Origin: Neoalteromonas arenosi
GTDB taxonomy: Bacteria > Pseudomonadota > Gammaproteobacteria > Enterobacterales > Alteromonadaceae
DNA: 64,000 nucleotides
Reading direction: 5' to 3'
NCBI RefSeq assembly: GCF_030362855.1
Contig: NZ_JAUCBP010000007.1
Coordinates: 620,675 to 684,674, forward strand
Positions 1 through 64,000 of the stretch are shown piece after piece. Below the pieces are notes generated by a model that did no database searches, was not told the DNA's origin, and saw only the letters and a program-made list of their open reading frames with translations. A program made the translations under genes and the position numbers. Position 1 is the stretch's first letter, and every line of letters starts with the position of its first letter.

Positions 1-281
1 ATGATCACATCGCGCAATCGGCTAAACCCGGCGATTTGGTTATTACCTCTGATATTCCTCTAGCTGCTGAAGTTATCGCTAATGGCGTAGATGCACTAAA
101 CCCAAGGGGTGAAATGTACGATCGCAGCAGTATCAGGGCGCAACTGAATATGCGTGATTTTATGGATACCATGCGCGCTAGTGGCGAACACACCGGAGGG
201 CAGCGCAGCTACGGGCAGAAAGAAAAGCAAGGATTTGCGAACAGTTTAGACAGGTGGCTCGCACGAGCCACCATACAATAA
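1..281 (+). CDS. YaiI/YqxD family (UPF0178, DUF188) protein, 3' part
   Basis: The reading frame is open from the left edge (first full codon at base 3) to a TAA at 279-281, so the N-terminus lies outside the window. The visible ~92 residues carry the family's conserved [11 protein letters not shown] stretch and then LNPRGEMY, both typical of UPF0178 proteins, which have a PIN-like fold and no settled function. The ATG at base 1 is in a different frame and is not the start. It converges with the aminotransferase gene, only 3 bases separating the two stops, with no obvious terminator between them. The family call is firm; the biochemical role is unknown. Confidence 0.88.
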
Positions 282-284
282 AGC

Positions 285-1475
285 TTATAGAACAGCGATT
301 AAGGCTTCAGCTAGGCGCTCAACATTGTTTTGGTTGATGCCAGCAATATTTACCCGACTGCTATCCACAAAGTAAACGCTGTGCTGGTCGCGCATTGCGC
401 GTACTTGCTCTGGGCTAATACACAAGTATGAGAACATGCCTTTTTGTTGATTAACAAATTCAAAATCTTGCTTATCTTGGTTACTGTTTAGTGCATTTGC
501 TAACAAACCACGCAATGACTTCATGCGCTCACGCATTTCATCAACTTCGTTAATCCATTCTTGTTTTAACTCTGCATCGCTCAAAATGATATCAACCAAT
601 GCACCGCCATAACTCGGTGGCATTGAATAAATACCGCGTGCAACGCTTTGGATTTGTGATTGCGCTATAGTTTTCACTGCGCTTGTTTCACCTACAATTG
701 CTGCTAATCCAACACGTTCGCGATATAAGCCAAAGTTCTTGCTGCACGAGGCGGCAATGATAACTTCAGGCAAGGTTTCTACGAACAGGCGTACGGCGTA
801 AGCGTCGGTATCTAAGCCATCGCCGAAACCTTGATAAGCAATATCGAAAAACGGTAAGAAACCCTGCTGCTGTGTAACCGCAAGGACTTCACACCACTGC
901 TCTTGCGTTAAGTCTCCACCCGTGGGGTTGTGACAGCAGCCGTGGAACAATACAACATCGCCTTTCGGAATGGTTTTTAGCGCATCGATCATCGCGTCAA
1001 ACTTGATTGATGCTGAGTCTTTGTCGAAGTACGGATAGGTCTTGATCGCAAGACCGGCATTGCCAATTAGTGGAATATGATTCGCCCACGTTGGATCACT
1101 GACCCAAACCGTTAGATCTTTGTTCACGCGAGTAAGCAACTCAGCCAATATACGTAGGGCACCACAACCACCTGGCGCTTGTACTGCGGCCACGCGATCT
1201 GCCAATAGTGCAGGGTGGCTTTGCCCTAAAATCAAGGTCAACATATTGTCGATAAAGCCTTGTACGCCCTGTGGAGTAATGTAGGTCTTACTTGTTTCTG
1301 TCTCAATCAAACGACGCGCAGCTTTAGCTACGGCAGATACAATCGGAGTATTGCCTTGCTCATCTTTGTAAACGCCAACACCCAAATCGATTTTATTGGG
1401 GTTCGGATCTTTTTTATAGGCAGCAGACAAACCTAGTATTGGATCAGGGGCGAGTTGCGGTAGCACGTCGAACAC
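285..1475 (-). CDS. aspC: Aromatic amino acid / aspartate aminotransferase
   Basis: A 396-residue class I aminotransferase that would move an amino group between aspartate or aromatic amino acids and 2-oxoglutarate using PLP in the cytoplasm. The N-terminus (MFDVLPQLAPDPILGL) and the Lys in SCSKNFGLYRERVG (about residue 246) match the AspC/TyrB family, and the length is that of E. coli AspC. The start is GTG at 1475, with GAGG about 8 bases upstream. AspC and TyrB cannot be separated by eye, so the symbol is the likelier of the two. It is transcribed away from the NRDE gene's promoter side and looks monocistronic. Confidence 0.93.
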   Translation of the reverse strand: MFDVLPQLAPDPILGLSAAYKKDPNPNKIDLGVGVYKDEQGNTPIVSAVAKAARRLIETETSKTYITPQGVQGFIDNMLTLILGQSHPALLADRVAAVQAPGGCGALRILAELLTRVNKDLTVWVSDPTWANHIPLIGNAGLAIKTYPYFDKDSASIKFDAMIDALKTIPKGDVVLFHGCCHNPTGGDLTQEQWCEVLAVTQQQGFLPFFDIAYQGFGDGLDTDAYAVRLFVETLPEVIIAASCSKNFGLYRERVGLAAIVGETSAVKTIAQSQIQSVARGIYSMPPSYGGALVDIILSDAELKQEWINEVDEMRERMKSLRGLLANALNSNQDKQDFEFVNQQKGMFSYLCISPEQVRAMRDQHSVYFVDSSRVNIAGINQNNVERLAEALIAVL

Positions 1476-1575
1476 GAGTATTTCCTCTTTGGTTGATTGA
1501 TTAGATAGGCGGCTGGCATTATGACACTACGCGCTTGTCAATAACTAGCACTAATATGGTTATTTAATGGTTTTT

Positions 1576-2352
1576 TTAACTTTCGAGGCTGAATTCGTAT
1601 GCGGCTTCATTCTCGACAATGGCGCTGGCGTTAAAATTGCGCTCGTACCAGTTTACATGGCTATGCTGATCGACAATTAATAGAGTGCTGGTCCGCGTGC
1701 CGTATTGTTCACCTTGAATGAATATCGACGACAATTGTTTTTCCCATTCACTGGGTACGCCAGTGTCAGGTAACAAATGATCTTCAGCTTTGGTTTGATC
1801 GCCGAGCAAGGCAAAAAGCGCTTCGATATTGAGCTCTTTGTGTGTCTCACAATAATCGGCTAAGGCAAGTTTACCCCGTTCAATTTTAGGCCACGGCGTA
1901 TTGAGGCTCGCATTTGATAAACCATAATACCCGTTTTTTAATGTTTGTAATTGCAGTGAGTGGTTGTTGAATACTTGTAATTGCCCGCGCTTGATGTCGC
2001 CATATAGCAAGTTGTAGCCATTGTAATCATCAGCCGTATTTTGTAACTGTTGGGCAAAGTCTGAATAGCCAGAATTACCGAGTAAATAGTTTACCGTCAG
2101 TTCACCCCGCGACTTGGCCTGGTCATTCTGTCGTTTTGGGTCACGAATATTGGTTAATGCGGCTATTCTACCGTTACGCGTAACACCCATCCAAGTGCCT
2201 CCGGCCTTTACATCACGGCCAGCTAATAGGTTTTCGCATTCAGGCCAGAAACGGCTGCTTTGCGTAGGGCGTTGATGAAACTCATCGCGATTAGCAGCGA
2301 TGATTAACGGATACTTTGGGTGTTGGTTAACCGCAATAAACAAAATACACAT
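1576..2352 (-). CDS. NRDE family protein (TANGO2-like)
   Basis: A 258-residue protein beginning MCILFIAVNQHPKYPL and containing AANRDEFHQRP, the NRDE signature that names the family. A conserved N-terminal Cys follows the initiator Met, as in Ntn-hydrolase-like members. The eukaryotic homologue TANGO2 is linked to haem or lipid handling; the bacterial function is not established. No signal peptide is seen, so it should be cytoplasmic. It is divergent from the acyltransferase gene with about 80 bases between the starts. The upstream Shine-Dalgarno is weak. The family call is secure; the function is not. Confidence 0.85.
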   Translation of the reverse strand: MCILFIAVNQHPKYPLIIAANRDEFHQRPTQSSRFWPECENLLAGRDVKAGGTWMGVTRNGRIAALTNIRDPKRQNDQAKSRGELTVNYLLGNSGYSDFAQQLQNTADDYNGYNLLYGDIKRGQLQVFNNHSLQLQTLKNGYYGLSNASLNTPWPKIERGKLALADYCETHKELNIEALFALLGDQTKAEDHLLPDTGVPSEWEKQLSSIFIQGEQYGTRTSTLLIVDQHSHVNWYERNFNASAIVENEAAYEFSLES

Positions 2353-2434
2353 AGTTTAGTTCTGTTCGATTATGCAATCTGGCGGCATAAGCGTTAATCT
2401 ATTAACTTATTATTTCTAATCACATTGTGCCGTA

Positions 2435-3091
2435 GTGACCGAGATGCGACCAGAAAAATTACACAACAATAATAAAATGGGTTCGAATTCAAATCAGCCA
2501 AACAATGATAGTCAATCACCGCCAAGTGGTGGCAATGCTTTTTCGGGGTGGTTGGGACGAACTTTGTTACGCATTACTGGCTGGAAAATCGAAGGCAGCT
2601 TACCACGTTATCCGAAAATGGTTATTGCGGTAGCGCCCCATACGTCAAACTGGGACTTCTTTTTGGGCTTAGCCGTTTTGTTTGCCCTGCGGATCAAAAT
2701 CCGATTCTTAGGTAAGCACACAATTTTCATTCCGGTGATTAAACAATTGTTAGAGTTTATTGGTGGCATGCCAGTAGATCGTCGCAGTCCACACGGTATT
2801 GTCGATCAAGTGGTGGATGCATTTAATCAATCTGATAAGATGATCCTAGCGGTGGCACCAGAGGGAACACGGTCGCCAATCTATCCATGGAAGACTGGCT
2901 TTTTAGCGATTGCACATAAGGCACAGGTCCCCGTAGTACTTGTCGGCTTTGACTTTAAGCACAAGACTGTTAAATTCGGCCCCAGTTTAGAACACCACAA
3001 CGGTATCGAAGACAATATGCATACTGTGTATTCGTTCTTTATTGACATAAATGCAAAGTACCCTGACAAGGTAAAATATTCGGAGCAATAA
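2435..3091 (+). CDS. 1-acyl-sn-glycerol-3-phosphate acyltransferase-like (PlsC domain) protein
   Basis: A 218-residue putative acyltransferase. It has the PlsC-type HX4D motif as APHTSNWDF and the later APEGTRSP block that binds the phosphate of the acceptor, plus GGMPVDR between them. This small form resembles bacterial glycerol acyltransferases of the lyso-PA class rather than full PlsC. The N-terminal 40 residues are polar and low in complexity. The start is uncertain: GTG at 2435, ATG at 2444 and ATG at 2477 are all in frame. It ends 3 bases before the PLP-enzyme start, so the two are probably co-transcribed. The acceptor lipid cannot be told from sequence. Confidence 0.85.
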   Translation: MTEMRPEKLHNNNKMGSNSNQPNNDSQSPPSGGNAFSGWLGRTLLRITGWKIEGSLPRYPKMVIAVAPHTSNWDFFLGLAVLFALRIKIRFLGKHTIFIPVIKQLLEFIGGMPVDRRSPHGIVDQVVDAFNQSDKMILAVAPEGTRSPIYPWKTGFLAIAHKAQVPVVLVGFDFKHKTVKFGPSLEHHNGIEDNMHTVYSFFIDINAKYPDKVKYSEQ

Positions 3092-3094
3092 ATT

Positions 3095-4339
3095 TTGGCA
3101 AAACGCGGTTTCACTACGCAACTGATACATGCAGATAGGCAACTCAATTCGCCAGAATTTGGCGGCGCGCATAGTTCTACAACGCAATCGGTTTTATTTG
3201 AATATCAGGATGCGCAGGAGCTTGTAGACGTATTCCAAGGTAAAAAATTAGGCCATGTTTACTCGCGTTCGTCGTCAGGTTCGGTATCTGCACTGCAAAA
3301 TATGCTTAACCATATGGAAAGTGGTGTTGGAGCCTTGTGTTTTGCCACAGGTATGGCTGCGATTGCCAGTACATTAATGGCGTTGTTGCGTGGCGGTGAT
3401 CACATCATTGTTTCGCAGTTTTTGTTTGGTAACACACGCAGTTTGATGCAGACGCTCGAAGATTTTGGTGTACGGATCAGTTACGTCGATGTTACTGACA
3501 TTCGCAATGTGGTTGACGCCTATGCACCTGATACCAAAATGGTATTTTGTGAAACCATCGCCAACCCTGTAACTCAAGTGAGTGATTGTGAGGCAATTGG
3601 CAAGTTTTGTGCGGAAAATAAGTTACTGTTTGTGCTCGATAACACCATGACTCCGGCGTATTTGTTTGACGCTAAAAATGTGAAAGCTAGCCTTTTAGTC
3701 AGTTCTTTGACTAAGTATATCGGCGGCCACGGCAACGTATTAGGAGGATCTGTAGTTGACACCGGCTTGTTTGATTGGCGTAACTTTGACAACATCCATG
3801 CAGCCTATAAAGGTGCTGACGACTCACAGTGGGGGCTAACGCAAATTAAGAAGCGCGGCTTACGCGATATTGGTGCGACATTGGCGCCGGATTCTGCGAG
3901 TCGTTTATCGGTGGGGATGGAAACATTGGCTTTGCGACTGAACAAAGCCTGTGAAAATGCTCTGCAGTTAGCAACTTGGTTAAACTCACACTCGCAAGTT
4001 AAGCAGGTTTTTTATCCTGGGCTCGCCGAACATCCTCAGCACTTCATAGCGCGTCAACTATTCTCATCATTTGGTGCTATTTTAAGTCTTGAACTGGCCG
4101 ATCATATCGATCCCGTGGCGTTTTTGAATGAGTTAAACCTGGTGTTGTCGGCCACTCATTTGGGGGATACGCGAACATTGGCATTACCTGTGGCGTCGAC
4201 AATCTTCTATGAAAATGGGCCAGAGGCGCGAGCAGCAATGGGGATCAGTGACACTATGATCCGCTTTTCAATAGGTATTGAAGATATTGATGATTTAATT
4301 GCTGACTTCACCCAAGCGTTTAATCAGTTAGGTAAATAA
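3095..4339 (+). CDS. Trans-sulfuration family PLP enzyme (cystathionine gamma-synthase/lyase or methionine gamma-lyase type)
   Basis: A 414-residue Cys/Met-metabolism PLP-dependent enzyme. Family marks are YSRSSSGSVSALQ near residue 50, FATGMAAI, the aspartate in VLDNTMTPAY, and the Schiff-base Lys in SSLTKYIGGHGNVLGG. It would act on homocysteine, cystathionine or methionine-type substrates in the cytoplasm; the sequence does not decide between gamma-synthase, gamma-lyase and O-acylhomoserine sulfhydrylase. The start is TTG at 3095, with CGGAG about 9 bases upstream. It follows the acyltransferase by 3 bases and ends before a bidirectional terminator. Confidence 0.88.
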   Translation: MAKRGFTTQLIHADRQLNSPEFGGAHSSTTQSVLFEYQDAQELVDVFQGKKLGHVYSRSSSGSVSALQNMLNHMESGVGALCFATGMAAIASTLMALLRGGDHIIVSQFLFGNTRSLMQTLEDFGVRISYVDVTDIRNVVDAYAPDTKMVFCETIANPVTQVSDCEAIGKFCAENKLLFVLDNTMTPAYLFDAKNVKASLLVSSLTKYIGGHGNVLGGSVVDTGLFDWRNFDNIHAAYKGADDSQWGLTQIKKRGLRDIGATLAPDSASRLSVGMETLALRLNKACENALQLATWLNSHSQVKQVFYPGLAEHPQHFIARQLFSSFGAILSLELADHIDPVAFLNELNLVLSATHLGDTRTLALPVASTIFYENGPEARAAMGISDTMIRFSIGIEDIDDLIADFTQAFNQLGK

Positions 4340-4381
4340 GATTCAGTTTGAGTCTACCTTTTATTCAGGCAATCAAAATTC

Positions 4382-4411
4382 AAAAAAGGCCGCAGATACT
4401 GCGGCCTTTTT
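4382..4411. terminator. Bidirectional intrinsic terminator
   Basis: GGCCGCAG (4388-4395) and CTGCGGCC (4399-4406) form a perfect 8-bp stem with a 3-base loop. It is flanked by six A's on the left and five T's on the right, so it can stop transcripts of both the PLP enzyme gene (+) and the FAS1 gene (-). Confidence 0.93.
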
Positions 4412-4425
4412 CGTTCTACATGTTT

Positions 4426-6624
4426 TTACTCGAGTGTTTCGGTAATGACCGTATCGATCACATGAATAACACCGTTGGTCGTATAAATATCAGTTGTGGT
4501 GACATTTGAACCTTGGATTTGCAAAGCAACCTGTGGCTGATCAACGGTGTACCAAACATCACCTACACCTTGACCATTGGTATCACCAGCGGCCGTATCG
4601 TTGGCAAAGAAGTACAATGGGCGTCCTTGATAAGCCGCTTGCATTGAGCCATCTCCGCGTTCAATGACAGACAAACCAGGGATTGATGAAACATCACCGT
4701 CAGTGACAATCACCGGTGGCCAGTTAGTCGCACAACCGTCAACACAAGCGCTACCACCAGTACCTAGGTCATTGTCGAACGTGTATAACGTGAAGCCAGG
4801 ATTATCAGAACCTAGACCACCGACCAAGCGTTGGTTGACAGCATCATAGCTGACTTCCGTTGAATCGGTGTTTTCAGCCTGAGCAAAGTTTACGATCGCG
4901 ACCGAAACATCTTCCATAGCCGCGGTATCAACATTAGAACCATTAGCTGCATATGCGCCTAATGAGTTAACTTCTGCGCCGATGATTACGTGCTGTAGCA
5001 ACACATTGGTCAGAGCATCTGTATCTGCAAGCAGACCATCAAGTGCCATGTCTTCGATTTTATCAAATGCTGCGTTGGTTGGCGCGAACACCGTGAATGT
5101 TTCCATCTCATCGGCTAGAGTTGTATCTAGACCTGCGATATCTAACGCTGCCAGTAAGGTACTGAAATTGGCGTTACTAACTACCACCTCTGCAATATTT
5201 TGGGTCGGCTCACCGCGGTCAGCAGGCGGCAAAATCACTTGATCAACCACGTGAATAACGCCGTTATCGGCCATCACGTCTGCAAGTGCTACGCGCGACG
5301 CATTGACGTATAAATCGGAGCCGCTTAGCGATAGTGCAGCATCTTGCATATTGGTCATTGTAACCAAGCTATCGTTAGATTGGGCAACCGTTACTGCCGC
5401 GTCTTGAAGGATAGTCGCCCCCGAGATTACGTGATATTGCAAAATATTAGATAATGCTGCTGTGTCCATTAATAGGTCGTCAATGGCGTCTTGGCCTAGT
5501 AACGCGAATGCTGCATCAGTTGGTGCGAATACTGTAAATTGTTCATCAGTGTTGGCTAATACAGTATCAAGGCCTGTTGCCTGTAGAGCTGCAACTAGTG
5601 TTGTAAAGCTGCCATTCTCAACCGCTACATCAACGATAGAGACCGGGGGCGCGGGAACTTCAACGTCAGCGACGACTACCATATCAATAACATGAATCAC
5701 GCCGTTGGTAGTGTATATATCGGTTGTTACAATGTTAGCTCCGCCAAATGTCAACAAATCAGTATCAGCATTTAAGCCTACGGGGATAGTTGCACCGGAA
5801 GCTGTTTCTGGTGACTGGCCCACCAAGCTGAACGCGGTAATCGAGTTTACTGTACCTGGCACTACGTGCTGGAGGAGTATACCTTCAAGCACATCAGGAT
5901 TGTCGAGTAACACGTCGATAGTATCTTGACCCAACATAGCAAAGGCATCATCAGTGGGCGCGAAAACGGTAAATTCAGCATTTGGATCGCTTAGAGTATC
6001 GGCAAGGCCTGCCGCCTCAACCGCCGCAACTAGTGTTTCAAAGCTACCTGCAGCAACAGCTGTCTCAACAATGTTTGCTGTCGGTTCACCGCGCTCAGCA
6101 GGCGGCATCAAAACCGCGTCGATCACATGGATAATCCCGTTATCAGTTTGAATATCGGTTGATGTCACTGTTGCTTGGTTAACGAACAGTGTGTCATTCA
6201 CGAAAGACAGGCCCACGCTATCTCCGTTGAACATCTCAACTGTTGCACCAGCGGCTGCTATTGCCGCTTCTGCGTTCACTTCACCATCAATAACGTGATA
6301 TGTCAGTACATCAGTTAGTTGATCTTGGTTGGCGAGCAAATCATCTATCGCATCTTGTCCCAACAACGCAAACGCGTCGTCAGTAGGGGCAAATACTGTA
6401 AAGGATGCGTCAGGATCTGAAAGAGCATCGACCAGTTGCGCTTCTGTTAGTGCAGCGACTAACGTCGTGAAGCTACCATTGTCTACGGCCACATCAACAA
6501 TTGTTACCGGCGGTGGTGGTGGCGCCGGCGGAGTGGGGGGCGGTGGCAGATCATCCGAGTCAGAGCCACAGCCAGATAGGGCTAATAAACTAACCGCGCC
6601 TACAAGTAACGAGAGTTTATGCAT
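4426..6624 (-). CDS. Lipoprotein with four fasciclin (FAS1) domains and an inserted COG4315-type domain
   Basis: A 732-residue predicted lipoprotein: signal peptide ending LSGC (Cys19), then a Pro-rich linker (about 26-40). Four FAS1 domains follow at about 41-172, 183-318, 327-468 and 478-730, each with FTVFAPTDDAF- and GVIHVID-type motifs. Domain 4 is interrupted at about 590-700 by a segment with two secreted-repeat units: LYTFDNDLG..CVDGCATNWPPV, then ERGDGSMQAAYQGRPLYFF..GDVWYTV, as in COG4315 (PF03640) lipoproteins. The FAS1 C-terminal strand resumes after it. FAS1 domains mediate adhesion; COG4315 has no settled role. Surface or periplasmic adhesion is inferred. It is monocistronic and divergent from azoR. 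Confidence 0.9.
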   Translation of the reverse strand: MHKLSLLVGAVSLLALSGCGSDSDDLPPPPTPPAPPPPPVTIVDVAVDNGSFTTLVAALTEAQLVDALSDPDASFTVFAPTDDAFALLGQDAIDDLLANQDQLTDVLTYHVIDGEVNAEAAIAAAGATVEMFNGDSVGLSFVNDTLFVNQATVTSTDIQTDNGIIHVIDAVLMPPAERGEPTANIVETAVAAGSFETLVAAVEAAGLADTLSDPNAEFTVFAPTDDAFAMLGQDTIDVLLDNPDVLEGILLQHVVPGTVNSITAFSLVGQSPETASGATIPVGLNADTDLLTFGGANIVTTDIYTTNGVIHVIDMVVVADVEVPAPPVSIVDVAVENGSFTTLVAALQATGLDTVLANTDEQFTVFAPTDAAFALLGQDAIDDLLMDTAALSNILQYHVISGATILQDAAVTVAQSNDSLVTMTNMQDAALSLSGSDLYVNASRVALADVMADNGVIHVVDQVILPPADRGEPTQNIAEVVVSNANFSTLLAALDIAGLDTTLADEMETFTVFAPTNAAFDKIEDMALDGLLADTDALTNVLLQHVIIGAEVNSLGAYAANGSNVDTAAMEDVSVAIVNFAQAENTDSTEVSYDAVNQRLVGGLGSDNPGFTLYTFDNDLGTGGSACVDGCATNWPPVIVTDGDVSSIPGLSVIERGDGSMQAAYQGRPLYFFANDTAAGDTNGQGVGDVWYTVDQPQVALQIQGSNVTTTDIYTTNGVIHVIDTVITETLE

Positions 6625-6700
6625 TGTAGTTTCCTCTTAATGTGTTCGAGGTGCTTACGCATGCAGATTCTCTGCTAGATCAGGAATTCGGTGAAGATTA

Positions 6701-6717
6701 CAAATGTTTAACATTTG
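6701..6717. promoter_or_regulatory. Perfect palindrome upstream of azoR and the FAS1 gene
   Basis: CAAATGTT, a single T, then AACATTTG gives 8-bp arms around one base. It lies in the 217-base divergent region and is close to a second, longer inverted repeat. It looks like an operator; the binding protein is unknown. Confidence 0.5.
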
Positions 6718-6726
6718 CGTTATGTT

Positions 6727-6766
6727 ATAACACTTATGTTCTACATATTAGAACGGTAAGTGTTAT
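6727..6766. promoter_or_regulatory. Nested inverted repeat, candidate operator upstream of azoR
   Basis: Outer arms ATAACACTTA (6727-6736) and TAAGTGTTAT (6757-6766) are perfectly complementary. Inner arms GTTCT (6738-6742) and AGAAC (6750-6754) are also complementary, with the two levels offset by one base. It sits 76 bases before the azoR start. The size and symmetry fit a dimeric regulator site; the identity of the regulator is not visible. Confidence 0.5.
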
Positions 6767-6841
6767 TTAATGCGATTTTAAATCTAAATATTAGTAACTA
6801 TAGTTGGGCCATACCCACTGATTAAGTTACCGAGGTTTATT

Positions 6842-7444
6842 ATGAAAAACGTATTAGCGATTACAAGCAGTTTGCAAACAGGTGCCGGCAATTCAACTAA
6901 ATTAGTCGATATCTATCTCGATAAATTGGCCACCACAACGACAACTAATGTGGTTCGTCGTGACTTAGCAGCCACAGACATCCCACACCTGACTGATAGC
7001 GAAATGGCTGCATGGGCAGTCGAACCTACCGCGCGTAATGATGAGCAACAGCAATTGGCGCAATTGTCAGAAGACATCATCGCTGAAGTTCAAACTGCGG
7101 ATGAAATAGTACTTGGCGTACCCATGTACAATTTTGGTATCCCTAGCGCATTAAAGGCTTGGATTGACCGTTTGGCACGAGCGGGCATAACTTTTACTTA
7201 CACAGAAAATGGTCCGCAAGGCTTGCTCAACGGCAAGAAAGTGACGATTTTAGCCGCGCGTGGAGGGATGTACGCGGGAACAGCACTGGATACTCAAACT
7301 GAATATCTGCGCAATTTTTGGGCTTTTCTGGGTGTGACTGATGTTGAGTTTGTTTATGCCGAAGGTTTGGCGATGGGAGAAGAGTCAGCCCAGCAAGCTT
7401 GGCAAAAAGCCGATGAAAAAATATTGGAACTTATTGCTAACTAG
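6842..7444 (+). CDS. azoR: FMN-dependent NADH-azoreductase
   Basis: A 200-residue flavodoxin-fold quinone/azo-compound reductase that would use NADH and FMN in the cytoplasm to detoxify quinones. The N-terminus (VLAITSSLQTGAGNSTKL) matches the AzoR FMN-phosphate loop, and VLGVPMYNFGIPSALKAWIDR is the family's second FMN-contact block (shown by its ends MYNFGIPS and KAWIDR). The length equals that of E. coli AzoR. ATG at 6842 follows a GAGG-like sequence (ACCGAGGTTTATT). Two palindromes lie upstream and a terminator downstream, so it is probably a regulated single-gene unit. Confidence 0.93.
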   Translation: MKNVLAITSSLQTGAGNSTKLVDIYLDKLATTTTTNVVRRDLAATDIPHLTDSEMAAWAVEPTARNDEQQQLAQLSEDIIAEVQTADEIVLGVPMYNFGIPSALKAWIDRLARAGITFTYTENGPQGLLNGKKVTILAARGGMYAGTALDTQTEYLRNFWAFLGVTDVEFVYAEGLAMGEESAQQAWQKADEKILELIAN

Positions 7445-7517
7445 TCCGGTCTATTTAACTGTAGGTCACTGTAATTGAGCAAAACCTACTGTGTGTTCCA
7501 AGTTGAGTGTGCTTGTT

Positions 7518-7545
7518 GCCCCGCCATGTAGCGGGGCTTTTTTTT
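7518..7545. terminator. Intrinsic terminator after azoR
   Basis: GCCCCGC (7518-7524), loop CATGTA, GCGGGGC (7531-7537), then eight T's. It serves azoR on the + strand and lies just beyond the stop of the convergent peroxidase gene. Confidence 0.9.
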
Positions 7546-7547
7546 AA

Positions 7548-8105
7548 CTAGTCTTGTATCGCCAGTGCGGCTTCAAGATCTTTAATCAAACTGCTGCTAG
7601 TGGGACTAGTCCAATTGGAATAGTAATCAACCACATTACCTTTTTTGTCGACTAGATATTTATAGAAATTCCATTCTGGCGCTTTGCCCGCTTCATCCGC
7701 TAGGCGTCTAAATAATGGGTCTGCGTCATCACCTTCAACTGACAGTGGCTCGAACATTGGGAATTGAACACCGTACTCTAATACGCATTGTTCAACAATT
7801 TTGCCTTCGTCTTCATCTTCTTGATTGAAATTATGGGCTGGGAAGCCCAAGACAGTAAAACCTTGGTCCTTGTACGTACTGTATAGCTCCTCTAAACCCT
7901 CAAACTGTTTTGTGAAACCACAATAACTTGCCGTATTTACGATCAGTAGTGTTTGTCCCTTGTAAGCATCACACATATTGACCATTTCTTGTGAGTTCAA
8001 TTTGCGCTTCATAAATTTTAAGATGTCGGGACAATCATTCGCCTGTGTCGTAAGCGATGTCAGTGCCAGTGCCGCGATACTGAGTTTCAATAGCAATTGT
8101 TTCAT
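7548..8105 (-). CDS. Glutathione peroxidase family protein, exported
   Basis: A 185-residue thiol peroxidase of the GPx family. An N-terminal signal peptide (MKQLLLKLSIAALALTSL, cleavage near TQA-ND) suggests export to the periplasm, unlike cytoplasmic BtuE. The peroxidatic site is VNTASYCGFTKQ, with Cys in place of selenocysteine. The FPAHNF block and the Trp in APEWNFYKYLVDK are typical of the family. It would reduce hydrogen or lipid peroxides, more likely with thioredoxin-like donors than glutathione. The gene is convergent with azoR and divergent from the S9 peptidase. Confidence 0.9.
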   Translation of the reverse strand: MKQLLLKLSIAALALTSLTTQANDCPDILKFMKRKLNSQEMVNMCDAYKGQTLLIVNTASYCGFTKQFEGLEELYSTYKDQGFTVLGFPAHNFNQEDEDEGKIVEQCVLEYGVQFPMFEPLSVEGDDADPLFRRLADEAGKAPEWNFYKYLVDKKGNVVDYYSNWTSPTSSSLIKDLEAALAIQD

Positions 8106-8214
8106 GTTTATTCCTGTTGAGTTTTGTTTGTTGTATTCCTATTAGAGTGAAAAAGATCACTGCCTACTACAATTTTAAAACGTTGAACTCACTAAAATTT
8201 CAGGACGAGATCAT

Positions 8215-8245
8215 TTGACCTTGTGCGCATCGTTAATGCTATAGT
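8215..8245 (+). promoter_or_regulatory. Candidate sigma-70 promoter of the S9 peptidase gene
   Basis: TTGACC (8215-8220) and TATAGT (8240-8245) are separated by 19 bases. The -10 is preceded by TGC, giving an extended -10 that can offset the long spacer. The ATG at 8278 is 33 bases downstream. Confidence 0.5.
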
Positions 8246-8277
8246 TTCGCACGGTTTTAACAGTCTCAGTAGATCCA

Positions 8278-10785
8278 ATGAAAAACACCCATAAATTTTT
8301 ACTCGTCATGGGCAGCGCGGTAATTTTATCTGCTTGCGCAGCGACTCAGTCAACAAATGGCACAGTTGACGTTGTCGCCCCTCCATCCGCAAGCCAACCC
8401 GAACCGACGATTATTACTCCGGTTGTTGATTCAAACGCAATGCAGGACGACATAGCTATAACGCTAGAACAAATTATGGCTGATCCCGATTGGTTAGGTC
8501 GCCAGCCTGAAGCGCCGTCGTGGAGTTTAAATGGCGAGCACTTAGTTTATGAGCGAAAGCGCGTAGGAAGCCATCTGCGGGATTTCTATTTGGCATCCCC
8601 CGGAGTCAGTGGAAACGGCGAGAAGGTTGCACTGGCGCAATTACACCAAGTTGATCGTAGCCAGCAAGTGTCAAATGCGAACAATGATTTAACTGCTTGG
8701 GTGTTTGATTCCAATATCTTTTTATACGACCATTCCTCAGGTGTTTTACGCCAGCTAACTAAAGATTCTGACTACCCACGCAATCTAACCTTTCTAAGCG
8801 ATGAACGTCTCGCCTATCAGGTTGGTAATAGCTTTATCGCCATTGACCCATCAAATGGAATGCGCGAAGAGTTAGTGAAATGGCAATATGCAAGTAAACC
8901 ACAAGCCGTTAGGCCCCCAGCAGATTTTATCGCTCAAGAGCAGCAAGAGTTGATTGAATACGTTGCGCTGCAACGTCGCCAAAGGCAGGAGCAAGCGGAT
9001 TACGATGCACAGCTGCAAGCGCAAAATAATGGCATTACCGCAGCACCGTTTTATTTAACCGAAGGGCATCGCAACGTACAAGTGGCGCTTTCGCCCAATG
9101 CTCAGTATGTGATAGTGGTGAGTACAGAAGACACACCAAGTCGCAGTGAATCTGACATTATGCCTAATTACATCCAAGAAAACGGTCGTATTGCTGCGGA
9201 AGAAGTGCGCCGTCGCGTCAGTGATGCAAAGCCCATTACTCATAAGCTATGGCTTTTAGATTTAGCCCAAAATACCGTCAGTGAATTATCGCTGAATCAG
9301 TTACCGGGCTATAACGATGATGTACTTGCAGCGGTCAAGCGTGAAAACGCTGCGGCGCGCGGTGAGGATTATCAAGTTAACCGGTTGCCGAGAGCAATAG
9401 GTATCTTGCAAAGCTGGTATGGTCATTCCGCTATTCAGTGGCACACCAGTGGTGAACACGTGGCAATAATGCTTGAGGCGTGGGATAACAAAGATCGTTG
9501 GATCGTAACGGTAGATTTTGACCAGCAGCGGTTAGTCACCCAGCATCGTTTATCTGACGAGGCATGGATAAACTACGCATTTAACCAGTTTGGTTGGTTG
9601 CCTGAATCGCCAAGCTTGTACTATTTATCGGAACAGAGTGGATACTCGCACCTGTACGTCAAACCCGTTGATGGTAAAGAGCGTGCGTTGACACAAGGGC
9701 GTTTTGAAGTTGATGACATTACCATCAGCCGTGATGAGCAATGGGCATATTTTAAAGCTAATGTGAAGCACCCGGGGATTTATGAAATTTATCGCGCGCC
9801 TTTATCTGGTGGTGAGATTCAGGCACTCACCGATTTGAACGGTATGACAGACTACTCGTTGAGCCCGGATCACACCACGTTGCTCCTTACTCACAGCACA
9901 CTGACTATGCCGCCAGAGTTGTACACTTCAGTAATCAGTGATGATGCAATGACACAGCCGGTAAAGATTACCAGCACTGTCAGCGATGAGTTTCTTAGCA
10001 TGCCATGGGTCGCACCGAGTATTGTACCGGTTGAATCATCACACAGTGATGCGCCGATCTATTCACGCGTGTATTTACCGACAAACGTCGACGAGTCTGA
10101 ACCCCGTCGGGCAGTCATTTTTAACCACGGCGCGGGTTATTTGCAAAACGCACATATGGGATGGTCGGGTTATTTCCGTGAATTTATGTTTCACAGCATG
10201 TTAGTTCAGCAAGGTTATGTTGTAATGGATATGGATTATCGCGCCAGTAAAGGCTACGGCCGTGATTGGCGAACAGCGATTTACCGGCAGATGGGAACGC
10301 CAGAAACCCAAGATCTGGTAGATGGTGTTGAATGGTTAGTGGCGAATGCTAACGTTGACCGCAATCGAGTAGGGACTTACGGTGGTTCATATGGTGGATT
10401 CATGACTTTTATGGCGCTGTTTACAGAACCGGATCTATTCCAGGCCGGAGCGGCACTAAGACCCGTTAGTGATTGGGCACATTATAATCATCCGTATACT
10501 TCGAATATTCTAAATACGCCTGATGTCGACCCGATTGCCTATCGTCGCAGCTCGCCGATTTACTTTGCTGAGGGTTTGTCAAAACCATTGCTGATGAATG
10601 CGCCAATGATTGATGACAACGTATTTTTTGTGGATGTGGTTCGTTTGGTACAACGCCTAATTGAATTGGAAAAAGAGAATTTTGAAACAGCGATATATCC
10701 GGTTGAACCACATGGTTTTGTCCAACCTAGTTCGTGGTTAGATGAGTATCGCCGTATCTACAAATTATTCGAGCAACACCTTTAA
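8278..10785 (+). CDS. S9 family serine peptidase (prolyl oligopeptidase/DPP-IV type) lipoprotein
   Basis: An 835-residue predicted lipoprotein: the signal peptide ends in LSAC (Cys20). A beta-propeller-like region (about 60-560) precedes the alpha/beta-hydrolase domain. The catalytic Ser is Ser704 in GTYGGSYGGFM, with a likely Asp at 779 or 780 (MIDDNVF) and His812 (VEPHGFVQP), the usual S9 order. It should trim peptides in the periplasm or at the outer membrane, and a proline-directed specificity is likely for the family. Its stop overlaps the stop of the convergent rhombosortase gene by 4 bases. No strong Shine-Dalgarno is visible. Confidence 0.92.
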   Translation: MKNTHKFLLVMGSAVILSACAATQSTNGTVDVVAPPSASQPEPTIITPVVDSNAMQDDIAITLEQIMADPDWLGRQPEAPSWSLNGEHLVYERKRVGSHLRDFYLASPGVSGNGEKVALAQLHQVDRSQQVSNANNDLTAWVFDSNIFLYDHSSGVLRQLTKDSDYPRNLTFLSDERLAYQVGNSFIAIDPSNGMREELVKWQYASKPQAVRPPADFIAQEQQELIEYVALQRRQRQEQADYDAQLQAQNNGITAAPFYLTEGHRNVQVALSPNAQYVIVVSTEDTPSRSESDIMPNYIQENGRIAAEEVRRRVSDAKPITHKLWLLDLAQNTVSELSLNQLPGYNDDVLAAVKRENAAARGEDYQVNRLPRAIGILQSWYGHSAIQWHTSGEHVAIMLEAWDNKDRWIVTVDFDQQRLVTQHRLSDEAWINYAFNQFGWLPESPSLYYLSEQSGYSHLYVKPVDGKERALTQGRFEVDDITISRDEQWAYFKANVKHPGIYEIYRAPLSGGEIQALTDLNGMTDYSLSPDHTTLLLTHSTLTMPPELYTSVISDDAMTQPVKITSTVSDEFLSMPWVAPSIVPVESSHSDAPIYSRVYLPTNVDESEPRRAVIFNHGAGYLQNAHMGWSGYFREFMFHSMLVQQGYVVMDMDYRASKGYGRDWRTAIYRQMGTPETQDLVDGVEWLVANANVDRNRVGTYGGSYGGFMTFMALFTEPDLFQAGAALRPVSDWAHYNHPYTSNILNTPDVDPIAYRRSSPIYFAEGLSKPLLMNAPMIDDNVFFVDVVRLVQRLIELEKENFETAIYPVEPHGFVQPSSWLDEYRRIYKLFEQHL

Positions 10786-11390
10786 TGGCGTGACACTTGC
10801 GTGGCTTTAGACGGCGCAAGTGCTATTTGCATCACACCGATAATTAAACCGGCAATTGCGCCGTAAAGGTGAGCATTAACCGCAACGGCTGCATCAATGA
10901 GTGCAGCCATGCTAGCGGCATCGTCAAACCATTGCTCATAAACGATTTTAATGCCAACTCCCAGCAGTAGTAGCCAGCCAGTCGATTCACCACGTTTAAT
11001 ATCCAAGCACGCACCCCATACAAAAACGCCGTGTAATACCCCAGATAGGCCGACATATTGAGCAACATTATCAAAGGCTAAGATACAAATGCTGGTTGCA
11101 ACCGATAGCAATAACCAAACTACTGCGAATTGGCGGGGGTAATAGTATTCGCCATGGAGTGCCCAAAGCAGCCCAAAGCCCAAGATATTGAGCAGTAAAT
11201 GCCAGCTATTGGTGTGTAACAAGTGGCCAGTGAGCAAGGTAAAGCTTGTTTCGAGCGCAAAGCTAGGCGGTTTTAGGGCGAACCATACGCTGCTGTGCGG
11301 CTCTAACAAAAAGCCCAGTAGGGAACAGAGAATGATGAAAAAAGGCAGGATCCAATAGCGAATGAGCGTTGGAAATGTGAACATATTCAT
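10782..11390 (-). CDS. rrtA: Rhombosortase family intramembrane serine protease
   Basis: A 202-residue membrane protein with about six hydrophobic segments and a rhomboid-like active site. The Ser is in VGLSGVLHGVFVWG; GLSGxLHG separates rhombosortases from GlpG-type rhomboids (GxSGVVY). The partner His is in the last helix region (AHLYGAIAG). Known rhombosortases cleave proteins with a GlyGly-CTERM tail during export to the cell surface. None of the complete proteins in this window shows such a tail, so its substrates must be elsewhere. Starts at 11390 and 11384 are both possible. Confidence 0.82.
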   Translation of the reverse strand: MNMFTFPTLIRYWILPFFIILCSLLGFLLEPHSSVWFALKPPSFALETSFTLLTGHLLHTNSWHLLLNILGFGLLWALHGEYYYPRQFAVVWLLLSVATSICILAFDNVAQYVGLSGVLHGVFVWGACLDIKRGESTGWLLLLGVGIKIVYEQWFDDAASMAALIDAAVAVNAHLYGAIAGLIIGVMQIALAPSKATQVSRH

Positions 11391-11497
11391 TAAAATAAGT
11401 CGCAGAGACTTTTACTATAGGTATCATGATCGTATGAATGCATGGTGGCATAAAAACCACGCTTTGCCTATACAGTCGCAATTGAGAAGGAATGTTA

Positions 11498-12259
11498 ATG
11501 TCTGATATCAAAATTAACACCGCAGATGCAGTAATGCGCATTTGCATCAATCGTCCGGGGAAGAAAAATTCACTCACCCGCGAAATGTACGAAACCATGG
11601 CTGTTGCAATCGAGTCTGCAGCGGATAGCGATATTCGTGTCATAGTCATTGAAGGTGAGGGCGACTGTTTCACCGCGGGTAATAATATTGCCGATTTCGC
11701 AACGGTTGAAGAGGCTGAACACGTCAATGAAACCGCCCATTTTATGACGGCACTGATGACGACTAAGCTACCGGTAGTCGCTAAAGTCAGAGGTTTAGCC
11801 GTCGGTATCGGCACAACGATGTTGCTGCATTGTGACTTCGTATACAGCGATAATTCAGCAAAATTTGTGATGCCGTTTATCGATTTAGGCTTAGTTCCTG
11901 AGTATGCGTCTAGTTACATGCTACCGCGCTTAGTTGGCCATATAAAAGCGGCTGAGTGGTTGATGCTTGGCAAACCTTTTGACAGCGCCGAGGCCCAACA
12001 TTTTGGGATCGTAACAGACGTGTTTGCCACAGAAGACTTGGACGGCATGGTCGATAAGGTCGTCGACGCCCTCAGTAAGAAACCTAAAGAGGCGCTGGCT
12101 ATGACGAAGCACTTACTGAAATCCAATGCTGACACTGTCAGTGAACACATGAACTCAGAGCTCGACTACTTTGTCGATGCTATGCGCTCAGCGCCAGCGC
12201 AGGAGGCCTTCTCTGCATTTTTAAATAAACGACCGATAAATCCCGAGATTTTTAAATAA
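11498..12259 (+). CDS. Enoyl-CoA hydratase/isomerase family protein, isomerase-like
   Basis: A crotonase-fold protein of 253 residues. The oxyanion-hole regions are present (FTAGNNIADF and VRGLAVGIGTTM). The two glutamates of true enoyl-CoA hydratases are not at their usual places (GIGTTML and VMPF replace GGGCEL- and QPE-type motifs). The LGLVPEYASS block does have the Glu used by delta3,delta2-enoyl-CoA isomerases. It probably shifts double bonds in unsaturated fatty acyl-CoAs rather than hydrating them. I chose ATG 11498 over 11492 because AAGGA lies 6 bases before it. It overlaps the next gene by one base (TAATG). Confidence 0.85.
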   Translation: MSDIKINTADAVMRICINRPGKKNSLTREMYETMAVAIESAADSDIRVIVIEGEGDCFTAGNNIADFATVEEAEHVNETAHFMTALMTTKLPVVAKVRGLAVGIGTTMLLHCDFVYSDNSAKFVMPFIDLGLVPEYASSYMLPRLVGHIKAAEWLMLGKPFDSAEAQHFGIVTDVFATEDLDGMVDKVVDALSKKPKEALAMTKHLLKSNADTVSEHMNSELDYFVDAMRSAPAQEAFSAFLNKRPINPEIFK

Positions 12260-14013
12260 TGAGATTGATATTCAAGCGATTAAGTGTCGTTTTACTCACT
12301 TGCGTCAGTACCTTTAGCATTGCTCAAACGGGTATAGAAGGGCGGGAAGACCGCGAACCTGAGGCGCGCACAGGATACAGCGAAAAGCGCGCATTTACTG
12401 CCAACGATTACATGGTTGTGGCGGCAAATCCCTACGCGAGTTGGACAGGGCGTAATATCATCGAAAATGGCGGTAACGCAATTGATGCAGCAATTGCCGT
12501 TCAAGCGATGTTGACACTAGTCGAGCCCCAGTCTTCGGGCATTGGCGGCGGAGCGTTTATTTTGTATTGGGATAATGAAAATAAGCAACTGCATGCATTC
12601 GATGGACGCGAAACTGCACCAGCCAAGGCAAATGCGTATTTATTTACAGAGCAGGGTAAGCCAATGCGTTGGCGAGATGCTGTTGTTGGTGGAAAATCAG
12701 TGGGGGCTCCAGGCGTATTGCGTGCGTTAGCCATGGCACATGATGAATTTGGTCAAATGCCGTGGGCAAAGCTGTTTGACGATACGATCAAGACCGCTAA
12801 TGAGGGATTTCGGGTGAGTGCTCGATTGCATGGTTTGTTGGCCCTCGATATTCACCCGGGTCTACGTGAGTTTCCGGTTTCGAACAGTTATTTTTTTCCA
12901 GGTGGTGAGCCTCTTGCCGAAGGCTCGAATAAGAAAAATCCATCCCTAGCCAAAGTGTTAGCCAATATCGCGAGTCAAGGAGTGGAGTATTTTTACACAG
13001 GTGAACTACCCCAACGCATCGCTGACACGGTGCAGTCAGCGTCAATTAACCCGGGTCTATTGGAAGCAAGCGATATAGAAAACTACATGCCGTTGAAGCG
13101 TCAGGCTATCTGTGGCGAGTACCGTGAACACAAAGTGTGTGGTATGCCCCCACCGAGCTCTGGGGGGATTAACGTTTATCAAATTTTAAAGATGCTTGAA
13201 CCATACAATGTGGCAGCTATGACACCGAACTCACTAGAGTTTGCCCACCTTTATACCCAAGCTACAGCGATGGCCTATGCAGACCGAAGTATGTATATCG
13301 CTGACACTGATTTCACGAACTTGCCCTTTGCGGCTTTGATAAATGACACCTATCTGAACAGACGGGGGGACGATATTAAAGCCGATTCTCCGATGCGTAA
13401 ATTTAAACCGGGTAAGCCTTATACCGATGCGCAATTGAGTCCAGATTATTCGCTTGAGCTTCCTAATACTAGTCATATATCTATCATTGATAAGCAAGGA
13501 AATGCCGTTTCAATGACCTCGAGCATTGAATTTATGTTTGGTTCTGGACTGATGGTAGATGGTTTTCTATTGAACAATCAATTAACGGATTTTTCCTTTG
13601 CTCCTACCCAGAACCGTTACCCAACGTTAAATCGTGTTGAACCGAATAAGCGACCGCGCAGTGCGATGAGCCCGACCATTGTTTTTGATCCAGCAGGTGA
13701 TGTGGAATTGGTGCTCGGCTCGCCCGGTGGAAGTCGGATCATTAGCTATGTTGCGCAAACTATTATCGGTGTTTTGGACTGGCAGCTGAATATGCAGGAA
13801 GCGATTAACCTGCCGAAGATCACAAATCGCAACGATTATACAGCGTTAGAAAAAGGCACGCCTATTACTGCACTAGAGGCGCAGCTGACAGATTTAGGAC
13901 ATAGCGTACGGGTCATTGATTTAAACAGTGGCTTACACGGTATACAGGTTGTCGATGGAGTATTAGTGGGTGGTGCTGATCCGCGCCGCGAGGGTATTGC
14001 TGTCGGTAAATAG
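12259..14013 (+). CDS. ggt: Gamma-glutamyltransferase
   Basis: A 584-residue Ntn-hydrolase precursor that would autocleave into large and small subunits and then hydrolyse glutathione or transfer its gamma-glutamyl group in the periplasm. A signal peptide is visible (VVLLTCVSTFSIAQ). The cleavage/nucleophile Thr is Thr404 in LPNTSHISI. Family blocks include ENGGNAIDAAIAVQ, SSGIGGGAFILYW and SPGGSRII. The length is normal for Ggt. Its ATG overlaps the stop of the enoyl-CoA isomerase-like gene, which implies translational coupling although no pathway link is obvious. Confidence 0.94.
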   Translation: MRLIFKRLSVVLLTCVSTFSIAQTGIEGREDREPEARTGYSEKRAFTANDYMVVAANPYASWTGRNIIENGGNAIDAAIAVQAMLTLVEPQSSGIGGGAFILYWDNENKQLHAFDGRETAPAKANAYLFTEQGKPMRWRDAVVGGKSVGAPGVLRALAMAHDEFGQMPWAKLFDDTIKTANEGFRVSARLHGLLALDIHPGLREFPVSNSYFFPGGEPLAEGSNKKNPSLAKVLANIASQGVEYFYTGELPQRIADTVQSASINPGLLEASDIENYMPLKRQAICGEYREHKVCGMPPPSSGGINVYQILKMLEPYNVAAMTPNSLEFAHLYTQATAMAYADRSMYIADTDFTNLPFAALINDTYLNRRGDDIKADSPMRKFKPGKPYTDAQLSPDYSLELPNTSHISIIDKQGNAVSMTSSIEFMFGSGLMVDGFLLNNQLTDFSFAPTQNRYPTLNRVEPNKRPRSAMSPTIVFDPAGDVELVLGSPGGSRIISYVAQTIIGVLDWQLNMQEAINLPKITNRNDYTALEKGTPITALEAQLTDLGHSVRVIDLNSGLHGIQVVDGVLVGGADPRREGIAVGK

Positions 14014-14021
14014 TTGATTCG

Positions 14022-14055
14022 CGGGTAACCGTCGCAGTATTTGGGCGGTTACCCG
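14022..14055. other. Stem-loop after ggt
   Basis: CGGGTAACCG (14022-14031) pairs perfectly with CGGTTACCCG (14046-14055) across a 14-base loop. A's rather than T's follow on the + strand, so it is not a standard ggt terminator. It may stabilise the transcript's 3' end. Confidence 0.5.
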
Positions 14056-14123
14056 AAAAAACAGTACACGCGAGCAAGGCCTTCTATACTCTGCTACAGC
14101 GAAAATTAAACGAGTCACCTATT

Positions 14124-15044
14124 ATGACACCACGTATGTTGAAGGCGATAATAGCTTTTCATCTGCTCTCCCTCTATTTTTGCACACCGTATGTTTATGC
14201 AGTTGAGTATGAGATTGATGAAAAGATCAACTTAAGCTATTACCCCAAAGGCCATGAAAATCACTCTGAGCTTACTCAAGTCAACCTTCTGATCCCCAAA
14301 GGAGTAGAAAACCCACCGGTGTTAATTTGGATTGGAGGTGGCGCTTGGGCATACGTTAATCGGCACAACGAAATGGACTTGAGTCGACAAATTGCCAAAC
14401 GCGGTATTTTAGTGGTTTCTGCGGGGCACCGGCTCAGCCCCGCACTATTAGGCGAAGAGAAACACCACGAAGGAATACAACACCCAGAGCACATAAAGGA
14501 TATCGCAAGGGCGTTCAAATGGGTTTACGATCAAGCTGAAGTTTACGGCTACTCTACAGATAATATTTTTGTCGGCGGATTTTCAAGTGGCGCACACTTA
14601 TCGACGTTACTCGTGGCTGATAAGCGTTATTTAGCCGAATACGGTTTAACGCCAGCTAATGTCAACGCCATTATTCCTGTGGCAGGCGGTTACGACATTC
14701 CAGAATACCGCGATTTGTTAGTGAGTGTTGATCCGTCGTATGAGCAAAATCATATTCACGCGGTGTTTGGGTCCACTAACGAGGATCACATTGACGCTTC
14801 TCCGATCACATATATTGAGGACTTCAATACCACTATGCTGTTATTCTCTGAAAGCGATACCTTTCAGTACAGTTTTGGTTTTGAACAGCAGTTGCGTGAC
14901 AGAGGATTTCGTGATTTTCAGGTGGTCAACGCATACGACGAAACTCACGCCAGTCTTTGGACGAAAATGAGTCACCAAGAAAATTATGGTTACCGCAATT
15001 TGCTGGTTGATTTTATCCTGTCTCACGTGCGCAGGGATAACTAA
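14124..15044 (+). CDS. Alpha/beta hydrolase (esterase/lipase type), exported
   Basis: A 306-residue hydrolase with an N-terminal signal peptide (AFHLLSLYFCTPYVYAVE). The oxyanion motif WIGGGAW replaces the HGGG of hormone-sensitive-lipase types. The nucleophile is Ser in VGGFSSGAHLSTLL, and a C-terminal His is in YDETHASLW. It probably hydrolyses a carboxylic ester in the periplasm; the substrate is not known. A TATACT element about 40 bases before ATG 14124 could be a -10. It is the last + gene before a minus-strand block. Confidence 0.82.
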   Translation: MTPRMLKAIIAFHLLSLYFCTPYVYAVEYEIDEKINLSYYPKGHENHSELTQVNLLIPKGVENPPVLIWIGGGAWAYVNRHNEMDLSRQIAKRGILVVSAGHRLSPALLGEEKHHEGIQHPEHIKDIARAFKWVYDQAEVYGYSTDNIFVGGFSSGAHLSTLLVADKRYLAEYGLTPANVNAIIPVAGGYDIPEYRDLLVSVDPSYEQNHIHAVFGSTNEDHIDASPITYIEDFNTTMLLFSESDTFQYSFGFEQQLRDRGFRDFQVVNAYDETHASLWTKMSHQENYGYRNLLVDFILSHVRRDN

Positions 15045-15065
15045 GTTTACATCATTAAAATTGCA

Positions 15066-15821
15066 TCACGGGTGCAGGTGTTTCGCGAGGGATTCTGCAT
15101 ACAGTCCCTCTGCGTGAAAACGCTCGATAAACCGATTAAAAATATCCCGCTCAGCAGCGCGATTTGGGTGCATGATCAACGCGGCGGGCACGCTGCTCGT
15201 CGGTAGACTGCTGCGATAAAACTCAGTTGATTTGTATTCCTCTGCGTAAATCAATGCGCTGGCGTTTTTGAGGTTCATTTCAACCATATCGCAACGGCCA
15301 AGAATGAGCATTTTTAGCATCGTATCATGGCTCGATGAATCAATACGTATCAAGTTTCCATCGGCAAATAACGGTTCTAGGGCAGGGTACTTGAAGCCGC
15401 GACGGGTACAAACTTTACCCGTGGTATTTAAATCCAGTGAAAAGTCGGCTGGAAACGGCACAATTGCATACAGGAAACTCTCGTGTGAAAAAATTGGAAT
15501 CGTCGAGATAAAGTCTGCTGGCTGACTCACCCATGCAATGCTCGAATAAAACATGTCGAACTTTCCAGATGACACAAATTTTTCGTTGCGGTTGCGATGG
15601 GAATCAACGTATTCAATGGTTAAATGACTGTTGCGCTCAGCGTACCGAAGCAAGTCAGGTATAACACCATCATATTTATTTTCGGTTTGATTAAAATACA
15701 AGTGTGGCGGCGTACCTGGTGAATTAACAACCAAGGTGAGCGTTTTCGCTTCTTGACCGGTTGCCGAATTAAGGGATAACCAGCAACCCGCGAGGAACAA
15801 TAGGATCAACAATCTCAACAT
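15066..15821 (-). CDS. Family 3 extracellular solute-binding protein-like lipoprotein
   Basis: A 251-residue periplasmic-binding-protein fold protein (SBP_bac_3 type): TLTLVVNSPGTPPHLYFN then YDGVIPDLLRYAERN are the usual N-terminal lobe features. The hydrophobic N-terminus contains LAGC, a lipobox, so it may be anchored to a membrane. No ABC permease or ATPase gene is nearby. It may be an orphan binding protein or a sensor domain, as is common for such proteins in Alteromonadales. Ligand unknown; an amino acid is the family default. Confidence 0.8.
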   Translation of the reverse strand: MLRLLILLFLAGCWLSLNSATGQEAKTLTLVVNSPGTPPHLYFNQTENKYDGVIPDLLRYAERNSHLTIEYVDSHRNRNEKFVSSGKFDMFYSSIAWVSQPADFISTIPIFSHESFLYAIVPFPADFSLDLNTTGKVCTRRGFKYPALEPLFADGNLIRIDSSSHDTMLKMLILGRCDMVEMNLKNASALIYAEEYKSTEFYRSSLPTSSVPAALIMHPNRAAERDIFNRFIERFHAEGLYAESLAKHLHP

Positions 15822-15894
15822 ATATTCTTGTGCTACGCCGTTACAACACTAACTACTTATACGAAATTATAGCTGTGTAGGTTAGCCTTACCAA

Positions 15895-15919
15895 TAAAAA
15901 AGCCGGCAAATGCCGGCTT
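15895..15919 (-). terminator. Intrinsic terminator after fadE
   Basis: On the minus strand AAGCCGGCA and TGCCGGCTT (15900-15908 and 15911-15919) form a 9-bp stem with a 2-base centre, followed by T's (A's at 15896-15900 on the + strand). It lies 24 bases after the fadE stop. Confidence 0.88.
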
Positions 15920-15942
15920 GAAGGAGTTTAAACGGACTAACG

Positions 15943-18420
15943 TTACGCCGCTTTTTTGGCTTTCGATTTAGTCGCTGTTTTCTTTGCCGGTTTTTTAGCA
16001 GCTGTTGCTGCTACCAGTTCCTCTGGTGCGAAGTCATCAACATTGATAGTGCGCAAGCGACCGGCCTCAGTGCGTTTCATCAACTCAGCTTCTTGACCAT
16101 CAATTAATCCTTCAGCCAAGGCTTGGTCTGCAAGACGGTCAAGACCTGTCATAGGCAATTTTTGTTTCATTGCTTTGCAAATACGCTCGAAGATTGGCTC
16201 TACAGCCAAAATATCATCAAGCGTCTGCTCTAGATCACCGAGTAAGTTTCCTTCTTCTCGTTTCGTGTACTGACCGTATGCAATGCGATCTCGAGCAGCA
16301 CAAGGCGTTTGCAAGATATGAGCAATTTTGTGCTCTAGTACATCAGAGGGTTTCTCGACGCGACGTCCAAATGGCAATACTAAAGCGCGCATCACATAAC
16401 GCAAAGCCTTAACTGGGAAGTTACGGATGAACTCATCAATAGCCGTTTCAGTTGCATGTAGAGAGTCCTGCATTGCCCAATGTAAAAGCGGCAAGTCTTC
16501 TTGATTTCTGCCTTGTTCATCAAAGCGCTTTAACGCTGCTGATGCCAAATAAATTTGACTTAAAATGTCGCCTAACCTTGCGGACAGTCGTTCGCGGCGC
16601 TTCAAGTCACCGCCTAACACGCCCATGGAAATGTCGGTTAATAACGCTAAGTTTGCGGCATAACCTTGCATAAGCTGATAGTAGCGCGTGGTTTCATCTT
16701 TAAATGGAGCTGAGCTCAATCGACCGCCAGTTAAACTGAACCATAGGCTGCGGAATGTATTACCTATGGCGAAGCCAATATGGCCGAATACTGCCTTGTC
16801 AAACTTATCTAAGCTTTCCTTGCGGTCACTGATTTGTGACGCACGAATCTCGTCAAGTACATACGGATGGCAACGCATAGCGCCTTGGCCGAATATCATC
16901 ATGTTACGAGTTAGGATGTTGGCACCTTCAACCGTGATTGAAATAGGCGCCCCTTGATAGCCTCGGCCTATATAGTTATTTGGGCCTAGACATATACCTT
17001 TACCACCATGAATATCCATTGAGTCGTTGATAACCGTACGCATTTTCTCCGTGAGGTGATATTTACAAATCGCAGAGATCACCGAAGGCTTTTCACCTAA
17101 ATCTAATGCTGCAGTCGTCATGCTAGTGACTGCATCCATCAAATAAGCGTTGCCGCCAATGCGTCCCAACATTTCTTCGATACCTTCCATTTGACCAATC
17201 GGTAAACGGAACTGACGACGAATACGCGCATAAGCGCCGGTAGCAACGGCGATAGATTTGGCACCGCCAGCAGCTGATGATGGTAGTGTAATACAACGAC
17301 CTACAGAAAGGCATTCCATTAACATCCGCCAACCTTTACCGGCCATTTGCTTGCCACCAATAATGTAATCAAGCGGTACGAAGATGTCATTGCCGCGAAT
17401 TGGGCCGTTTTGGAAAGGAACATTTAATGGGAAATGACGATTACCAATATCTAATCCTTCGGTTTCACGCGGGATCAATGCGCAGGTAATGCCCAGCTCT
17501 TTTTGGTCACCTAAGAGACCATCTGGATCACGCAGTTTAAATGCCAATCCAATTACGGTGGCTACTGGAGCAAGGGTGATGTAGCGCTTGTTGAATGTTA
17601 AACGCATTCCCAAGATTTCTTCGCCTTGCCATTCGCCTTTGCATACCACACCAAAATCAGGAATAGCACCAGCATCGGAACCCGCCTCAGGGCTGGTAAG
17701 GGCAAAACACGGAATTTCTTCACCTACTGCCAAACGAGGTAAGTAATGGTCTTGCTGCTCTTTTGTGCCGTAATGTTGCAGTAATTCACCAGGCCCCAAC
17801 GAATTAGGTACACCCACGGTGCTAGACAACACCGCGCTGACTCCGGCGAGTTTCTGCAAGACACGCGATTGTGCGTACGCAGAGAACTCAAGACCCCCAA
17901 ATTCTTTTTTGATAATCATCGCGAAGAATTTGTTGTCTTTAAGGTATTGCCAAATCTCAGGAGATAGATCAGCGTCTTTGTGATTGATTTGCCATTCATC
18001 GACCATGTTACACACAACATCACATGGACCGTCTAAAAATGCTTGCTCTTCAGTGGTTAAACGGGGTTGAGCGAACCCGTGTAATTTATTCCAGTTAGGT
18101 TTACCGGTGAAAATGTCGCCGTCCCACCAAACAGTGCCAGCATCAATCGCTTCTTGTTCGGTATCAGACATTTCAGGCATGACTTTTTTATAAAATTTAA
18201 GCAGTTTGCTACTGATATACTGCTTGCGAATATCGCGATTAACTAATGGTACCGCTAGCACAGCGAATACAATCCAGCCAAACAAGCCAATATCGCCAGC
18301 CAAGGTGCCGACAATAACTACAGCGCCAACGCCGATCACTGCGTTTAACAGGGTAGTTTGCTTATACGCTGCGACGCCTATAACAATTAAGCTTGCAACA
18401 AACCAAAACAAATCAGACAT
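15943..18420 (-). CDS. fadE: Acyl-CoA dehydrogenase FadE
   Basis: An 825-residue acyl-CoA dehydrogenase catalysing the first step of fatty-acid beta-oxidation with FAD. The N-terminus has two or three hydrophobic segments, as in the membrane-associated E. coli enzyme. The dehydrogenase core contains [20 protein letters not shown] and a glycine-rich [12 protein letters not shown] block. I placed the start at 18420 because AGGAGG sits 4 bases upstream; an upstream ATG at 18444 lacks such a site. The last ~25 residues are an unusual Lys/Ala-rich tail ([19 protein letters not shown]). Monocistronic, with its own terminator. Confidence 0.95.
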
Positions 18421-18600
18421 AAAGCCTCCTAAAGAATTGCTCAACGCAAAAAAGTGGTCATAGGTCAGACCAGATTACGTAAACCTATTATTACTCAAAC
18501 GAAAGATCAAGGTTTATGGATTTCTTGCGATATTTTTTCCAGTGATAGCACTGTATAAGTATAGTTAACAGCAGCCCATTTCGCCGCCGTTAATCCATTT

Positions 18601-19329
18601 TTAACCTTGGGTGTTAACGCTGTAGGCTTTGAGTTTTATGTCGCCTTGCTCTTCACCGTCTTTAAACTGTTGTAATCGAACCAGTGAATGGTCAAGTGAT
18701 GGAGAAAACCACGCAAAGGTTTCTCGAGAGCTCGATCCGCGATCGATGGTTACTTTAATGCTATCGACGATCCCGTATGGCAGTTCTAGCTGTTCTTTAC
18801 CGACGACTTTGATGATATATGTCCGCGGTTCACCGCGGTAGTTAATAAAGTCATAGCGCATTTCAGTCTTGCCTTGCGCCAACTGACGCGGGACATCGAT
18901 GCGAAATAGCTGGTTATCAACTTCACCTTGCCAGTCTTGTAACCGATTATTATCGACGCTAATAGACTGATTGCTCTCGTCAAACATTACGGTCAATTCT
19001 TTATCGGGACCGGTACCGCCACGTGAGTAGTAATACTCTTTGGCGGTGATGCTATTGCCGTCAAACTTAAAGATTGAGTGCTCGTGACGTTTATCGGATA
19101 AGAAGAATTTAGATACGCGAGAGCGATAGGTTAGGGCATAACGATCGTAACCGAGATGTTGAAGTTCGAGCGTTGCTGAACCAATATCATCACCATAGCG
19201 ATAGGCGATATATTCTGCGGTAAATGGCAGTAATTGTTGGTTAGCAGTTTGGGCGAAAGCTGAAGTACCGATACATGCACATAGCACGTTAGTCAGCAGC
19301 AAAGCCCATGGCAGGAAGTTCTTTTTCAT
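18601..19329 (-). CDS. DUF3108 domain-containing exported protein
   Basis: A 242-residue protein with a cleavable signal peptide (N-terminus to about TSAFAQ) and a DUF3108 beta-rich body (FTAEYIAYRYGDDIGSATL, RSRVSKFF, GIVDSIKVTIDRG). The family has no established function. Its start lies 41 bases inside the purN gene, so it is translated from the same message and forms the end of a purM-purN operon. This purN-DUF3108 pairing recurs in related bacteria. Between this gene and fadE (18421-18600) I see no gene. Confidence 0.85.
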   Translation of the reverse strand: MKKNFLPWALLLTNVLCACIGTSAFAQTANQQLLPFTAEYIAYRYGDDIGSATLELQHLGYDRYALTYRSRVSKFFLSDKRHEHSIFKFDGNSITAKEYYYSRGGTGPDKELTVMFDESNQSISVDNNRLQDWQGEVDNQLFRIDVPRQLAQGKTEMRYDFINYRGEPRTYIIKVVGKEQLELPYGIVDSIKVTIDRGSSSRETFAWFSPSLDHSLVRLQQFKDGEEQGDIKLKAYSVNTQG

Positions 19330-19942
19330 CTAAAACAGCCTTATCGTTTAATTTTTTTAGTCGGCCTTCACAAAACCACTTTACTACAAGCGGGTATATC
19401 TGTCGCTCTTGCGTTTGGACACGCTCAGCGAGCGAACCTGCATCGTCCTCCGGAAACACGGGAACCTTGGCTTGCAGTATAATTGGCCCGCCGTCGAGTT
19501 CAGCAGTGACGAAATGAATACTACAACCATGCTCTTTGTCTCCGGCATCAATTGCACGCTGATGGGTATTGAGACCTCGGTACTTCGGCAACAAAGAGGG
19601 GTGAACGTTCAAAAGAATTTCGGCAAATTCATTAATAAAAGCTTCACTTAAGATCCGCATAAAACCAGCAAGAACAATACAATCTGGTGTTAACGCGCGA
19701 ATCTCTCTTGCTAAGCGTTGATCATAATCTTCGCGCGCTTCACCTTTATTGGCCGTAACGACTACCGTGGGGATCCCGGCACTTTGGGCGCGCTCTAACC
19801 CAAATGCATCAGCTTTATTGCTTATGACACCAGAGATGGAGCCTGGAATTTTTTGTGCAGCTACAGCGTCAATAATTGCCTGTAGGTTAGATCCATTTCC
19901 AGAAATAAGAACAACAATTTGCGGCATGCGCTTACTTTGCAT
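19289..19942 (-). CDS. purN: Phosphoribosylglycinamide formyltransferase 1
   Basis: A 217-residue PurN that transfers a formyl group from 10-formyl-THF to GAR in purine synthesis. The substrate loop [11 protein letters not shown] is at the N-terminus, and the catalytic Asn, His and Asp lie in [14 protein letters not shown] and [10 protein letters not shown]. Its start overlaps the 3' end of purM by 11 bases, and its 3' end overlaps the DUF3108 gene by 41 bases, so all three are coupled. Confidence 0.96.
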
Positions 19943-20978
19943 TGTTGATAACTACGCTCTGGTCATCTGACTTAGTCGCAATGTTACCGATATGCCAAGC
20001 ATTCTCGCCAGCGGCTTGCAACACGTTAAGCGCTTGCTCTATGTCTGACTGCGGTAGTGCGATGACAAGGCCAACACCGCAGTTAAACGTGCGGTACATC
20101 TCATAAGTGTCAACGTTTCCAGCTTGCTGCAGCCAACTAAAGATAGCTGGCCATTCCCAGCTATTGCCATCTATATGCGCGGCCAAATTATCAGGCAATA
20201 CACGCGGAATGTTTTCCCAGAAGCCACCGCCAGTTATATGTGAAATGGCGTGAATGTCGATGGATTCTAGCAATTTAAGCACTGATTTTACGTAAATTCG
20301 CGTAGGCTCTAACAACAAATCGCCAATACTGCGTTCGCCTAACTTCTGCGTGACATCAGTGTTGTCAACTTCAAGGATTTTTCTGATCAATGAATAACCG
20401 TTGGAGTGAGGACCGGAAGAGCCCAAAGCAATAAGCGCGTCTCCGGCGGCCACTTTACTGCCATCGATGACATCATCTGCTTCAACCACACCCACACAAA
20501 AGCCGGCAACGTCATAGTCTTCGCCCTCGTACATGCCCGGCATTTCAGCGGTTTCACCACCGATCAGTGCGCAACCAGACTGTAAACAACCTTCACCAAT
20601 ACCCGTAACTACAGCTGCCGCTGTATCGACATCAAGCTTACCTGTTGCGTAATAATCAAGAAAAAACAAAGGCTCGGCACCTTGCACGATCAAATCATTA
20701 ACACACATTGCGACTAAATCGATACCAATAGTATCGTGTCGATTTAAATCCATAGCCAAGCGCAATTTAGTGCCAACACCATCAGTGCCTGAAACGAGTA
20801 ACGGATTTTTATATTTTTGTGGTAATGCACACAGCGCGCCGAAACCGCCGAGTCCACCTTTTACTTCAGCACGGGCAGTTTTCTTGCTCACTGATTTAAT
20901 CCGTTCAACCAGGCGATTACCCGCATCGATATCTACACCCGCATCTTTATAGCTCAAACCGGTTTTGTTATCGCTCAC
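19932..20978 (-). CDS. purM: Phosphoribosylformylglycinamidine cyclo-ligase
   Basis: A 348-residue AIR synthetase that closes the imidazole ring in purine synthesis using ATP. The N-terminus [20 protein letters not shown] matches PurM closely, and [11 protein letters not shown] and [14 protein letters not shown] are conserved blocks. I chose the GTG at 20978 because it gives the family's normal N-terminus and length and has AAAGG upstream; a longer frame runs to 21119 but the added residues are not PurM-like. First gene of a purM-purN-DUF3108 unit, divergent from the DUF2066 gene. Confidence 0.95.
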
Positions 20979-21127
20979 TCGTTTACCTTTCACAATGTGC
21001 CAAAAATCGACGCGAATTCTACCAGCAACCGTGTTCAGAACCAATCGACAAATAAAAATATTAACGGATGCAAAAAATTTGTAGATCGATAACAATAGCG
21101 GGTCTAAATAAGGAGACATTTACTACG

Positions 21128-22414
21128 ATGGTTTTGTTGCGGTTTTTGTTTGTTATCAGTTTGACTATCTCAGGAACTTTTGCGATTCAGGCTCAGGTGC
21201 AAACGCGATTGGGATCAACAGTTCAAGCAACCAATGTTGTTAGCGTGGTAGTTGCCGATCAATCCGACCGAGCACGGCAGAGGGCATTGCGCCAGGCGTT
21301 TAGAATTGCCGTGGTAAAAATGTCTGGCGATAGCGAACAATTTACTCGTCAGATATGGCAGCAGCTCGACCCCCAGGCAGAAGGTTTACTGAGTGCCTAT
21401 AAATATGAAATGGATGAATTCGGTGTGCGCTATGTCGCCACTTTTGATGCGGCCCGAATGCAACAGCTATTGCGACAAAACAATTTGTCACTGTGGGATG
21501 AGCGTCGCCCAGATAGCATATTATGGTTAGCCGTTAATTCACCTGAAAACCGACAACCGGTGGTATTGTCGGAACAAAGCGAGAGTAATTTACGTGCAAT
21601 TGTGAACGCTATTGCCGAGCAGCGCGGAGTTAGAGTGCGCTTACCACTGTACGATCTCGAAGATACTCAGACCGTTAGCGCCTATGATGTGTGGGGGCGT
21701 TTCACACAGCCTGTGATAAACGCAAGTTTTCGTTATGGTATAGAACATCTCATTATCGCAAGGATTCAAGCGACACCAGACTACGACCCGGAAAAATTGC
21801 AGCAACGTATTGATGAATTAAACGCGGCGCACGTATTAGAGCAGTCGGTAGCCGAAGAGCTTAATACCGCTGAGCCGCAAGCTGAAGAGATGAGCGAGTT
21901 TGAAGACGCTTTTGAAAAACCCTTGGAAGACCTTTCTGGACCGCCAGCGTTGTTTACTTATGACGAATTTCAAGCGCTACTTGGCGATTTACAGCCGTAT
22001 CAGTTGGACTATACGTTTATTATTGATGGTCGCTACTACAGCGCGCGATTGGGCGCAGATTCACCAGAGTCGTTAATAACAGAGTTGCTGAATCGATACG
22101 TGAATCAACTGGCGAGACGCTTTGCGATCAACCCGCAACAATTTTCAGCTGGGCTAGCCAGTTATACACTTAGCGTGAGCAATGTCGAAAGCTTAACCGT
22201 GTATGCGGGAGTTCAAACCCTGCTACGAGAATTGAGTATGGTTGATTCTGTGACCTTACAATCTTTACAGGGGCACGTTGCGACGTTTGAACTGCGCTTG
22301 TTGGCAAATGAGCGACGTCTTATTGATGCCCTAGTGCTAGATGGGCGATTACTGCCTGGTTTGGACAGTTTTGGTAATGTCACTGATACCACAACGTTTG
22401 AGTGGCAACGCTAA
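21128..22414 (+). CDS. DUF2066 domain-containing exported protein
   Basis: A 428-residue protein with a signal peptide (VLLRFLFVISLTISGTFAIQAQ). It has the DUF2066 region (ALRQAFRIAVVKMSGDSEQF near residue 60), a family of unknown function found next to hda and purM in many gammaproteobacteria. An acidic stretch (about 225-280) splits the protein into two lobes. The start at 21128 is the only one that gives a proper signal peptide; AAGGAG is about 12 bases upstream, somewhat far. Hda follows after 6 bases, so they are likely co-transcribed. Confidence 0.85.
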   Translation: MVLLRFLFVISLTISGTFAIQAQVQTRLGSTVQATNVVSVVVADQSDRARQRALRQAFRIAVVKMSGDSEQFTRQIWQQLDPQAEGLLSAYKYEMDEFGVRYVATFDAARMQQLLRQNNLSLWDERRPDSILWLAVNSPENRQPVVLSEQSESNLRAIVNAIAEQRGVRVRLPLYDLEDTQTVSAYDVWGRFTQPVINASFRYGIEHLIIARIQATPDYDPEKLQQRIDELNAAHVLEQSVAEELNTAEPQAEEMSEFEDAFEKPLEDLSGPPALFTYDEFQALLGDLQPYQLDYTFIIDGRYYSARLGADSPESLITELLNRYVNQLARRFAINPQQFSAGLASYTLSVSNVESLTVYAGVQTLLRELSMVDSVTLQSLQGHVATFELRLLANERRLIDALVLDGRLLPGLDSFGNVTDTTTFEWQR

Positions 22415-22420
22415 GCCTGT

Positions 22421-23143
22421 ATGCAACTTCCACTCGCAGTTCAATTACCGGTAGAGCAGCAATTTGATACTTTTGTTGCAGGGCCCAATCAACAGTTGGT
22501 CGCCCATACTCGTTCGATTGTCGAAGCTCTCGCCAAAGGCGCGCAGCAGAGCTTTAAGCAGTTGTTTCTTCATGGCGCTAATGGACAAGGTAAAACGCAT
22601 TTACTTATAGCGCTGTGTCACTACGCTAATCAGCTTAATCTTGAAAATTTCTATATATCACTTCGGAATTTCAATCATTACACCCCTGATATGCTCGATG
22701 GATTTGCACAAATTCCGTTACTGTGTATTGATGACCTAGACGCGATTACAGATTCTGAGCAATGGCAGGTAGCCGTTTTCGATTTAATCAATCAACGTCG
22801 GGAAAACGGCAATAATGCCTTGGTTCTGGCGGCGAATAAGAACCTCGCTCACCCTGAAAAGCAAGACTTCTCTTTGACCTTACCTGATCTGCACTCGCGT
22901 ATGCAGTGGGGTGATGTATATGCCTATAAAGCGCTAGACGATATGGATAAAGTAGCGCTGTTAGAACTGCTTGCCGAAGCACGAGGGATGAAGTTTTCTG
23001 AGCGAGCTATTCAATACCTGTTGAACCACTGCGAACGCCGCAATGACTTTTTAGTTGACGCGATGGAACGACTAGACAAGCGCTCTTTGCAAGAGCAAAG
23101 AGCATTGACAGTTGACCTTATCAAGCGAGAGTTAGATACCTAA
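22421..23143 (+). CDS. hda: DnaA inactivator Hda
   Basis: A 240-residue AAA+ protein related to DnaA that, with the sliding clamp, stimulates ATP hydrolysis by DnaA after initiation. The clamp-binding motif is at the extreme N-terminus (QLPLAVQLP), the Walker A is HGANGQGKTHLL and the Walker B is LLCIDDLDAI. The C-terminal half has the sensor-2 region. The length is typical. It ends 4 bases into the stop region of a convergent gene. Confidence 0.95.
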   Translation: MQLPLAVQLPVEQQFDTFVAGPNQQLVAHTRSIVEALAKGAQQSFKQLFLHGANGQGKTHLLIALCHYANQLNLENFYISLRNFNHYTPDMLDGFAQIPLLCIDDLDAITDSEQWQVAVFDLINQRRENGNNALVLAANKNLAHPEKQDFSLTLPDLHSRMQWGDVYAYKALDDMDKVALLELLAEARGMKFSERAIQYLLNHCERRNDFLVDAMERLDKRSLQEQRALTVDLIKRELDT

Positions 23144-25122
23144 TTTTCGTCGGGTAATGGTAGCCATTTATCAGGACCTAACTGAAATTGCGGCTCTAAG
23201 TGTGCGGCATCCTCAATATTTTCTCTTGCGTCTGAGTTGTTAAGAACGCCTTGGCCAATGACTACGCTATCTCGCCAGCTTTTCGTCGAATCGAGTAATT
23301 CCGGTTCTGGTAGTGTGGTTTGAATAGCGTCAAAATCCAATTCAGGTAAGATACTTTCGACAGTAAAGCGCAGTCGGTCGCGCAGCGCTGGCTCATTGAT
23401 TCGATTTCGTTGTCCCCAAGTGATTATCAACTCAGGGTTATCTACGACTTCTACTATGCCAACATCAGCACCGGCTTCAAGTCGGTAAATCATCATAAAA
23501 CGCTCAAATAATGTGGCGAAATCTTCACGCTCATTCAAATAACTGTAGTAACTCGGAGAGCGATCTGGTGTGAAAAATTGTTCAATATCATCACCCTGGT
23601 AGCCACGCTGAGTCGCAGTAGCTGTTTCACCCGCAAATCTAACTTGGGCCAGCGCCGCCATTTCAGCGGATAGTAATGGATATGACGTGGGTAATGTATC
23701 CGATAATGTACCGTTTTCTCTAAAGTAGGAGAGTGGATCATCGTTGGATTGTAAATCCGCCCACACCGACGAGGGAAAAAAGTCATTCGCATGGCCTAAT
23801 TCGTGATACATCAACCAGGATATTGAGGCTTCGAGGTCTTCAAAACTGCGCGAGCGTCGCTCTGCTACAGGGTATGCAATGCTTGACAACTGTGGGTAAT
23901 AAGCATTGTCTTTGACATATCGCCAAGGCATTTCAAAGGTCAAATCGCGCCCCAAATCACTGCGAAAATCCGGTCGGTCGTTTAACGTGTCACGTTGTTG
24001 TGGAGTGCGCCAAAAGTTGTTGCCATCAAGATATATGGCACCTGTTGCAGTCCAGTAAAACGACGGGCGTACATCGTAGGAAATAACAATGGCTGTTGTT
24101 GCCCTAAGAAGCTTAACCATATCGGAGCCGGCGGCCGACGTACGCAGGTAATTTTCAAATTGCTCGCCCATCCATGCGTGTGAGACTAATGTACGGTCCA
24201 TAATATCATCGACAGTTGGCGTTTCAGTTTGTTGTCCGATAAGTGGTAATTCAGAGAAACGACAGGTTTGGGTTATTTGATTGTTGTAGATACACGACTC
24301 TAGGGCGTCTGCATATGGGCTATCTGAGCGATAGGCAAACATATCTGCGGTTACAATCAGATCGCTATTGGGGAAGTATGCTGAGTCGTTGATATTGTCG
24401 TTGCGAACCATAACGATGGCGGTATCAGTCGCACTGGTTTGGTCGCTGTAGTTAATTGTAGCCTCGTATACAATCGGGCTATCAATTGTTACTGCCGGTG
24501 CATCGAAGAATATATAATACTGGGGGCCGTCAGTATCACTTGCTGTCACATTCTGTGCATCAGGTCCCGCAATTTGGACCCAATCAATACTGTTGATTTC
24601 TTTACTCCCCACACCGTCAACGCGCAGGGAAACTCGGCCTCTTTCAGTGGCTGCATGGTCAAGGCGAATATTGGCTTCGGGGGCCGTATCTTGGCTCACT
24701 GTCAGATTAATTTCAGCGCTGCGATTAGCGCCAGTAATGGTCGTTACCGCGACATTGAAACTGTAATCGCCAGCATCGATAACATCGAAACCGATGGCTT
24801 GAGTGTGACTTGCTAACAACGGCACCGTAGCTGGACCGCTAAGTTGTGACCATTCCACACGGCGAATATCAGCACCGTCAGCGCTGCGCACGGCAAAACC
24901 TACAGATTCTCCGGTTACAGCATCCGCACTACCATAAATTTCCAGGTTGTTACTCGTTAACAAGGGGGACGCGGGCGTTTCATCAGGTACTGGTGCCGGC
25001 GGTGGAGGTGTAGGAGCCGGTGATGCTGGTCCGGTACCACCGTCCGAGCCACCCCCGCAAGCTACTAATAGCGCAGAAACACCTAAAACTGAGACGAACC
25101 GTTTTATACTTATAAATGCCAT
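23140..25122 (-). CDS. Large lipoprotein with two Ig/PKD-like repeats and a HExxH zinc-protease-like domain
   Basis: A 660-residue protein I do not recognise as a named family. It has a lipobox LVAC (Cys22), a Gly/Ser/Pro-rich linker (about 23-55), two beta-rich repeats (about 60-150 and 150-250, each with WxQxxGP), and a C-terminal domain holding HELGH (His440-His444). About 89 residues later NEREDFATLFERF offers Glu531 or Glu533 as a third ligand, the gluzincin pattern. It is likely an exported metallopeptidase-like lipoprotein; its target is unknown. ATG 25122 is favoured over 25146 because CGAGG lies 5 bases before it. It follows the DUF2069 gene by one base and converges on hda. Confidence 0.8.
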   Translation of the reverse strand: MAFISIKRFVSVLGVSALLVACGGGSDGGTGPASPAPTPPPPAPVPDETPASPLLTSNNLEIYGSADAVTGESVGFAVRSADGADIRRVEWSQLSGPATVPLLASHTQAIGFDVIDAGDYSFNVAVTTITGANRSAEINLTVSQDTAPEANIRLDHAATERGRVSLRVDGVGSKEINSIDWVQIAGPDAQNVTASDTDGPQYYIFFDAPAVTIDSPIVYEATINYSDQTSATDTAIVMVRNDNINDSAYFPNSDLIVTADMFAYRSDSPYADALESCIYNNQITQTCRFSELPLIGQQTETPTVDDIMDRTLVSHAWMGEQFENYLRTSAAGSDMVKLLRATTAIVISYDVRPSFYWTATGAIYLDGNNFWRTPQQRDTLNDRPDFRSDLGRDLTFEMPWRYVKDNAYYPQLSSIAYPVAERRSRSFEDLEASISWLMYHELGHANDFFPSSVWADLQSNDDPLSYFRENGTLSDTLPTSYPLLSAEMAALAQVRFAGETATATQRGYQGDDIEQFFTPDRSPSYYSYLNEREDFATLFERFMMIYRLEAGADVGIVEVVDNPELIITWGQRNRINEPALRDRLRFTVESILPELDFDAIQTTLPEPELLDSTKSWRDSVVIGQGVLNNSDARENIEDAAHLEPQFQLGPDKWLPLPDEN

Positions 25123-25123
25123 A

Positions 25124-25540
25124 TCAACCTCGCTCGAACTTTTCACGTTCCTCTTGCATTACAGTTGATAGTTTCTTGAGCCCTTGCCCGAGCTCTCTGC
25201 CGCGTTTGCGGGCATACACTGCACAGCCTATGAACATGATTGTGGCAAAAAATAGTTCTATCAACGCATACAGCCATTCATGTGGCTCTGCGTATATAAT
25301 AGTAAGACCGTGGATCAGGTAAAACATTACAATAAAATTTGCCCACGCGTGGGTGTAAGGTTTACCGGTCAAAATACCGTACATTGGAAATACCAGTGGT
25401 AGCACGTAAACCAGTACAGTAAACAGGACGCTAAACGCCATCTCTTCGCGAATGACGAAGTGCCAAAGAACTACCCAAGTTAAAAGGCCTAAATATCCGA
25501 CAAGGGCTAAATATCGGTAGTGAATAGTTTTCGAAAGCAT
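25124..25540 (-). CDS. DUF2069 domain-containing membrane protein
   Basis: A 138-residue protein with four hydrophobic segments (about 10-28, 33-55, 65-80, 90-110) and a charged C-terminal tail rich in Lys and Glu. The arrangement matches DUF2069, a family of unknown function usually beside wrbA. Its upstream neighbour here is wrbA, with 17 bases between, so arsC, wrbA and DUF2069 are one operon. The zincin-like lipoprotein gene begins just after it. Confidence 0.87.
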   Translation of the reverse strand: MLSKTIHYRYLALVGYLGLLTWVVLWHFVIREEMAFSVLFTVLVYVLPLVFPMYGILTGKPYTHAWANFIVMFYLIHGLTIIYAEPHEWLYALIELFFATIMFIGCAVYARKRGRELGQGLKKLSTVMQEEREKFERG

Positions 25541-25557
25541 AATTTATTGATTTACCT

Positions 25558-26148
25558 TTAATGTTCTAACGCCAGTGCTATTTTAGCGAGACGTTGTCCT
25601 TGTGCGATACACAAGCGCTCTTCTTCGTCTGTTAACTGACTGGACGCCTGACCGAAAGTCACGTGTGTCACGCCGTACGGTGTACCACCGCTTCGAGTAC
25701 TGGCCAAATCGGGCTCAGCGTAGGGAAGACCAACCATCACCATGCCATGATGGAGCAAGGGTAGCATCATGGCTAATAAGGTGGCTTCCTGACCACCATG
25801 CAGGCTAGACGAGGATGTAAATACACACGCAGGTTTGTCGATTAATGAACCTTTGAGCCACATTTGACTGGTTCCGTCGATAAAATACTTCATCGCAGCC
25901 GCCATATTACCAAAGCGCGTGGGGCTGCCAATTGCTAACCCCGAGCAATTGGCTAAGTCCGTGAGGGTTACAAAGGGAGCGCCTGTATCAGGTACCGCAC
26001 TGTGCTTCTCATCTATATTAGTACTGACTGGTGGCACAGTCCGCAACATAGCGGCCGCACCGCCTTGCTCAACACCCAAAGCGATTTTTTCAGCTAATTT
26101 TTTGGTCGCGCCGGTATGACTGTAATACAGCACCAATACGTAGGACAT
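25558..26148 (-). CDS. wrbA: NAD(P)H:quinone oxidoreductase, WrbA family
   Basis: A 196-residue flavodoxin-like protein. The FMN-phosphate loop is YYSHTGATKKLAEKIA near the N-terminus, and GSPTRFGNMAAAMKYFID is the family's second FMN block. It should reduce quinones by two electrons and limit redox cycling. It overlaps the arsC-like gene by one base at the start and precedes DUF2069. It is at the short end for WrbA but complete. Confidence 0.93.
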   Translation of the reverse strand: MSYVLVLYYSHTGATKKLAEKIALGVEQGGAAAMLRTVPPVSTNIDEKHSAVPDTGAPFVTLTDLANCSGLAIGSPTRFGNMAAAMKYFIDGTSQMWLKGSLIDKPACVFTSSSSLHGGQEATLLAMMLPLLHHGMVMVGLPYAEPDLASTRSGGTPYGVTHVTFGQASSQLTDEEERLCIAQGQRLAKIALALEH

Positions 26149-26486
26149 TAAACAATTTCCAATAATTGCTCGGGTGGACGGCCGATGATGGCTTTATCAC
26201 CATTGATCAAGACAGGGCGCTCGATAAGCTTCGGAAAGTTTGCCATGGCTTGTAACAATTCGGCTTGATTGGCATCTTTGAGCTGATTGTCTTTGTATTC
26301 AGCTTCTTTAACTCGCATCATTTGACGTACGTCGTCAACCCCCAAACGTGAAGCTAGGGTTTCAAGCTCTGCTAATGACAGAGGTGTTTTTAGGTATTCT
26401 ACGACTTGTGGACTTACACCGTTTTCTTGTAACAGTGCGAGGCCTTGACGACTTTTCGAACAGCGCGGATTGTGTAAGTATTGCAT
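26148..26486 (-). CDS. arsC: ArsC/YfgD family glutaredoxin-dependent reductase
   Basis: A 112-residue thioredoxin-fold protein of the ArsC family. The catalytic Cys is at residue 9 (YLHNPRCSKSRQGL), with RPVLINGDKAIIGRPPE near the C-terminus. It occupies the position of E. coli yfgD beside bepA, so it may be the YfgD type rather than a dedicated arsenate-resistance enzyme; no ars operon is nearby. It is the first gene of the arsC-wrbA-DUF2069 unit and is divergent from the TlpA-like gene. Confidence 0.9.
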   Translation of the reverse strand: MQYLHNPRCSKSRQGLALLQENGVSPQVVEYLKTPLSLAELETLASRLGVDDVRQMMRVKEAEYKDNQLKDANQAELLQAMANFPKLIERPVLINGDKAIIGRPPEQLLEIV

Positions 26487-26549
26487 TGATATCCCATCGG
26501 ATTAGTCTTGTATTTAATAGTATACCGCGGAAAGCTAAGTGAGGTTCAA

Positions 26550-27029
26550 GTGCAAAAGTTGTTTATTGGTATTGTTGCCATTTTAGCGTTGTTATGCGGC
26601 GTTTTTTTTCATGCTTCACAGCAATTTGATTTCGTAACACTCGATGGCAAGAAATATCAATGGCAAGATTTTGGGGGGGAGTTAACGGTTGTAAATTATT
26701 TTGCTGAATGGTGCGCTCCCTGCCTAAAAGAGGTACCTGAGTTAAATGCGTTTAATCAATGGGCAGCTCAACAAGAAAACGTGCGACTGTTTGCTGTGAG
26801 CTACGATGATTTAGCTGATGAAAAACTGCGTGAAATACAACAAAAATACAATATGGAATTCGCTTTGTTACTGCCTTCGCAAACTAAATTAATCCCCATA
26901 GACAAACCCGCCTACCTCCCAGCAACCTACGTCATCATGCCAGATGGAACAACTTCGCCACCGCTTCTAGGTGAACAAACCGCGGACAAACTAATCGCTA
27001 CAATTGAACAATTACAGCAGGCGCTCTAG
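26550..27029 (+). CDS. TlpA-like thioredoxin family protein
   Basis: A 159-residue single-domain thioredoxin-fold protein with an N-terminal membrane anchor (FIGIVAILALLCGVFF) and the active site AEWCAPCLKEVPEL. It probably acts in the periplasm as a reductant or in disulfide exchange; the partner is unknown. I chose GTG at 26550 because GAGG sits 5 bases upstream and it gives a proper anchor; a longer frame begins at 26508. Its 3' end overlaps the 3' end of bepA by 18 bases. Confidence 0.88.
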   Translation: MQKLFIGIVAILALLCGVFFHASQQFDFVTLDGKKYQWQDFGGELTVVNYFAEWCAPCLKEVPELNAFNQWAAQQENVRLFAVSYDDLADEKLREIQQKYNMEFALLLPSQTKLIPIDKPAYLPATYVIMPDGTTSPPLLGEQTADKLIATIEQLQQAL

Positions 27030-28478
27030 TTTCGCTTGTTCGTCCCTTAACTGTTGTATGCGGGCTCTAATCCTTTGTTTATCAAGATGACTATCACCGG
27101 CGAAATTATAAGCGTGTTGTAGCTCATCTATGGCCTGCGGGAAAGCAGCCACTAAAGCAAAAACCTCGGCATTCATTTGGTGCATTTCTAAGTATCGACT
27201 GGATTTTGCGTATGCGTCAGAAAGCAGTTGATGCGACAGCATATGTTTAGGGTTAATCAATAAGAAGTCACGCAGTACGTCTATTGCATAATCATATTTT
27301 TCTCCCTCAATAGATGCATTCGCCAAATTAAGAGTGACTACGGCATTACGCGGGGAATTTTTGAGTTCCTCTTCAAGCATAACTACTGCTTTTTGTGACT
27401 CATTCAGGGCTAGATATATATCCGTTGCCGTATCGAGATAAAACAAATTGCTTGGATCCTTCGCCATCAACTGTTCAATGATCGCCTTTGCCTCTTCGAC
27501 ATCATCATTGCGCAGCAACGCGAGGGCAAGTCCATATTGGCTGGCTTCAGGAACAATCCGCGGCTCATTGACGGCGTTCGAATAATATTGCAGCGCAGCT
27601 TCTATATCATATATATACCGCGCTTGGATCCGTGCCTTGGCTAAATGAAAAGACAAACTAGGAGGCAGTCTGACCTGTGGTAAATTACTGGCACGAATTC
27701 GCGCATCAGCAATCCTGGATTCTGGTAGTGGGTGCGATAGCAAACGAGCCGGAGGTCTGGATACCACACGCATTTGGGCGGCCAATTTGCCAAAAAAGGA
27801 GGCGGCAGCGTTAGGATCAAAACCGGCACGAGCGAGCATCGTGATACCGATGCGGTCAGCCTCTTGTTCATTTGAACGGGTGTAATTGAGTTGTTGTTGT
27901 GCCGCTGCCGCTTGCGAGGCACTGATCGCTGCGATTCCCGCTTGAGGATCGCCCGCGGCGACACCAAGTAGAATGCCACCAATCATGGAGGCAATTTGCA
28001 ACGGTGATGCCCGTTGGGCTGATTGAATGCGGCGCGCCAAATGACGTTGAGTAACGTGGGCCACTTCGTGGGCTAAAACCGACGCAACTTCTGACTCATT
28101 TTCAGCGTTATAAATCAAACCGGTATGCACACCAATGTGACCACCGTAGAAAGCGAACGCATTGATATCAGAGTTATTGATCAAGAAAAAAGTAAACGGA
28201 AATTTGGCATTATCCGCATGGATGACTAAACGATTGCCAAGATCTTGCAAATACTCAGTTAATAAAGGGTCATTGATCAGTGGCGCTTGAGCGCGCATTT
28301 GACGCATAATTACATCGCCGATCAACATTTCTTTGTCAATGCTTACCGTATCGGAAGCGACAACACCGATTTCTGGTAGAGCGTTGCGGTCACTGCGCGC
28401 AGTTTGTGCGGCTACCATGCCGGTAATAAGTACCAGCGACAGTGCCAACCAAAAACTCGTGACCTTGGATAACTTCAT
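27012..28478 (-). CDS. bepA: Outer-membrane assembly metalloprotease BepA (M48, TPR)
   Basis: A 488-residue periplasmic metalloprotease and chaperone that controls LptD maturation and degrades stalled outer-membrane proteins. A signal peptide (LVLITGMVAAQ) is followed by the M48 domain with VLAHEVAHVTQRH (HExxH) and SNEQEADRIG, giving the third ligand. The C-terminal half has TPR helices (about 300-470). The neighbours yfgD/arsC and perM reproduce the E. coli order, although the TlpA-like gene is inserted. Divergent from perM. Confidence 0.95.
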   Translation of the reverse strand: MKLSKVTSFWLALSLVLITGMVAAQTARSDRNALPEIGVVASDTVSIDKEMLIGDVIMRQMRAQAPLINDPLLTEYLQDLGNRLVIHADNAKFPFTFFLINNSDINAFAFYGGHIGVHTGLIYNAENESEVASVLAHEVAHVTQRHLARRIQSAQRASPLQIASMIGGILLGVAAGDPQAGIAAISASQAAAAQQQLNYTRSNEQEADRIGITMLARAGFDPNAAASFFGKLAAQMRVVSRPPARLLSHPLPESRIADARIRASNLPQVRLPPSLSFHLAKARIQARYIYDIEAALQYYSNAVNEPRIVPEASQYGLALALLRNDDVEEAKAIIEQLMAKDPSNLFYLDTATDIYLALNESQKAVVMLEEELKNSPRNAVVTLNLANASIEGEKYDYAIDVLRDFLLINPKHMLSHQLLSDAYAKSSRYLEMHQMNAEVFALVAAFPQAIDELQHAYNFAGDSHLDKQRIRARIQQLRDEQAKLERLL

Positions 28479-28645
28479 AACTCTCCGAAAATATAATTAG
28501 AAATTTATTTGTTTTGAGCGTACGCCGCCCAAATAAGTTGCATATATTCTTTAAACGATGTTTATAACGCAAAGCTGATTGCTATTGTACCCCAGCATAC
28601 CCTATGATCACGGCAAATTGACGAGTTAATAGGTATAACCATCGA

Positions 28646-29740
28646 ATGCTAGGTGTAATAGACCGCTGGTATAAGAAAAAGTTTTCGGATCCAGACGCTT
28701 TAATGTTGCTAGTGCTGATTCTTTTTAGCAGCGTTGTTTTGTTGGTTTGGGGCAATATGTTAATGCCTGTCATTGTCGCAGCCGTTATTGCATATTTGCT
28801 AGATTGGCTCGTAACCCAAGCTGAGCGCAGAGGTATTAGACGCACCTTAGCGACATCGGTTGTCCTGTTGCTGTTTTTTGTCTTGAGTATTTTAACCTTG
28901 GTCGGATTAGTACCCGTTATTTCAAAACAGGGAGCGAATCTAGTTCGTGAGATCCCAGCGATTTGGCAGCAAGCGCAAGCATGGTTAATGACCTTGCCTG
29001 AGAAGTATCCGACCTATGTACAATACGACGTAGTCGAACGCACTATGGCTGGAATTAACGAGCGTGTTGTTGGTATAGGTGAGGAGTTAATATCGCTATC
29101 CTTTACATCAATTGGAAACGTCGCAGCATTACTGATTTACCTAATCCTCGTGCCACTTATGATTTTCTTTATGCTCAAAGATAAGGAGCAGCTGTTAATT
29201 GGCCTATCGAAGTTTTTACCCAAAGAGCGTCGATTGATTAATAAAGTAGGGCGCGAAATGAATGTGCAAATTGCCAACTATATTCGCGGTAAAGTGATTG
29301 AAATCATCATCGTCGGAACAGTTTCAGTCGTGACCTTTCTCATTTTAGATTTGCGCTATGCGGTGCTGCTTGGGGTGTTGGTTGGTCTTTCCGTCCTGAT
29401 CCCCTATATCGGTGCCGCTGTGGTCACTATCCCGGTTGCCGTAGTGGCATTATTTCAATTTGGTGTAACTACTCCATTTTGGACTGTAATGGTTGCATAC
29501 GGGATAATTCAGGCGCTTGACGGTAATTTGTTGGTGCCAATATTGTTTAGTGAGGCTGTCAGCTTACATCCGCTGTCAATTATCATTGCGGTCTTGTTTT
29601 TTGGTGGCTTGTGGGGTTTTTGGGGGGTATTTTTTGCTATTCCATTGGCTACCCTAGTTAAGGCGGTGATAAGTGCGTGGTCGACACCAATAGAGTCTTC
29701 GCCTGAGCCATCACCGGTAACAGAGCAAACACAAGCATAA
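28646..29740 (+). CDS. perM: AI-2E family transporter PerM
   Basis: A 364-residue inner-membrane protein with eight or so membrane segments. Family signs include PVIVAAVIAYLLDW near residue 40, LIPYIGAAVVTIPVA and the C-terminal FGGLWGFWGVFFAIPLATL block. E. coli PerM has no firmly known substrate; homologues include AI-2 exporters and Na+/H+ antiporters. It is divergent from bepA, and a terminator lies immediately after its stop. Confidence 0.92.
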   Translation: MLGVIDRWYKKKFSDPDALMLLVLILFSSVVLLVWGNMLMPVIVAAVIAYLLDWLVTQAERRGIRRTLATSVVLLLFFVLSILTLVGLVPVISKQGANLVREIPAIWQQAQAWLMTLPEKYPTYVQYDVVERTMAGINERVVGIGEELISLSFTSIGNVAALLIYLILVPLMIFFMLKDKEQLLIGLSKFLPKERRLINKVGREMNVQIANYIRGKVIEIIIVGTVSVVTFLILDLRYAVLLGVLVGLSVLIPYIGAAVVTIPVAVVALFQFGVTTPFWTVMVAYGIIQALDGNLLVPILFSEAVSLHPLSIIIAVLFFGGLWGFWGVFFAIPLATLVKAVISAWSTPIESSPEPSPVTEQTQA

Positions 29741-29765
29741 AAAAAGCCGCATAAGCGGCTTTTTT
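29741..29765. terminator. Bidirectional terminator between perM and bcp
   Basis: AGCCGC (29745-29750), loop ATAA, GCGGCT (29755-29760), flanked by A's on the left and T's on the right. It is placed between the stops of convergent perM and bcp and can serve both. Confidence 0.9.
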
Positions 29766-29769
29766 GTGT

Positions 29770-30234
29770 TTATTGATTTAGATAATCCAAGACCACTTGG
29801 TGGTGGTCTTTAGTCTTAAACTTATCAAATACGTGTTCGACGACGCCATTCTCGTCAATTAAGAAACTCAGGCGATGGATACCATCGTAAATTTTACCCA
29901 TGAATTTTTTTTCGCCCCAGACACCAAACTGGTCAGCCACAGCGTGATCTTCATCGCTGAGTAACGTGAAGTTCAAATCGTGCTTTTCGGTAAACTTAGT
30001 CAAACGGCCAACCGCGTCTATACTAATCCCCACTACCGCTACACCTTGTGCTTTTAACTGCTGATTAATATCGCGAAGTCCTTGCGCTTGGACGGTACAA
30101 CCGGGAGTCATGGCCTTGGGGTAAAAATAGACCAAGACTTTTTGTCCTTGGTAGTCGGCGAGTTTGACAGTTTCGTTGTTTTGATTGAGTAATTCAAACT
30201 GAGGCGCTTTGTCGCCTTTTTTAAGTGTGTTCAT
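29770..30234 (-). CDS. bcp: Thiol peroxidase Bcp, 1-Cys form
   Basis: A 154-residue peroxiredoxin of the BCP/PrxQ class that reduces peroxides in the cytoplasm. The peroxidatic Cys46 is in KAMTPGCTVQAQGLRD. In E. coli Bcp the residue five places later is Cys; here it is Gln51, and no other Cys occurs in the protein, so it must work as a one-Cys enzyme with an external thiol. GVWGEKKFMGKIYDGIHR is conserved. It follows gcvR by one base and is in the E. coli order. Confidence 0.95.
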   Translation of the reverse strand: MNTLKKGDKAPQFELLNQNNETVKLADYQGQKVLVYFYPKAMTPGCTVQAQGLRDINQQLKAQGVAVVGISIDAVGRLTKFTEKHDLNFTLLSDEDHAVADQFGVWGEKKFMGKIYDGIHRLSFLIDENGVVEHVFDKFKTKDHHQVVLDYLNQ

Positions 30235-30235
30235 G

Positions 30236-30775
30236 TTATTCCTGTATTTGTTTATCTACCATTTTTCCGGTAAGGCCTAGCTCATTGAGCATATGCATGA
30301 CCTCTTGTTCTATTAGTTCTACTTGTAGCTGTTGTGGTGCGCTAAGCATCATTTTACAGCGCATCATGTTAGCGCCGGTCTGCTTGTCTACGAATGTCTG
30401 TTGACGCAATGCGGTGACACTGATTTCGAACTTAGTAAATAGGGAAGTCACCGACTTGACAATGCCAACCGAATCCACACCACTAAACTCGAGCGACAAC
30501 AAGTGCTCTAAGTTTTGTTTACAGTGCTCGCTGGTACGTTTTAAGATCGACAGCAGATCATGTTCTAGACATAACCGTGGTAGCTTGATTTCCGCCTTTG
30601 TAATCGCTGACTGATTACCTTCAATAATCATGGTCAGAGAAAATTCTTTACCAAAAATGGCTTGGCGACTGTCGAGGATATTGCATCCAGTCTCCGCAAC
30701 ACATTGTGCAAGCGCACTTAGAATGCCTGGACGATTCTGGCCAAGTACCGTCACAATCAATTGTATTTTGTTCAA
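30236..30775 (-). CDS. gcvR: Glycine cleavage system transcriptional repressor GcvR
   Basis: A 179-residue protein with two ACT domains: VTVLGQNRPGILSALAQCVAETGCNI at the start (core GQNRPGILSAL) and a second centred on VGIVKSVTSLFTKFEISV. In E. coli GcvR binds glycine and controls GcvA at the gcv operon. No DNA-binding domain is seen, as expected. It is divergent from dapA and is followed by bcp, the conserved arrangement. Confidence 0.92.
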   Translation of the reverse strand: MNKIQLIVTVLGQNRPGILSALAQCVAETGCNILDSRQAIFGKEFSLTMIIEGNQSAITKAEIKLPRLCLEHDLLSILKRTSEHCKQNLEHLLSLEFSGVDSVGIVKSVTSLFTKFEISVTALRQQTFVDKQTGANMMRCKMMLSAPQQLQVELIEQEVMHMLNELGLTGKMVDKQIQE

Positions 30776-30928
30776 AATCGTGTTTCCTCGCTATTTCAAG
30801 GGCGCTATTTTGCGAATAAATCAGGTCGAGTGCAATACGCACTTAAATTTGTTGTAAAACACGCATAGATCGCTTGTTTTTACTGGGTAGCATCATTAAC
30901 ATGTGCGCTCGCAATAAAAGGGGAAAAT

Positions 30929-31810
30929 ATGTTCACTGGAAGTTGGGTCGCATTGGTAACACCAATGAATGACGATGGGCAGGTTGATTACGTCGCGCTA
31001 CAACAATTAGTTGAATTACACATCGCCGCAGGTACTGACGGAATCGTTTCAGTTGGTACTACGGGCGAATCAGCCACACTGCCATTTGATGAACATATTA
31101 ACGTAGTTAAACGCACGGTTGCTTTTGCTAATGGTTGCATTCCAGTAATGGCTGGAAGTGGTGCTAATGCAACGGCAGAGGCGATTTTTTTATCTCGGCA
31201 GTTAGAAAGCACCGGTGTAGTAGGCTTTTTATCCGTCGTACCGTATTACAACAAGCCACAACAGCGCGGCATGATTGAGCACTTTACTGCAATTGCAAAT
31301 GCGACATCGTTGCCAACCATGCTCTACAACGTCCCAGGGCGCACAAGTGTTGATATGTTGCCAGAAACCGTAGCCGAGTTAGCCAAGCATGAAAAGATTA
31401 TCGGTCTTAAAGACGCTACAGGTGATATACAGCGCTTACTTGACACGTTGCCATTAGTCCCTGATGACTTCGTGATCTTAAGTGGTGATGACGATACCAG
31501 TTTAGAGTTTTTAACCAATGGCGGTCACGGTGTGATATCCGTTACAGCTAATATAGTACCCAAAGAAATGGCACAGTTATGCCGCGAAGCAGCAGAGGGA
31601 AATATTGTCGACGCAACGGCGATAAATGATAGAATTAAACAGTTACACACTGATTTGTTCCTTGAACCAAACCCTGTGATGCCGAAGTGGGCACTGTATA
31701 AAATGGGTAAGATCCCAACGCCTGTTTTACGTTTACCGATGGTTCAACCGGAACTTGTTAGCCAAAAACAAATCGAAGCTACTTTAGCTGCATTAGAGTT
31801 AGTCAATTAA
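30929..31810 (+). CDS. dapA: 4-hydroxy-tetrahydrodipicolinate synthase
   Basis: A 293-residue DapA that condenses pyruvate with aspartate semialdehyde in lysine and diaminopimelate synthesis. The pyruvate-binding Lys is in IIGLKDATGD, the active-site Tyr in TMLYNVPGRTS, and VGTTGESATL is the N-terminal signature. AAGGGGAAAAT precedes the ATG. Followed by bamC after 7 bases, as in E. coli (dapA-bamC-purC). Confidence 0.97.
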   Translation: MFTGSWVALVTPMNDDGQVDYVALQQLVELHIAAGTDGIVSVGTTGESATLPFDEHINVVKRTVAFANGCIPVMAGSGANATAEAIFLSRQLESTGVVGFLSVVPYYNKPQQRGMIEHFTAIANATSLPTMLYNVPGRTSVDMLPETVAELAKHEKIIGLKDATGDIQRLLDTLPLVPDDFVILSGDDDTSLEFLTNGGHGVISVTANIVPKEMAQLCREAAEGNIVDATAINDRIKQLHTDLFLEPNPVMPKWALYKMGKIPTPVLRLPMVQPELVSQKQIEATLAALELVN

Positions 31811-31817
31811 GGTGTTC

Positions 31818-32939
31818 ATGAAAACAATAGCAATGGCCGCTAAGAGCCTCACCGTCGCCGCCGTTTCAGTTGGTTTGCTCGCTGCATGTGCGAGTAAAGA
31901 AGAGCGAGAATTAGCCTCAGGCGGTTTTAAATATACTGAAGCAACCGTCGGACAAACGGTTAAAATACCTGCCGATGTCGATACGCCCAATTTTTCTAAA
32001 AAGTACGAGTTACCCACATTGGGCGAGAGTGCACCGCGAGATCTTGTTGGACGCAATCTACCTGTCGTTTCGCCCTCATTGGTGTTACCTGTCGTTACCG
32101 GTTCACATATTACCGAAGGTACGAAAACGGCGACCGTATGGTTTGATAAAGTCGATGATTCACAACCCTTAGACCAAGCGATATGGAATTCGTTGTTGGC
32201 GTTTTTAGAAGCCCAAGGTATTGGTGTAGACAGTTTTGACCCAGAAACCAACCGTCTAGTGACTGATTGGATGATAATATCTTCAGAAGAAGAGTCGAGC
32301 TGGTACGATTGGACCAGCACGGAAAGCCAAACTGGACGTCGTTTTGAATTCACGCTAGACATGAAATCCCACGGCCGCAGTGCCGCACTAAATGCCGAGT
32401 TGGTTGATTACCTAGCCTCGCAGGGTGATACCGCAACAGATTCGCTGAGTCTGCTCGAAGAGCGTCAAGAGGAAGTGGGGATCTTAAATCAAGTGATCAG
32501 TCATTATGATTATGAAATTCGCTTGGCAACGTCTCGTAAGATCCAACAAATACGCCAAGGTTTAGACATGGAAATGGGCTTTGACGCGGACGGCAATCCC
32601 GCATTTATGATTGATTCACAATACGATATCGCTTGGCCTCGTGTTCAATTAGTGCTGCGTAAATTAGGTTTTGACGTCAAAGACTTAGATAAGTCCAATG
32701 GCTTGTTGTTCGTGACCTTCGCAGGTGAAGACAGAAGTTGGTGGGAAGGTTGGTTTTCGAGTGAAAACGATATGGGTCTTGATGAAGACGATTACCGTTT
32801 GCAAATGAAAAAGGCTGGGGCACGTACATCCCTGACATTTATGAACGAAGAAAGTGTGCCATTTGAAGCCAATCAGGTGTCCGCTATTTTCCCTCGCTTC
32901 TCTGAAGTGATGAGCGACAACGATTTAGATATTCAATAG
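31818..32939 (+). CDS. bamC: Outer membrane protein assembly factor BamC
   Basis: A 373-residue lipoprotein subunit of the BAM complex. The lipobox is LAAC (Cys24), followed by a polar N-terminal segment and two helix-grip domains (about 100-210 and 240-370). ATG 31818 is preferred over GTG 31812 because AAGG lies 5 bases upstream and it gives a clean signal peptide. Tightly placed between dapA and purC. It is longer than the E. coli protein (344 residues). Confidence 0.92.
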
Positions 32940-32953
32940 TAGAGAGAAATTGC

Positions 32954-33664
32954 ATGCAAAAGCGCGACGAACTGTATCGTGGAAAGGCAAAAACAGTATT
33001 TTATACTGATAATGCTAATCAGTTAATTTTGGAGTTTCGTAACGATACTTCTGCGTTTGATGGCGAGAAGGTTGAACAGTTGGATCGCAAAGGCGAGATA
33101 AACAACAAGTTCAATCATTTTATCATGCAAAAATTGGAAGCCGCTGGCGTTGAGACTCAGTTGATTGAGCGACTAAGTGATACTGAATCGCTGGTCAAAA
33201 AACTCGACATGATCCCGATAGAATGTGTGGTGAGGAATTTTGCCGCTGGTTCTATGTGTCGCCGCTTGGGCATCGAGGAAGGTAAAGAATTATCACCGCC
33301 AACATTTGAGTTCTTCTTAAAGAACGATGCGCTACACGACCCAATGGTTAATGAGTCACACATCATTTCGTTTAACTGGGCGACTCAGGAGCAAATCGAC
33401 ACAATGAAGGCTTTGACTTTCAAAGTAAATGAGGTCCTCAGCCAATTGTTTAGCGATGGCGGTATGTTATTGGTCGACTTTAAGTTGGAATTTGGTGTTT
33501 ATGAAGGTCGCATTGTATTGGGCGATGAGTTTTCACCAGATGGTTGTCGCTTGTGGGACAAGGAGACTCGCAAGAAGATGGATAAAGACCGTTTCCGCCA
33601 AGGGCTTGGCAGTGTTGTAGAAACCTACATTGAAGTTGCTGAGCGGCTAGGCGTTGCTTTATAA
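32954..33664 (+). CDS. purC: Phosphoribosylaminoimidazole-succinocarboxamide synthase
   Basis: A 236-residue SAICAR synthetase joining aspartate to CAIR with ATP in purine synthesis. It begins [17 protein letters not shown] (ATP-binding strand) and has [11 protein letters not shown] and [10 protein letters not shown], conserved blocks. The length equals that of E. coli PurC. Last gene of the dapA-bamC-purC run and followed by a bidirectional terminator. Confidence 0.96.
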
Positions 33665-33680
33665 AAACACAGAGTGAAAT

Positions 33681-33708
33681 AAAAAGCCCGGTTTAATCCG
33701 GGCTTTTT
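33681..33708. terminator. Bidirectional terminator between purC and yfaE
   Basis: GCCCGG (33686-33691), loop TTTAAT, CCGGGC (33698-33703), flanked by five A's and five T's. It serves purC (+) and the nrdA-nrdB-yfaE operon (-); it overlaps the last bases of yfaE. Confidence 0.92.
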
Positions 33709-33994
33709 ATTTGGGAATTTCGATCTTGATATTGCTGCTTGGGCGTGAGCAGCACGGCAAAATTTCGTCATCGTCGATAAAAGCGAGAGGGTCAGTAAAG
33801 TAATCCACACTCCCTTCAATAATTTTACAGCGACAAGCACCGCAGAAACCATCGCGACAATGGTATTGAACTTCTACTTGGGCAATTTCTAAGGCCTCTA
33901 GAATAGAGGCCTTAGCAGAAGGTCGAAGCGTCAGGGGTTCGCCATCGTTAGCGTCAGTGACAACAATTAAATGGTCTGAAACATCTGCGTCCAA
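33707..33994 (-). CDS. yfaE: 2Fe-2S ferredoxin YfaE
   Basis: A 95-residue plant-type ferredoxin that maintains the diferric-tyrosyl radical cofactor of class Ia ribonucleotide reductase. Cluster ligands are visible as CRDGFCGACRC, with a later Cys in LPCCSRP. It follows nrdB by 9 bases, the usual operon position. It is slightly longer than E. coli YfaE (84 residues); the first ~10 residues are less conserved. Confidence 0.93.
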   Translation of the reverse strand: MDADVSDHLIVVTDANDGEPLTLRPSAKASILEALEIAQVEVQYHCRDGFCGACRCKIIEGSVDYFTDPLAFIDDDEILPCCSRPSSNIKIEIPK

Positions 33995-34003
33995 AATGGG
34001 ATC

Positions 34004-35134
34004 TTACAGTTCGAAATCTTCGAAGTCGTTGGCACTAACTTCTGAATCGATCTGACCGACCAAGTAAGAACTGATTTCTGACTCTTGTGGTGCAACTTGC
34101 ACATTGTCAGAGTTTAAGTAGTTGTTCATCCATGGCAGAGGGTTACTCTTGACGTCGAAAGGCTGACCAAGGCCAATCGCTGCCATGCGATGGTTCGCGA
34201 TATACTCAACATACTGGCATAGAATTTCTTTGTTCAAACCGATCATTGAGCCGCTTTGGAATAGGTATTCGGCCCATTCTTTCTCTTGCTCAACAGCCTT
34301 CATGAAGATTGCGCGAGCTTCGTCTTCAAGCTCAGCGGCAATCTCTGCCATTTCAGGGTCATCTTTACCCTTAGCCCAAAGATTCAGGATATGCTGAGTG
34401 GATGTAAGATGTAAATTCTCATCACGCGCAATTAGACGGATAATCTTTGAATTACCCTCCATTAATTCGCGCTCAGCAAAGGCAAACGTACAGGCAAAAG
34501 ATACGTAGAATCGAATTGCTTCTAGTGCATTTACTGAGTTTATGCACAAATAGAGCTTCTTCTTCAACTCACGCATGGTAACGAGATGTGTTTCCCCATT
34601 GATCGTGTGCGTACCTTCACCAAGAGTTTGCCATAACTGCGTGTAGAAAATTAGATCGTCATAGTATTGGCTGATATCAGTTGCACGTTTCTTGATTTCT
34701 TCGTTAACTACGATGTCATCAAATACGTCACTTGGGTCAGAAAATAAGTTGCGCAAAATATGCGTGTAGGAGCGTGAGTGTATGGTCTCAAAGAACGACC
34801 ATGTCTCGATCCACGTTTCTAACTCTGGAATAGACACAATAGGTAGTAGCGCAATATTCGGACTCCGGCCCTGAACAGAGTCAAGCAGAGTTTGGTACTT
34901 GAGGTTTGAAATAAAGATATGTTGCTCAGCAGCACTTAGCTTTTGAAAATCAACGCGATCTTTACTTACATCGACTTCCTCTGGGCGCCAAAAAAAGCTG
35001 ATTTGTTTTTCGATTAGCTTTTCGAAAATCTGGTGCTTTTGTTGATCGTAGCGCGCAACGTTAACCGGATTACCCATAAACATGGGCTCAGTCATTGTAT
35101 CGGTAACTTGTTGATTAAAAGTTGTATATTTCAT
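34004..35134 (-). CDS. nrdB: Ribonucleoside-diphosphate reductase class Ia, beta subunit
   Basis: A 376-residue NrdB that carries the diiron-tyrosyl radical cofactor for deoxyribonucleotide synthesis. It matches E. coli NrdB closely from YTTFNQQ through [27 protein letters not shown] and [11 protein letters not shown]; iron ligands lie in these helices. The C-terminal tail [13 protein letters not shown] is the part that docks on NrdA. Second gene of nrdA-nrdB-yfaE. Confidence 0.97.
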
Positions 35135-35192
35135 GTAAACCTTTCTCTTCGATTATGCTTTTGCGTTCTGTCTGTTGTTACACGGCTGGCGC

Positions 35193-37517
35193 TTAAATCT
35201 TACAAGCGCCGCCAGCACAATCGTCGTCTTCCGCCATGACAACTTCTGTTGCTTGTGATGTTTTGGCTTCATCCTTAGCCACATCACTGTTACTCGAGTC
35301 GGCTGCACCGTCACGAGTGTTGTGGTAATACAAGGTTTTAACCCCTAGTTTGTAGGTTGTTAGAAGATCTTTAAGCAACAATTTCATTGGTACTTTGCCA
35401 CCTTCATACTTGCTAGGGTCATAGCTGGTATTCGCAGAGATCGTTTGATCGATAAACTTCTGCATGATGCCAACTAGTTGTAAGTATCCGTCATTAGATG
35501 GAATGTCCCACAGTAACTCGTATTGATCTTTCAGGCGCTCATACTCAGGTACAACTTGCTTGAGTACGCCGTCTTTACTCGACTTAATACTGATGTGACC
35601 GCGCGGTGGTTCAATCCCATTGGTCGCATTTGAAATCTGTGAAGAGGTCTCTGACGGCATTAATGCTGACAGGGTACTGTTGCGTAGACCATACTTAACA
35701 ATATCCTCGCGCAAGGCGTCCCAATCATAGTGCAGTGGCTCGTCACAAATAGCGTCAAGTTCTTTGCGGTAGGTATCAACAGGCATTAAACCCTGTGAAT
35801 ACGTGGTTTCGTTAAACTTGGGACAGGCACCTTTCTCTTTGGCTAAGTTATTGGAGGCCTTGAGTAAGTAATACTGCATGGCTTCGAACGTTCTGTGTAC
35901 TAAGCCGTTAGCACTGTGGTCGCTGTATTTAACACCATTTTTCGCTAGGTAATAAGCAAAGTTAATCACACCAATACCCAAGGTACGACGGCCTTCTGTT
36001 GCATTTAGTGCAGCCGGTACTGGATAGTCTTGGTAGTCGAGTAGACAATCTAATGCGCGTACAGCAAGGTCTGACAGTTCTTCAAACTCATCCAGGCTCT
36101 CAATTGCACCTAAGTTAAATGCGGATAGGGTGCACAGTGCAATTTCACCATTTTCGTCATTTACATGCTCAAGTGGCTTAGTCGGCAAGGCGATTTCTAG
36201 ACACAGGTTGCTTTGACGCACAGGCGCCAATTTCGGATTAAACGGACTGTGTGTATTACAGTGATCTACGTTCTGCAAGTAGATTCGGCCAGTACTTGCA
36301 CGCTCTTGCATAAACAAACTAAACAGCTCCATCGCTTTAATTTGTTTCTTGCGAATACTTGGATCGTTTTCGTATTTCACGTACAGCTGTTCAAATTCAT
36401 CCTGATCAGCAAAGAAGGCGTCATAGAGTCCAGGTACATCTGATGGGCTGAATAACGTAATGTGCTGATCTTTGATCATACGCTGATACATCAGTTTGTT
36501 GAACTGTACGCCGTAGTCCAAGTGACGGACTCGGTTTTCTTCAACCCCACGGTTGTTTTTAAGTACCAATAGAGACTCAACTTCCAAGTGCCACAAAGGG
36601 TAGAAGAGGGTAGCTGCGCCACCGCGAACACCACCTTGCGAACAGCTCTTAACTGCTGTCTGGAAATACTTATAGAAGGGTAAACAACCGGTGTGGAAGG
36701 CTTCACCACCGCGAATGGGGCTTCCCAACGCACGAATGCGTCCAGCGTTAATGCCGATACCTGCACGCTGACTGACGTATTTAACAATCGCGCTGGCAGT
36801 GGCGTTAATTGAATCTAAGCTGTCACCGGTTTCGATCAAAACACAGCTACTGAACTGACGCGTAGGTGTACGTACGCCCGACATGATGGGGGTTGGTAAT
36901 GAAATCTTAAATTGCGATGCCGCATCATAAAAGCGTTTGACGTAATCGAGGCGCGAGTCTTTTGGATAATTGGCAAATAAGCAAGCCGCAACAAGAATAT
37001 AAAGGAACTGCGCTGATTCGTAAATTTCGCCGGTTACACGGTTTTGGACGAGGTATTTACCTTCTAATTGCTTCACGGCAGCGTAGCTAAAGTGCATGTC
37101 ACGCCAGTGATCGATGTAGTCATCAAGTTCGTCAAGCTCAGCTTTGCTGTAATCTTCTAAAATATGCGCGTCGTACTTACCCGCATCAACCATTTTTTGT
37201 ACGTGTTCGTAAAGCTTGGGCGGCTCAAATTGCCCATAGGCCTTTTTACGCAAATGAAATATAGCTAAGCGTGCAGCTAAGTATTGATAATCAGGCGCAT
37301 CGGTAGAGATTAAATCGGCGGCTGACTTGATGATCGTTTCGTGAATAACCTCTGTGCTTATACCTTCGTAGAATTGGATATGAGCTTTAATTTCTACTTG
37401 AGAAACCGAGACGTTGTTTAAGTCTTTGGCAGCCCAAGTGATGACTTTATGAATTTTATCGAGATCAATAGCTTCTTTTTCACCATTGCGTTTAGTGACA
37501 TAGAGATTGTTATTCAT
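35193..37517 (-). CDS. nrdA: Ribonucleoside-diphosphate reductase class Ia, alpha subunit
   Basis: A 774-residue catalytic subunit. An N-terminal ATP-cone (YVTKRNGEKEAIDLDKIHKV) gives dATP feedback control. The reaction core includes the active-site Cys region (FSSCVLIETGDS), the CNTHSPFNP/NLCLEI block and the C-terminal redox pair in DDCAGGACKI. Its neighbour nrdB is 58 bases downstream. A 366-base region upstream (37518-37883) contains two candidate pairs of NrdR boxes and no other gene, suggesting NrdR control of the operon. Confidence 0.97.
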   Translation of the reverse strand: MNNNLYVTKRNGEKEAIDLDKIHKVITWAAKDLNNVSVSQVEIKAHIQFYEGISTEVIHETIIKSAADLISTDAPDYQYLAARLAIFHLRKKAYGQFEPPKLYEHVQKMVDAGKYDAHILEDYSKAELDELDDYIDHWRDMHFSYAAVKQLEGKYLVQNRVTGEIYESAQFLYILVAACLFANYPKDSRLDYVKRFYDAASQFKISLPTPIMSGVRTPTRQFSSCVLIETGDSLDSINATASAIVKYVSQRAGIGINAGRIRALGSPIRGGEAFHTGCLPFYKYFQTAVKSCSQGGVRGGAATLFYPLWHLEVESLLVLKNNRGVEENRVRHLDYGVQFNKLMYQRMIKDQHITLFSPSDVPGLYDAFFADQDEFEQLYVKYENDPSIRKKQIKAMELFSLFMQERASTGRIYLQNVDHCNTHSPFNPKLAPVRQSNLCLEIALPTKPLEHVNDENGEIALCTLSAFNLGAIESLDEFEELSDLAVRALDCLLDYQDYPVPAALNATEGRRTLGIGVINFAYYLAKNGVKYSDHSANGLVHRTFEAMQYYLLKASNNLAKEKGACPKFNETTYSQGLMPVDTYRKELDAICDEPLHYDWDALREDIVKYGLRNSTLSALMPSETSSQISNATNGIEPPRGHISIKSSKDGVLKQVVPEYERLKDQYELLWDIPSNDGYLQLVGIMQKFIDQTISANTSYDPSKYEGGKVPMKLLLKDLLTTYKLGVKTLYYHNTRDGAADSSNSDVAKDEAKTSQATEVVMAEDDDCAGGACKI

Positions 37518-37647
37518 TGTGTATTAGCCATTCGTTGTATTATTAGCGCACGACACAGGGGAACGCAGGTTCCGCGTGAAGCAAATTCTGTTCTTATTCA
37601 TTTTTATCCGCTGCTGCTTTTTTATACGTTATTCGCGAGCAACTGAA

Positions 37648-37695
37648 ACACAAGATAGTGCGCTTTTGGGATGAAAGCAACCCAATATATAGGTA
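37648..37695. promoter_or_regulatory. Candidate NrdR box pair A upstream of nrdA
   Basis: Two 16-base NrdR-like boxes, ACACAAGATAGTGCGC (37648-37663) and ACCCAATATATAGGTA (37680-37695), are 32 bases apart, start to start, about three helical turns. They lie 131-178 bases upstream of the nrdA start. The match to the consensus aCaCwAtATaTwGtgt is my reading by eye. Confidence 0.6.
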
Positions 37696-37836
37696 TTTCT
37701 GGGAGAAAATATTGGCATCATTTTTTAGTTAGTGGTGACTCACAGCAAACCTGCCTAGTGATTGGTTTTTTATGAATTTCAAACCTTTTTTGGGGCCACA
37801 AACAATTTAATTATAAATATTTCAGTTTGCTTAAAA

Positions 37837-37884
37837 AATCGATATATGGGGCTTTGCACTAATTTGGGGCACTATATATGGTGT
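37837..37884. promoter_or_regulatory. Candidate NrdR box pair B upstream of nrdA
   Basis: A weak box, AATCGATATATGGGGC (37837-37852), and a strong one, GCACTATATATGGTGT (37869-37884), are also 32 bases apart. The strong box ends on the last base of the ubiG stop codon. The pair is 320-367 bases upstream of the nrdA start. Confidence 0.6.
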
Positions 37885-38591
37885 TATTCCTGTTTTTGGC
37901 AATACAAGATATAGTTGACGTCGAGGTTCTTATTCGACAAGTAGTATTGCTGCGTAAAAGGGTCCATGTGTAACCCTGTGGAAGCGCGGCAAAATAGGGG
38001 AGTATCGTCAACGATCTTCAATAGCTCACTAGGCTTAATAAACTTATTGTGATCGTGTGTCCCCTTTGGTACCCAATTAAGTACGTATTCAGCGCCAATG
38101 ATAGCCATCAAATACGACTTAATATTGCGATTTAAGGTACTAAAAAACACATGGCCACCTGGCTTGACCATCGCAGCGCATGCTTTTACAACCGATGCCG
38201 GATCAGGCACGTGTTCGAGCATTTCTAAACAAGTGACCACGTCAAACTGGGCCTGATTATTAGCGGCAAACTCCTCAGCGGTAGAAAGTTGATAACTAAC
38301 TTTATGTCCACTTTCCAAGCCGTGTAATTTGGCAACTTCGAGGGCTTGCTCAGACATATCGATACCAGTAACTTTGGCACCCATCTGTGCCATTGACTCT
38401 GACAAAATACCGCCACCACAACCGACATCGCACACTGATAAATCAAACAAACCATTGGTTTGCTGAGCGATCCAATTCACGCGCAATGGATTAATATCGT
38501 GCAAAGGCTTAAATTCGCCGTTGCGATCCCACCAACGAGATGCTACTTCAGAAAACTTGGCTATTTCGTTTTGATCGACATTTGTGCTCAT
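37884..38591 (-). CDS. ubiG: Ubiquinone biosynthesis O-methyltransferase UbiG
   Basis: A 235-residue SAM-dependent methyltransferase that performs both O-methylations of ubiquinone synthesis. The SAM site is [20 protein letters not shown] (start DVGCGGG), and [19 protein letters not shown] at the N-terminus and [12 protein letters not shown] near the C-terminus are UbiG-specific. Upstream of nrdA on the same strand and divergent from gyrA, the E. coli arrangement. Confidence 0.96.
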
Positions 38592-38862
38592 TTTTTGTGC
38601 TCTTTGGACGCCCCAGATCGCGCTAACCTTAACGATTCACCATTGATGCGTAAAGAGATTCATAAAAGTTTATTCTGAAGTGCATCAAAGGCTACAGTTT
38701 GTAGTTTTGTAGTGTTACACTCGAATGCTTGGAGTATTACCCAAAAGTGTGTCATTCGCAGCCCATTATCGGGCCTATTATTCCAGCGATTAGTATTCAT
38801 AATATGCTACCGCCCCGGCGCTGTAATGACCCAATAAAACCTATAAAGGGAACCGCCAGTTT

Positions 38863-41541
38863 ATGACTGACAACGCTAAAGAAATCCTTCCGATTAATAT
38901 CGAAGAAGAGCTTAAGAATTCATATTTAGATTACGCCATGAGCGTAATCGTTGGTCGGGCACTACCGGATGTAAGGGATGGCCTTAAGCCGGTACACCGA
39001 CGCGTTTTGTTCGCAATGAACGAACTTAAGAATGATTTTAACAAGCCATATAAGAAGTCGGCGCGTGTCGTGGGCGACGTTATTGGTAAGTATCACCCGC
39101 ACGGCGATTCCGCCGTGTATGACACGATCGTACGGATGGCGCAGCCATTCTCACTGCGCTATATGCTCGTAGATGGCCAAGGTAACTTCGGTTCAGTTGA
39201 TGGTGACTCAGCAGCTGCGATGCGTTACACCGAAGTTCGTATGGCGAAGATCGCACATGAATTACTGGCCGACTTAGATAAAGAAACGGTTAATTTCGTA
39301 CCCAACTATGACGGTACAGAGCAAATCCCTGAAGTATTGCCAACCAAAGTTCCCAACCTTTTGGTCAATGGTTCCTCAGGTATCGCGGTTGGTATGGCAA
39401 CTAATATTCCGCCACACAACCTGACTGAAGTGGTTAATGGTTGTATTGAGTTAATTAAAAACCCAGAGATGAATGTTGAAGAATTAATGACATTCATTCC
39501 AGGCCCAGACTTCCCAACAGCTGCAATGATCAGCGGTCGCAAAGGGATTGAAGAGGCCTACCGCACCGGGCGGGGCAAAATTTATTTACGTGCTCGCGCT
39601 GAGATTGAGACCGAAGATAATGGAAAAGAAACCATTATCGTCAGTGAAATCCCGTACCAAGTTAACAAAGCGCGTTTGATTGAAAAGATTGCTGAATTAG
39701 TCAAAGAAAAACGCGTTGAAGGGATCTCAGCGTTGCGCGATGAATCCGATAAAGACGGTATGCGCATCGTTATCGAGGTCAAGCGCAACGAGTCTGCCGA
39801 AGTCGTATTGAATCACTTGTATGCCAATACACAGCTACAAACTGTGTTTGGTATGAATATGGTTGCACTTGATAACGGGCAACCTAAGGTGTTTAACCTC
39901 AAGCAGATGCTAGAAGCCTTTATTCTGCATCGTCGTGAAGTGGTTACACGTCGTACCGTTTTCGAACTGCGTAAAGCACGTGATCGCGCCCATATATTAG
40001 AAGGCCTCGCGATTGCTCTAGCCAACATCGATGAAGTCATCGAGTTAATCAAAGCTTCACAAAGTCCATCTGACGCTAAACAAGCGCTTGTTGCACGCGG
40101 CTGGAAACTTGGCGATGTAGCACAGATGCTTGAACGCGCCGGTGATGATGATCCATCACGTCCGGAATGGTTGGCACCAGAGTTTGGTATTCGCGATGGC
40201 GATTATTATCTCACTGAACAACAAGCACAGGCGATCCTTGACTTACGCTTGCACAAATTAACAGGTTTAGAACACGATAAAATTCTAGACGAATATCGTA
40301 GCTTACTTGACCTAATTGCTGAGTTGTTGCACATCTTGGCAAGTTCAGAGCGTTTGATGGAAGTTATCCGCGAAGAATTAGAAGCTGTGCGTGATGAATT
40401 TGGCGATGACCGCCGTACTGAAATCACAGCAGCAAGTCACGATATCGATATCGAAGACCTGATCGAGCAAGAAGATGTCGTAGTGACTCTGTCACACGAA
40501 GGCTATGTGAAGTATCAAAAACTCAATGATTACGAAGCGCAACGTCGTGGCGGTAAAGGCAAATCAGCCACCAAGATGAAAGACGAAGACTTTATCGAAC
40601 GTTTGTTGGTCGCCAATACTCATGATCACATCTTGTGCTTTAGTACCCGCGGTCGACTGTATTGGTTGAAGGTGTATCAATTACCGCTGGCGAGTCGTAA
40701 CGCACGTGGTCGTCCGATCGTTAACATATTGCCGTTAGAAGAAGACGAGCGCATTACTGCAATCTTGCCAATTAAAGAATTTACCGATGATAAGTTTGTT
40801 ATTATGGCAACCGCTAACGGCACCGTTAAGAAGACCTCGCTTACCCAGTACTCACGTCCGCGTTCAAACGGCATCATTGCGGTTAACTTAAATGAAGGCG
40901 ATGAGCTTATCGGCGTCGATATTACCAACGGTGAAGATGACATTATGTTGTTCTCCGATGAAGGTAAAGTTGTACGATTCAATGAAAAGGCGCGTGATTC
41001 AGAAACCGGTGCGGTAAAACGGGATCCTGAAACTGGCGAGGAAATCCTTGCGATTCGCCCAATGGGAAGAACGGCAACAGGTGTACGCGGTATCAAGCTA
41101 CAAGACGGACAACGGGTCGTTTCGTTAATCGTTCCGAAAGGCGATGGTGCCATCCTTACTGTAACCGAAAACGGTTTTGGTAAGCGTACTCCACTGGCTG
41201 ACTATCCAGCGAAGAGCCGCGCAACACAGGGTGTTGTATCGATTAAAGTCTCTGAGCGAAACGGAAAGGTTGTTGGTGCAGTGCAAGTGGATGAAAACAT
41301 GGAAATCATGTTGATCAGTGACAAAGGCACCTTAGTCAGAACGCGGGTTAACGAAGTTTCTATCGTTGGACGTAACACTCAAGGTGTGCGTTTGATCAGA
41401 ACTGCAGATGATGAAAACGTTGTTGGTCTGGAACGCATTGAAGAGATTGAAGCTGAAGAAGTGTTGGACGAACAGGCAGAAGGCGAAGCCGCTATTGCTG
41501 AAGCCGACGCTACTGATGAGAGTTCAGATAAGGAAGAATAA
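38863..41541 (+). CDS. gyrA: DNA gyrase subunit A
   Basis: An 892-residue GyrA that breaks and rejoins DNA to add negative supercoils with GyrB. The catalytic Tyr122 is in MRYTEVR. The quinolone-resistance region keeps Ser83 and Asp87 ([12 protein letters not shown]), the wild-type residues. The GyrA box is QRRGGKG near residue 560, before the C-terminal wrapping domain. An acidic tail follows (about 855-892). It has 271 bases of upstream DNA shared with divergent ubiG; an AT-rich element near 38805-38815 precedes a GC-rich stretch, which would suit supercoiling-sensitive control, but I cannot place the promoter firmly. Confidence 0.98.
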
Positions 41542-41548
41542 CGCCTTT

Positions 41549-42631
41549 ATGAGTCAGGTGTACAATTTCTCAGCGGGGCCAGCTATGCTGCCCGCTGAGG
41601 TTTTAAAGCAAGCGCAAGAAGAATTATTGTCATGGCAAGGCCTTGGCACTTCAGTGATGGAAATCAGTCACCGCAGTCCTGAGTTCTTGGCTGTTGCCCA
41701 AGAATCGGAACGTGACTTGCGAGATTTAATGGCGATACCTGACAACTACACGGTGTTGTTTATGCACGGTGGTGGACGTGGTCAGTTTGCAGCGGTACCA
41801 CTCAATCTGGCGGCCAAAGGCCAACGAGCAATGCATTTAGTCTCAGGCTCTTGGTCAAAAGCGTCAGTCGTTGAGGCGAGTAAATACATCCAAGCAGATT
41901 CGGCTGATATTCGTTTTGAACGCGATGGTACGATTGGTGCGAGCCTCGATATGATGCCTGAATTGAGTACTGATACCGCGTTTGTGCACTACTGTCCAAA
42001 CGAAACGGTAGATGGCATTGAACTATTCGGCGTTCCTCAGACAGATAAGACTATCGTTGCTGATATGTCATCGAATATCTTGTCTCGACCGGTTAATGTC
42101 GCAGATTATGGTGTTATTTGGGCGGGAGCGCAGAAGAATATTGGTCCTAGTGGTTTATCCGTCGTTATTGTACGTAGTGACTTATTGGGCTCACCACAAG
42201 CTGATACACCCGTGATCTTGGATTACACCGCCGCTGCTAATAACGAATCAATGTTCAATACACCGCCTACCTACAGTTGGTACTTGTCTGGTTTAGTATT
42301 CAAATGGCTGAAGCAACAAGGTGGGGTCGCGGCGGTTGAAGCGATTAATCGCCAAAAAGCCGAACTCTTATACGAGTGTATCGACGCTTCGGCGTTGTAC
42401 AACAACCGCATTGCAGCTGAAAATCGTTCGCGAATGAACGTGGTATTTCAGTTAGCCGATGAATCACTCAATGCAGAGTTTTTAGCCCAGGCTAAGGACA
42501 ATGGCTTACACGCGCTGAAAGGCCATCGTTCAGTCGGTGGAATGCGCGCCAGTATATACAATGCAATGCCCTTGATAGGGGTTCAGACACTCGTCGAATT
42601 TATGCGCGAATTTGAGCGCACTAAAGGGTAA
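41549..42631 (+). CDS. serC: Phosphoserine aminotransferase
   Basis: A 360-residue PLP enzyme making 3-phosphoserine for serine and 4-phosphohydroxythreonine for pyridoxal synthesis. It starts [15 protein letters not shown], the canonical SerC N-terminus; the frame extends upstream into gyrA but ATG 41549 is clearly right. The PLP Lys is in [12 protein letters not shown]. It begins 7 bases after gyrA stops and 2 bases before aroA, so serC-aroA is a unit, as in E. coli. Confidence 0.97.
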
Positions 42632-42633
42632 GC

Positions 42634-43914
42634 ATGGAAAAATTAACACTTCAACCGATTCAAAGCGTGTCGGGTACTGTTAATGTGCCTGGCTCGAAGA
42701 GTCTCTCAAATCGCGCTTTACTGCTTGCCGCGTTGGCAGAAGGCTCAACCACATTAACTAATTTACTCGATAGCGATGACATTAAGCACATGCTGACTGC
42801 TCTTGAGCAATTAGGCGTGCAATGTGAACTGAACGATTCTCGTGACCGTTGCGTAGTTCAGGGGGTGGGTAATTCCTTTACAGTCGACCAAGCTTTGACG
42901 TTGTTTTTAGGCAATGCAGGCACGGCTATGCGTCCATTGTGTGCAGTGCTCGCAACTTCTAACGTCGATGTAACGCTTACCGGCGAACCGCGTATGGAAG
43001 AGCGTCCCATCGGGGATTTGACCGATGCATTGCAAGCAGCAGGTGCTGACATCGAGTTTTTAAAGAATCCCGGTTACCCACCAATGCGGATTAAAGGAAA
43101 ACGGCTAGCCGGCGGTGAAATCAGTGTGGATGGCAGCGTATCAAGCCAGTTTTTAACAGCATTGTTGATGGCAGCGCCGTTGTTTAGTGGTGATTCCATC
43201 ATCACCATCAAAGGTGAGTTGGTCTCCAAGCCCTATATCGATATTACATTGGAAACGATGCGAGCATTCGGTATCGACGTAGTAAACAATGATTATAAAA
43301 CCTTTGTGGTCAAAGGCGGCCAAACCTACAAATCGCCTGGACAGTTTTTGGTAGAAGGTGATGCATCCTCGGCATCGTATTTTCTGGCTGCGGCAGCTAT
43401 CAAAGGCGGTACGGTAAAAGTTACCGGCGTCGGTAAAAAATCTATTCAAGGCGACATTCGCTTTGCAGATGTGCTAGAAAAAATGGGCGCTAAAGTCGAG
43501 TGGCAGGATGAAGCTATAATAGTGCATGGTGCGCCTCTGACTGCAGTAAACATGGATATGAACCATATACCTGATGCAGCAATGACAATCGCTACTACTG
43601 CATTATTTGCAGAGGGTACAACTACTATTTCCAATATTTACAACTGGCGAGTTAAAGAGACTGATCGCTTGCATGCGATGGCTACAGAGCTGCGTAAAGT
43701 GGGCGCAACAGTTGATGAAGGGCATGACTACATCAGCGTTACACCGCCGCAGCAGTTGCAACATGCTGAAATTGAGACCTATGACGATCATCGGGTTGCC
43801 ATGTGTTTCTCGTTAGTTGCTTTGAGCGATACACCGGTGACCATTTTGGATCCCAAGTGTACGCGCAAAACCTTTCCTGATTACTTCGAGCGTTTCGCTA
43901 CAATTACCCAGTAG
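42634..43914 (+). CDS. aroA: 3-phosphoshikimate 1-carboxyvinyltransferase (EPSP synthase)
   Basis: A 426-residue shikimate-pathway enzyme that joins PEP to shikimate-3-phosphate. The N-terminal [17 protein letters not shown] and [11 protein letters not shown] motifs bind substrate, and the C-terminal [14 protein letters not shown] holds catalytic residues. The sequence is of the class I type (NAGTAMRPL), as in E. coli. Follows serC by 2 bases. Confidence 0.97.
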
Positions 43915-44031
43915 TTAAAGCCGGTTAATTACCTCGCGATATAGTTTGCAACAAAACGGTATCGCGAATTAATGGTAATTCCTTAATGCCATGCGTATAA
44001 TGCCGCCCGATTTTTACCAAGGGTGGTTTTT

Positions 44032-44706
44032 ATGCGATCGATTCCAGTCGTTACAGTAGACGGTCCAAGCGGTGCAGGGAAGGGCACGCTCGCGTCTATG
44101 TTAGCGAATCATTTGAATTGGCACTTACTCGATAGCGGCGCGCTATATCGCGTGCTAGCCGTGGCCACTGAGCACCACGGGATTTCTCCTGCCGATGAAG
44201 AAGCTATAGTTCCATTAGCTTCAGGCCTAGACGTTACGTTCGAAACAGAAGGTGACTCACGTAAGATTGTTTTAGAAGGTGAAGATGTCACCGATGTCAT
44301 CCGCACAGAAGAAGTCGGTAGTGTTGCCTCTCAGGTTGCTGCTTTACCGCGTGTGCGAGAAGCGTTGTTGCGTCGCCAGCGCGCGTTTGAGCAAGCACCG
44401 GGACTAATTGCAGATGGCCGTGATATGGGAACCGTGGTTTTCCCGGAAGCTGTAGCCAAAATATTTCTCACTGCTTCAGCTGAAGCCCGCGCTGAGCGTC
44501 GCTTTAATCAGTTGAAAGAGAAGGGCATGAGTGTTAAACTTTCGCGCCTTTTATCTGACATCAAGGCGCGCGATGAGCGCGATACGCAACGAATTGTTGC
44601 GCCTTTAGTGCCAGCTGAAGATGCATTTGAACTTGATTCAACAGCGTTGTCTATTGAGCAAGTGTTTGAAAAGGCAGTGGAATTTATTAAATCTAAACAC
44701 GTTTAG
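44032..44706 (+). CDS. cmk: Cytidylate kinase
   Basis: A 224-residue CMP/dCMP kinase. The P-loop is [16 protein letters not shown] at the N-terminus, and [17 protein letters not shown] is the CMP-binding block. ATG 44032 is preferred over GTG 44023 because it gives the normal N-terminus and has AGGGTGG upstream. Between aroA and rpsA, its usual place. Confidence 0.96.
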
Positions 44707-44825
44707 TGGAAATGAGTTTTACGCCTAGGTACATCACCAAAAATGGATTTCGGTGATTTTGAATAACAACCCCACGTTAGCCGGATTGTAATGTGGATGT
44801 CAATTTTAGATTAAAATTAACTTTT
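44707..44825 (+). promoter_or_regulatory. rpsA leader without a clear Shine-Dalgarno
   Basis: This 119-base leader has a hairpin, ATCACC (44733-44738) with GGTGAT (44752-44757), and an AT-rich run before ATG 44826 with no GGAG-like site. In E. coli rpsA the leader also lacks a normal Shine-Dalgarno and is bound by S1 itself for autogenous control, so the same is likely here. Confidence 0.5.
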
Positions 44826-46496
44826 ATGACTGAAAATTTTGCAGAGCTTTTTGAAGAGAGCTTACAACAACTAGAAACTCGTCCTGGTGCAATCGTTAAA
44901 GGAACAGTAGTTTCTATCGACAAAGACATCGTCCTCGTTGATGCTGGTCTTAAATCAGAAAGCGCAATCCCAGCTGATCAATTCAAGAACAATGAAGGTG
45001 AACTTGAAATTGCTATCGGTGATACCGTTGATGTTGCACTAGATGCAGTAGAAGACGGCTTCGGTGAGACTATCCTATCTCGTGAAAAAGCTAAGCGTCA
45101 CGAAGCTTGGGTAGACCTAGAAAAAGCGTACGAAGAAAAAGAAACGATCAAAGGTGTAATTAACGGTAAGGTGAAAGGTGGTTTCACTGTTGAAGTGAAC
45201 ACTGTTCGCGCGTTCTTACCTGGTTCATTGGTTGACGTTCGCCCTGTACGCGATACTACTCACCTTGAAGGTAAAGAATTAGAATTCAAAGTAATCAAGT
45301 TAGATGCTAAGCGTAACAACGTTGTTGTTTCTCGCCGTGCGGTTATCGAAGCAGAGAGCAGCGCAGAGCGTGATACTTTGCTTGCTAACTTGGAAGAAGG
45401 TCATGAAGTTAAAGGTATCGTTAAGAACCTTACTGACTACGGTGCGTTCGTTGACTTGGGCGGCGTAGACGGTCTACTTCACATCACTGATATGGCTTGG
45501 AAGCGCGTTAAGCACCCAAGTGAAATTGTAAATGTTGGTGATGAAATCAACGTTAAAGTACTTAAGTTCGACAAAGAGAAGTCTCGTGTTTCTCTAGGTA
45601 TGAAGCAAATGGGCAGCGATCCATGGCAAGAAATTGCTAACCGTTACCCAGAAGGTTCTAAGTTGAGCGGTGCGGTTACTAACCTAACTGACTACGGCTG
45701 CTTCGTAGAAATCGAAGACGGCGTTGAAGGTCTAGTTCACGTATCTGAAATGGATTGGACTAACAAGAACGTTCACCCGTCTAAAGTTGTTAACTTAGGT
45801 GACGTTGTTGAAGTAATGGTTCTTGAAATTGACGAAGAGCGTCGTCGTATTTCTCTAGGTCTTAAGCAATGTATCGCTAATCCTTGGGAAGAGTTTGCTA
45901 AGTCACACGAAAAAGGTGACAAGGTTAGCGGTAAGATCAAGTCTATCACTGACTTTGGTATCTTTATCGGCCTAGACGGCGGCATCGACGGTTTGGTTCA
46001 CTTGTCTGACATTTCTTGGAACAAGACTGGTGAAGAAGCGGTTCGCGATTATAAGAAAGGCGACGAAATTTCTGCGGTTGTTCTACAAGTTGACCCAGAG
46101 CGTGAGCGTATCTCTCTTGGCGTTAAGCAAATCGAAGAAGATCCTTTCAATAAGTATCTGACAGATAACAAGAAAGGTGCTATCGTTAATGGTACTGTTA
46201 CCGCAGTTGACGCGAAAGGCGTTACAGTTAACCTAGCTGAAGAAGTTGACGGCTACATCCGTGTTGGTGACCTAGCTCGTGACCGTGTAGAAGATGCTTC
46301 AGAAGTGGTTAATGTTGGTGATTCAATCGAAGCTAAATTCATGGGCGTCGATCGTAAGAACCGTATGGTAAACCTTTCTGTTAAAGCGAAAGATCAAGCT
46401 GACGAGAAAGAAGCACTAGACAAAGTGAACCAGCAAGAAGACGCTGGGTTCGCAAATGCTATGGCTGAAGCTTTCAAAGCAGCAAAAGGCGAGTAA
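44826..46496 (+). CDS. rpsA: 30S ribosomal protein S1
   Basis: A 556-residue S1 with six S1/OB repeats, the length of the E. coli protein. It begins [21 protein letters not shown]; the frame extends to 44793 but this start gives the known N-terminus. Repeats 3-6 show [15 protein letters not shown]-, [16 protein letters not shown]- and [16 protein letters not shown]-like cores. S1 delivers mRNA to the ribosome. Codon use differs visibly from its neighbours (more preferred codons), as expected for a highly expressed gene. Confidence 0.98.
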
Positions 46497-46505
46497 TCTC
46501 CTGTC

Positions 46506-46529
46506 AGGCGCATCAATTGTGATGCGCCT
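46506..46529 (+). other. Stem-loop between rpsA and ihfB
   Basis: AGGCGCATCA (46506-46515) and TGATGCGCCT (46520-46529) pair over 10 bases with a 4-base loop. No T-run follows, so it may trim or protect the rpsA message and only partly reduce read-through into ihfB. Confidence 0.55.
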
Positions 46530-46578
46530 ATCTTCCTCTGCTGGTAACATCAAGTTGAATATAGAACGCGAGGTTGCC

Positions 46579-46863
46579 ATGACAAAGTCTGAACTCATCG
46601 AAAGATTAGCTGAACAAGCTCAGCACATACCGGCAAAAGAGCTTGAAGTCGCTGTCAAAGAACTGTTAGAACAATTAGCGCAAACACTGCAAAAAGGCGA
46701 ACGGATCGAAATTCGTGGCTTTGGTAGTTTTTCGTTGCACTATCGTGCGCCACGCGTGGGTCGCAATCCTAAAACGGGTGAGACAGTTCAACTCGAAGGT
46801 AAATATGTACCTCACTTTAAGCCCGGTAAAGAATTGCGTGATAGAGTAAACGCAACACTGTAA
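46579..46863 (+). CDS. ihfB: Integration host factor beta subunit
   Basis: A 94-residue DNA-bending protein that pairs with IhfA. It begins [13 protein letters not shown] and has the DNA-wrapping arm [19 protein letters not shown] near the C-terminus. ATG 46579 follows GAGG by 5 bases. The length equals E. coli IhfB. Downstream of rpsA as usual. Confidence 0.97.
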
Positions 46864-46892
46864 TAAAGCGCTACCCAAAGGAGTATTAGTCC

Positions 46893-47147
46893 TTGAAGGG
46901 ATTAATCATTGTCATACTGGTAATCGTTCTGTTGTGCCTGTTTATATTTGTTGGCGCGCAGAATAGTCAACTTGTCACTGTTAATTTTGTCATTGCACAA
47001 GCAACATTACAACTTTCTACGTTAATGGCTATTGTGCTGACGATAGGCGTTGCACTCGGAGTTTCATTTGTCTTGTCTAGTTGGCTTGCTCTGCGTGTCA
47101 AGCTCGGCCTGACTAAGCAGAAGCTCAAGAAGTTACAGGGCGAATAG
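46893..47147 (+). CDS. lapA: Lipopolysaccharide assembly protein LapA
   Basis: An 84-residue inner-membrane protein (DUF1049/YciS) with two hydrophobic segments (about 2-20 and 40-62) and a basic tail. It works with LapB in controlling LpxC and LPS synthesis. The start is a TTG at 46893 with AAGGAG 9 bases upstream. lapB follows after 2 bases. Confidence 0.9.
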   Translation: MKGLIIVILVIVLLCLFIFVGAQNSQLVTVNFVIAQATLQLSTLMAIVLTIGVALGVSFVLSSWLALRVKLGLTKQKLKKLQGE

Positions 47148-47149
47148 CC

Positions 47150-48319
47150 ATGTTGGAGCTGCTGTTCTTGTTACTTCCCGTAGCAGTTGGTTACGGTTGG
47201 GTTATGGGACGTAACAGTTTACGCCAAGCTCAGCGAAAACAGTCGAGTATTCTGTCCAAGCACTATTACAGAGGTCTTAACTTCCTTTTATCAGAACAAC
47301 CCGATAAAGCGGTTGATACACTGATAAAAATGATCGACCTCAACAACGATACCGTTGAAACTCACATTGCTATGGGCAATTTCTTTCGCCACAGAGGTGA
47401 GCTTGATCGAGCAATTCGCGTGCATCAAAACTTAGTGAGTCGCGACGAAATTCCGCCGGCTCAACGTGAAAATGCACTGCGCGAATTAGGTCGGGATTAT
47501 ACGCAAGCTGGATTCTTAGAACGTGCAGAGAATGCGTACCTTCAGCTGTTAAATTCTGATAAGCATTACATAAACGCGCAAACTAATTTATTTAAGATTT
47601 ATCAAACCACCAAAGAGTGGGATCGGGCGATAGAACTTGCCGAGCGGATGGTTGAGTGCCATGGAGACGATAACGATATACTCGTTCGCCTCGCTCACTT
47701 TTATTCTGAGCAGGCGGCGCTTTCTCTGCAAAGTGGCGATCATGAAAAGGCGGCGTTAGAGCTGCAAAAGGCTACGCAATCGGATGAAAAGGCCGTTCGA
47801 CCGTGGTTAATGTTGGGGGAACTTGCGATAGATCGCAAAGCTTATCAAGATGCGTTTGATTGCTTGAAAGAAGTTGCCAAGCGCGATATCAGCTGGATTA
47901 GCGAAGCCATTCCCTTGTTAGAAAAATGTGCACAAGAAACGGGGGATTGGGCACAGTTCGAAAGCATTTTGGACCAATATGGTTCGGTTTGTGCCGCATC
48001 CTACCTCGCCAAAGTCAATCTTATGGCTCAGCGAGGTGAAGTTGAAGAAGCGACGACGATGCTGTACGAGCAGTTACGTAAAAAGCCCACGATGAAAGGC
48101 TTTGCAACCTTGATGCGATTATATATAACCCAACAAAAACAAGATCCCGCATCGAGTAGTCTTGCGCAGTTAAAAGGTTTGGTTGAACAGCAAATGCTCC
48201 AGCGACCGAAGTATCGCTGTGGTAATTGTGGGTTTTCCGGCCGTAAAGTCTACTGGTTGTGCCCTTCATGTAAAAAGTGGGGTGTGGTTAAGCCGATTAA
48301 AGGTTTAGATGGAGAATGA
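47150..48319 (+). CDS. lapB: Lipopolysaccharide assembly protein LapB
   Basis: A 389-residue protein with an N-terminal membrane anchor (LLFLLLPVAVGYGWVMG), a run of TPR repeats (about 35-340) and a C-terminal rubredoxin-like metal site, CGNCGFSGRKVYWLCPSCKKWG by its CxxC pairs. LapB brings LpxC to FtsH for degradation, so it sets the LPS level. Its last 11 bases overlap pyrF, indicating coupling. Confidence 0.95.
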   Translation: MLELLFLLLPVAVGYGWVMGRNSLRQAQRKQSSILSKHYYRGLNFLLSEQPDKAVDTLIKMIDLNNDTVETHIAMGNFFRHRGELDRAIRVHQNLVSRDEIPPAQRENALRELGRDYTQAGFLERAENAYLQLLNSDKHYINAQTNLFKIYQTTKEWDRAIELAERMVECHGDDNDILVRLAHFYSEQAALSLQSGDHEKAALELQKATQSDEKAVRPWLMLGELAIDRKAYQDAFDCLKEVAKRDISWISEAIPLLEKCAQETGDWAQFESILDQYGSVCAASYLAKVNLMAQRGEVEEATTMLYEQLRKKPTMKGFATLMRLYITQQKQDPASSSLAQLKGLVEQQMLQRPKYRCGNCGFSGRKVYWLCPSCKKWGVVKPIKGLDGE

Positions 48320-49031
48320 TGTGACAGTCACTGATGCTAAAGTAATCATTGCATTAGATTTTGATACAGAAGAACAAGTATTTGATTTGGTTGAACGGTT
48401 AGATCCGAAAACCTGTCGGCTCAAGGTCGGTAAGGAATTGTTTACCCGTTTTGGTCCCGCTATAGTAAAGCGTTTAGTCAGCAGTGGTTTTGATGTGTTT
48501 CTCGATTTGAAATTCCACGATATCCCCAACACTGTGGCCAAAGCCTGCTTGGCCGCTGCAGATCTCGGTGTTTGGATGGTGAATGTACATGCCAGTGGTG
48601 GACCTAAAATGCTAGAGCACACCCAGAATCAATTAAGCCAACTTTCACATGCGCCCAAATTAATTGCGGTGACTGTTTTAACGAGTATGGATCAAAGCCA
48701 ATTAGATAGTGTTGTTGGCAATACAACCTTAAATCAACAAGTGCTTAAGCTTGCCACTATAACACGTAACGCAGGTCTTGATGGCGTTGTGTGTTCAGCG
48801 CAAGAAGCCAGCATGCTGAAGCGAGCGTTAGGTAAAAGTTTCGAGTTGGTCACACCGGGTATTCGTCCCCTAGGTGCAAATCAAGACGACCAGTCCCGTA
48901 TTGTTACGCCTAGTCAAGCAATTGTCGATGGTGTTGATTACATGGTGGTCGGCCGACCAATTACAAAAGCTGAAGATCCTGTCGCTGCCTTGACGGCGAT
49001 CAATCAGGAAATTGCAGCGGCCATGCATTAG
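48309..49031 (+). CDS. pyrF: Orotidine 5'-phosphate decarboxylase
   Basis: A 240-residue enzyme that decarboxylates OMP to UMP, the last step of pyrimidine synthesis. The catalytic block is FLDLKFHDIPNTV. The start is uncertain: ATG 48309 has AAAGG 5 bases upstream, while GTG 48321 has GGAG 6 bases upstream and gives a shorter N-terminus closer to homologues. It lies behind lapB, as in E. coli. Confidence 0.95.
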   Translation: MENDVTVTDAKVIIALDFDTEEQVFDLVERLDPKTCRLKVGKELFTRFGPAIVKRLVSSGFDVFLDLKFHDIPNTVAKACLAAADLGVWMVNVHASGGPKMLEHTQNQLSQLSHAPKLIAVTVLTSMDQSQLDSVVGNTTLNQQVLKLATITRNAGLDGVVCSAQEASMLKRALGKSFELVTPGIRPLGANQDDQSRIVTPSQAIVDGVDYMVVGRPITKAEDPVAALTAINQEIAAAMH

Positions 49032-49047
49032 CCGCTGCACAAACACT

Positions 49048-50178
49048 TTACTGGCTCAATGCAGCGCCGGCTTCTTGAAATTCTAAAGAAAGTTGTTCAC
49101 CAAGCGCATCCATAACCGCACTATAGGTCACTTTACCTTTATGTACATTTAAGCCATTCAGCAAGTGAGGATTCTCTAGCATAGCGCGTTTTGGACCTTT
49201 ATTCGCAAGTGCTAATCCAAACGGCAATGTTGCATTATTTAATGCCATGGTTGATGTGCGCGCAACGCCACCTGGCATATTCGCGACACAGTAGTGAACA
49301 ACGCCATCAACGATATACACAGGGTCTTGGTGTGTAGTGGCGCGCGAAGTTTCAAAGCAACCGCCTTGATCAATTGCTACATCGACCAATACTGAACCTT
49401 GTTTCATTTGCGCGATATGAGCCGTATTAAGTAACTTCGGCGCAGCAGCACCTGGAATTAAAACCGCACCTACGACCAAATCTGCCTTAGATGAATAATG
49501 TTCGATTGCATCTACTGTCGAGTAAACGGTTTTGAGTTGATTGCCAAAGATATCATCAAGTTCACGTAAACGCGGTAATGAACGGTCAAGGATAGTGACA
49601 TCCGCGCCAAGTCCAATCGCCATTTTAGCGGCATTAGTACCGACAACACCACCGCCAATAACGAGCACTTTACCTGGTGCAACACCTGGCACACCACCGA
49701 GTAGTGTACCGCTACCACCGTGCGCTTTTTCGAGATAGTGCGCACCGGCTTGAACTGCCATACGGCCTGCGACTTCACTCATGGGCGCTAACAAAGGTAA
49801 ACCACCGCGCGCGTCAGTCACGGTTTCATACGCGATACAAGTTGCTCCGGACTCAACTAATAGCTGAGTTTGTGTTGGGTCAGGCGCTAAATGTAAATAG
49901 GTATAAAGCGTTTGTCCTTCACGTAACATTTTACATTCGTTAGGTTGTGGCTCCTTTACCTTAACAATCATGTCTGCTTGAGCGAAGATTTCTTCAGCAG
50001 TACCGATAATTTCAGCACCGGCTTCAATGTACATTTCATTACTAAAGCCGATCGCGGAGCCTGCGTCGACCTCAACGATTACCTTGTGGCCATGCGCAAC
50101 AAATTCTTTTACTGCAGCAGGCGTTAAGCCAACGCGATATTCATGATTTTTAATTTCTTTGGGTACACCGACTAACAC
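49048..50178 (-). CDS. ald: Alanine dehydrogenase
   Basis: A 376-residue NAD-dependent enzyme interconverting L-alanine with pyruvate and ammonia. It starts [20 protein letters not shown], has the substrate Lys in VKVKEPQ and the NAD site [20 protein letters not shown] (core GGGVVG). It is divergent from lrp with 130 bases between, so Lrp may control it. The gene converges on pyrF, and no strong terminator is visible between them. Confidence 0.96.
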
Positions 50179-50308
50179 AAGCAGTTCCTCAACAGGTTAT
50201 TGTGATTATTTTCAGCGCGCAGTATACGTGTTAACTCGAAAAAGATTTCACTGTATATTGCTTTTTAACGGTGTAAAATACGGAAAAAATATTTAATAGG
50301 CTTTTATT

Positions 50309-50797
50309 GTGCTGGCCAAGACTCCCAAGAATCTGGATAGAATAGACCGGAAAATATTGATTGAATTGCAAAAAGATGGGCGTATATCGAATGTCGATCT
50401 GGCAAAAAGTGTGGGTTTGAGCGCGAGCCCCTGTCTTGAGCGAGTAAGGCGTCTAGAGGCTCAGGGGTACATCAAAGGGTATCGAGCGCTTGTTGATCCA
50501 GAAAAGCTCGGTGCCGCTATGTTGGTATTCGTCGAAATTACTCTGACAAAAACATCCGTAGATATTTTTGCAGAATTTTCTGCGGCAGTTAAACTGCACG
50601 ATGATATTCAAGAGTGCCACCTAGTTTCAGGTAATTTTGATTTTTTGTTAAAAGCAAGAGTGGCGGATATGTCGAGTTACAGAAAACTGCTAGGTGATAC
50701 GCTGTTGCGCCTCCCAGGAGTAAGCGAATCAAGGACTTACGTAGTAATGGAAGAGGTCAAGTCAACAACACAAGTCCATATAAGTTTAAAAGCATGA
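50309..50797 (+). CDS. lrp: Leucine-responsive regulatory protein Lrp
   Basis: A 162-residue Lrp/AsnC transcription factor. It has an N-terminal winged-helix domain (LDRIDRKILIELQKDGRISN, then SASPCLERVRRLEAQGYI) and a C-terminal RAM/ACT domain (FVEITL, ECHLVSGNFDFLLKARV). It is very close to E. coli Lrp. The start is GTG 50309. Position beside ftsK matches E. coli. Being divergent from ald it may regulate that gene. Confidence 0.95.
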   Translation: MLAKTPKNLDRIDRKILIELQKDGRISNVDLAKSVGLSASPCLERVRRLEAQGYIKGYRALVDPEKLGAAMLVFVEITLTKTSVDIFAEFSAAVKLHDDIQECHLVSGNFDFLLKARVADMSSYRKLLGDTLLRLPGVSESRTYVVMEEVKSTTQVHISLKA

Positions 50798-50952
50798 TTT
50801 GTCTGTTAATTGACCCAATCAGAACAACGCATTTATTTGCGTTATCTCACTTGGCTTGTGGTAGGATTTAGCATCAAAACAAAAATAATTAAACCAAAAG
50901 GAACGACACTGCTTCATGTTGCGTTCACTTTTAGCAATTTATATTTAGGGTT

Positions 50953-53397
50953 ATGGCGCGATTAACCGGTATTCAACGACTATTTGAAGTTGGGATGATG
51001 CTTGCGTGTACGTTGGCATTTTTCTTACTTTTAGCAATAGCTTCTTTTCATCCTGCTGATCCCGGCTGGAGTCAGGTTGGACTGCAAGCAGATGTGCAGA
51101 ACTGGGTGGGAGCCACGGGCGCTTGGATAAGTGACATCCTCTTGTTTAGCTTTGGTTATCTTGCATACGCAGCCCCTGTAGCGTGTGCATTGATTGGCTG
51201 GTTTTTATTTCAACGGGTAAAAACACTGACCGAGTTTGACTATCTAACCATTGGCTTACGCATCATTGGCAGTATTTTGTTTTTGCTTGGCCTAGCTGGA
51301 TTATTCAGTTTAAACACGGCTGATATATATAGTTTTTCCGCCGGAGGAATGGTTGGAAATGTTATAAGTTCAGCGTTGATGCCGTTTTTTAATTTGGCTG
51401 GTACGACGTTACTACTCATCAGTTTTGTGTTGACTGGTTTGACTTTAATGACCGGTATTTCTTGGCTGTCGGTGATCGATCACATCGGTGCAGGCGCTAT
51501 AGCCAGCGCGTTGTTTACCATGCGGCTGCCGAAAAAAGCGCAAACACTGGCTATACCACTGCTCAATCGCTCATCAGAAAAACAAGCATCCGAGAGTGAA
51601 AATGTCACTATTACCCGTATGCAAGCTCCTCCCGTTGATGAGCCGCTAGATACGCGTGCCGCTAAGCAAGAGCCTAACTTTGGCATTCCAGATGAAGTTT
51701 TTGACGAACCCAATGTTGTCGATGAGGTAGAAGTACCTGCGATTAGTCGCATCGATAGTTTAAAGCAACGGTTTGCCAATCGCCGTCATATTGATAGAGA
51801 GCAAACCAGTGAAGTCGTTACCAATGACTTGAGTAAGCCTGAGTCCGCAGAAAAAGAAACAAGTGAAGATGTTGGTATTACAGCGTCAACTGAACCTGTG
51901 ACACCAATGCCTTCATTCGATTTGCTTGAACGACCAGATAAACACGAGAATCCGATCTCTCAAGAAGAGCTAGAGCAGGTATCGCGCTTAGTAGAGCAAA
52001 AGCTAGCTGACTTTAATATTGAAGCGACCGTAGTGGGTGTTTACCCAGGACCTGTCATTACTCGTTTTGAGTTAGACTTGGCACCGGGCGTAAAGGTCAG
52101 CAAAATCACGGCGCTATCGAAAGATCTTGCGCGAGCAATGTCGGCCATTTCGGTGCGCGTTGTTGAAGTTATCCCGGGTAAATCTGTTATCGGCTTGGAG
52201 TTACCCAATAAAAACCGTGAAATGGTTAGGTTGAGCGAAGTTATAACCTGTGAGTCTTTCCAATCCGCAAGCTCAAGTTTAACCATGGTTTTGGGTGCGG
52301 ATATTTCGGGCAAACCCGTTATCGTAGATTTAGCAAAAATGCCCCACTTACTGGTCGCAGGTACAACCGGTTCAGGTAAGTCGGTGGGGGTTAATGTCAT
52401 GATCCTTAGCTTGTTGTATAAATCTAAGCCCGAAGACGTGCGGATGATAATGATCGATCCGAAAATGCTTGAGTTATCGGTTTATGAAGGTATTCCACAC
52501 CTACTGGCCGAGGTTGTTACTGATATGAAAGAAGCTGCCAATGCTCTGCGTTGGTGTGTCGGCGAAATGGAACGTCGTTATCGCTTAATGTCTGAACTCG
52601 GTGTGCGTAATTTAAAAGGCTATAATGCTAAAGTGCTTGCCGCCCAAGAAGCGGGAGAACCAATCAAAGATCCCTTGTGGAGATTTGAAGAAAGCATGTT
52701 AACCGAAGCACCTGATCTCGAGAAGTTACCGGCCATTGTCGTTGTAGTAGACGAATTCGCTGACATGATGATGATTGTGGGTAAGAAAGTTGAAGAGCTC
52801 ATTGCCCGTATCGCTCAGAAAGCGCGTGCAGCTGGTATCCATCTAGTTCTGGCCACACAACGCCCATCGGTGGACGTGATCACCGGCCTGATAAAAGCCA
52901 ATATTCCGACGCGGATTGCCTTTCAAGTATCGAGTAAAATCGATTCTCGGACCATCCTCGATCAACAAGGTGCAGAAACTCTGTTGGGGGCAGGGGACAT
53001 GTTATATCTACCGCCAGGTACCGGAGTCCCAACCCGTGTTCACGGGGCTTTTGTTGATGACCACGAAGTGCATGCGGTAGTTGCCGATTGGAAATCGCGG
53101 GGGGAACCGGAATACATCGATGAGATCCTTAATGGTGAAGCGACTGCAGAGATATTATTACCGGGTGAACAACCCGAAGGTCAAGATCAAGAAATGGATG
53201 CTTTCTATGACGAAGCAGTTGCCTTTGTGACCCAGTCGCGCAAGGTGTCGGTGAGCAGCGTACAGCGCAAATTTAGAATTGGTTACAATCGTGCAGCGCG
53301 AATTGTTGAACAAATGGAGCTCAGTGGCGTCGTAAGTGCATCAGGCCACAACGGCAACCGCGAGGTGCTTGCACCACCTCCGCCACCAAGGGATTAA
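50953..53397 (+). CDS. ftsK: DNA translocase FtsK
   Basis: An 814-residue divisome protein that pumps chromosome ends at the septum and activates XerCD. Four to five N-terminal membrane segments (about 15-180) are followed by a short acidic linker (about 200-335) and the motor: Walker [13 protein letters not shown] and Walker [12 protein letters not shown]. The C-terminal gamma winged helix ([17 protein letters not shown]) reads KOPS. The linker is much shorter than in E. coli. lolA starts 2 bases after it. Confidence 0.96.
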
Positions 53398-53398
53398 G

Positions 53399-54013
53399 AT
53401 GAAGTTAATCGTAAATTTTTGTTTATTGGTATCTGCAATTTTTGCACATTCAGCGAGCGCTACCAGTGACGATGCGAAACACGCACTGCAACAACAATTA
53501 GCCTATTTAAAGGGGTTTGAAGCGCAGTTCCAGCAAACGGTAAGAGATGTTAATGGTGATCTCGTTCATGAGGCTGAAGGCATCATCACAATGCAACGTC
53601 CAAACCAATTGCATTGGCACACCACGTTTCCTGATGAAATACTGCTCGTTGCCGATGGTGAATCCGTCTGGCAGGTAGATTACTTTGTGGAGCAAGTCAC
53701 TGTTGTTAAACAAAGCAGTGCGGTTGAAAATAACCCGATGATGCTGATCACATCTGATGACCCGACTGACTGGCGAAACTTCAGTATTACTCAGCAAGAT
53801 GGCGCGTTCCAAATCCAAGCGTTAACACAGGGACCGATTGCAACGTTGACCTTGACCTTCACTGACGGTGTGTTGAGTCTATTGCAAAGTGTTGATGCAC
53901 AGCAACAGGTGTCTACGTTAGTATTTATTGACCCACAGGTTAACCCTGAAATAAATAGCAATAAATTCGAACCGCAATTACCTGACGGGTTTGTTTTGGA
54001 TGACCAGCGATAA
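53399..54013 (+). CDS. lolA: Outer-membrane lipoprotein carrier protein LolA
   Basis: A 204-residue periplasmic chaperone carrying lipoproteins from LolCDE to LolB. A signal peptide (LIVNFCLLVSAIFAHSASA) precedes the beta-sheet shell; LKGFEAQFQQTVRD and MQRPNQLHW are conserved. The frame extends upstream into ftsK but ATG 53399 is the correct start. It overlaps rarA by 14 bases. Confidence 0.95.
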   Translation: MKLIVNFCLLVSAIFAHSASATSDDAKHALQQQLAYLKGFEAQFQQTVRDVNGDLVHEAEGIITMQRPNQLHWHTTFPDEILLVADGESVWQVDYFVEQVTVVKQSSAVENNPMMLITSDDPTDWRNFSITQQDGAFQIQALTQGPIATLTLTFTDGVLSLLQSVDAQQQVSTLVFIDPQVNPEINSNKFEPQLPDGFVLDDQR

Positions 54014-55337
54014 TCTCACCGGCTCACTGTTTTCTGTAGAACTAACACAACCCTTAGCGGCACGTTTGCGCCCAACGGCACTCGATGATGTTATTGGTCA
54101 GCAACACCTATTAGCTGAGGGGATGCCGCTTGCGCAAATTGTTGCCACCGCTAGCCCAACGTCAATCATTTTGTGGGGGCCACCAGGAACTGGGAAGACT
54201 ACGCTAGCAGAAATTGTCGCAAATAGCTCGAGTAGCGCAATGGTCAATATTTCCGCGGTAACAGACGGCGTAAAAGAGATCCGTCGAGCAGTTGAAATTG
54301 CTCAGCAAAAACTGCAAGAGGGCAAACGCACAGTGGTCTTTGTAGACGAGGTGCACCGCTTCAATAAAGCTCAGCAAGATGCCTTCTTACCCCACATTGA
54401 ATCTGGACTGATTCAGTTTATTGGTGCCACAACCGAAAACCCTTCGTTTTCGTTAAACAGTGCATTATTGTCCCGCGCTCGCTTGTTTATTTTGAAGCCT
54501 TTAGGTGCCGAAGACCTAGCGTTGTTGTTAGAGCGTGCTTTGAGTGAGCTCAACAGTAACTCGACACAACCATTAGCTGTATCTGAAGCGGCTCAAACAG
54601 CGCTCATTCAGTTGTCTGCTGGTGATGGTCGGCGACTCCTTACACATTTAGAGTTAGCGCTGCAATTGGCAAACAATGGGATCATTGATGTCGAACAAAT
54701 ACAGTTAAGCAGTGGGTCAACTCATACCGCGTTCGATAAGAACGGTGACATTTTCTATGATCATTTATCCGCATTTCACAAATCAGTACGCGGCTCTTCA
54801 GTGGATGGCGCATTGTTTTACTTTGCGCGTTTGATCCAAGCGGGTTGTGATGCGACGGTCATTGCCCGGCGTTTGCTCGCTATTGCCAGTGAAGATATCG
54901 GCAACGCTGATCCCAGAGCGCTAAGTTTATGTGTGACGGCGTGGGATGTTTATCATCGAGTGGGTGCAGCCGAAGGGGAGCGCGCTATCGCTCAAGCCAT
55001 TGTCTACTGTGCTCTAGCACCCAAAAGCAACGCAGTTTATCAGGCGTTTAAAGCGGCACAGCGAACCGCTGCAGAATTCCCAGATACGCCCATTCCTGCG
55101 CATTTACGCAATGCGCCAACAAAGATTAGTAATGATCAGGGCCATGGAGCTGAATATCGCTATGCGCACAATGAGCCAGGCGCCTACGCTGCTGGAGAAG
55201 AATATCTGCCCAAAGGTGTACCCGGTGACTTTTATGCACCCAATGATCGCGGATTAGAAAAACAACTCGCGGCTAAACAAGATTATTTAAAGCAACTCGA
55301 TGCGATTGCGCGGGATAAATCGGGAAACACTCAATGA
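54000..55337 (+). CDS. rarA: Replication-associated recombination protein A
   Basis: A 445-residue AAA+ ATPase related to clamp loaders, acting at stalled forks. Walker A is GPPGTGKTTLAE, Walker B VVFVDEVHRF and sensor 1 IGATTENPSFSLN. It starts within the end of lolA and ends overlapping crcB (ATGA), so ftsK-lolA-rarA-crcB is tightly coupled. Confidence 0.96.
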   Translation: MTSDNLTGSLFSVELTQPLAARLRPTALDDVIGQQHLLAEGMPLAQIVATASPTSIILWGPPGTGKTTLAEIVANSSSSAMVNISAVTDGVKEIRRAVEIAQQKLQEGKRTVVFVDEVHRFNKAQQDAFLPHIESGLIQFIGATTENPSFSLNSALLSRARLFILKPLGAEDLALLLERALSELNSNSTQPLAVSEAAQTALIQLSAGDGRRLLTHLELALQLANNGIIDVEQIQLSSGSTHTAFDKNGDIFYDHLSAFHKSVRGSSVDGALFYFARLIQAGCDATVIARRLLAIASEDIGNADPRALSLCVTAWDVYHRVGAAEGERAIAQAIVYCALAPKSNAVYQAFKAAQRTAAEFPDTPIPAHLRNAPTKISNDQGHGAEYRYAHNEPGAYAAGEEYLPKGVPGDFYAPNDRGLEKQLAAKQDYLKQLDAIARDKSGNTQ

Positions 55338-55702
55338 CCATGTATATGTATGTTGCATTAGGCGGTGCTGTTGGGGCTTGTTTACGCTTTTTCATCACCA
55401 CAAAAGCTGATCTTTGGTTTGGAAAAGGTCTGCCCTTTGGTACACTAGCGGTCAATGTTATCGGGTCATTTTTGCTTGGGTTACTGTATATGTGTTTACA
55501 GGATGCCTATGCAGAGTCTCCGTATCGAGCGTTGTTGGGAATTGGCGTATTAGGTGCCTTCACAACCTTCTCCACATTTTCGCTCGATACCGTTCTCATG
55601 ATTCAACACGGTGAATGGTTTAAAGCGTTAGCCAATGTCGGGCTTAACGTTGTTGTTTGTGTAATGGCTGCTGGTTTAGCGGTCTTTTTAGTAAAAGGGT
55701 AA
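55334..55702 (+). CDS. crcB: Fluoride ion exporter CrcB/Fluc
   Basis: A 122-residue inner-membrane protein with four membrane helices. Family motifs are GGAVGACLRF near the start, FGTLAVNVIGSFLLG and GVLGAFTTFSTFSLDT, which lines the pore. It works as an antiparallel dimer. It overlaps rarA by 4 bases; no fluoride riboswitch fits in this coupled context, so expression is probably constitutive. Confidence 0.95.
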   Translation: MTMYMYVALGGAVGACLRFFITTKADLWFGKGLPFGTLAVNVIGSFLLGLLYMCLQDAYAESPYRALLGIGVLGAFTTFSTFSLDTVLMIQHGEWFKALANVGLNVVVCVMAAGLAVFLVKG

Positions 55703-57342
<1,640 letters not shown>

Positions 57343-57345
57343 TAT

Positions 57346-57702
57346 TTAAAATCTCACCACATGGTCGTATCTGGCTATGAAGTCACTAATCAGTGCTGAA
57401 TCCAATTCAGTGATATCCAAATCTGTATACACTGTATTGCTGTTGTTGAATACTGCCAAACTGTCTGAACATACAAATACATCGTCAATATCGTAAAACG
57501 GGAATGATTTGATAATTTTAGCCGTAGCCTGCTTACTCGAGTTTTCTGGCTTTGGTGTAGCAAGCAAGCTTAAGCCTGCTCCCAAAAATAGTGCGCTTGC
57601 TTGGTGACCATAGCCCGTCGAGGCCATTATGAAATCTAAACCATCCAAGGCCTGTTGATAGTTCTCGACACCACTTTCAAAGACTACGAGTATATTTGCC
57701 AC
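57346..57702 (-). CDS. tusC: Sulfurtransferase complex subunit TusC (DsrF)
   Basis: A 118-residue DsrE/F-fold protein, structural partner of TusD. It starts ILVVFESGVENYQQALDGLDF and ends ISDFIARYDHVVRF, the latter a TusC-type C-terminus. It overlaps the tusD stop by one base. No tusB follows it. Confidence 0.88.
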   Translation of the reverse strand: MANILVVFESGVENYQQALDGLDFIMASTGYGHQASALFLGAGLSLLATPKPENSSKQATAKIIKSFPFYDIDDVFVCSDSLAVFNNSNTVYTDLDITELDSALISDFIARYDHVVRF

Positions 57703-58067
57703 TAGAGTTGTACCAACGTTTCAACACTGTGTAATCGACTAAAAAACTCACCCATACCATGCGCTTCAAAATAGTTTGCCAGATTGGTTTCTGCAGAGAT
57801 ACCACGCTTTTCTGCGGCCGTTACACAAACTATTAAAGGTATCCCATGGGCATTAGCAATATGTTGCCACGCCTGTGTTGGGCTTTCATCATCACCGGCA
57901 GTAGAAAGGCATGCATTAGCGACATCAACACCATCGGCATAAAAGAAAAGGTGATCGATAGTGACGTTATTTGCGAGCATGTTCCGCACCGTGTTCAGCG
58001 CATTACGCGTGGCATGTTCGTCGCGAGGGGAGCTCGTTATGAGGCAGGCGATGACTTTGTTATTCAT
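57702..58067 (-). CDS. tusD: Sulfurtransferase TusD (DsrE)
   Basis: A 121-residue DsrE-fold subunit that accepts persulfide sulfur. The likely active Cys is in LIVCVTAAEKRGI, the TusD pattern. Its ATG lies only 3 bases after the T-run of a terminator hairpin that follows yccA, and no free Shine-Dalgarno is seen. Overlaps tusC by one base. Confidence 0.9.
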   Translation of the reverse strand: MNNKVIACLITSSPRDEHATRNALNTVRNMLANNVTIDHLFFYADGVDVANACLSTAGDDESPTQAWQHIANAHGIPLIVCVTAAEKRGISAETNLANYFEAHGMGEFFSRLHSVETLVQL

Positions 58068-58070
58068 AAT

Positions 58071-58099
58071 AAAAAAAACACCCCGATAAACGGGGTGTT
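58071..58099 (-). terminator. Terminator hairpin between yccA and tusD
   Basis: On the minus strand AACACCCCG and CGGGGTGTT (9-bp stem, 5-base loop; + strand 58077-58085 and 58091-58099) are followed by a run of T's at 58076-58071. It ends 3 bases before the tusD start codon, so it may act as an attenuator or mask the ribosome site. Confidence 0.85.
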
Positions 58100-58120
58100 T
58101 ATTGGATTTAATCGATTCGA

Positions 58121-58789
58121 TTAATCATCGCCACCGAATGCACCTAGAAGCTGCAATAACGATACGAAGATATTGTAGATACTCAAGTATAAACCAACTG
58201 TCGCTAGAATGTAGTTAGTCTCACCACCATTCACAATGCGGCTAGTATCAAACAAAATGAAACCGGACATAATGAAAATGATTGCTGCACTAATCGCTAA
58301 CGACAATGCTGGAATACCTAGGAAGATATTCGCAATCATCGCAACGATAGCTGTCAGCATACCAATTACCAAAAAGCCACCAAGGAAAGAGAAGTCTTTT
58401 TTCGTTGTTAGCGCATACGCTGACAAACCTAGGAAGATAATTGCTGTGCCGCCTAGTGCCTGCATGATTAAAGCAGGGCCACCTGGGAAGCTCATATATG
58501 CAGAAAGTAGAGGACCTAAAGAACCACCTAACAAACCGGTGAACAAAAATACTAACCCGATGCCTGCAGCCGAGTTAGCTTTCTTGTGCAGGATAAAAAG
58601 CGTAACGAATGCGCCAATTGTCATTGCTAATGCGCCGACGCGGCCTAATCCTATAGCCATAGTGATAAAAGCACACACCGCACTAAAAGCAAGTGTCATT
58701 GCCAACAACATATAAGTGCTACGCAACACTTTATTTGTTTGTAAAGCAGACGGTTGAGCCGTGCTAGCGTACATAGAACGCTGATCCAT
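58121..58789 (-). CDS. yccA: Bax inhibitor-1 family protein YccA
   Basis: A 222-residue inner-membrane protein with about seven membrane helices, a BI-1/YccA homologue. In E. coli YccA is a substrate and modulator of FtsH. A polar N-terminal tail (about 1-25) precedes the helices, and FDTSRIVNGGETNYILATVGLYLSIYNIF near the C-terminus (core FDTSRIVNGG) is family-typical. It precedes tusDCE on the same strand, as in pseudomonads. Confidence 0.92.
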   Translation of the reverse strand: MDQRSMYASTAQPSALQTNKVLRSTYMLLAMTLAFSAVCAFITMAIGLGRVGALAMTIGAFVTLFILHKKANSAAGIGLVFLFTGLLGGSLGPLLSAYMSFPGGPALIMQALGGTAIIFLGLSAYALTTKKDFSFLGGFLVIGMLTAIVAMIANIFLGIPALSLAISAAIIFIMSGFILFDTSRIVNGGETNYILATVGLYLSIYNIFVSLLQLLGAFGGDD

Positions 58790-58997
58790 TGTTACCCTCC
58801 AACAGGTGCAAGTTAAAGTTGCGCGAAATTACCATCAATTACCGCACTTACTATTTCATTAGTTACTTTGTAGGGTTTTTAGTTCCAATTTTCAAGTGCT
58901 TTCGCATCAGTAAACGACAGAATTCACGAACAATTGCATCAAAATCCGTCGAACTGATTATTTACTGGCCAAACAAATAAATTTTTACATTTACTAC

Positions 58998-59026
58998 TTT
59001 ACAAGCTAACCGTTCATCTTTACTAT
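58998..59026 (+). promoter_or_regulatory. Predicted promoter of tRNA-Ser
   Basis: TTTACA (58998-59003) and TACTAT (59021-59026) are 17 bases apart. A GC-leaning segment (TCGCACC) follows, as at stable-RNA promoters, and the tRNA begins 12 bases downstream. Confidence 0.65.
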
Positions 59027-59037
59027 TCGCACCACTT

Positions 59038-59129
59038 GGAGAGGTGGCAGAGTCCGGCTGAATGCACCTGACTTGAAATCAGGCGAAGGGTCAAACCTTC
59101 CGGGGGTTCGAATCCCTCCCTCTCCGCCA
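59038..59129 (+). tRNA. tRNA-Ser (anticodon TGA)
   Basis: A 92-base tRNA with a long variable arm, expected for serine. The acceptor GGAGAGG pairs with CCTCTCC before G and an encoded CCA; the T-loop is TTCGAAT. The anticodon loop reads CTTGAAA, giving TGA for UCN codons. Followed by its own terminator. Confidence 0.98.
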
Positions 59130-59138
59130 AAATTACGA

Positions 59139-59163
59139 AACCCCGCAAATGCGGGGTTTTTTT
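59139..59163 (+). terminator. Terminator after tRNA-Ser
   Basis: AACCCCGC (59139-59146), loop AAAT, GCGGGGTT (59151-59158), then continuing T's to 59163. Confidence 0.92.
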
Positions 59164-59207
59164 AATTTGGGGAAAAGGGATGCTTTGATGAGAAGCTCAG
59201 GTCCGAC

Positions 59208-59274
59208 AAAAATGCCGGGAGCATTTTTGAACGTGCGAAGCACGGCCCGAAGGGCGAAGGGCAGGAAGCCCGGA
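59208..59274 (+). other. Structured non-coding segment behind tRNA-Ser
   Basis: Several short hairpins stand in a row: AAAAATGC/GCATTTTT (59208-59228), CGTGC-GAA-GCACG (59232-59244) and GCCC-GAA-GGGC (59245-59255). It lies in a 363-base region (59164-59526) with no convincing gene, between the tRNA terminator and uvrY. An Arg-rich reading frame crosses it (59149-59358) but has no ribosome site I would trust. Confidence 0.5.
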
Positions 59275-59276
59275 GT

Positions 59277-59296
59277 AATCCCTCCCTCTCCGCCAA
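59277..59296 (+). repeat. Direct repeat of the tRNA-Ser 3' end
   Basis: AATCCCTCCCTCTCCGCCAA here is identical to 59111-59130, the T-arm and acceptor end of tRNA-Ser including CCA. The copies are 166 bases apart. Similarity continues loosely after both copies (ATTAC..GAAA..CC.GC), so this looks like a decayed tandem duplication. Confidence 0.85.
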
Positions 59297-59526
59297 TTAC
59301 AAGAAAACCTGCTTTTCAGCGCGAAGCCCGCAGAGAAAGAACGCTAGAGTGTTTTTGATTGATCCCCAGAGGTGGCACTCCCTCGTTTTATTTAAGTCCC
59401 AGATTAGTAAGAACCTTCGAGTAAATAATACTCGCGATGCCAGGATTGTGAAAAAACGGGATTTTCAATCGCTGCATAACGATGTAAAGTTAGGACTCTT
59501 CATTACAATACAAATAACAATTCAAA

Positions 59527-60171
59527 GTGATAAAAATTCTACTGGTCGACGACCACGACTTGGTTAGGACAGGCATAAAAAGGATTCTAGAAGACGTAAA
59601 AGACTTTTCTGTCGTCGCTGAAGCAAAGTGCGGGGAGGATGCCGTAGCTATCTGTCGTAAAGACGCACCGGATGTAGTTCTGATGGATGTAAACATGCCA
59701 GGCATGGGCGGGTTAGAAGCCACTCGTCAGATCATGCGTATGTCAGAAAATACTCGTGTAATAGGGCTTTCAATGCAAAGCGAAAGTCCTATACCAGCAA
59801 AAGTTATGCACAATGGTGCATTTGGTTTTCTAACTAAAGACGCTGAGCCCAACGAAGTTATTAATGCAATCTATAAAGTAGCAGCAGGGCAAAAGTATCT
59901 TGCACCGGATATTGCACAACAAGTGGCTTTGGGCTTCTTAGATATGTCTGATGCCAACCCATTTGATCAGCTAAGCGATCGAGAGCTTGAAATAACCATG
60001 ATGCTGATTAAGGGACAGAAGGTACCTGATATTGCTAATTTATTGAATATTAGTGCTAAAACCGTCAATACTTATCGGTATAGAATGTTTGAAAAACTGT
60101 CGGTAAACAGCGATGTCGAGCTGACTCATTTAGCATTACGGCATAAGTTGATCACCTCCGAACAGTTCTAG
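59527..60171 (+). CDS. uvrY: Response regulator UvrY/GacA
   Basis: A 214-residue regulator: an N-terminal receiver with phospho-acceptor Asp in DVVLMDVNMPG and a C-terminal LuxR-type HTH (LSDRELEITMMLIKGQKVPDIA, then ISAKTVNTYRYRMFEKL; core LSDRELEI). In relatives it answers BarA/GacS and drives Csr small RNAs. The start is GTG 59527, without a strong Shine-Dalgarno. uvrC begins immediately after its stop. Confidence 0.95.
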   Translation: MIKILLVDDHDLVRTGIKRILEDVKDFSVVAEAKCGEDAVAICRKDAPDVVLMDVNMPGMGGLEATRQIMRMSENTRVIGLSMQSESPIPAKVMHNGAFGFLTKDAEPNEVINAIYKVAAGQKYLAPDIAQQVALGFLDMSDANPFDQLSDRELEITMMLIKGQKVPDIANLLNISAKTVNTYRYRMFEKLSVNSDVELTHLALRHKLITSEQF

Positions 60172-61998
60172 ATGTCTGCTTCAAGCACTTTTGACATAAA
60201 AAAGTTCCTGGCAAACTTAACGCATCAGCCTGGCGTTTACCGCATGTACAGCTCGGCTGATGAAGTTATTTATGTTGGTAAAGCAAAGAATCTTAAAAAT
60301 CGTGTGTCGAGTTATTTTAAGTCGAACCACGATAACTCTAAAACTCGTGCATTGGTCGCCAATATCGCGTTTATTGATGTTACGGTCGTCAGTAGCGAAA
60401 CTGAGGCATTCTTACTCGAAAATAACTTTATTAAGAAATACAAGCCGCGTTACAACGTGGTCTTACGGGATGACAAGTCGTACCCCTATATCTTTCTCTC
60501 CGGTCATCAACATCCACGGTTATCATTTCATCGCGGCTCGAAAAAAGCCAAAGGCGAATACTTTGGCCCCTATCCAAGCGCGTGGTCAGTGCGTGAAAGT
60601 CTGCGTTCAATGCAACGAATTTTTCCGGTTCGTCAATGTGAAGACAGTTATTACCGATCGCGTTCAAGGCCATGCTTGCAGTATCAAATGCAGCGCTGTT
60701 CAGCACCTTGTGTTAATGGCTATGTCTCCGATGAGGAATACGCTGAACAGGTAGAGTGGGTGAGGCTGTTTCTCAAGGGTAAGAATAAAGAAGTTATTGA
60801 AAAGCTCGTACACAAAATGGATCAAGCAAGCCAAGACTTGAATTTTGAGGCCGCGGCCCGTTATCGCGACCAAATAGCAGCATTGCGTAAGATTCAAGAG
60901 CAACAGTTTGTAGCTGGCACGCAACAAGAACTTGATGTATTTGGTATTGCTGTTCACCGAGGAGGGGCGTGTATTCACGGTTTGTTTATCCGTGATAATC
61001 AACTCTTAGGCAGTAAATCCTTTTTCCCTAAGGTCCCTTCACTTGCAGATGAAAACGAAATCTTTGAAGCCTTCTTAACTCAGTTTTACCTCGCTGGTAA
61101 TAAAAAAATTCCAAAGCAAATTGTAGTACCGACTACTATCAGTGATAAAGCGACCATCGAGAAATTACTCTCGGATGAGGCACAACGCAAAGTCCAATTA
61201 TTTAGCGGTGGACGGGACGAAAAACGCCGGTATTTGCAATTGGCGCAAACGAATGCTGCTAATCAATTGTCCGCACAGCAAAGCCAACAACAATCGGTTA
61301 CCAATCGTTATGATGCATTGGAAGAGGTTTTGCAATGGGATACCCAAATACAGCGTATGGAGTGTTTTGATATAAGTCATACCTCAGGTCAACAAACGGT
61401 CGCATCATGCGTTGTTTTTAATCGTGAGGGACCATTAAAATCTGACTATCGACGCTTTAATATCGAGGGCATCACACCGGGTGATGATTATGCCGCTATG
61501 GATCAGGCGCTGCGCCGACGTTACAGCAAGGTTCAAGACGCTGAAAAGATACCAGATATTTTGTTGATTGATGGCGGAAAAGGCCAGCTTGCCCAAGCGG
61601 AACGCTGCTTTGAAGATTGGCCTCATGAGAAGAAACCACTATTAATAGGTGTAGCCAAGGGGACGACTCGTAAACCCGGGCTAGAGACACTAATAATGGC
61701 AGGAACACATGAAACGATGCCAATGTCGGCGGATTCACCGGCTTTACACCTAATTCAACATATTCGTGATGAGTCGCATCGATTCGCCATTGCTGGTCAT
61801 CGAAATCGACGTCAGAAGATCAAAACAACCTCATCATTAGAATCGATACCCGGTGTAGGGGCCAAGCGAAGACAAGCGCTACTTAAATACATGGGCGGCC
61901 TTCATGGCCTTAAAAAAGCCAGTAAAGACGAAATTAGTGCGGTCCCCGGTGTTAGTGCAGAACTGGCGGAAGTTATTTACGACTATCTTCATAGTTAA
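60172..61998 (+). CDS. uvrC: Excinuclease ABC subunit C
   Basis: A 608-residue UvrC that makes both incisions in nucleotide excision repair. The GIY-YIG domain is at the N-terminus (PGVYRMYSSADEVIYVGKA), then a UVR domain (about 205-240), the RNase H-like endonuclease domain (DISHTSGQ, LLIDGGKGQL) and a C-terminal tandem HhH. ATG 60172 directly abuts the uvrY stop codon. Confidence 0.97.
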   Translation: MSASSTFDIKKFLANLTHQPGVYRMYSSADEVIYVGKAKNLKNRVSSYFKSNHDNSKTRALVANIAFIDVTVVSSETEAFLLENNFIKKYKPRYNVVLRDDKSYPYIFLSGHQHPRLSFHRGSKKAKGEYFGPYPSAWSVRESLRSMQRIFPVRQCEDSYYRSRSRPCLQYQMQRCSAPCVNGYVSDEEYAEQVEWVRLFLKGKNKEVIEKLVHKMDQASQDLNFEAAARYRDQIAALRKIQEQQFVAGTQQELDVFGIAVHRGGACIHGLFIRDNQLLGSKSFFPKVPSLADENEIFEAFLTQFYLAGNKKIPKQIVVPTTISDKATIEKLLSDEAQRKVQLFSGGRDEKRRYLQLAQTNAANQLSAQQSQQQSVTNRYDALEEVLQWDTQIQRMECFDISHTSGQQTVASCVVFNREGPLKSDYRRFNIEGITPGDDYAAMDQALRRRYSKVQDAEKIPDILLIDGGKGQLAQAERCFEDWPHEKKPLLIGVAKGTTRKPGLETLIMAGTHETMPMSADSPALHLIQHIRDESHRFAIAGHRNRRQKIKTTSSLESIPGVGAKRRQALLKYMGGLHGLKKASKDEISAVPGVSAELAEVIYDYLHS

Positions 61999-62057
61999 CT
62001 TTTATTCAGCAAAAGGTTAAACTCTCAAAGTCGTAATCATAATGAGTCGTATATCTC

Positions 62058-62624
62058 GTGTGGACAATTCCTAACATCGTCACCATGTTTCGCGTCATTT
62101 TAATTCCGGTGTTTGTAATTGTTTATTTTCTTGATTGGGAATATGCACAGTACACTGGCGCGTTTATTTTTTGGCTTGCAGCAATCACCGATTGGTTTGA
62201 CGGCTATCTCGCACGTAAACTCCAGCAATCAACGCCGTTCGGGGCGTTTCTTGATCCCGTAGCAGATAAGCTAATTGTTGGTGCGGCGTTACTAATGATC
62301 ACTCACACCTATGATAGTGTATACATTACAATCCCCGCGATTGTATTGATGATGCGCGAGATCTATATTTCCGCTCTGCGAGAGTGGATGGGCCAAAATG
62401 GCTTAAGCGATGTGGTCAAGGTTAATTTTACTGGTAAGGCTAAAACCATGGCGCAAATGCTAGCCTTAATTGGCCTATTATCTGGATTGGAATATTTCAT
62501 GGGCTTTAGGATCTACTGGGTGAGTCTTGGTTATATTCTGCTTTATTTTGCTGCGGCATTGTCTATTTGGTCGATGGTTACATACACATTAGCAGCTTGG
62601 AAACATCTAAAAGCCGCTCAGTAA
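62058..62624 (+). CDS. pgsA: CDP-diacylglycerol-glycerol-3-phosphate 3-phosphatidyltransferase
   Basis: A 188-residue inner-membrane enzyme making phosphatidylglycerol phosphate. The CDP-alcohol phosphatidyltransferase motif DG(x2)AR(x8)G(x3)D(x3)D is complete in the DWFDGYLARK to DPVADK region. Four or so membrane helices. The start is GTG 62058. It follows uvrC and precedes the tRNA-Gly/Cys/Leu cluster, as in E. coli. Confidence 0.96.
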   Translation: MWTIPNIVTMFRVILIPVFVIVYFLDWEYAQYTGAFIFWLAAITDWFDGYLARKLQQSTPFGAFLDPVADKLIVGAALLMITHTYDSVYITIPAIVLMMREIYISALREWMGQNGLSDVVKVNFTGKAKTMAQMLALIGLLSGLEYFMGFRIYWVSLGYILLYFAAALSIWSMVTYTLAAWKHLKAAQ

Positions 62625-62689
62625 TTGCGCAAAATATCGACGTTCGAACAAAAGTCGCTTAAAAACACAGCAAACGGACATTTTAGTAG

Positions 62690-62717
62690 TTGACAGCAAT
62701 GACTTTGTCGGTAGAAT
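62690..62717 (+). promoter_or_regulatory. Promoter of the tRNA-Gly-Cys-Leu cluster
   Basis: A perfect -35, TTGACA (62690-62695), is 16 bases from TAGAAT (62712-62717). The following bases are CG-rich (TCGTGCCC), as in stringently controlled stable-RNA promoters. tRNA-Gly begins 17 bases downstream. Confidence 0.8.
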
Positions 62718-62734
62718 TCGTGCCCACGTTGCAA

Positions 62735-62810
<76 letters not shown>

Positions 62811-62854
62811 ATTTAACAGTTGGCTTTCTGCAACGTTAGTCCACCTTTAGGTAT

Positions 62855-62928
62855 GGCGGAATGGCAGAATGGCTATGCAGCGGATTGCAAATCCGTGGAT
62901 CTCGGTTCGACTCCGGGTTCCGCCTCCA
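62855..62928 (+). tRNA. tRNA-Cys (anticodon GCA)
   Basis: A 74-base tRNA: acceptor GGCGGAA/TTCCGCC, discriminator T, CCA encoded. Anticodon loop TTGCAAA reads GCA. Second in the cluster (cysT position). Confidence 0.98.
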
Positions 62929-62963
62929 TACATAAAGGGCAGTTCATACTGCAACCATCCTTA

Positions 62964-63050
62964 GCCCGGGTGGTGAAATTGGTAGACACAAGGGATTTAA
63001 AATCCCTCGCTGGTAACAGCGTGCCGGTTCAAGTCCGGCCCCGGGCACCA
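62964..63050 (+). tRNA. tRNA-Leu (anticodon TAA)
   Basis: An 87-base tRNA with a long variable arm: acceptor GCCCGGG/CCCGGGC, discriminator A, CCA encoded. Anticodon loop TTTAAAA reads TAA. Third in the cluster (leuZ position). Only 13 bases separate it from the stop of the convergent pilin gene. Confidence 0.98.
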
Positions 63051-63063
63051 TTACTCCTAAAGA

Positions 63064-63435
63064 TTACCAGCAAGCGGCAGGGGTTCTGTCCATATTCTGA
63101 TTTATGTTTAACACCGTGCAGCCAGCATCGTTTAATTGATCGCCGCGAGCTGTTGCTGTAATTGTGTAGGTTGTGGCTGTAACGTTATTAACTGCGAAGG
63201 TGTAAAAATCATTCGCCGGCAAGGTTAAATTGCCAACGGCGGCATAGGTAACATTTTCTAACCGGAAGTTCTCTTGCTGTATTTGTAGATGCAGTAACTG
63301 TTTTTGCACGTTATCACGGCGTGATTCCATAACCTGATTGTTATAGGATGGGATAGCAATTGCTGCGATAATACCGATGATTGCCACAACAATCATAAGC
63401 TCAATCAATGTGAAACCATCTATTTTTCTGCGCAT
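63064..63435 (-). CDS. pilE: Type IV pilin-like protein (PilE family)
   Basis: A 123-residue prepilin. The short leader MRRKIDG precedes the cleavage site and [20 protein letters not shown], with Glu5 of the mature protein. A C-terminal Cys pair (AGCTVLN and PAACW) would make the disulfide-bonded loop. I placed the start at 63435 because AAGGAG is about 9 bases upstream and the leader is the usual length; a longer frame runs to 63495. It is likely a minor pilin of type IV pili. Divergent from a second pilin-like gene. Confidence 0.9.
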
Positions 63436-63564
63436 GAATCTTATCTCCTTCCATACCATTTGTGCATTTAAATACTGATAACTGTAAAAATTCAACTAGA
63501 CTTTGGATGTCTAGGATTAGTATAGAACTAAGTACAATAATTATAGGTATCGATTTTGCGTGGT

Positions 63565-64000
63565 ATGTACAACTCTAAAGGTTTAACGTTACTCGAGCTA
63601 GTACTCGTAGTGGCGATTATTGCTCTAGTTGTCACACTCGGTGCGCCTTCCATAATCAATGCACAGCGGGTTATGGCACATAAAGGGGCAGTCGAATCCA
63701 GCTATTTTATCCTCCAGTCTGCACGCTCTCAGGCGATAAGCATTAATAATGATGTGACCGTTCAATTTAACGCCGCTGCCCCTTGGTGTATCGGCGTAAG
63801 TGACGCTGGTAATTGTGATTGCGCAGTGGCCAATAGTTGTGTGGTAAACGGTGTAGAGCGCGTTCTATCGGGTGAGGATTTCAATAACATTGTGCTGCAA
63901 GAGATTAATTTTGGCGGTAATGCATTTACTATCTACGACGGTCAGCGCGGCATGGCTGTAAATAACAGCGGTTCATTTGTACTAAGTGACGGAGCGGCCG
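63565..64000 (+). CDS. GspH/FimT-type pseudopilin, 5' part
   Basis: The frame is open from ATG 63565 to the window edge, so the C-terminus is missing. The leader MYNSKG is followed by LTLLELVLVVAIIALVVTLGAPS, the prepilin hydrophobic helix with Glu at mature position 5. The rest resembles the GspH/FimT domain: SSYFILQSARSQAISINNDV is typical. An in-frame TTG at 63556 is an alternative start (MRGMYNSKG). It is probably the first gene of a minor-pilin (fimT-pilV) operon that continues outside the window. Confidence 0.85.
   Translation, partial: MYNSKGLTLLELVLVVAIIALVVTLGAPSIINAQRVMAHKGAVESSYFILQSARSQAISINNDVTVQFNAAAPWCIGVSDAGNCDCAVANSCVVNGVERVLSGEDFNNIVLQEINFGGNAFTIYDGQRGMAVNNSGSFVLSDGAA

Follow-up and report, generated by a model that had tools for sequence, protein, structure and literature searches.

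Why should the last bases of a tRNA gene be repeated, in the same orientation, a short distance past the gene itself? The question is raised by the tRNA-Ser(UGA) gene in the 64,000-base stretch of DNA analysed here (the window), where AATCCCTCCCTCTCCGCCA, the last 19 bases of the gene (the tail), stands at 59111 and again at 59277, a spacing of 166. The exact repeat comes to 20 bases in all, the 20th being the first base past the tRNA, which confirms the 20-base recurrence 166 bases downstream reported in the first-pass annotation, and a looser direct repeat (36 nt, 81%) extends into the terminator. Besides this tRNA-Ser tail, no second 19-mer repeat was found anywhere in the window. Directly downstream of the repeat stands a regulator gene (59527-60171) that, judging its sequence by eye, is of the uvrY/gacA type. 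Judged by sequence, the feature is almost certainly a tRNA-linked repeat (TLR), homologous to RrA, RrB, RrF, and RttR of E. coli (Table 1).

Table 1. Features of the tRNA-Ser(UGA) repeat, in window coordinates.
Feature	Position	Strand	Basis
tRNA-Ser(UGA), anticodon TGA, host stable RNA gene	59038..59129	+	ARAGORN; Rfam
Tail copy 1, the tRNA 3' end	59111..59129	+	Repeat search
Intrinsic terminator T1, separating tRNA from repeat (stem 59137-59160)	59137..59163	+	10 pairs, T run
Rfam RtT (RF00391) full-length match, under gathering score	59156..59295	+	Rfam (L001 1495-1634)
Anti-tail strand (P1, 5' side), partial complement of tail copy	59169..59182	+	Fold, duplex test
Hairpin H0	59182..59196	+	Fold
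TLR core, 75 nt, four hairpins	59205..59279	+	Model R1
Hairpin H1, loop CGGGA, GGA at 59218-59220	59207..59229	+	Fold, structure model
Hairpin H2	59232..59244	+	Fold, structure model
Hairpin H3	59245..59255	+	Fold, structure model
Hairpin H4, loop AGGAA, GGA at 59264-59266	59259..59271	+	Fold, structure model
Tail copy 2 (P1, 3' side), CCA at end	59277..59295	+	Repeat search, fold
Terminator region, decayed copy, 3' of tail copy 2	59296..59329	+	Repeat search, terminator scan

Structure of the repeated unit

The tail copies are separated by 147 nt, and the core begins 76 nt past the tRNA-Ser gene on the same strand, overlapping the second tail copy by three bases. Folded at minimum free energy, 59160-59295 forms a multi-branched structure of six hairpins, H0 to H4 and one further small one, all enclosed by pairing of the anti-tail with tail copy 2 (z = -1.94; 9 of 200 shuffles equally stable), in agreement with the chain of short hairpins described earlier between the copies. 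The structure model of the core (R1) was built from 23 cores, the window copy among them; across these cores, 97.2% of pair cells are formed, and 13 of the 19 core pairs have both sides changed (slid controls, 32-48%). Searched against the whole genome, R1 scores the window core at 97.9 bits (E = 8.2e-31), a value obtained on one of its own training sequences. A terminator scan of 59296-59329 gave no terminator-like match, and the second terminator is decayed in the window copy.

The first-pass annotation had also pointed to an arginine-rich reading frame, likened to the Tpr peptide of tyrT. Such a frame is present and open in the window (59149-59358, 69 aa), but its start codon falls within the terminator hairpin, and start and open frame occur together in just one of 69 tail-matched copies, that of the window itself, and in none of the other 68. 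The frame is open in nine of the 69, and core length is no multiple of three in 31. The frame stands, then, as a property of this copy, while a gene for an arginine-rich, Tpr-like peptide is not supported and is, in our judgement, extremely improbable.

Relation to the tRNA-linked repeats of E. coli

E. coli is reported to carry 22 TLRs at ten loci, each repeating exactly 18-19 bp from the 3' end of the tRNA or rRNA that precedes it (PMC8144298). By the account of the same paper, their first description in E. coli dates from 1978, no function was known for them until that study, and one of them, a tyrT copy, had been assigned a function that was later withdrawn; RrA, RrB, and RrF, the TLRs after rrnA, rrnB, and rrnD, were shown there to be transcribed and processed (PMC8144298). 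Elsewhere, tRNA-linked repeats are named in an editorial (PMC9245011), RtT RNA is noted for a tandem GA motif (PMC7657543), and rtT RNA is tabulated in Salmonella as a 175-bp variable repeat (PMC2658671).

Our comparison with the E. coli rrn operons covered rrnB and rrnD, both of which carry, in K-12, a related spacer between terminators. Against the TLR between rrnB T1 and T2, the window core reached an alignment score of 71 (shuffle mean 17.5, z = 22.9, 500 shuffles), with z = 21.6 for the rrnD spacer and a score of 52 (z = 13.1) for the tyrT copies. By these alignments, the window core is closer to RrB than to the RtT/tyrT copies, and the window copy is a TLR with an Rr-type core sitting on a tRNA. 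Homology to the E. coli TLRs is also indicated by model R1, which detects the loci L063, L065, and L032, L063 being a training locus.

The Rfam RtT model gives the window copy a full-length match at 32.2 bits (E = 0.0034), short of the curated cut-off of 45, and a whole-genome RtT search gave one match (E = 3.6e-4), its position unlisted and its value fitting the score of the window copy. The four RtT copies of E. coli K-12 tyrT-tyrV score 132.9-137.5 bits, and the Asp-linked copy of one relative (L026) scores 47.5 bits. The comparison with E. coli tyrT/rtT drawn in the first-pass annotation was, therefore, correct, and given the full-length RtT match and the tyrT alignment, the relation is one of homology and not mere resemblance; the alternative it raised, an independent invention, is ruled out by the RtT match and the rrnB and tyrT alignments, which place the window copy within the E. 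coli TLR class.

At gathering score, the Rfam scan of the window returned only four tRNA genes and no CsrB, CsrC, or Rsm match; the rsmX model matched the repeats of two relatives weakly (28.5 and 27.6 bits; cut-off 56). Matches to the Rfam sX4, SpF41, and plastid-family models beside the tRNA were rejected, as they overlap the tRNA itself and fall below the cut-offs.

Distribution, host RNAs, and tails

Counting a genome as positive for R1 at E <= 0.001, we found matches in 147 of 196 genomes of the family, 173 of 369 of the class, and 108 of 398 of the phylum, each sample being evenly drawn and many of the phylum matches lying in family f225, outside the class. The RtT model matched 62 of 295 genomes of the order, 42 of them above its cut-off. 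Exact matches to a degenerate core pattern come from records that include Alteromonas, Colwellia, Thalassotalea, and Bowmanella; an upstream RNA gene is found in 20 of the 33 named records with this pattern, with an exact tail in seven of the 20.

The copy set comprises 269 cores (279 rows less ten duplicates), which are the best-scoring matches listed plus comparison loci and not a random sample; alignment A4 covers 150 of the 157 matches. A tRNA or 5S gene lies within 1200 nt upstream on the same strand in 169 cores, and the tail matches this host RNA in 71 of them (at most 3 of 18 mismatches; 56 exact), the other 98 having a poorer tail or no room for one. The misses include L210, which has no room for a tail, and for L063 and L065 five mismatches were counted since the 5S end was placed from a model, where 18 identical bases are reported (PMC8144298). 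Ten RNA classes are represented among the 71 tail-matched copies (Pro 16, Ser 10, Lys 10, Arg 9, Glu 9, 5S 5, Tyr 5, Gln 5, Val 1, and Asp 1), and in 92 of the 169 RNA-near copies the own tail is better than every other-class tail.

This breadth bears on two origins put forward in the first-pass annotation, a decayed tRNA-Ser duplicate and an old integration scar. A directly repeated tRNA 3' end is what a phage or island leaves, and a tRNA-Thr gene of the same genome is followed by repeated units resembling partial tRNA copies. However, homologous copies of the insert occur at many unrelated RNA genes; it is an RNA module in its own right, with covarying hairpins, and follows ten stable RNA classes. 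The tRNA-Ser/uvrY site of two genus mates (G001 and G003) holds a terminator and spacer only, with no island. The distance from the tRNA to uvrY is ~155 nt in G001 and ~176 nt in G003, compared with ~398 nt in the window, a difference of ~220-245 bp, and the two tails of the window are only 147 nt apart. Neither origin was borne out, and we regard both as very unlikely.

The regions downstream of tRNA-Ser in relatives, which the first-pass annotation had singled out for comparison, do not all carry the repeat. No R1 match was found at the Ser-tga loci of the genus mates G001 (Alteromonas flava P0211 or nearly so, with 2350 bases identical), G002, and G003, and uvrY was not found on the stretch examined in G002; a core or RtT match is present after the Ser-tga gene at seven loci of relatives, the loci having been chosen by such a match. 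At the Ser-gga locus, the window's own genome retains only a core remnant where G001 has an intact core; given this remnant and the three genus mates without the repeat at Ser-tga, the repeat is evidently dispensable there. Nor is uvrY a usual neighbour of the Ser-tga repeat, as a uvrY-like match occurs at one of the seven relatives' loci (L168, 60% identity) and none was found at L014, L054, L129, L133, L175, and L183, some with short flanks.

Within its own genome, the core is carried by two of the 51 stable RNA genes examined, Ser-tga and one 5S, a count that collapsed rRNA operons in the assembly may affect. The 5S-linked copy, the second TLR of the genome (L304, G000:C7:1-900), has an exact tail, a core scoring 36.6 bits, and, by eye, an enlarged H1 loop. 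We also noted tail repeats of a different kind: downstream of tRNA-Leu(CAA) stand three 73-bp tandem units that lack a TLR core and all close with a copy of the tRNA-Leu tail, 1 of 18 bases being mismatched in each (L299, G000:C2:67360-68170). Units of ~122 nt resembling decayed partial tRNA copies follow tRNA-Thr(UGT) (L280, G000:C11:141400-142160, a stretch with a short N run), ending in the tail exactly in two cases and with two mismatches in one, and two 80-nt units, with 4 of 18 tail mismatches, lie downstream of the third tRNA-Val(UAC) gene in a set of three (L287, G000:C6:96780-97800).

The tracking of the host RNA by tail and anti-tail offers a clean way to test whether the tail is a borrowed processing signal. 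For the anti-tail, we applied a duplex test to 63 of the 71 tail-matched copies, those with a core starting 25-110 nt past the RNA. The mean anti-tail duplex was -14.8 kcal/mol with the own tail versus -11.3 kcal/mol with other-class tails and -11.3 kcal/mol for the shuffled strand (own versus other-class, paired test, p = 1e-7, n = 63, the copies being related to one another). The own duplex lay below the shuffle mean in 55 of 63 copies, among the best 5% of pairings in 20 and outside them in 43, and was unequalled by other-class tails in 11; the value for the window itself includes pairing with the terminator arm. Many copies, though not all, preserve the helix around the tail.

The tail's capacity to form a helix, as it does in the tRNA, would also suit a second 3'-processing or termination module, backing tRNA maturation and limiting read-through into uvrY with the core hairpins as mere spacer. 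Among 60 distinct tail-matched copies having 80 nt downstream, 20 have a terminator-like site separating RNA from core (shuffles 1.6), and 16 have one past the tail (shuffles 2.0). The same scan, however, found no terminator between RNA and core in 40 of the 60 and none after the tail in 44, the window copy is without its second terminator, and the GGA loops and core stems are conserved beyond the needs of a spacer. We consider such a module unlikely.

A weightier alternative is a selfish, MITE-like hairpin repeat that spreads as DNA, has no RNA function, and is tolerated since the copied tail keeps the host RNA intact. In 100 of the 269 cores, no tRNA or 5S gene lies within 1200 nt upstream (64 of these with at least 1000 nt available), and presence varies between genus mates. 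In one genome (G712), twelve core copies (L232-L243) sit within a MITE-like unit of ~200 bp, with TTAA at both ends in seven of the twelve (by eye), and in G588, the eight copies examined share flanks beyond the core to varying extent (by eye). Taken alone, however, such spread does not account for tails and anti-tails that fit the host RNA. Further, 24 of the 71 tail-matched copies have their nearest core on the same RNA of a different genome, where random choice would give 8.5, a sign of descent in place. We hold the selfish reading to be a real possibility, but a doubtful one.

Descent in place nonetheless accounts for only part of the pattern, given that the nearest core is on a different RNA in another genome in the remaining 47 of 71 cases (61.8 expected). 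Recent copying between RNA genes of one genome was not seen, with none of the 71 nearest cores from the same genome, a zero that carries little weight with 0.7 expected by chance. Tandem duplication of the unit explains arrays, the 20 nt past the tail matching at >=80% in 16 of 60 copies, but not the first unit.

Three further placements were noted by eye. At L008 and L009, the core lies upstream of tRNA-Ser(GGA) within a partial copy of tRNA-Ser, 22 bases from the start of that copy, as though inserted into the D-loop, and at L021 (G032) a partial core lies in the atp operon, between atpB-like and atpE-like genes.

GGA loops, CsrA, and comparison with known systems

Both the H1 and H4 loops contain GGA in 183 of the 220 cores outside the training loci (loops located by a simple stem search, training-locus exclusion list compiled by hand), a share that is biased upward since R1 was trained on GGA cores. 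Both loops are found in 49 of 59 tail-matched cores, 57 of 74 RNA-near cores without a good tail, and 77 of 87 cores without an RNA nearby. The GGA loops are not special to RNA-linked copies, and as the RNA-less cores keep both loops as often, their conservation may reflect the existence of the core as a repeat in its own right. In the window copy, H4 reads CAGGAAG, which we take to fit the CsrB repeat consensus. The host genome gave one csrA match, and GGA is absent from the H1 and H4 loops of the E. coli tyrT copies.

In E. coli, RrB is reported to bind CsrA and Hfq in vitro, with an overall KD for CsrA of ~100 nM, and its CsrA shift was lost in the tested range once three GGA motifs were changed to UUU (PMC8144298). 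The three rrn-linked TLRs bind both proteins, the 19 tRNA-linked copies scored below 0.01 in a CsrB/C-type prediction, and deletion and overexpression of rr TLRs had modest effects only, both in the same direction (PMC8144298).

The two conserved GGA hairpin loops suggest that RNA of the repeat may soak up CsrA. Transcripts reading through T1 would carry the TLR; the tail, in a helix like the original, would be cut and trimmed by the tRNA 3'-maturation enzymes, releasing a short RNA that would bind a CsrA dimer through its two GGA loops, such that free CsrA would fall in step with stable-RNA synthesis. Counting against this reading, T1 is strong and the second terminator of the window copy is decayed. 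Taking TLR identity and this mechanism together (a processed read-through RNA, two GGA loops, and CsrA titration), a reading drawn from sequence features, we see the case for and against as about evenly balanced.

UvrY activates csrB and csrC in E. coli. With the second terminator decayed, read-through could continue into uvrY, and given that the repeat lies directly before this gene, the leader of a Csr-pathway regulator could in this way acquire CsrA sites. The presence of a CsrA-type core on a tRNA here, and on several tRNAs in many genera, indicates that the division between rrn-linked and tRNA-linked copies seen in E. coli is not general. More speculatively, and in a form we think rather unlikely to hold in full, TLRs would be one widespread class of RNA module, in Gammaproteobacteria and at least one family outside, that adopts the tail and anti-tail of its host RNA and reports stable-RNA synthesis to CsrA from tRNA genes and rRNA operons alike, here possibly also through the uvrY leader. 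Should CsrA binding hold, the output of tRNA and rRNA would be coupled directly, through an RNA, to the carbon-storage regulator.

Among known systems, MITE and REP elements resemble the window feature in that the core also occurs away from RNA genes, within MITE-like units of some genomes; the window core differs in being the sole tRNA-linked core of its genome and in carrying the tail of its own tRNA. With CsrB, CsrC, and RsmX, it shares GGA within hairpin loops, but the window repeat has two such sites where those RNAs have many, and its RNA would stem from a tRNA precursor and not from a promoter of its own. RtT/RttR is closer in its tRNA linkage, its unit length (166 nt in the window, 178 in RtT), the P1 helix of anti-tail and tail, the sequence near H3 and the tail, and the full-length model match, but it is without GGA in the H1 and H4 loops, and the Tpr frame is not conserved among window-type copies. 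From RrA, RrB, and RrF, the window copy differs in that its host RNA is tRNA-Ser and not 5S, and in its decayed second terminator; with them it shares GGA in the H1 and H4 loops, a first terminator upstream, and a tail taken from the preceding RNA, and with RrB and RrF in particular, a 70-column core alignment to the rrnB and rrnD spacers with compensatory changes in the stems.
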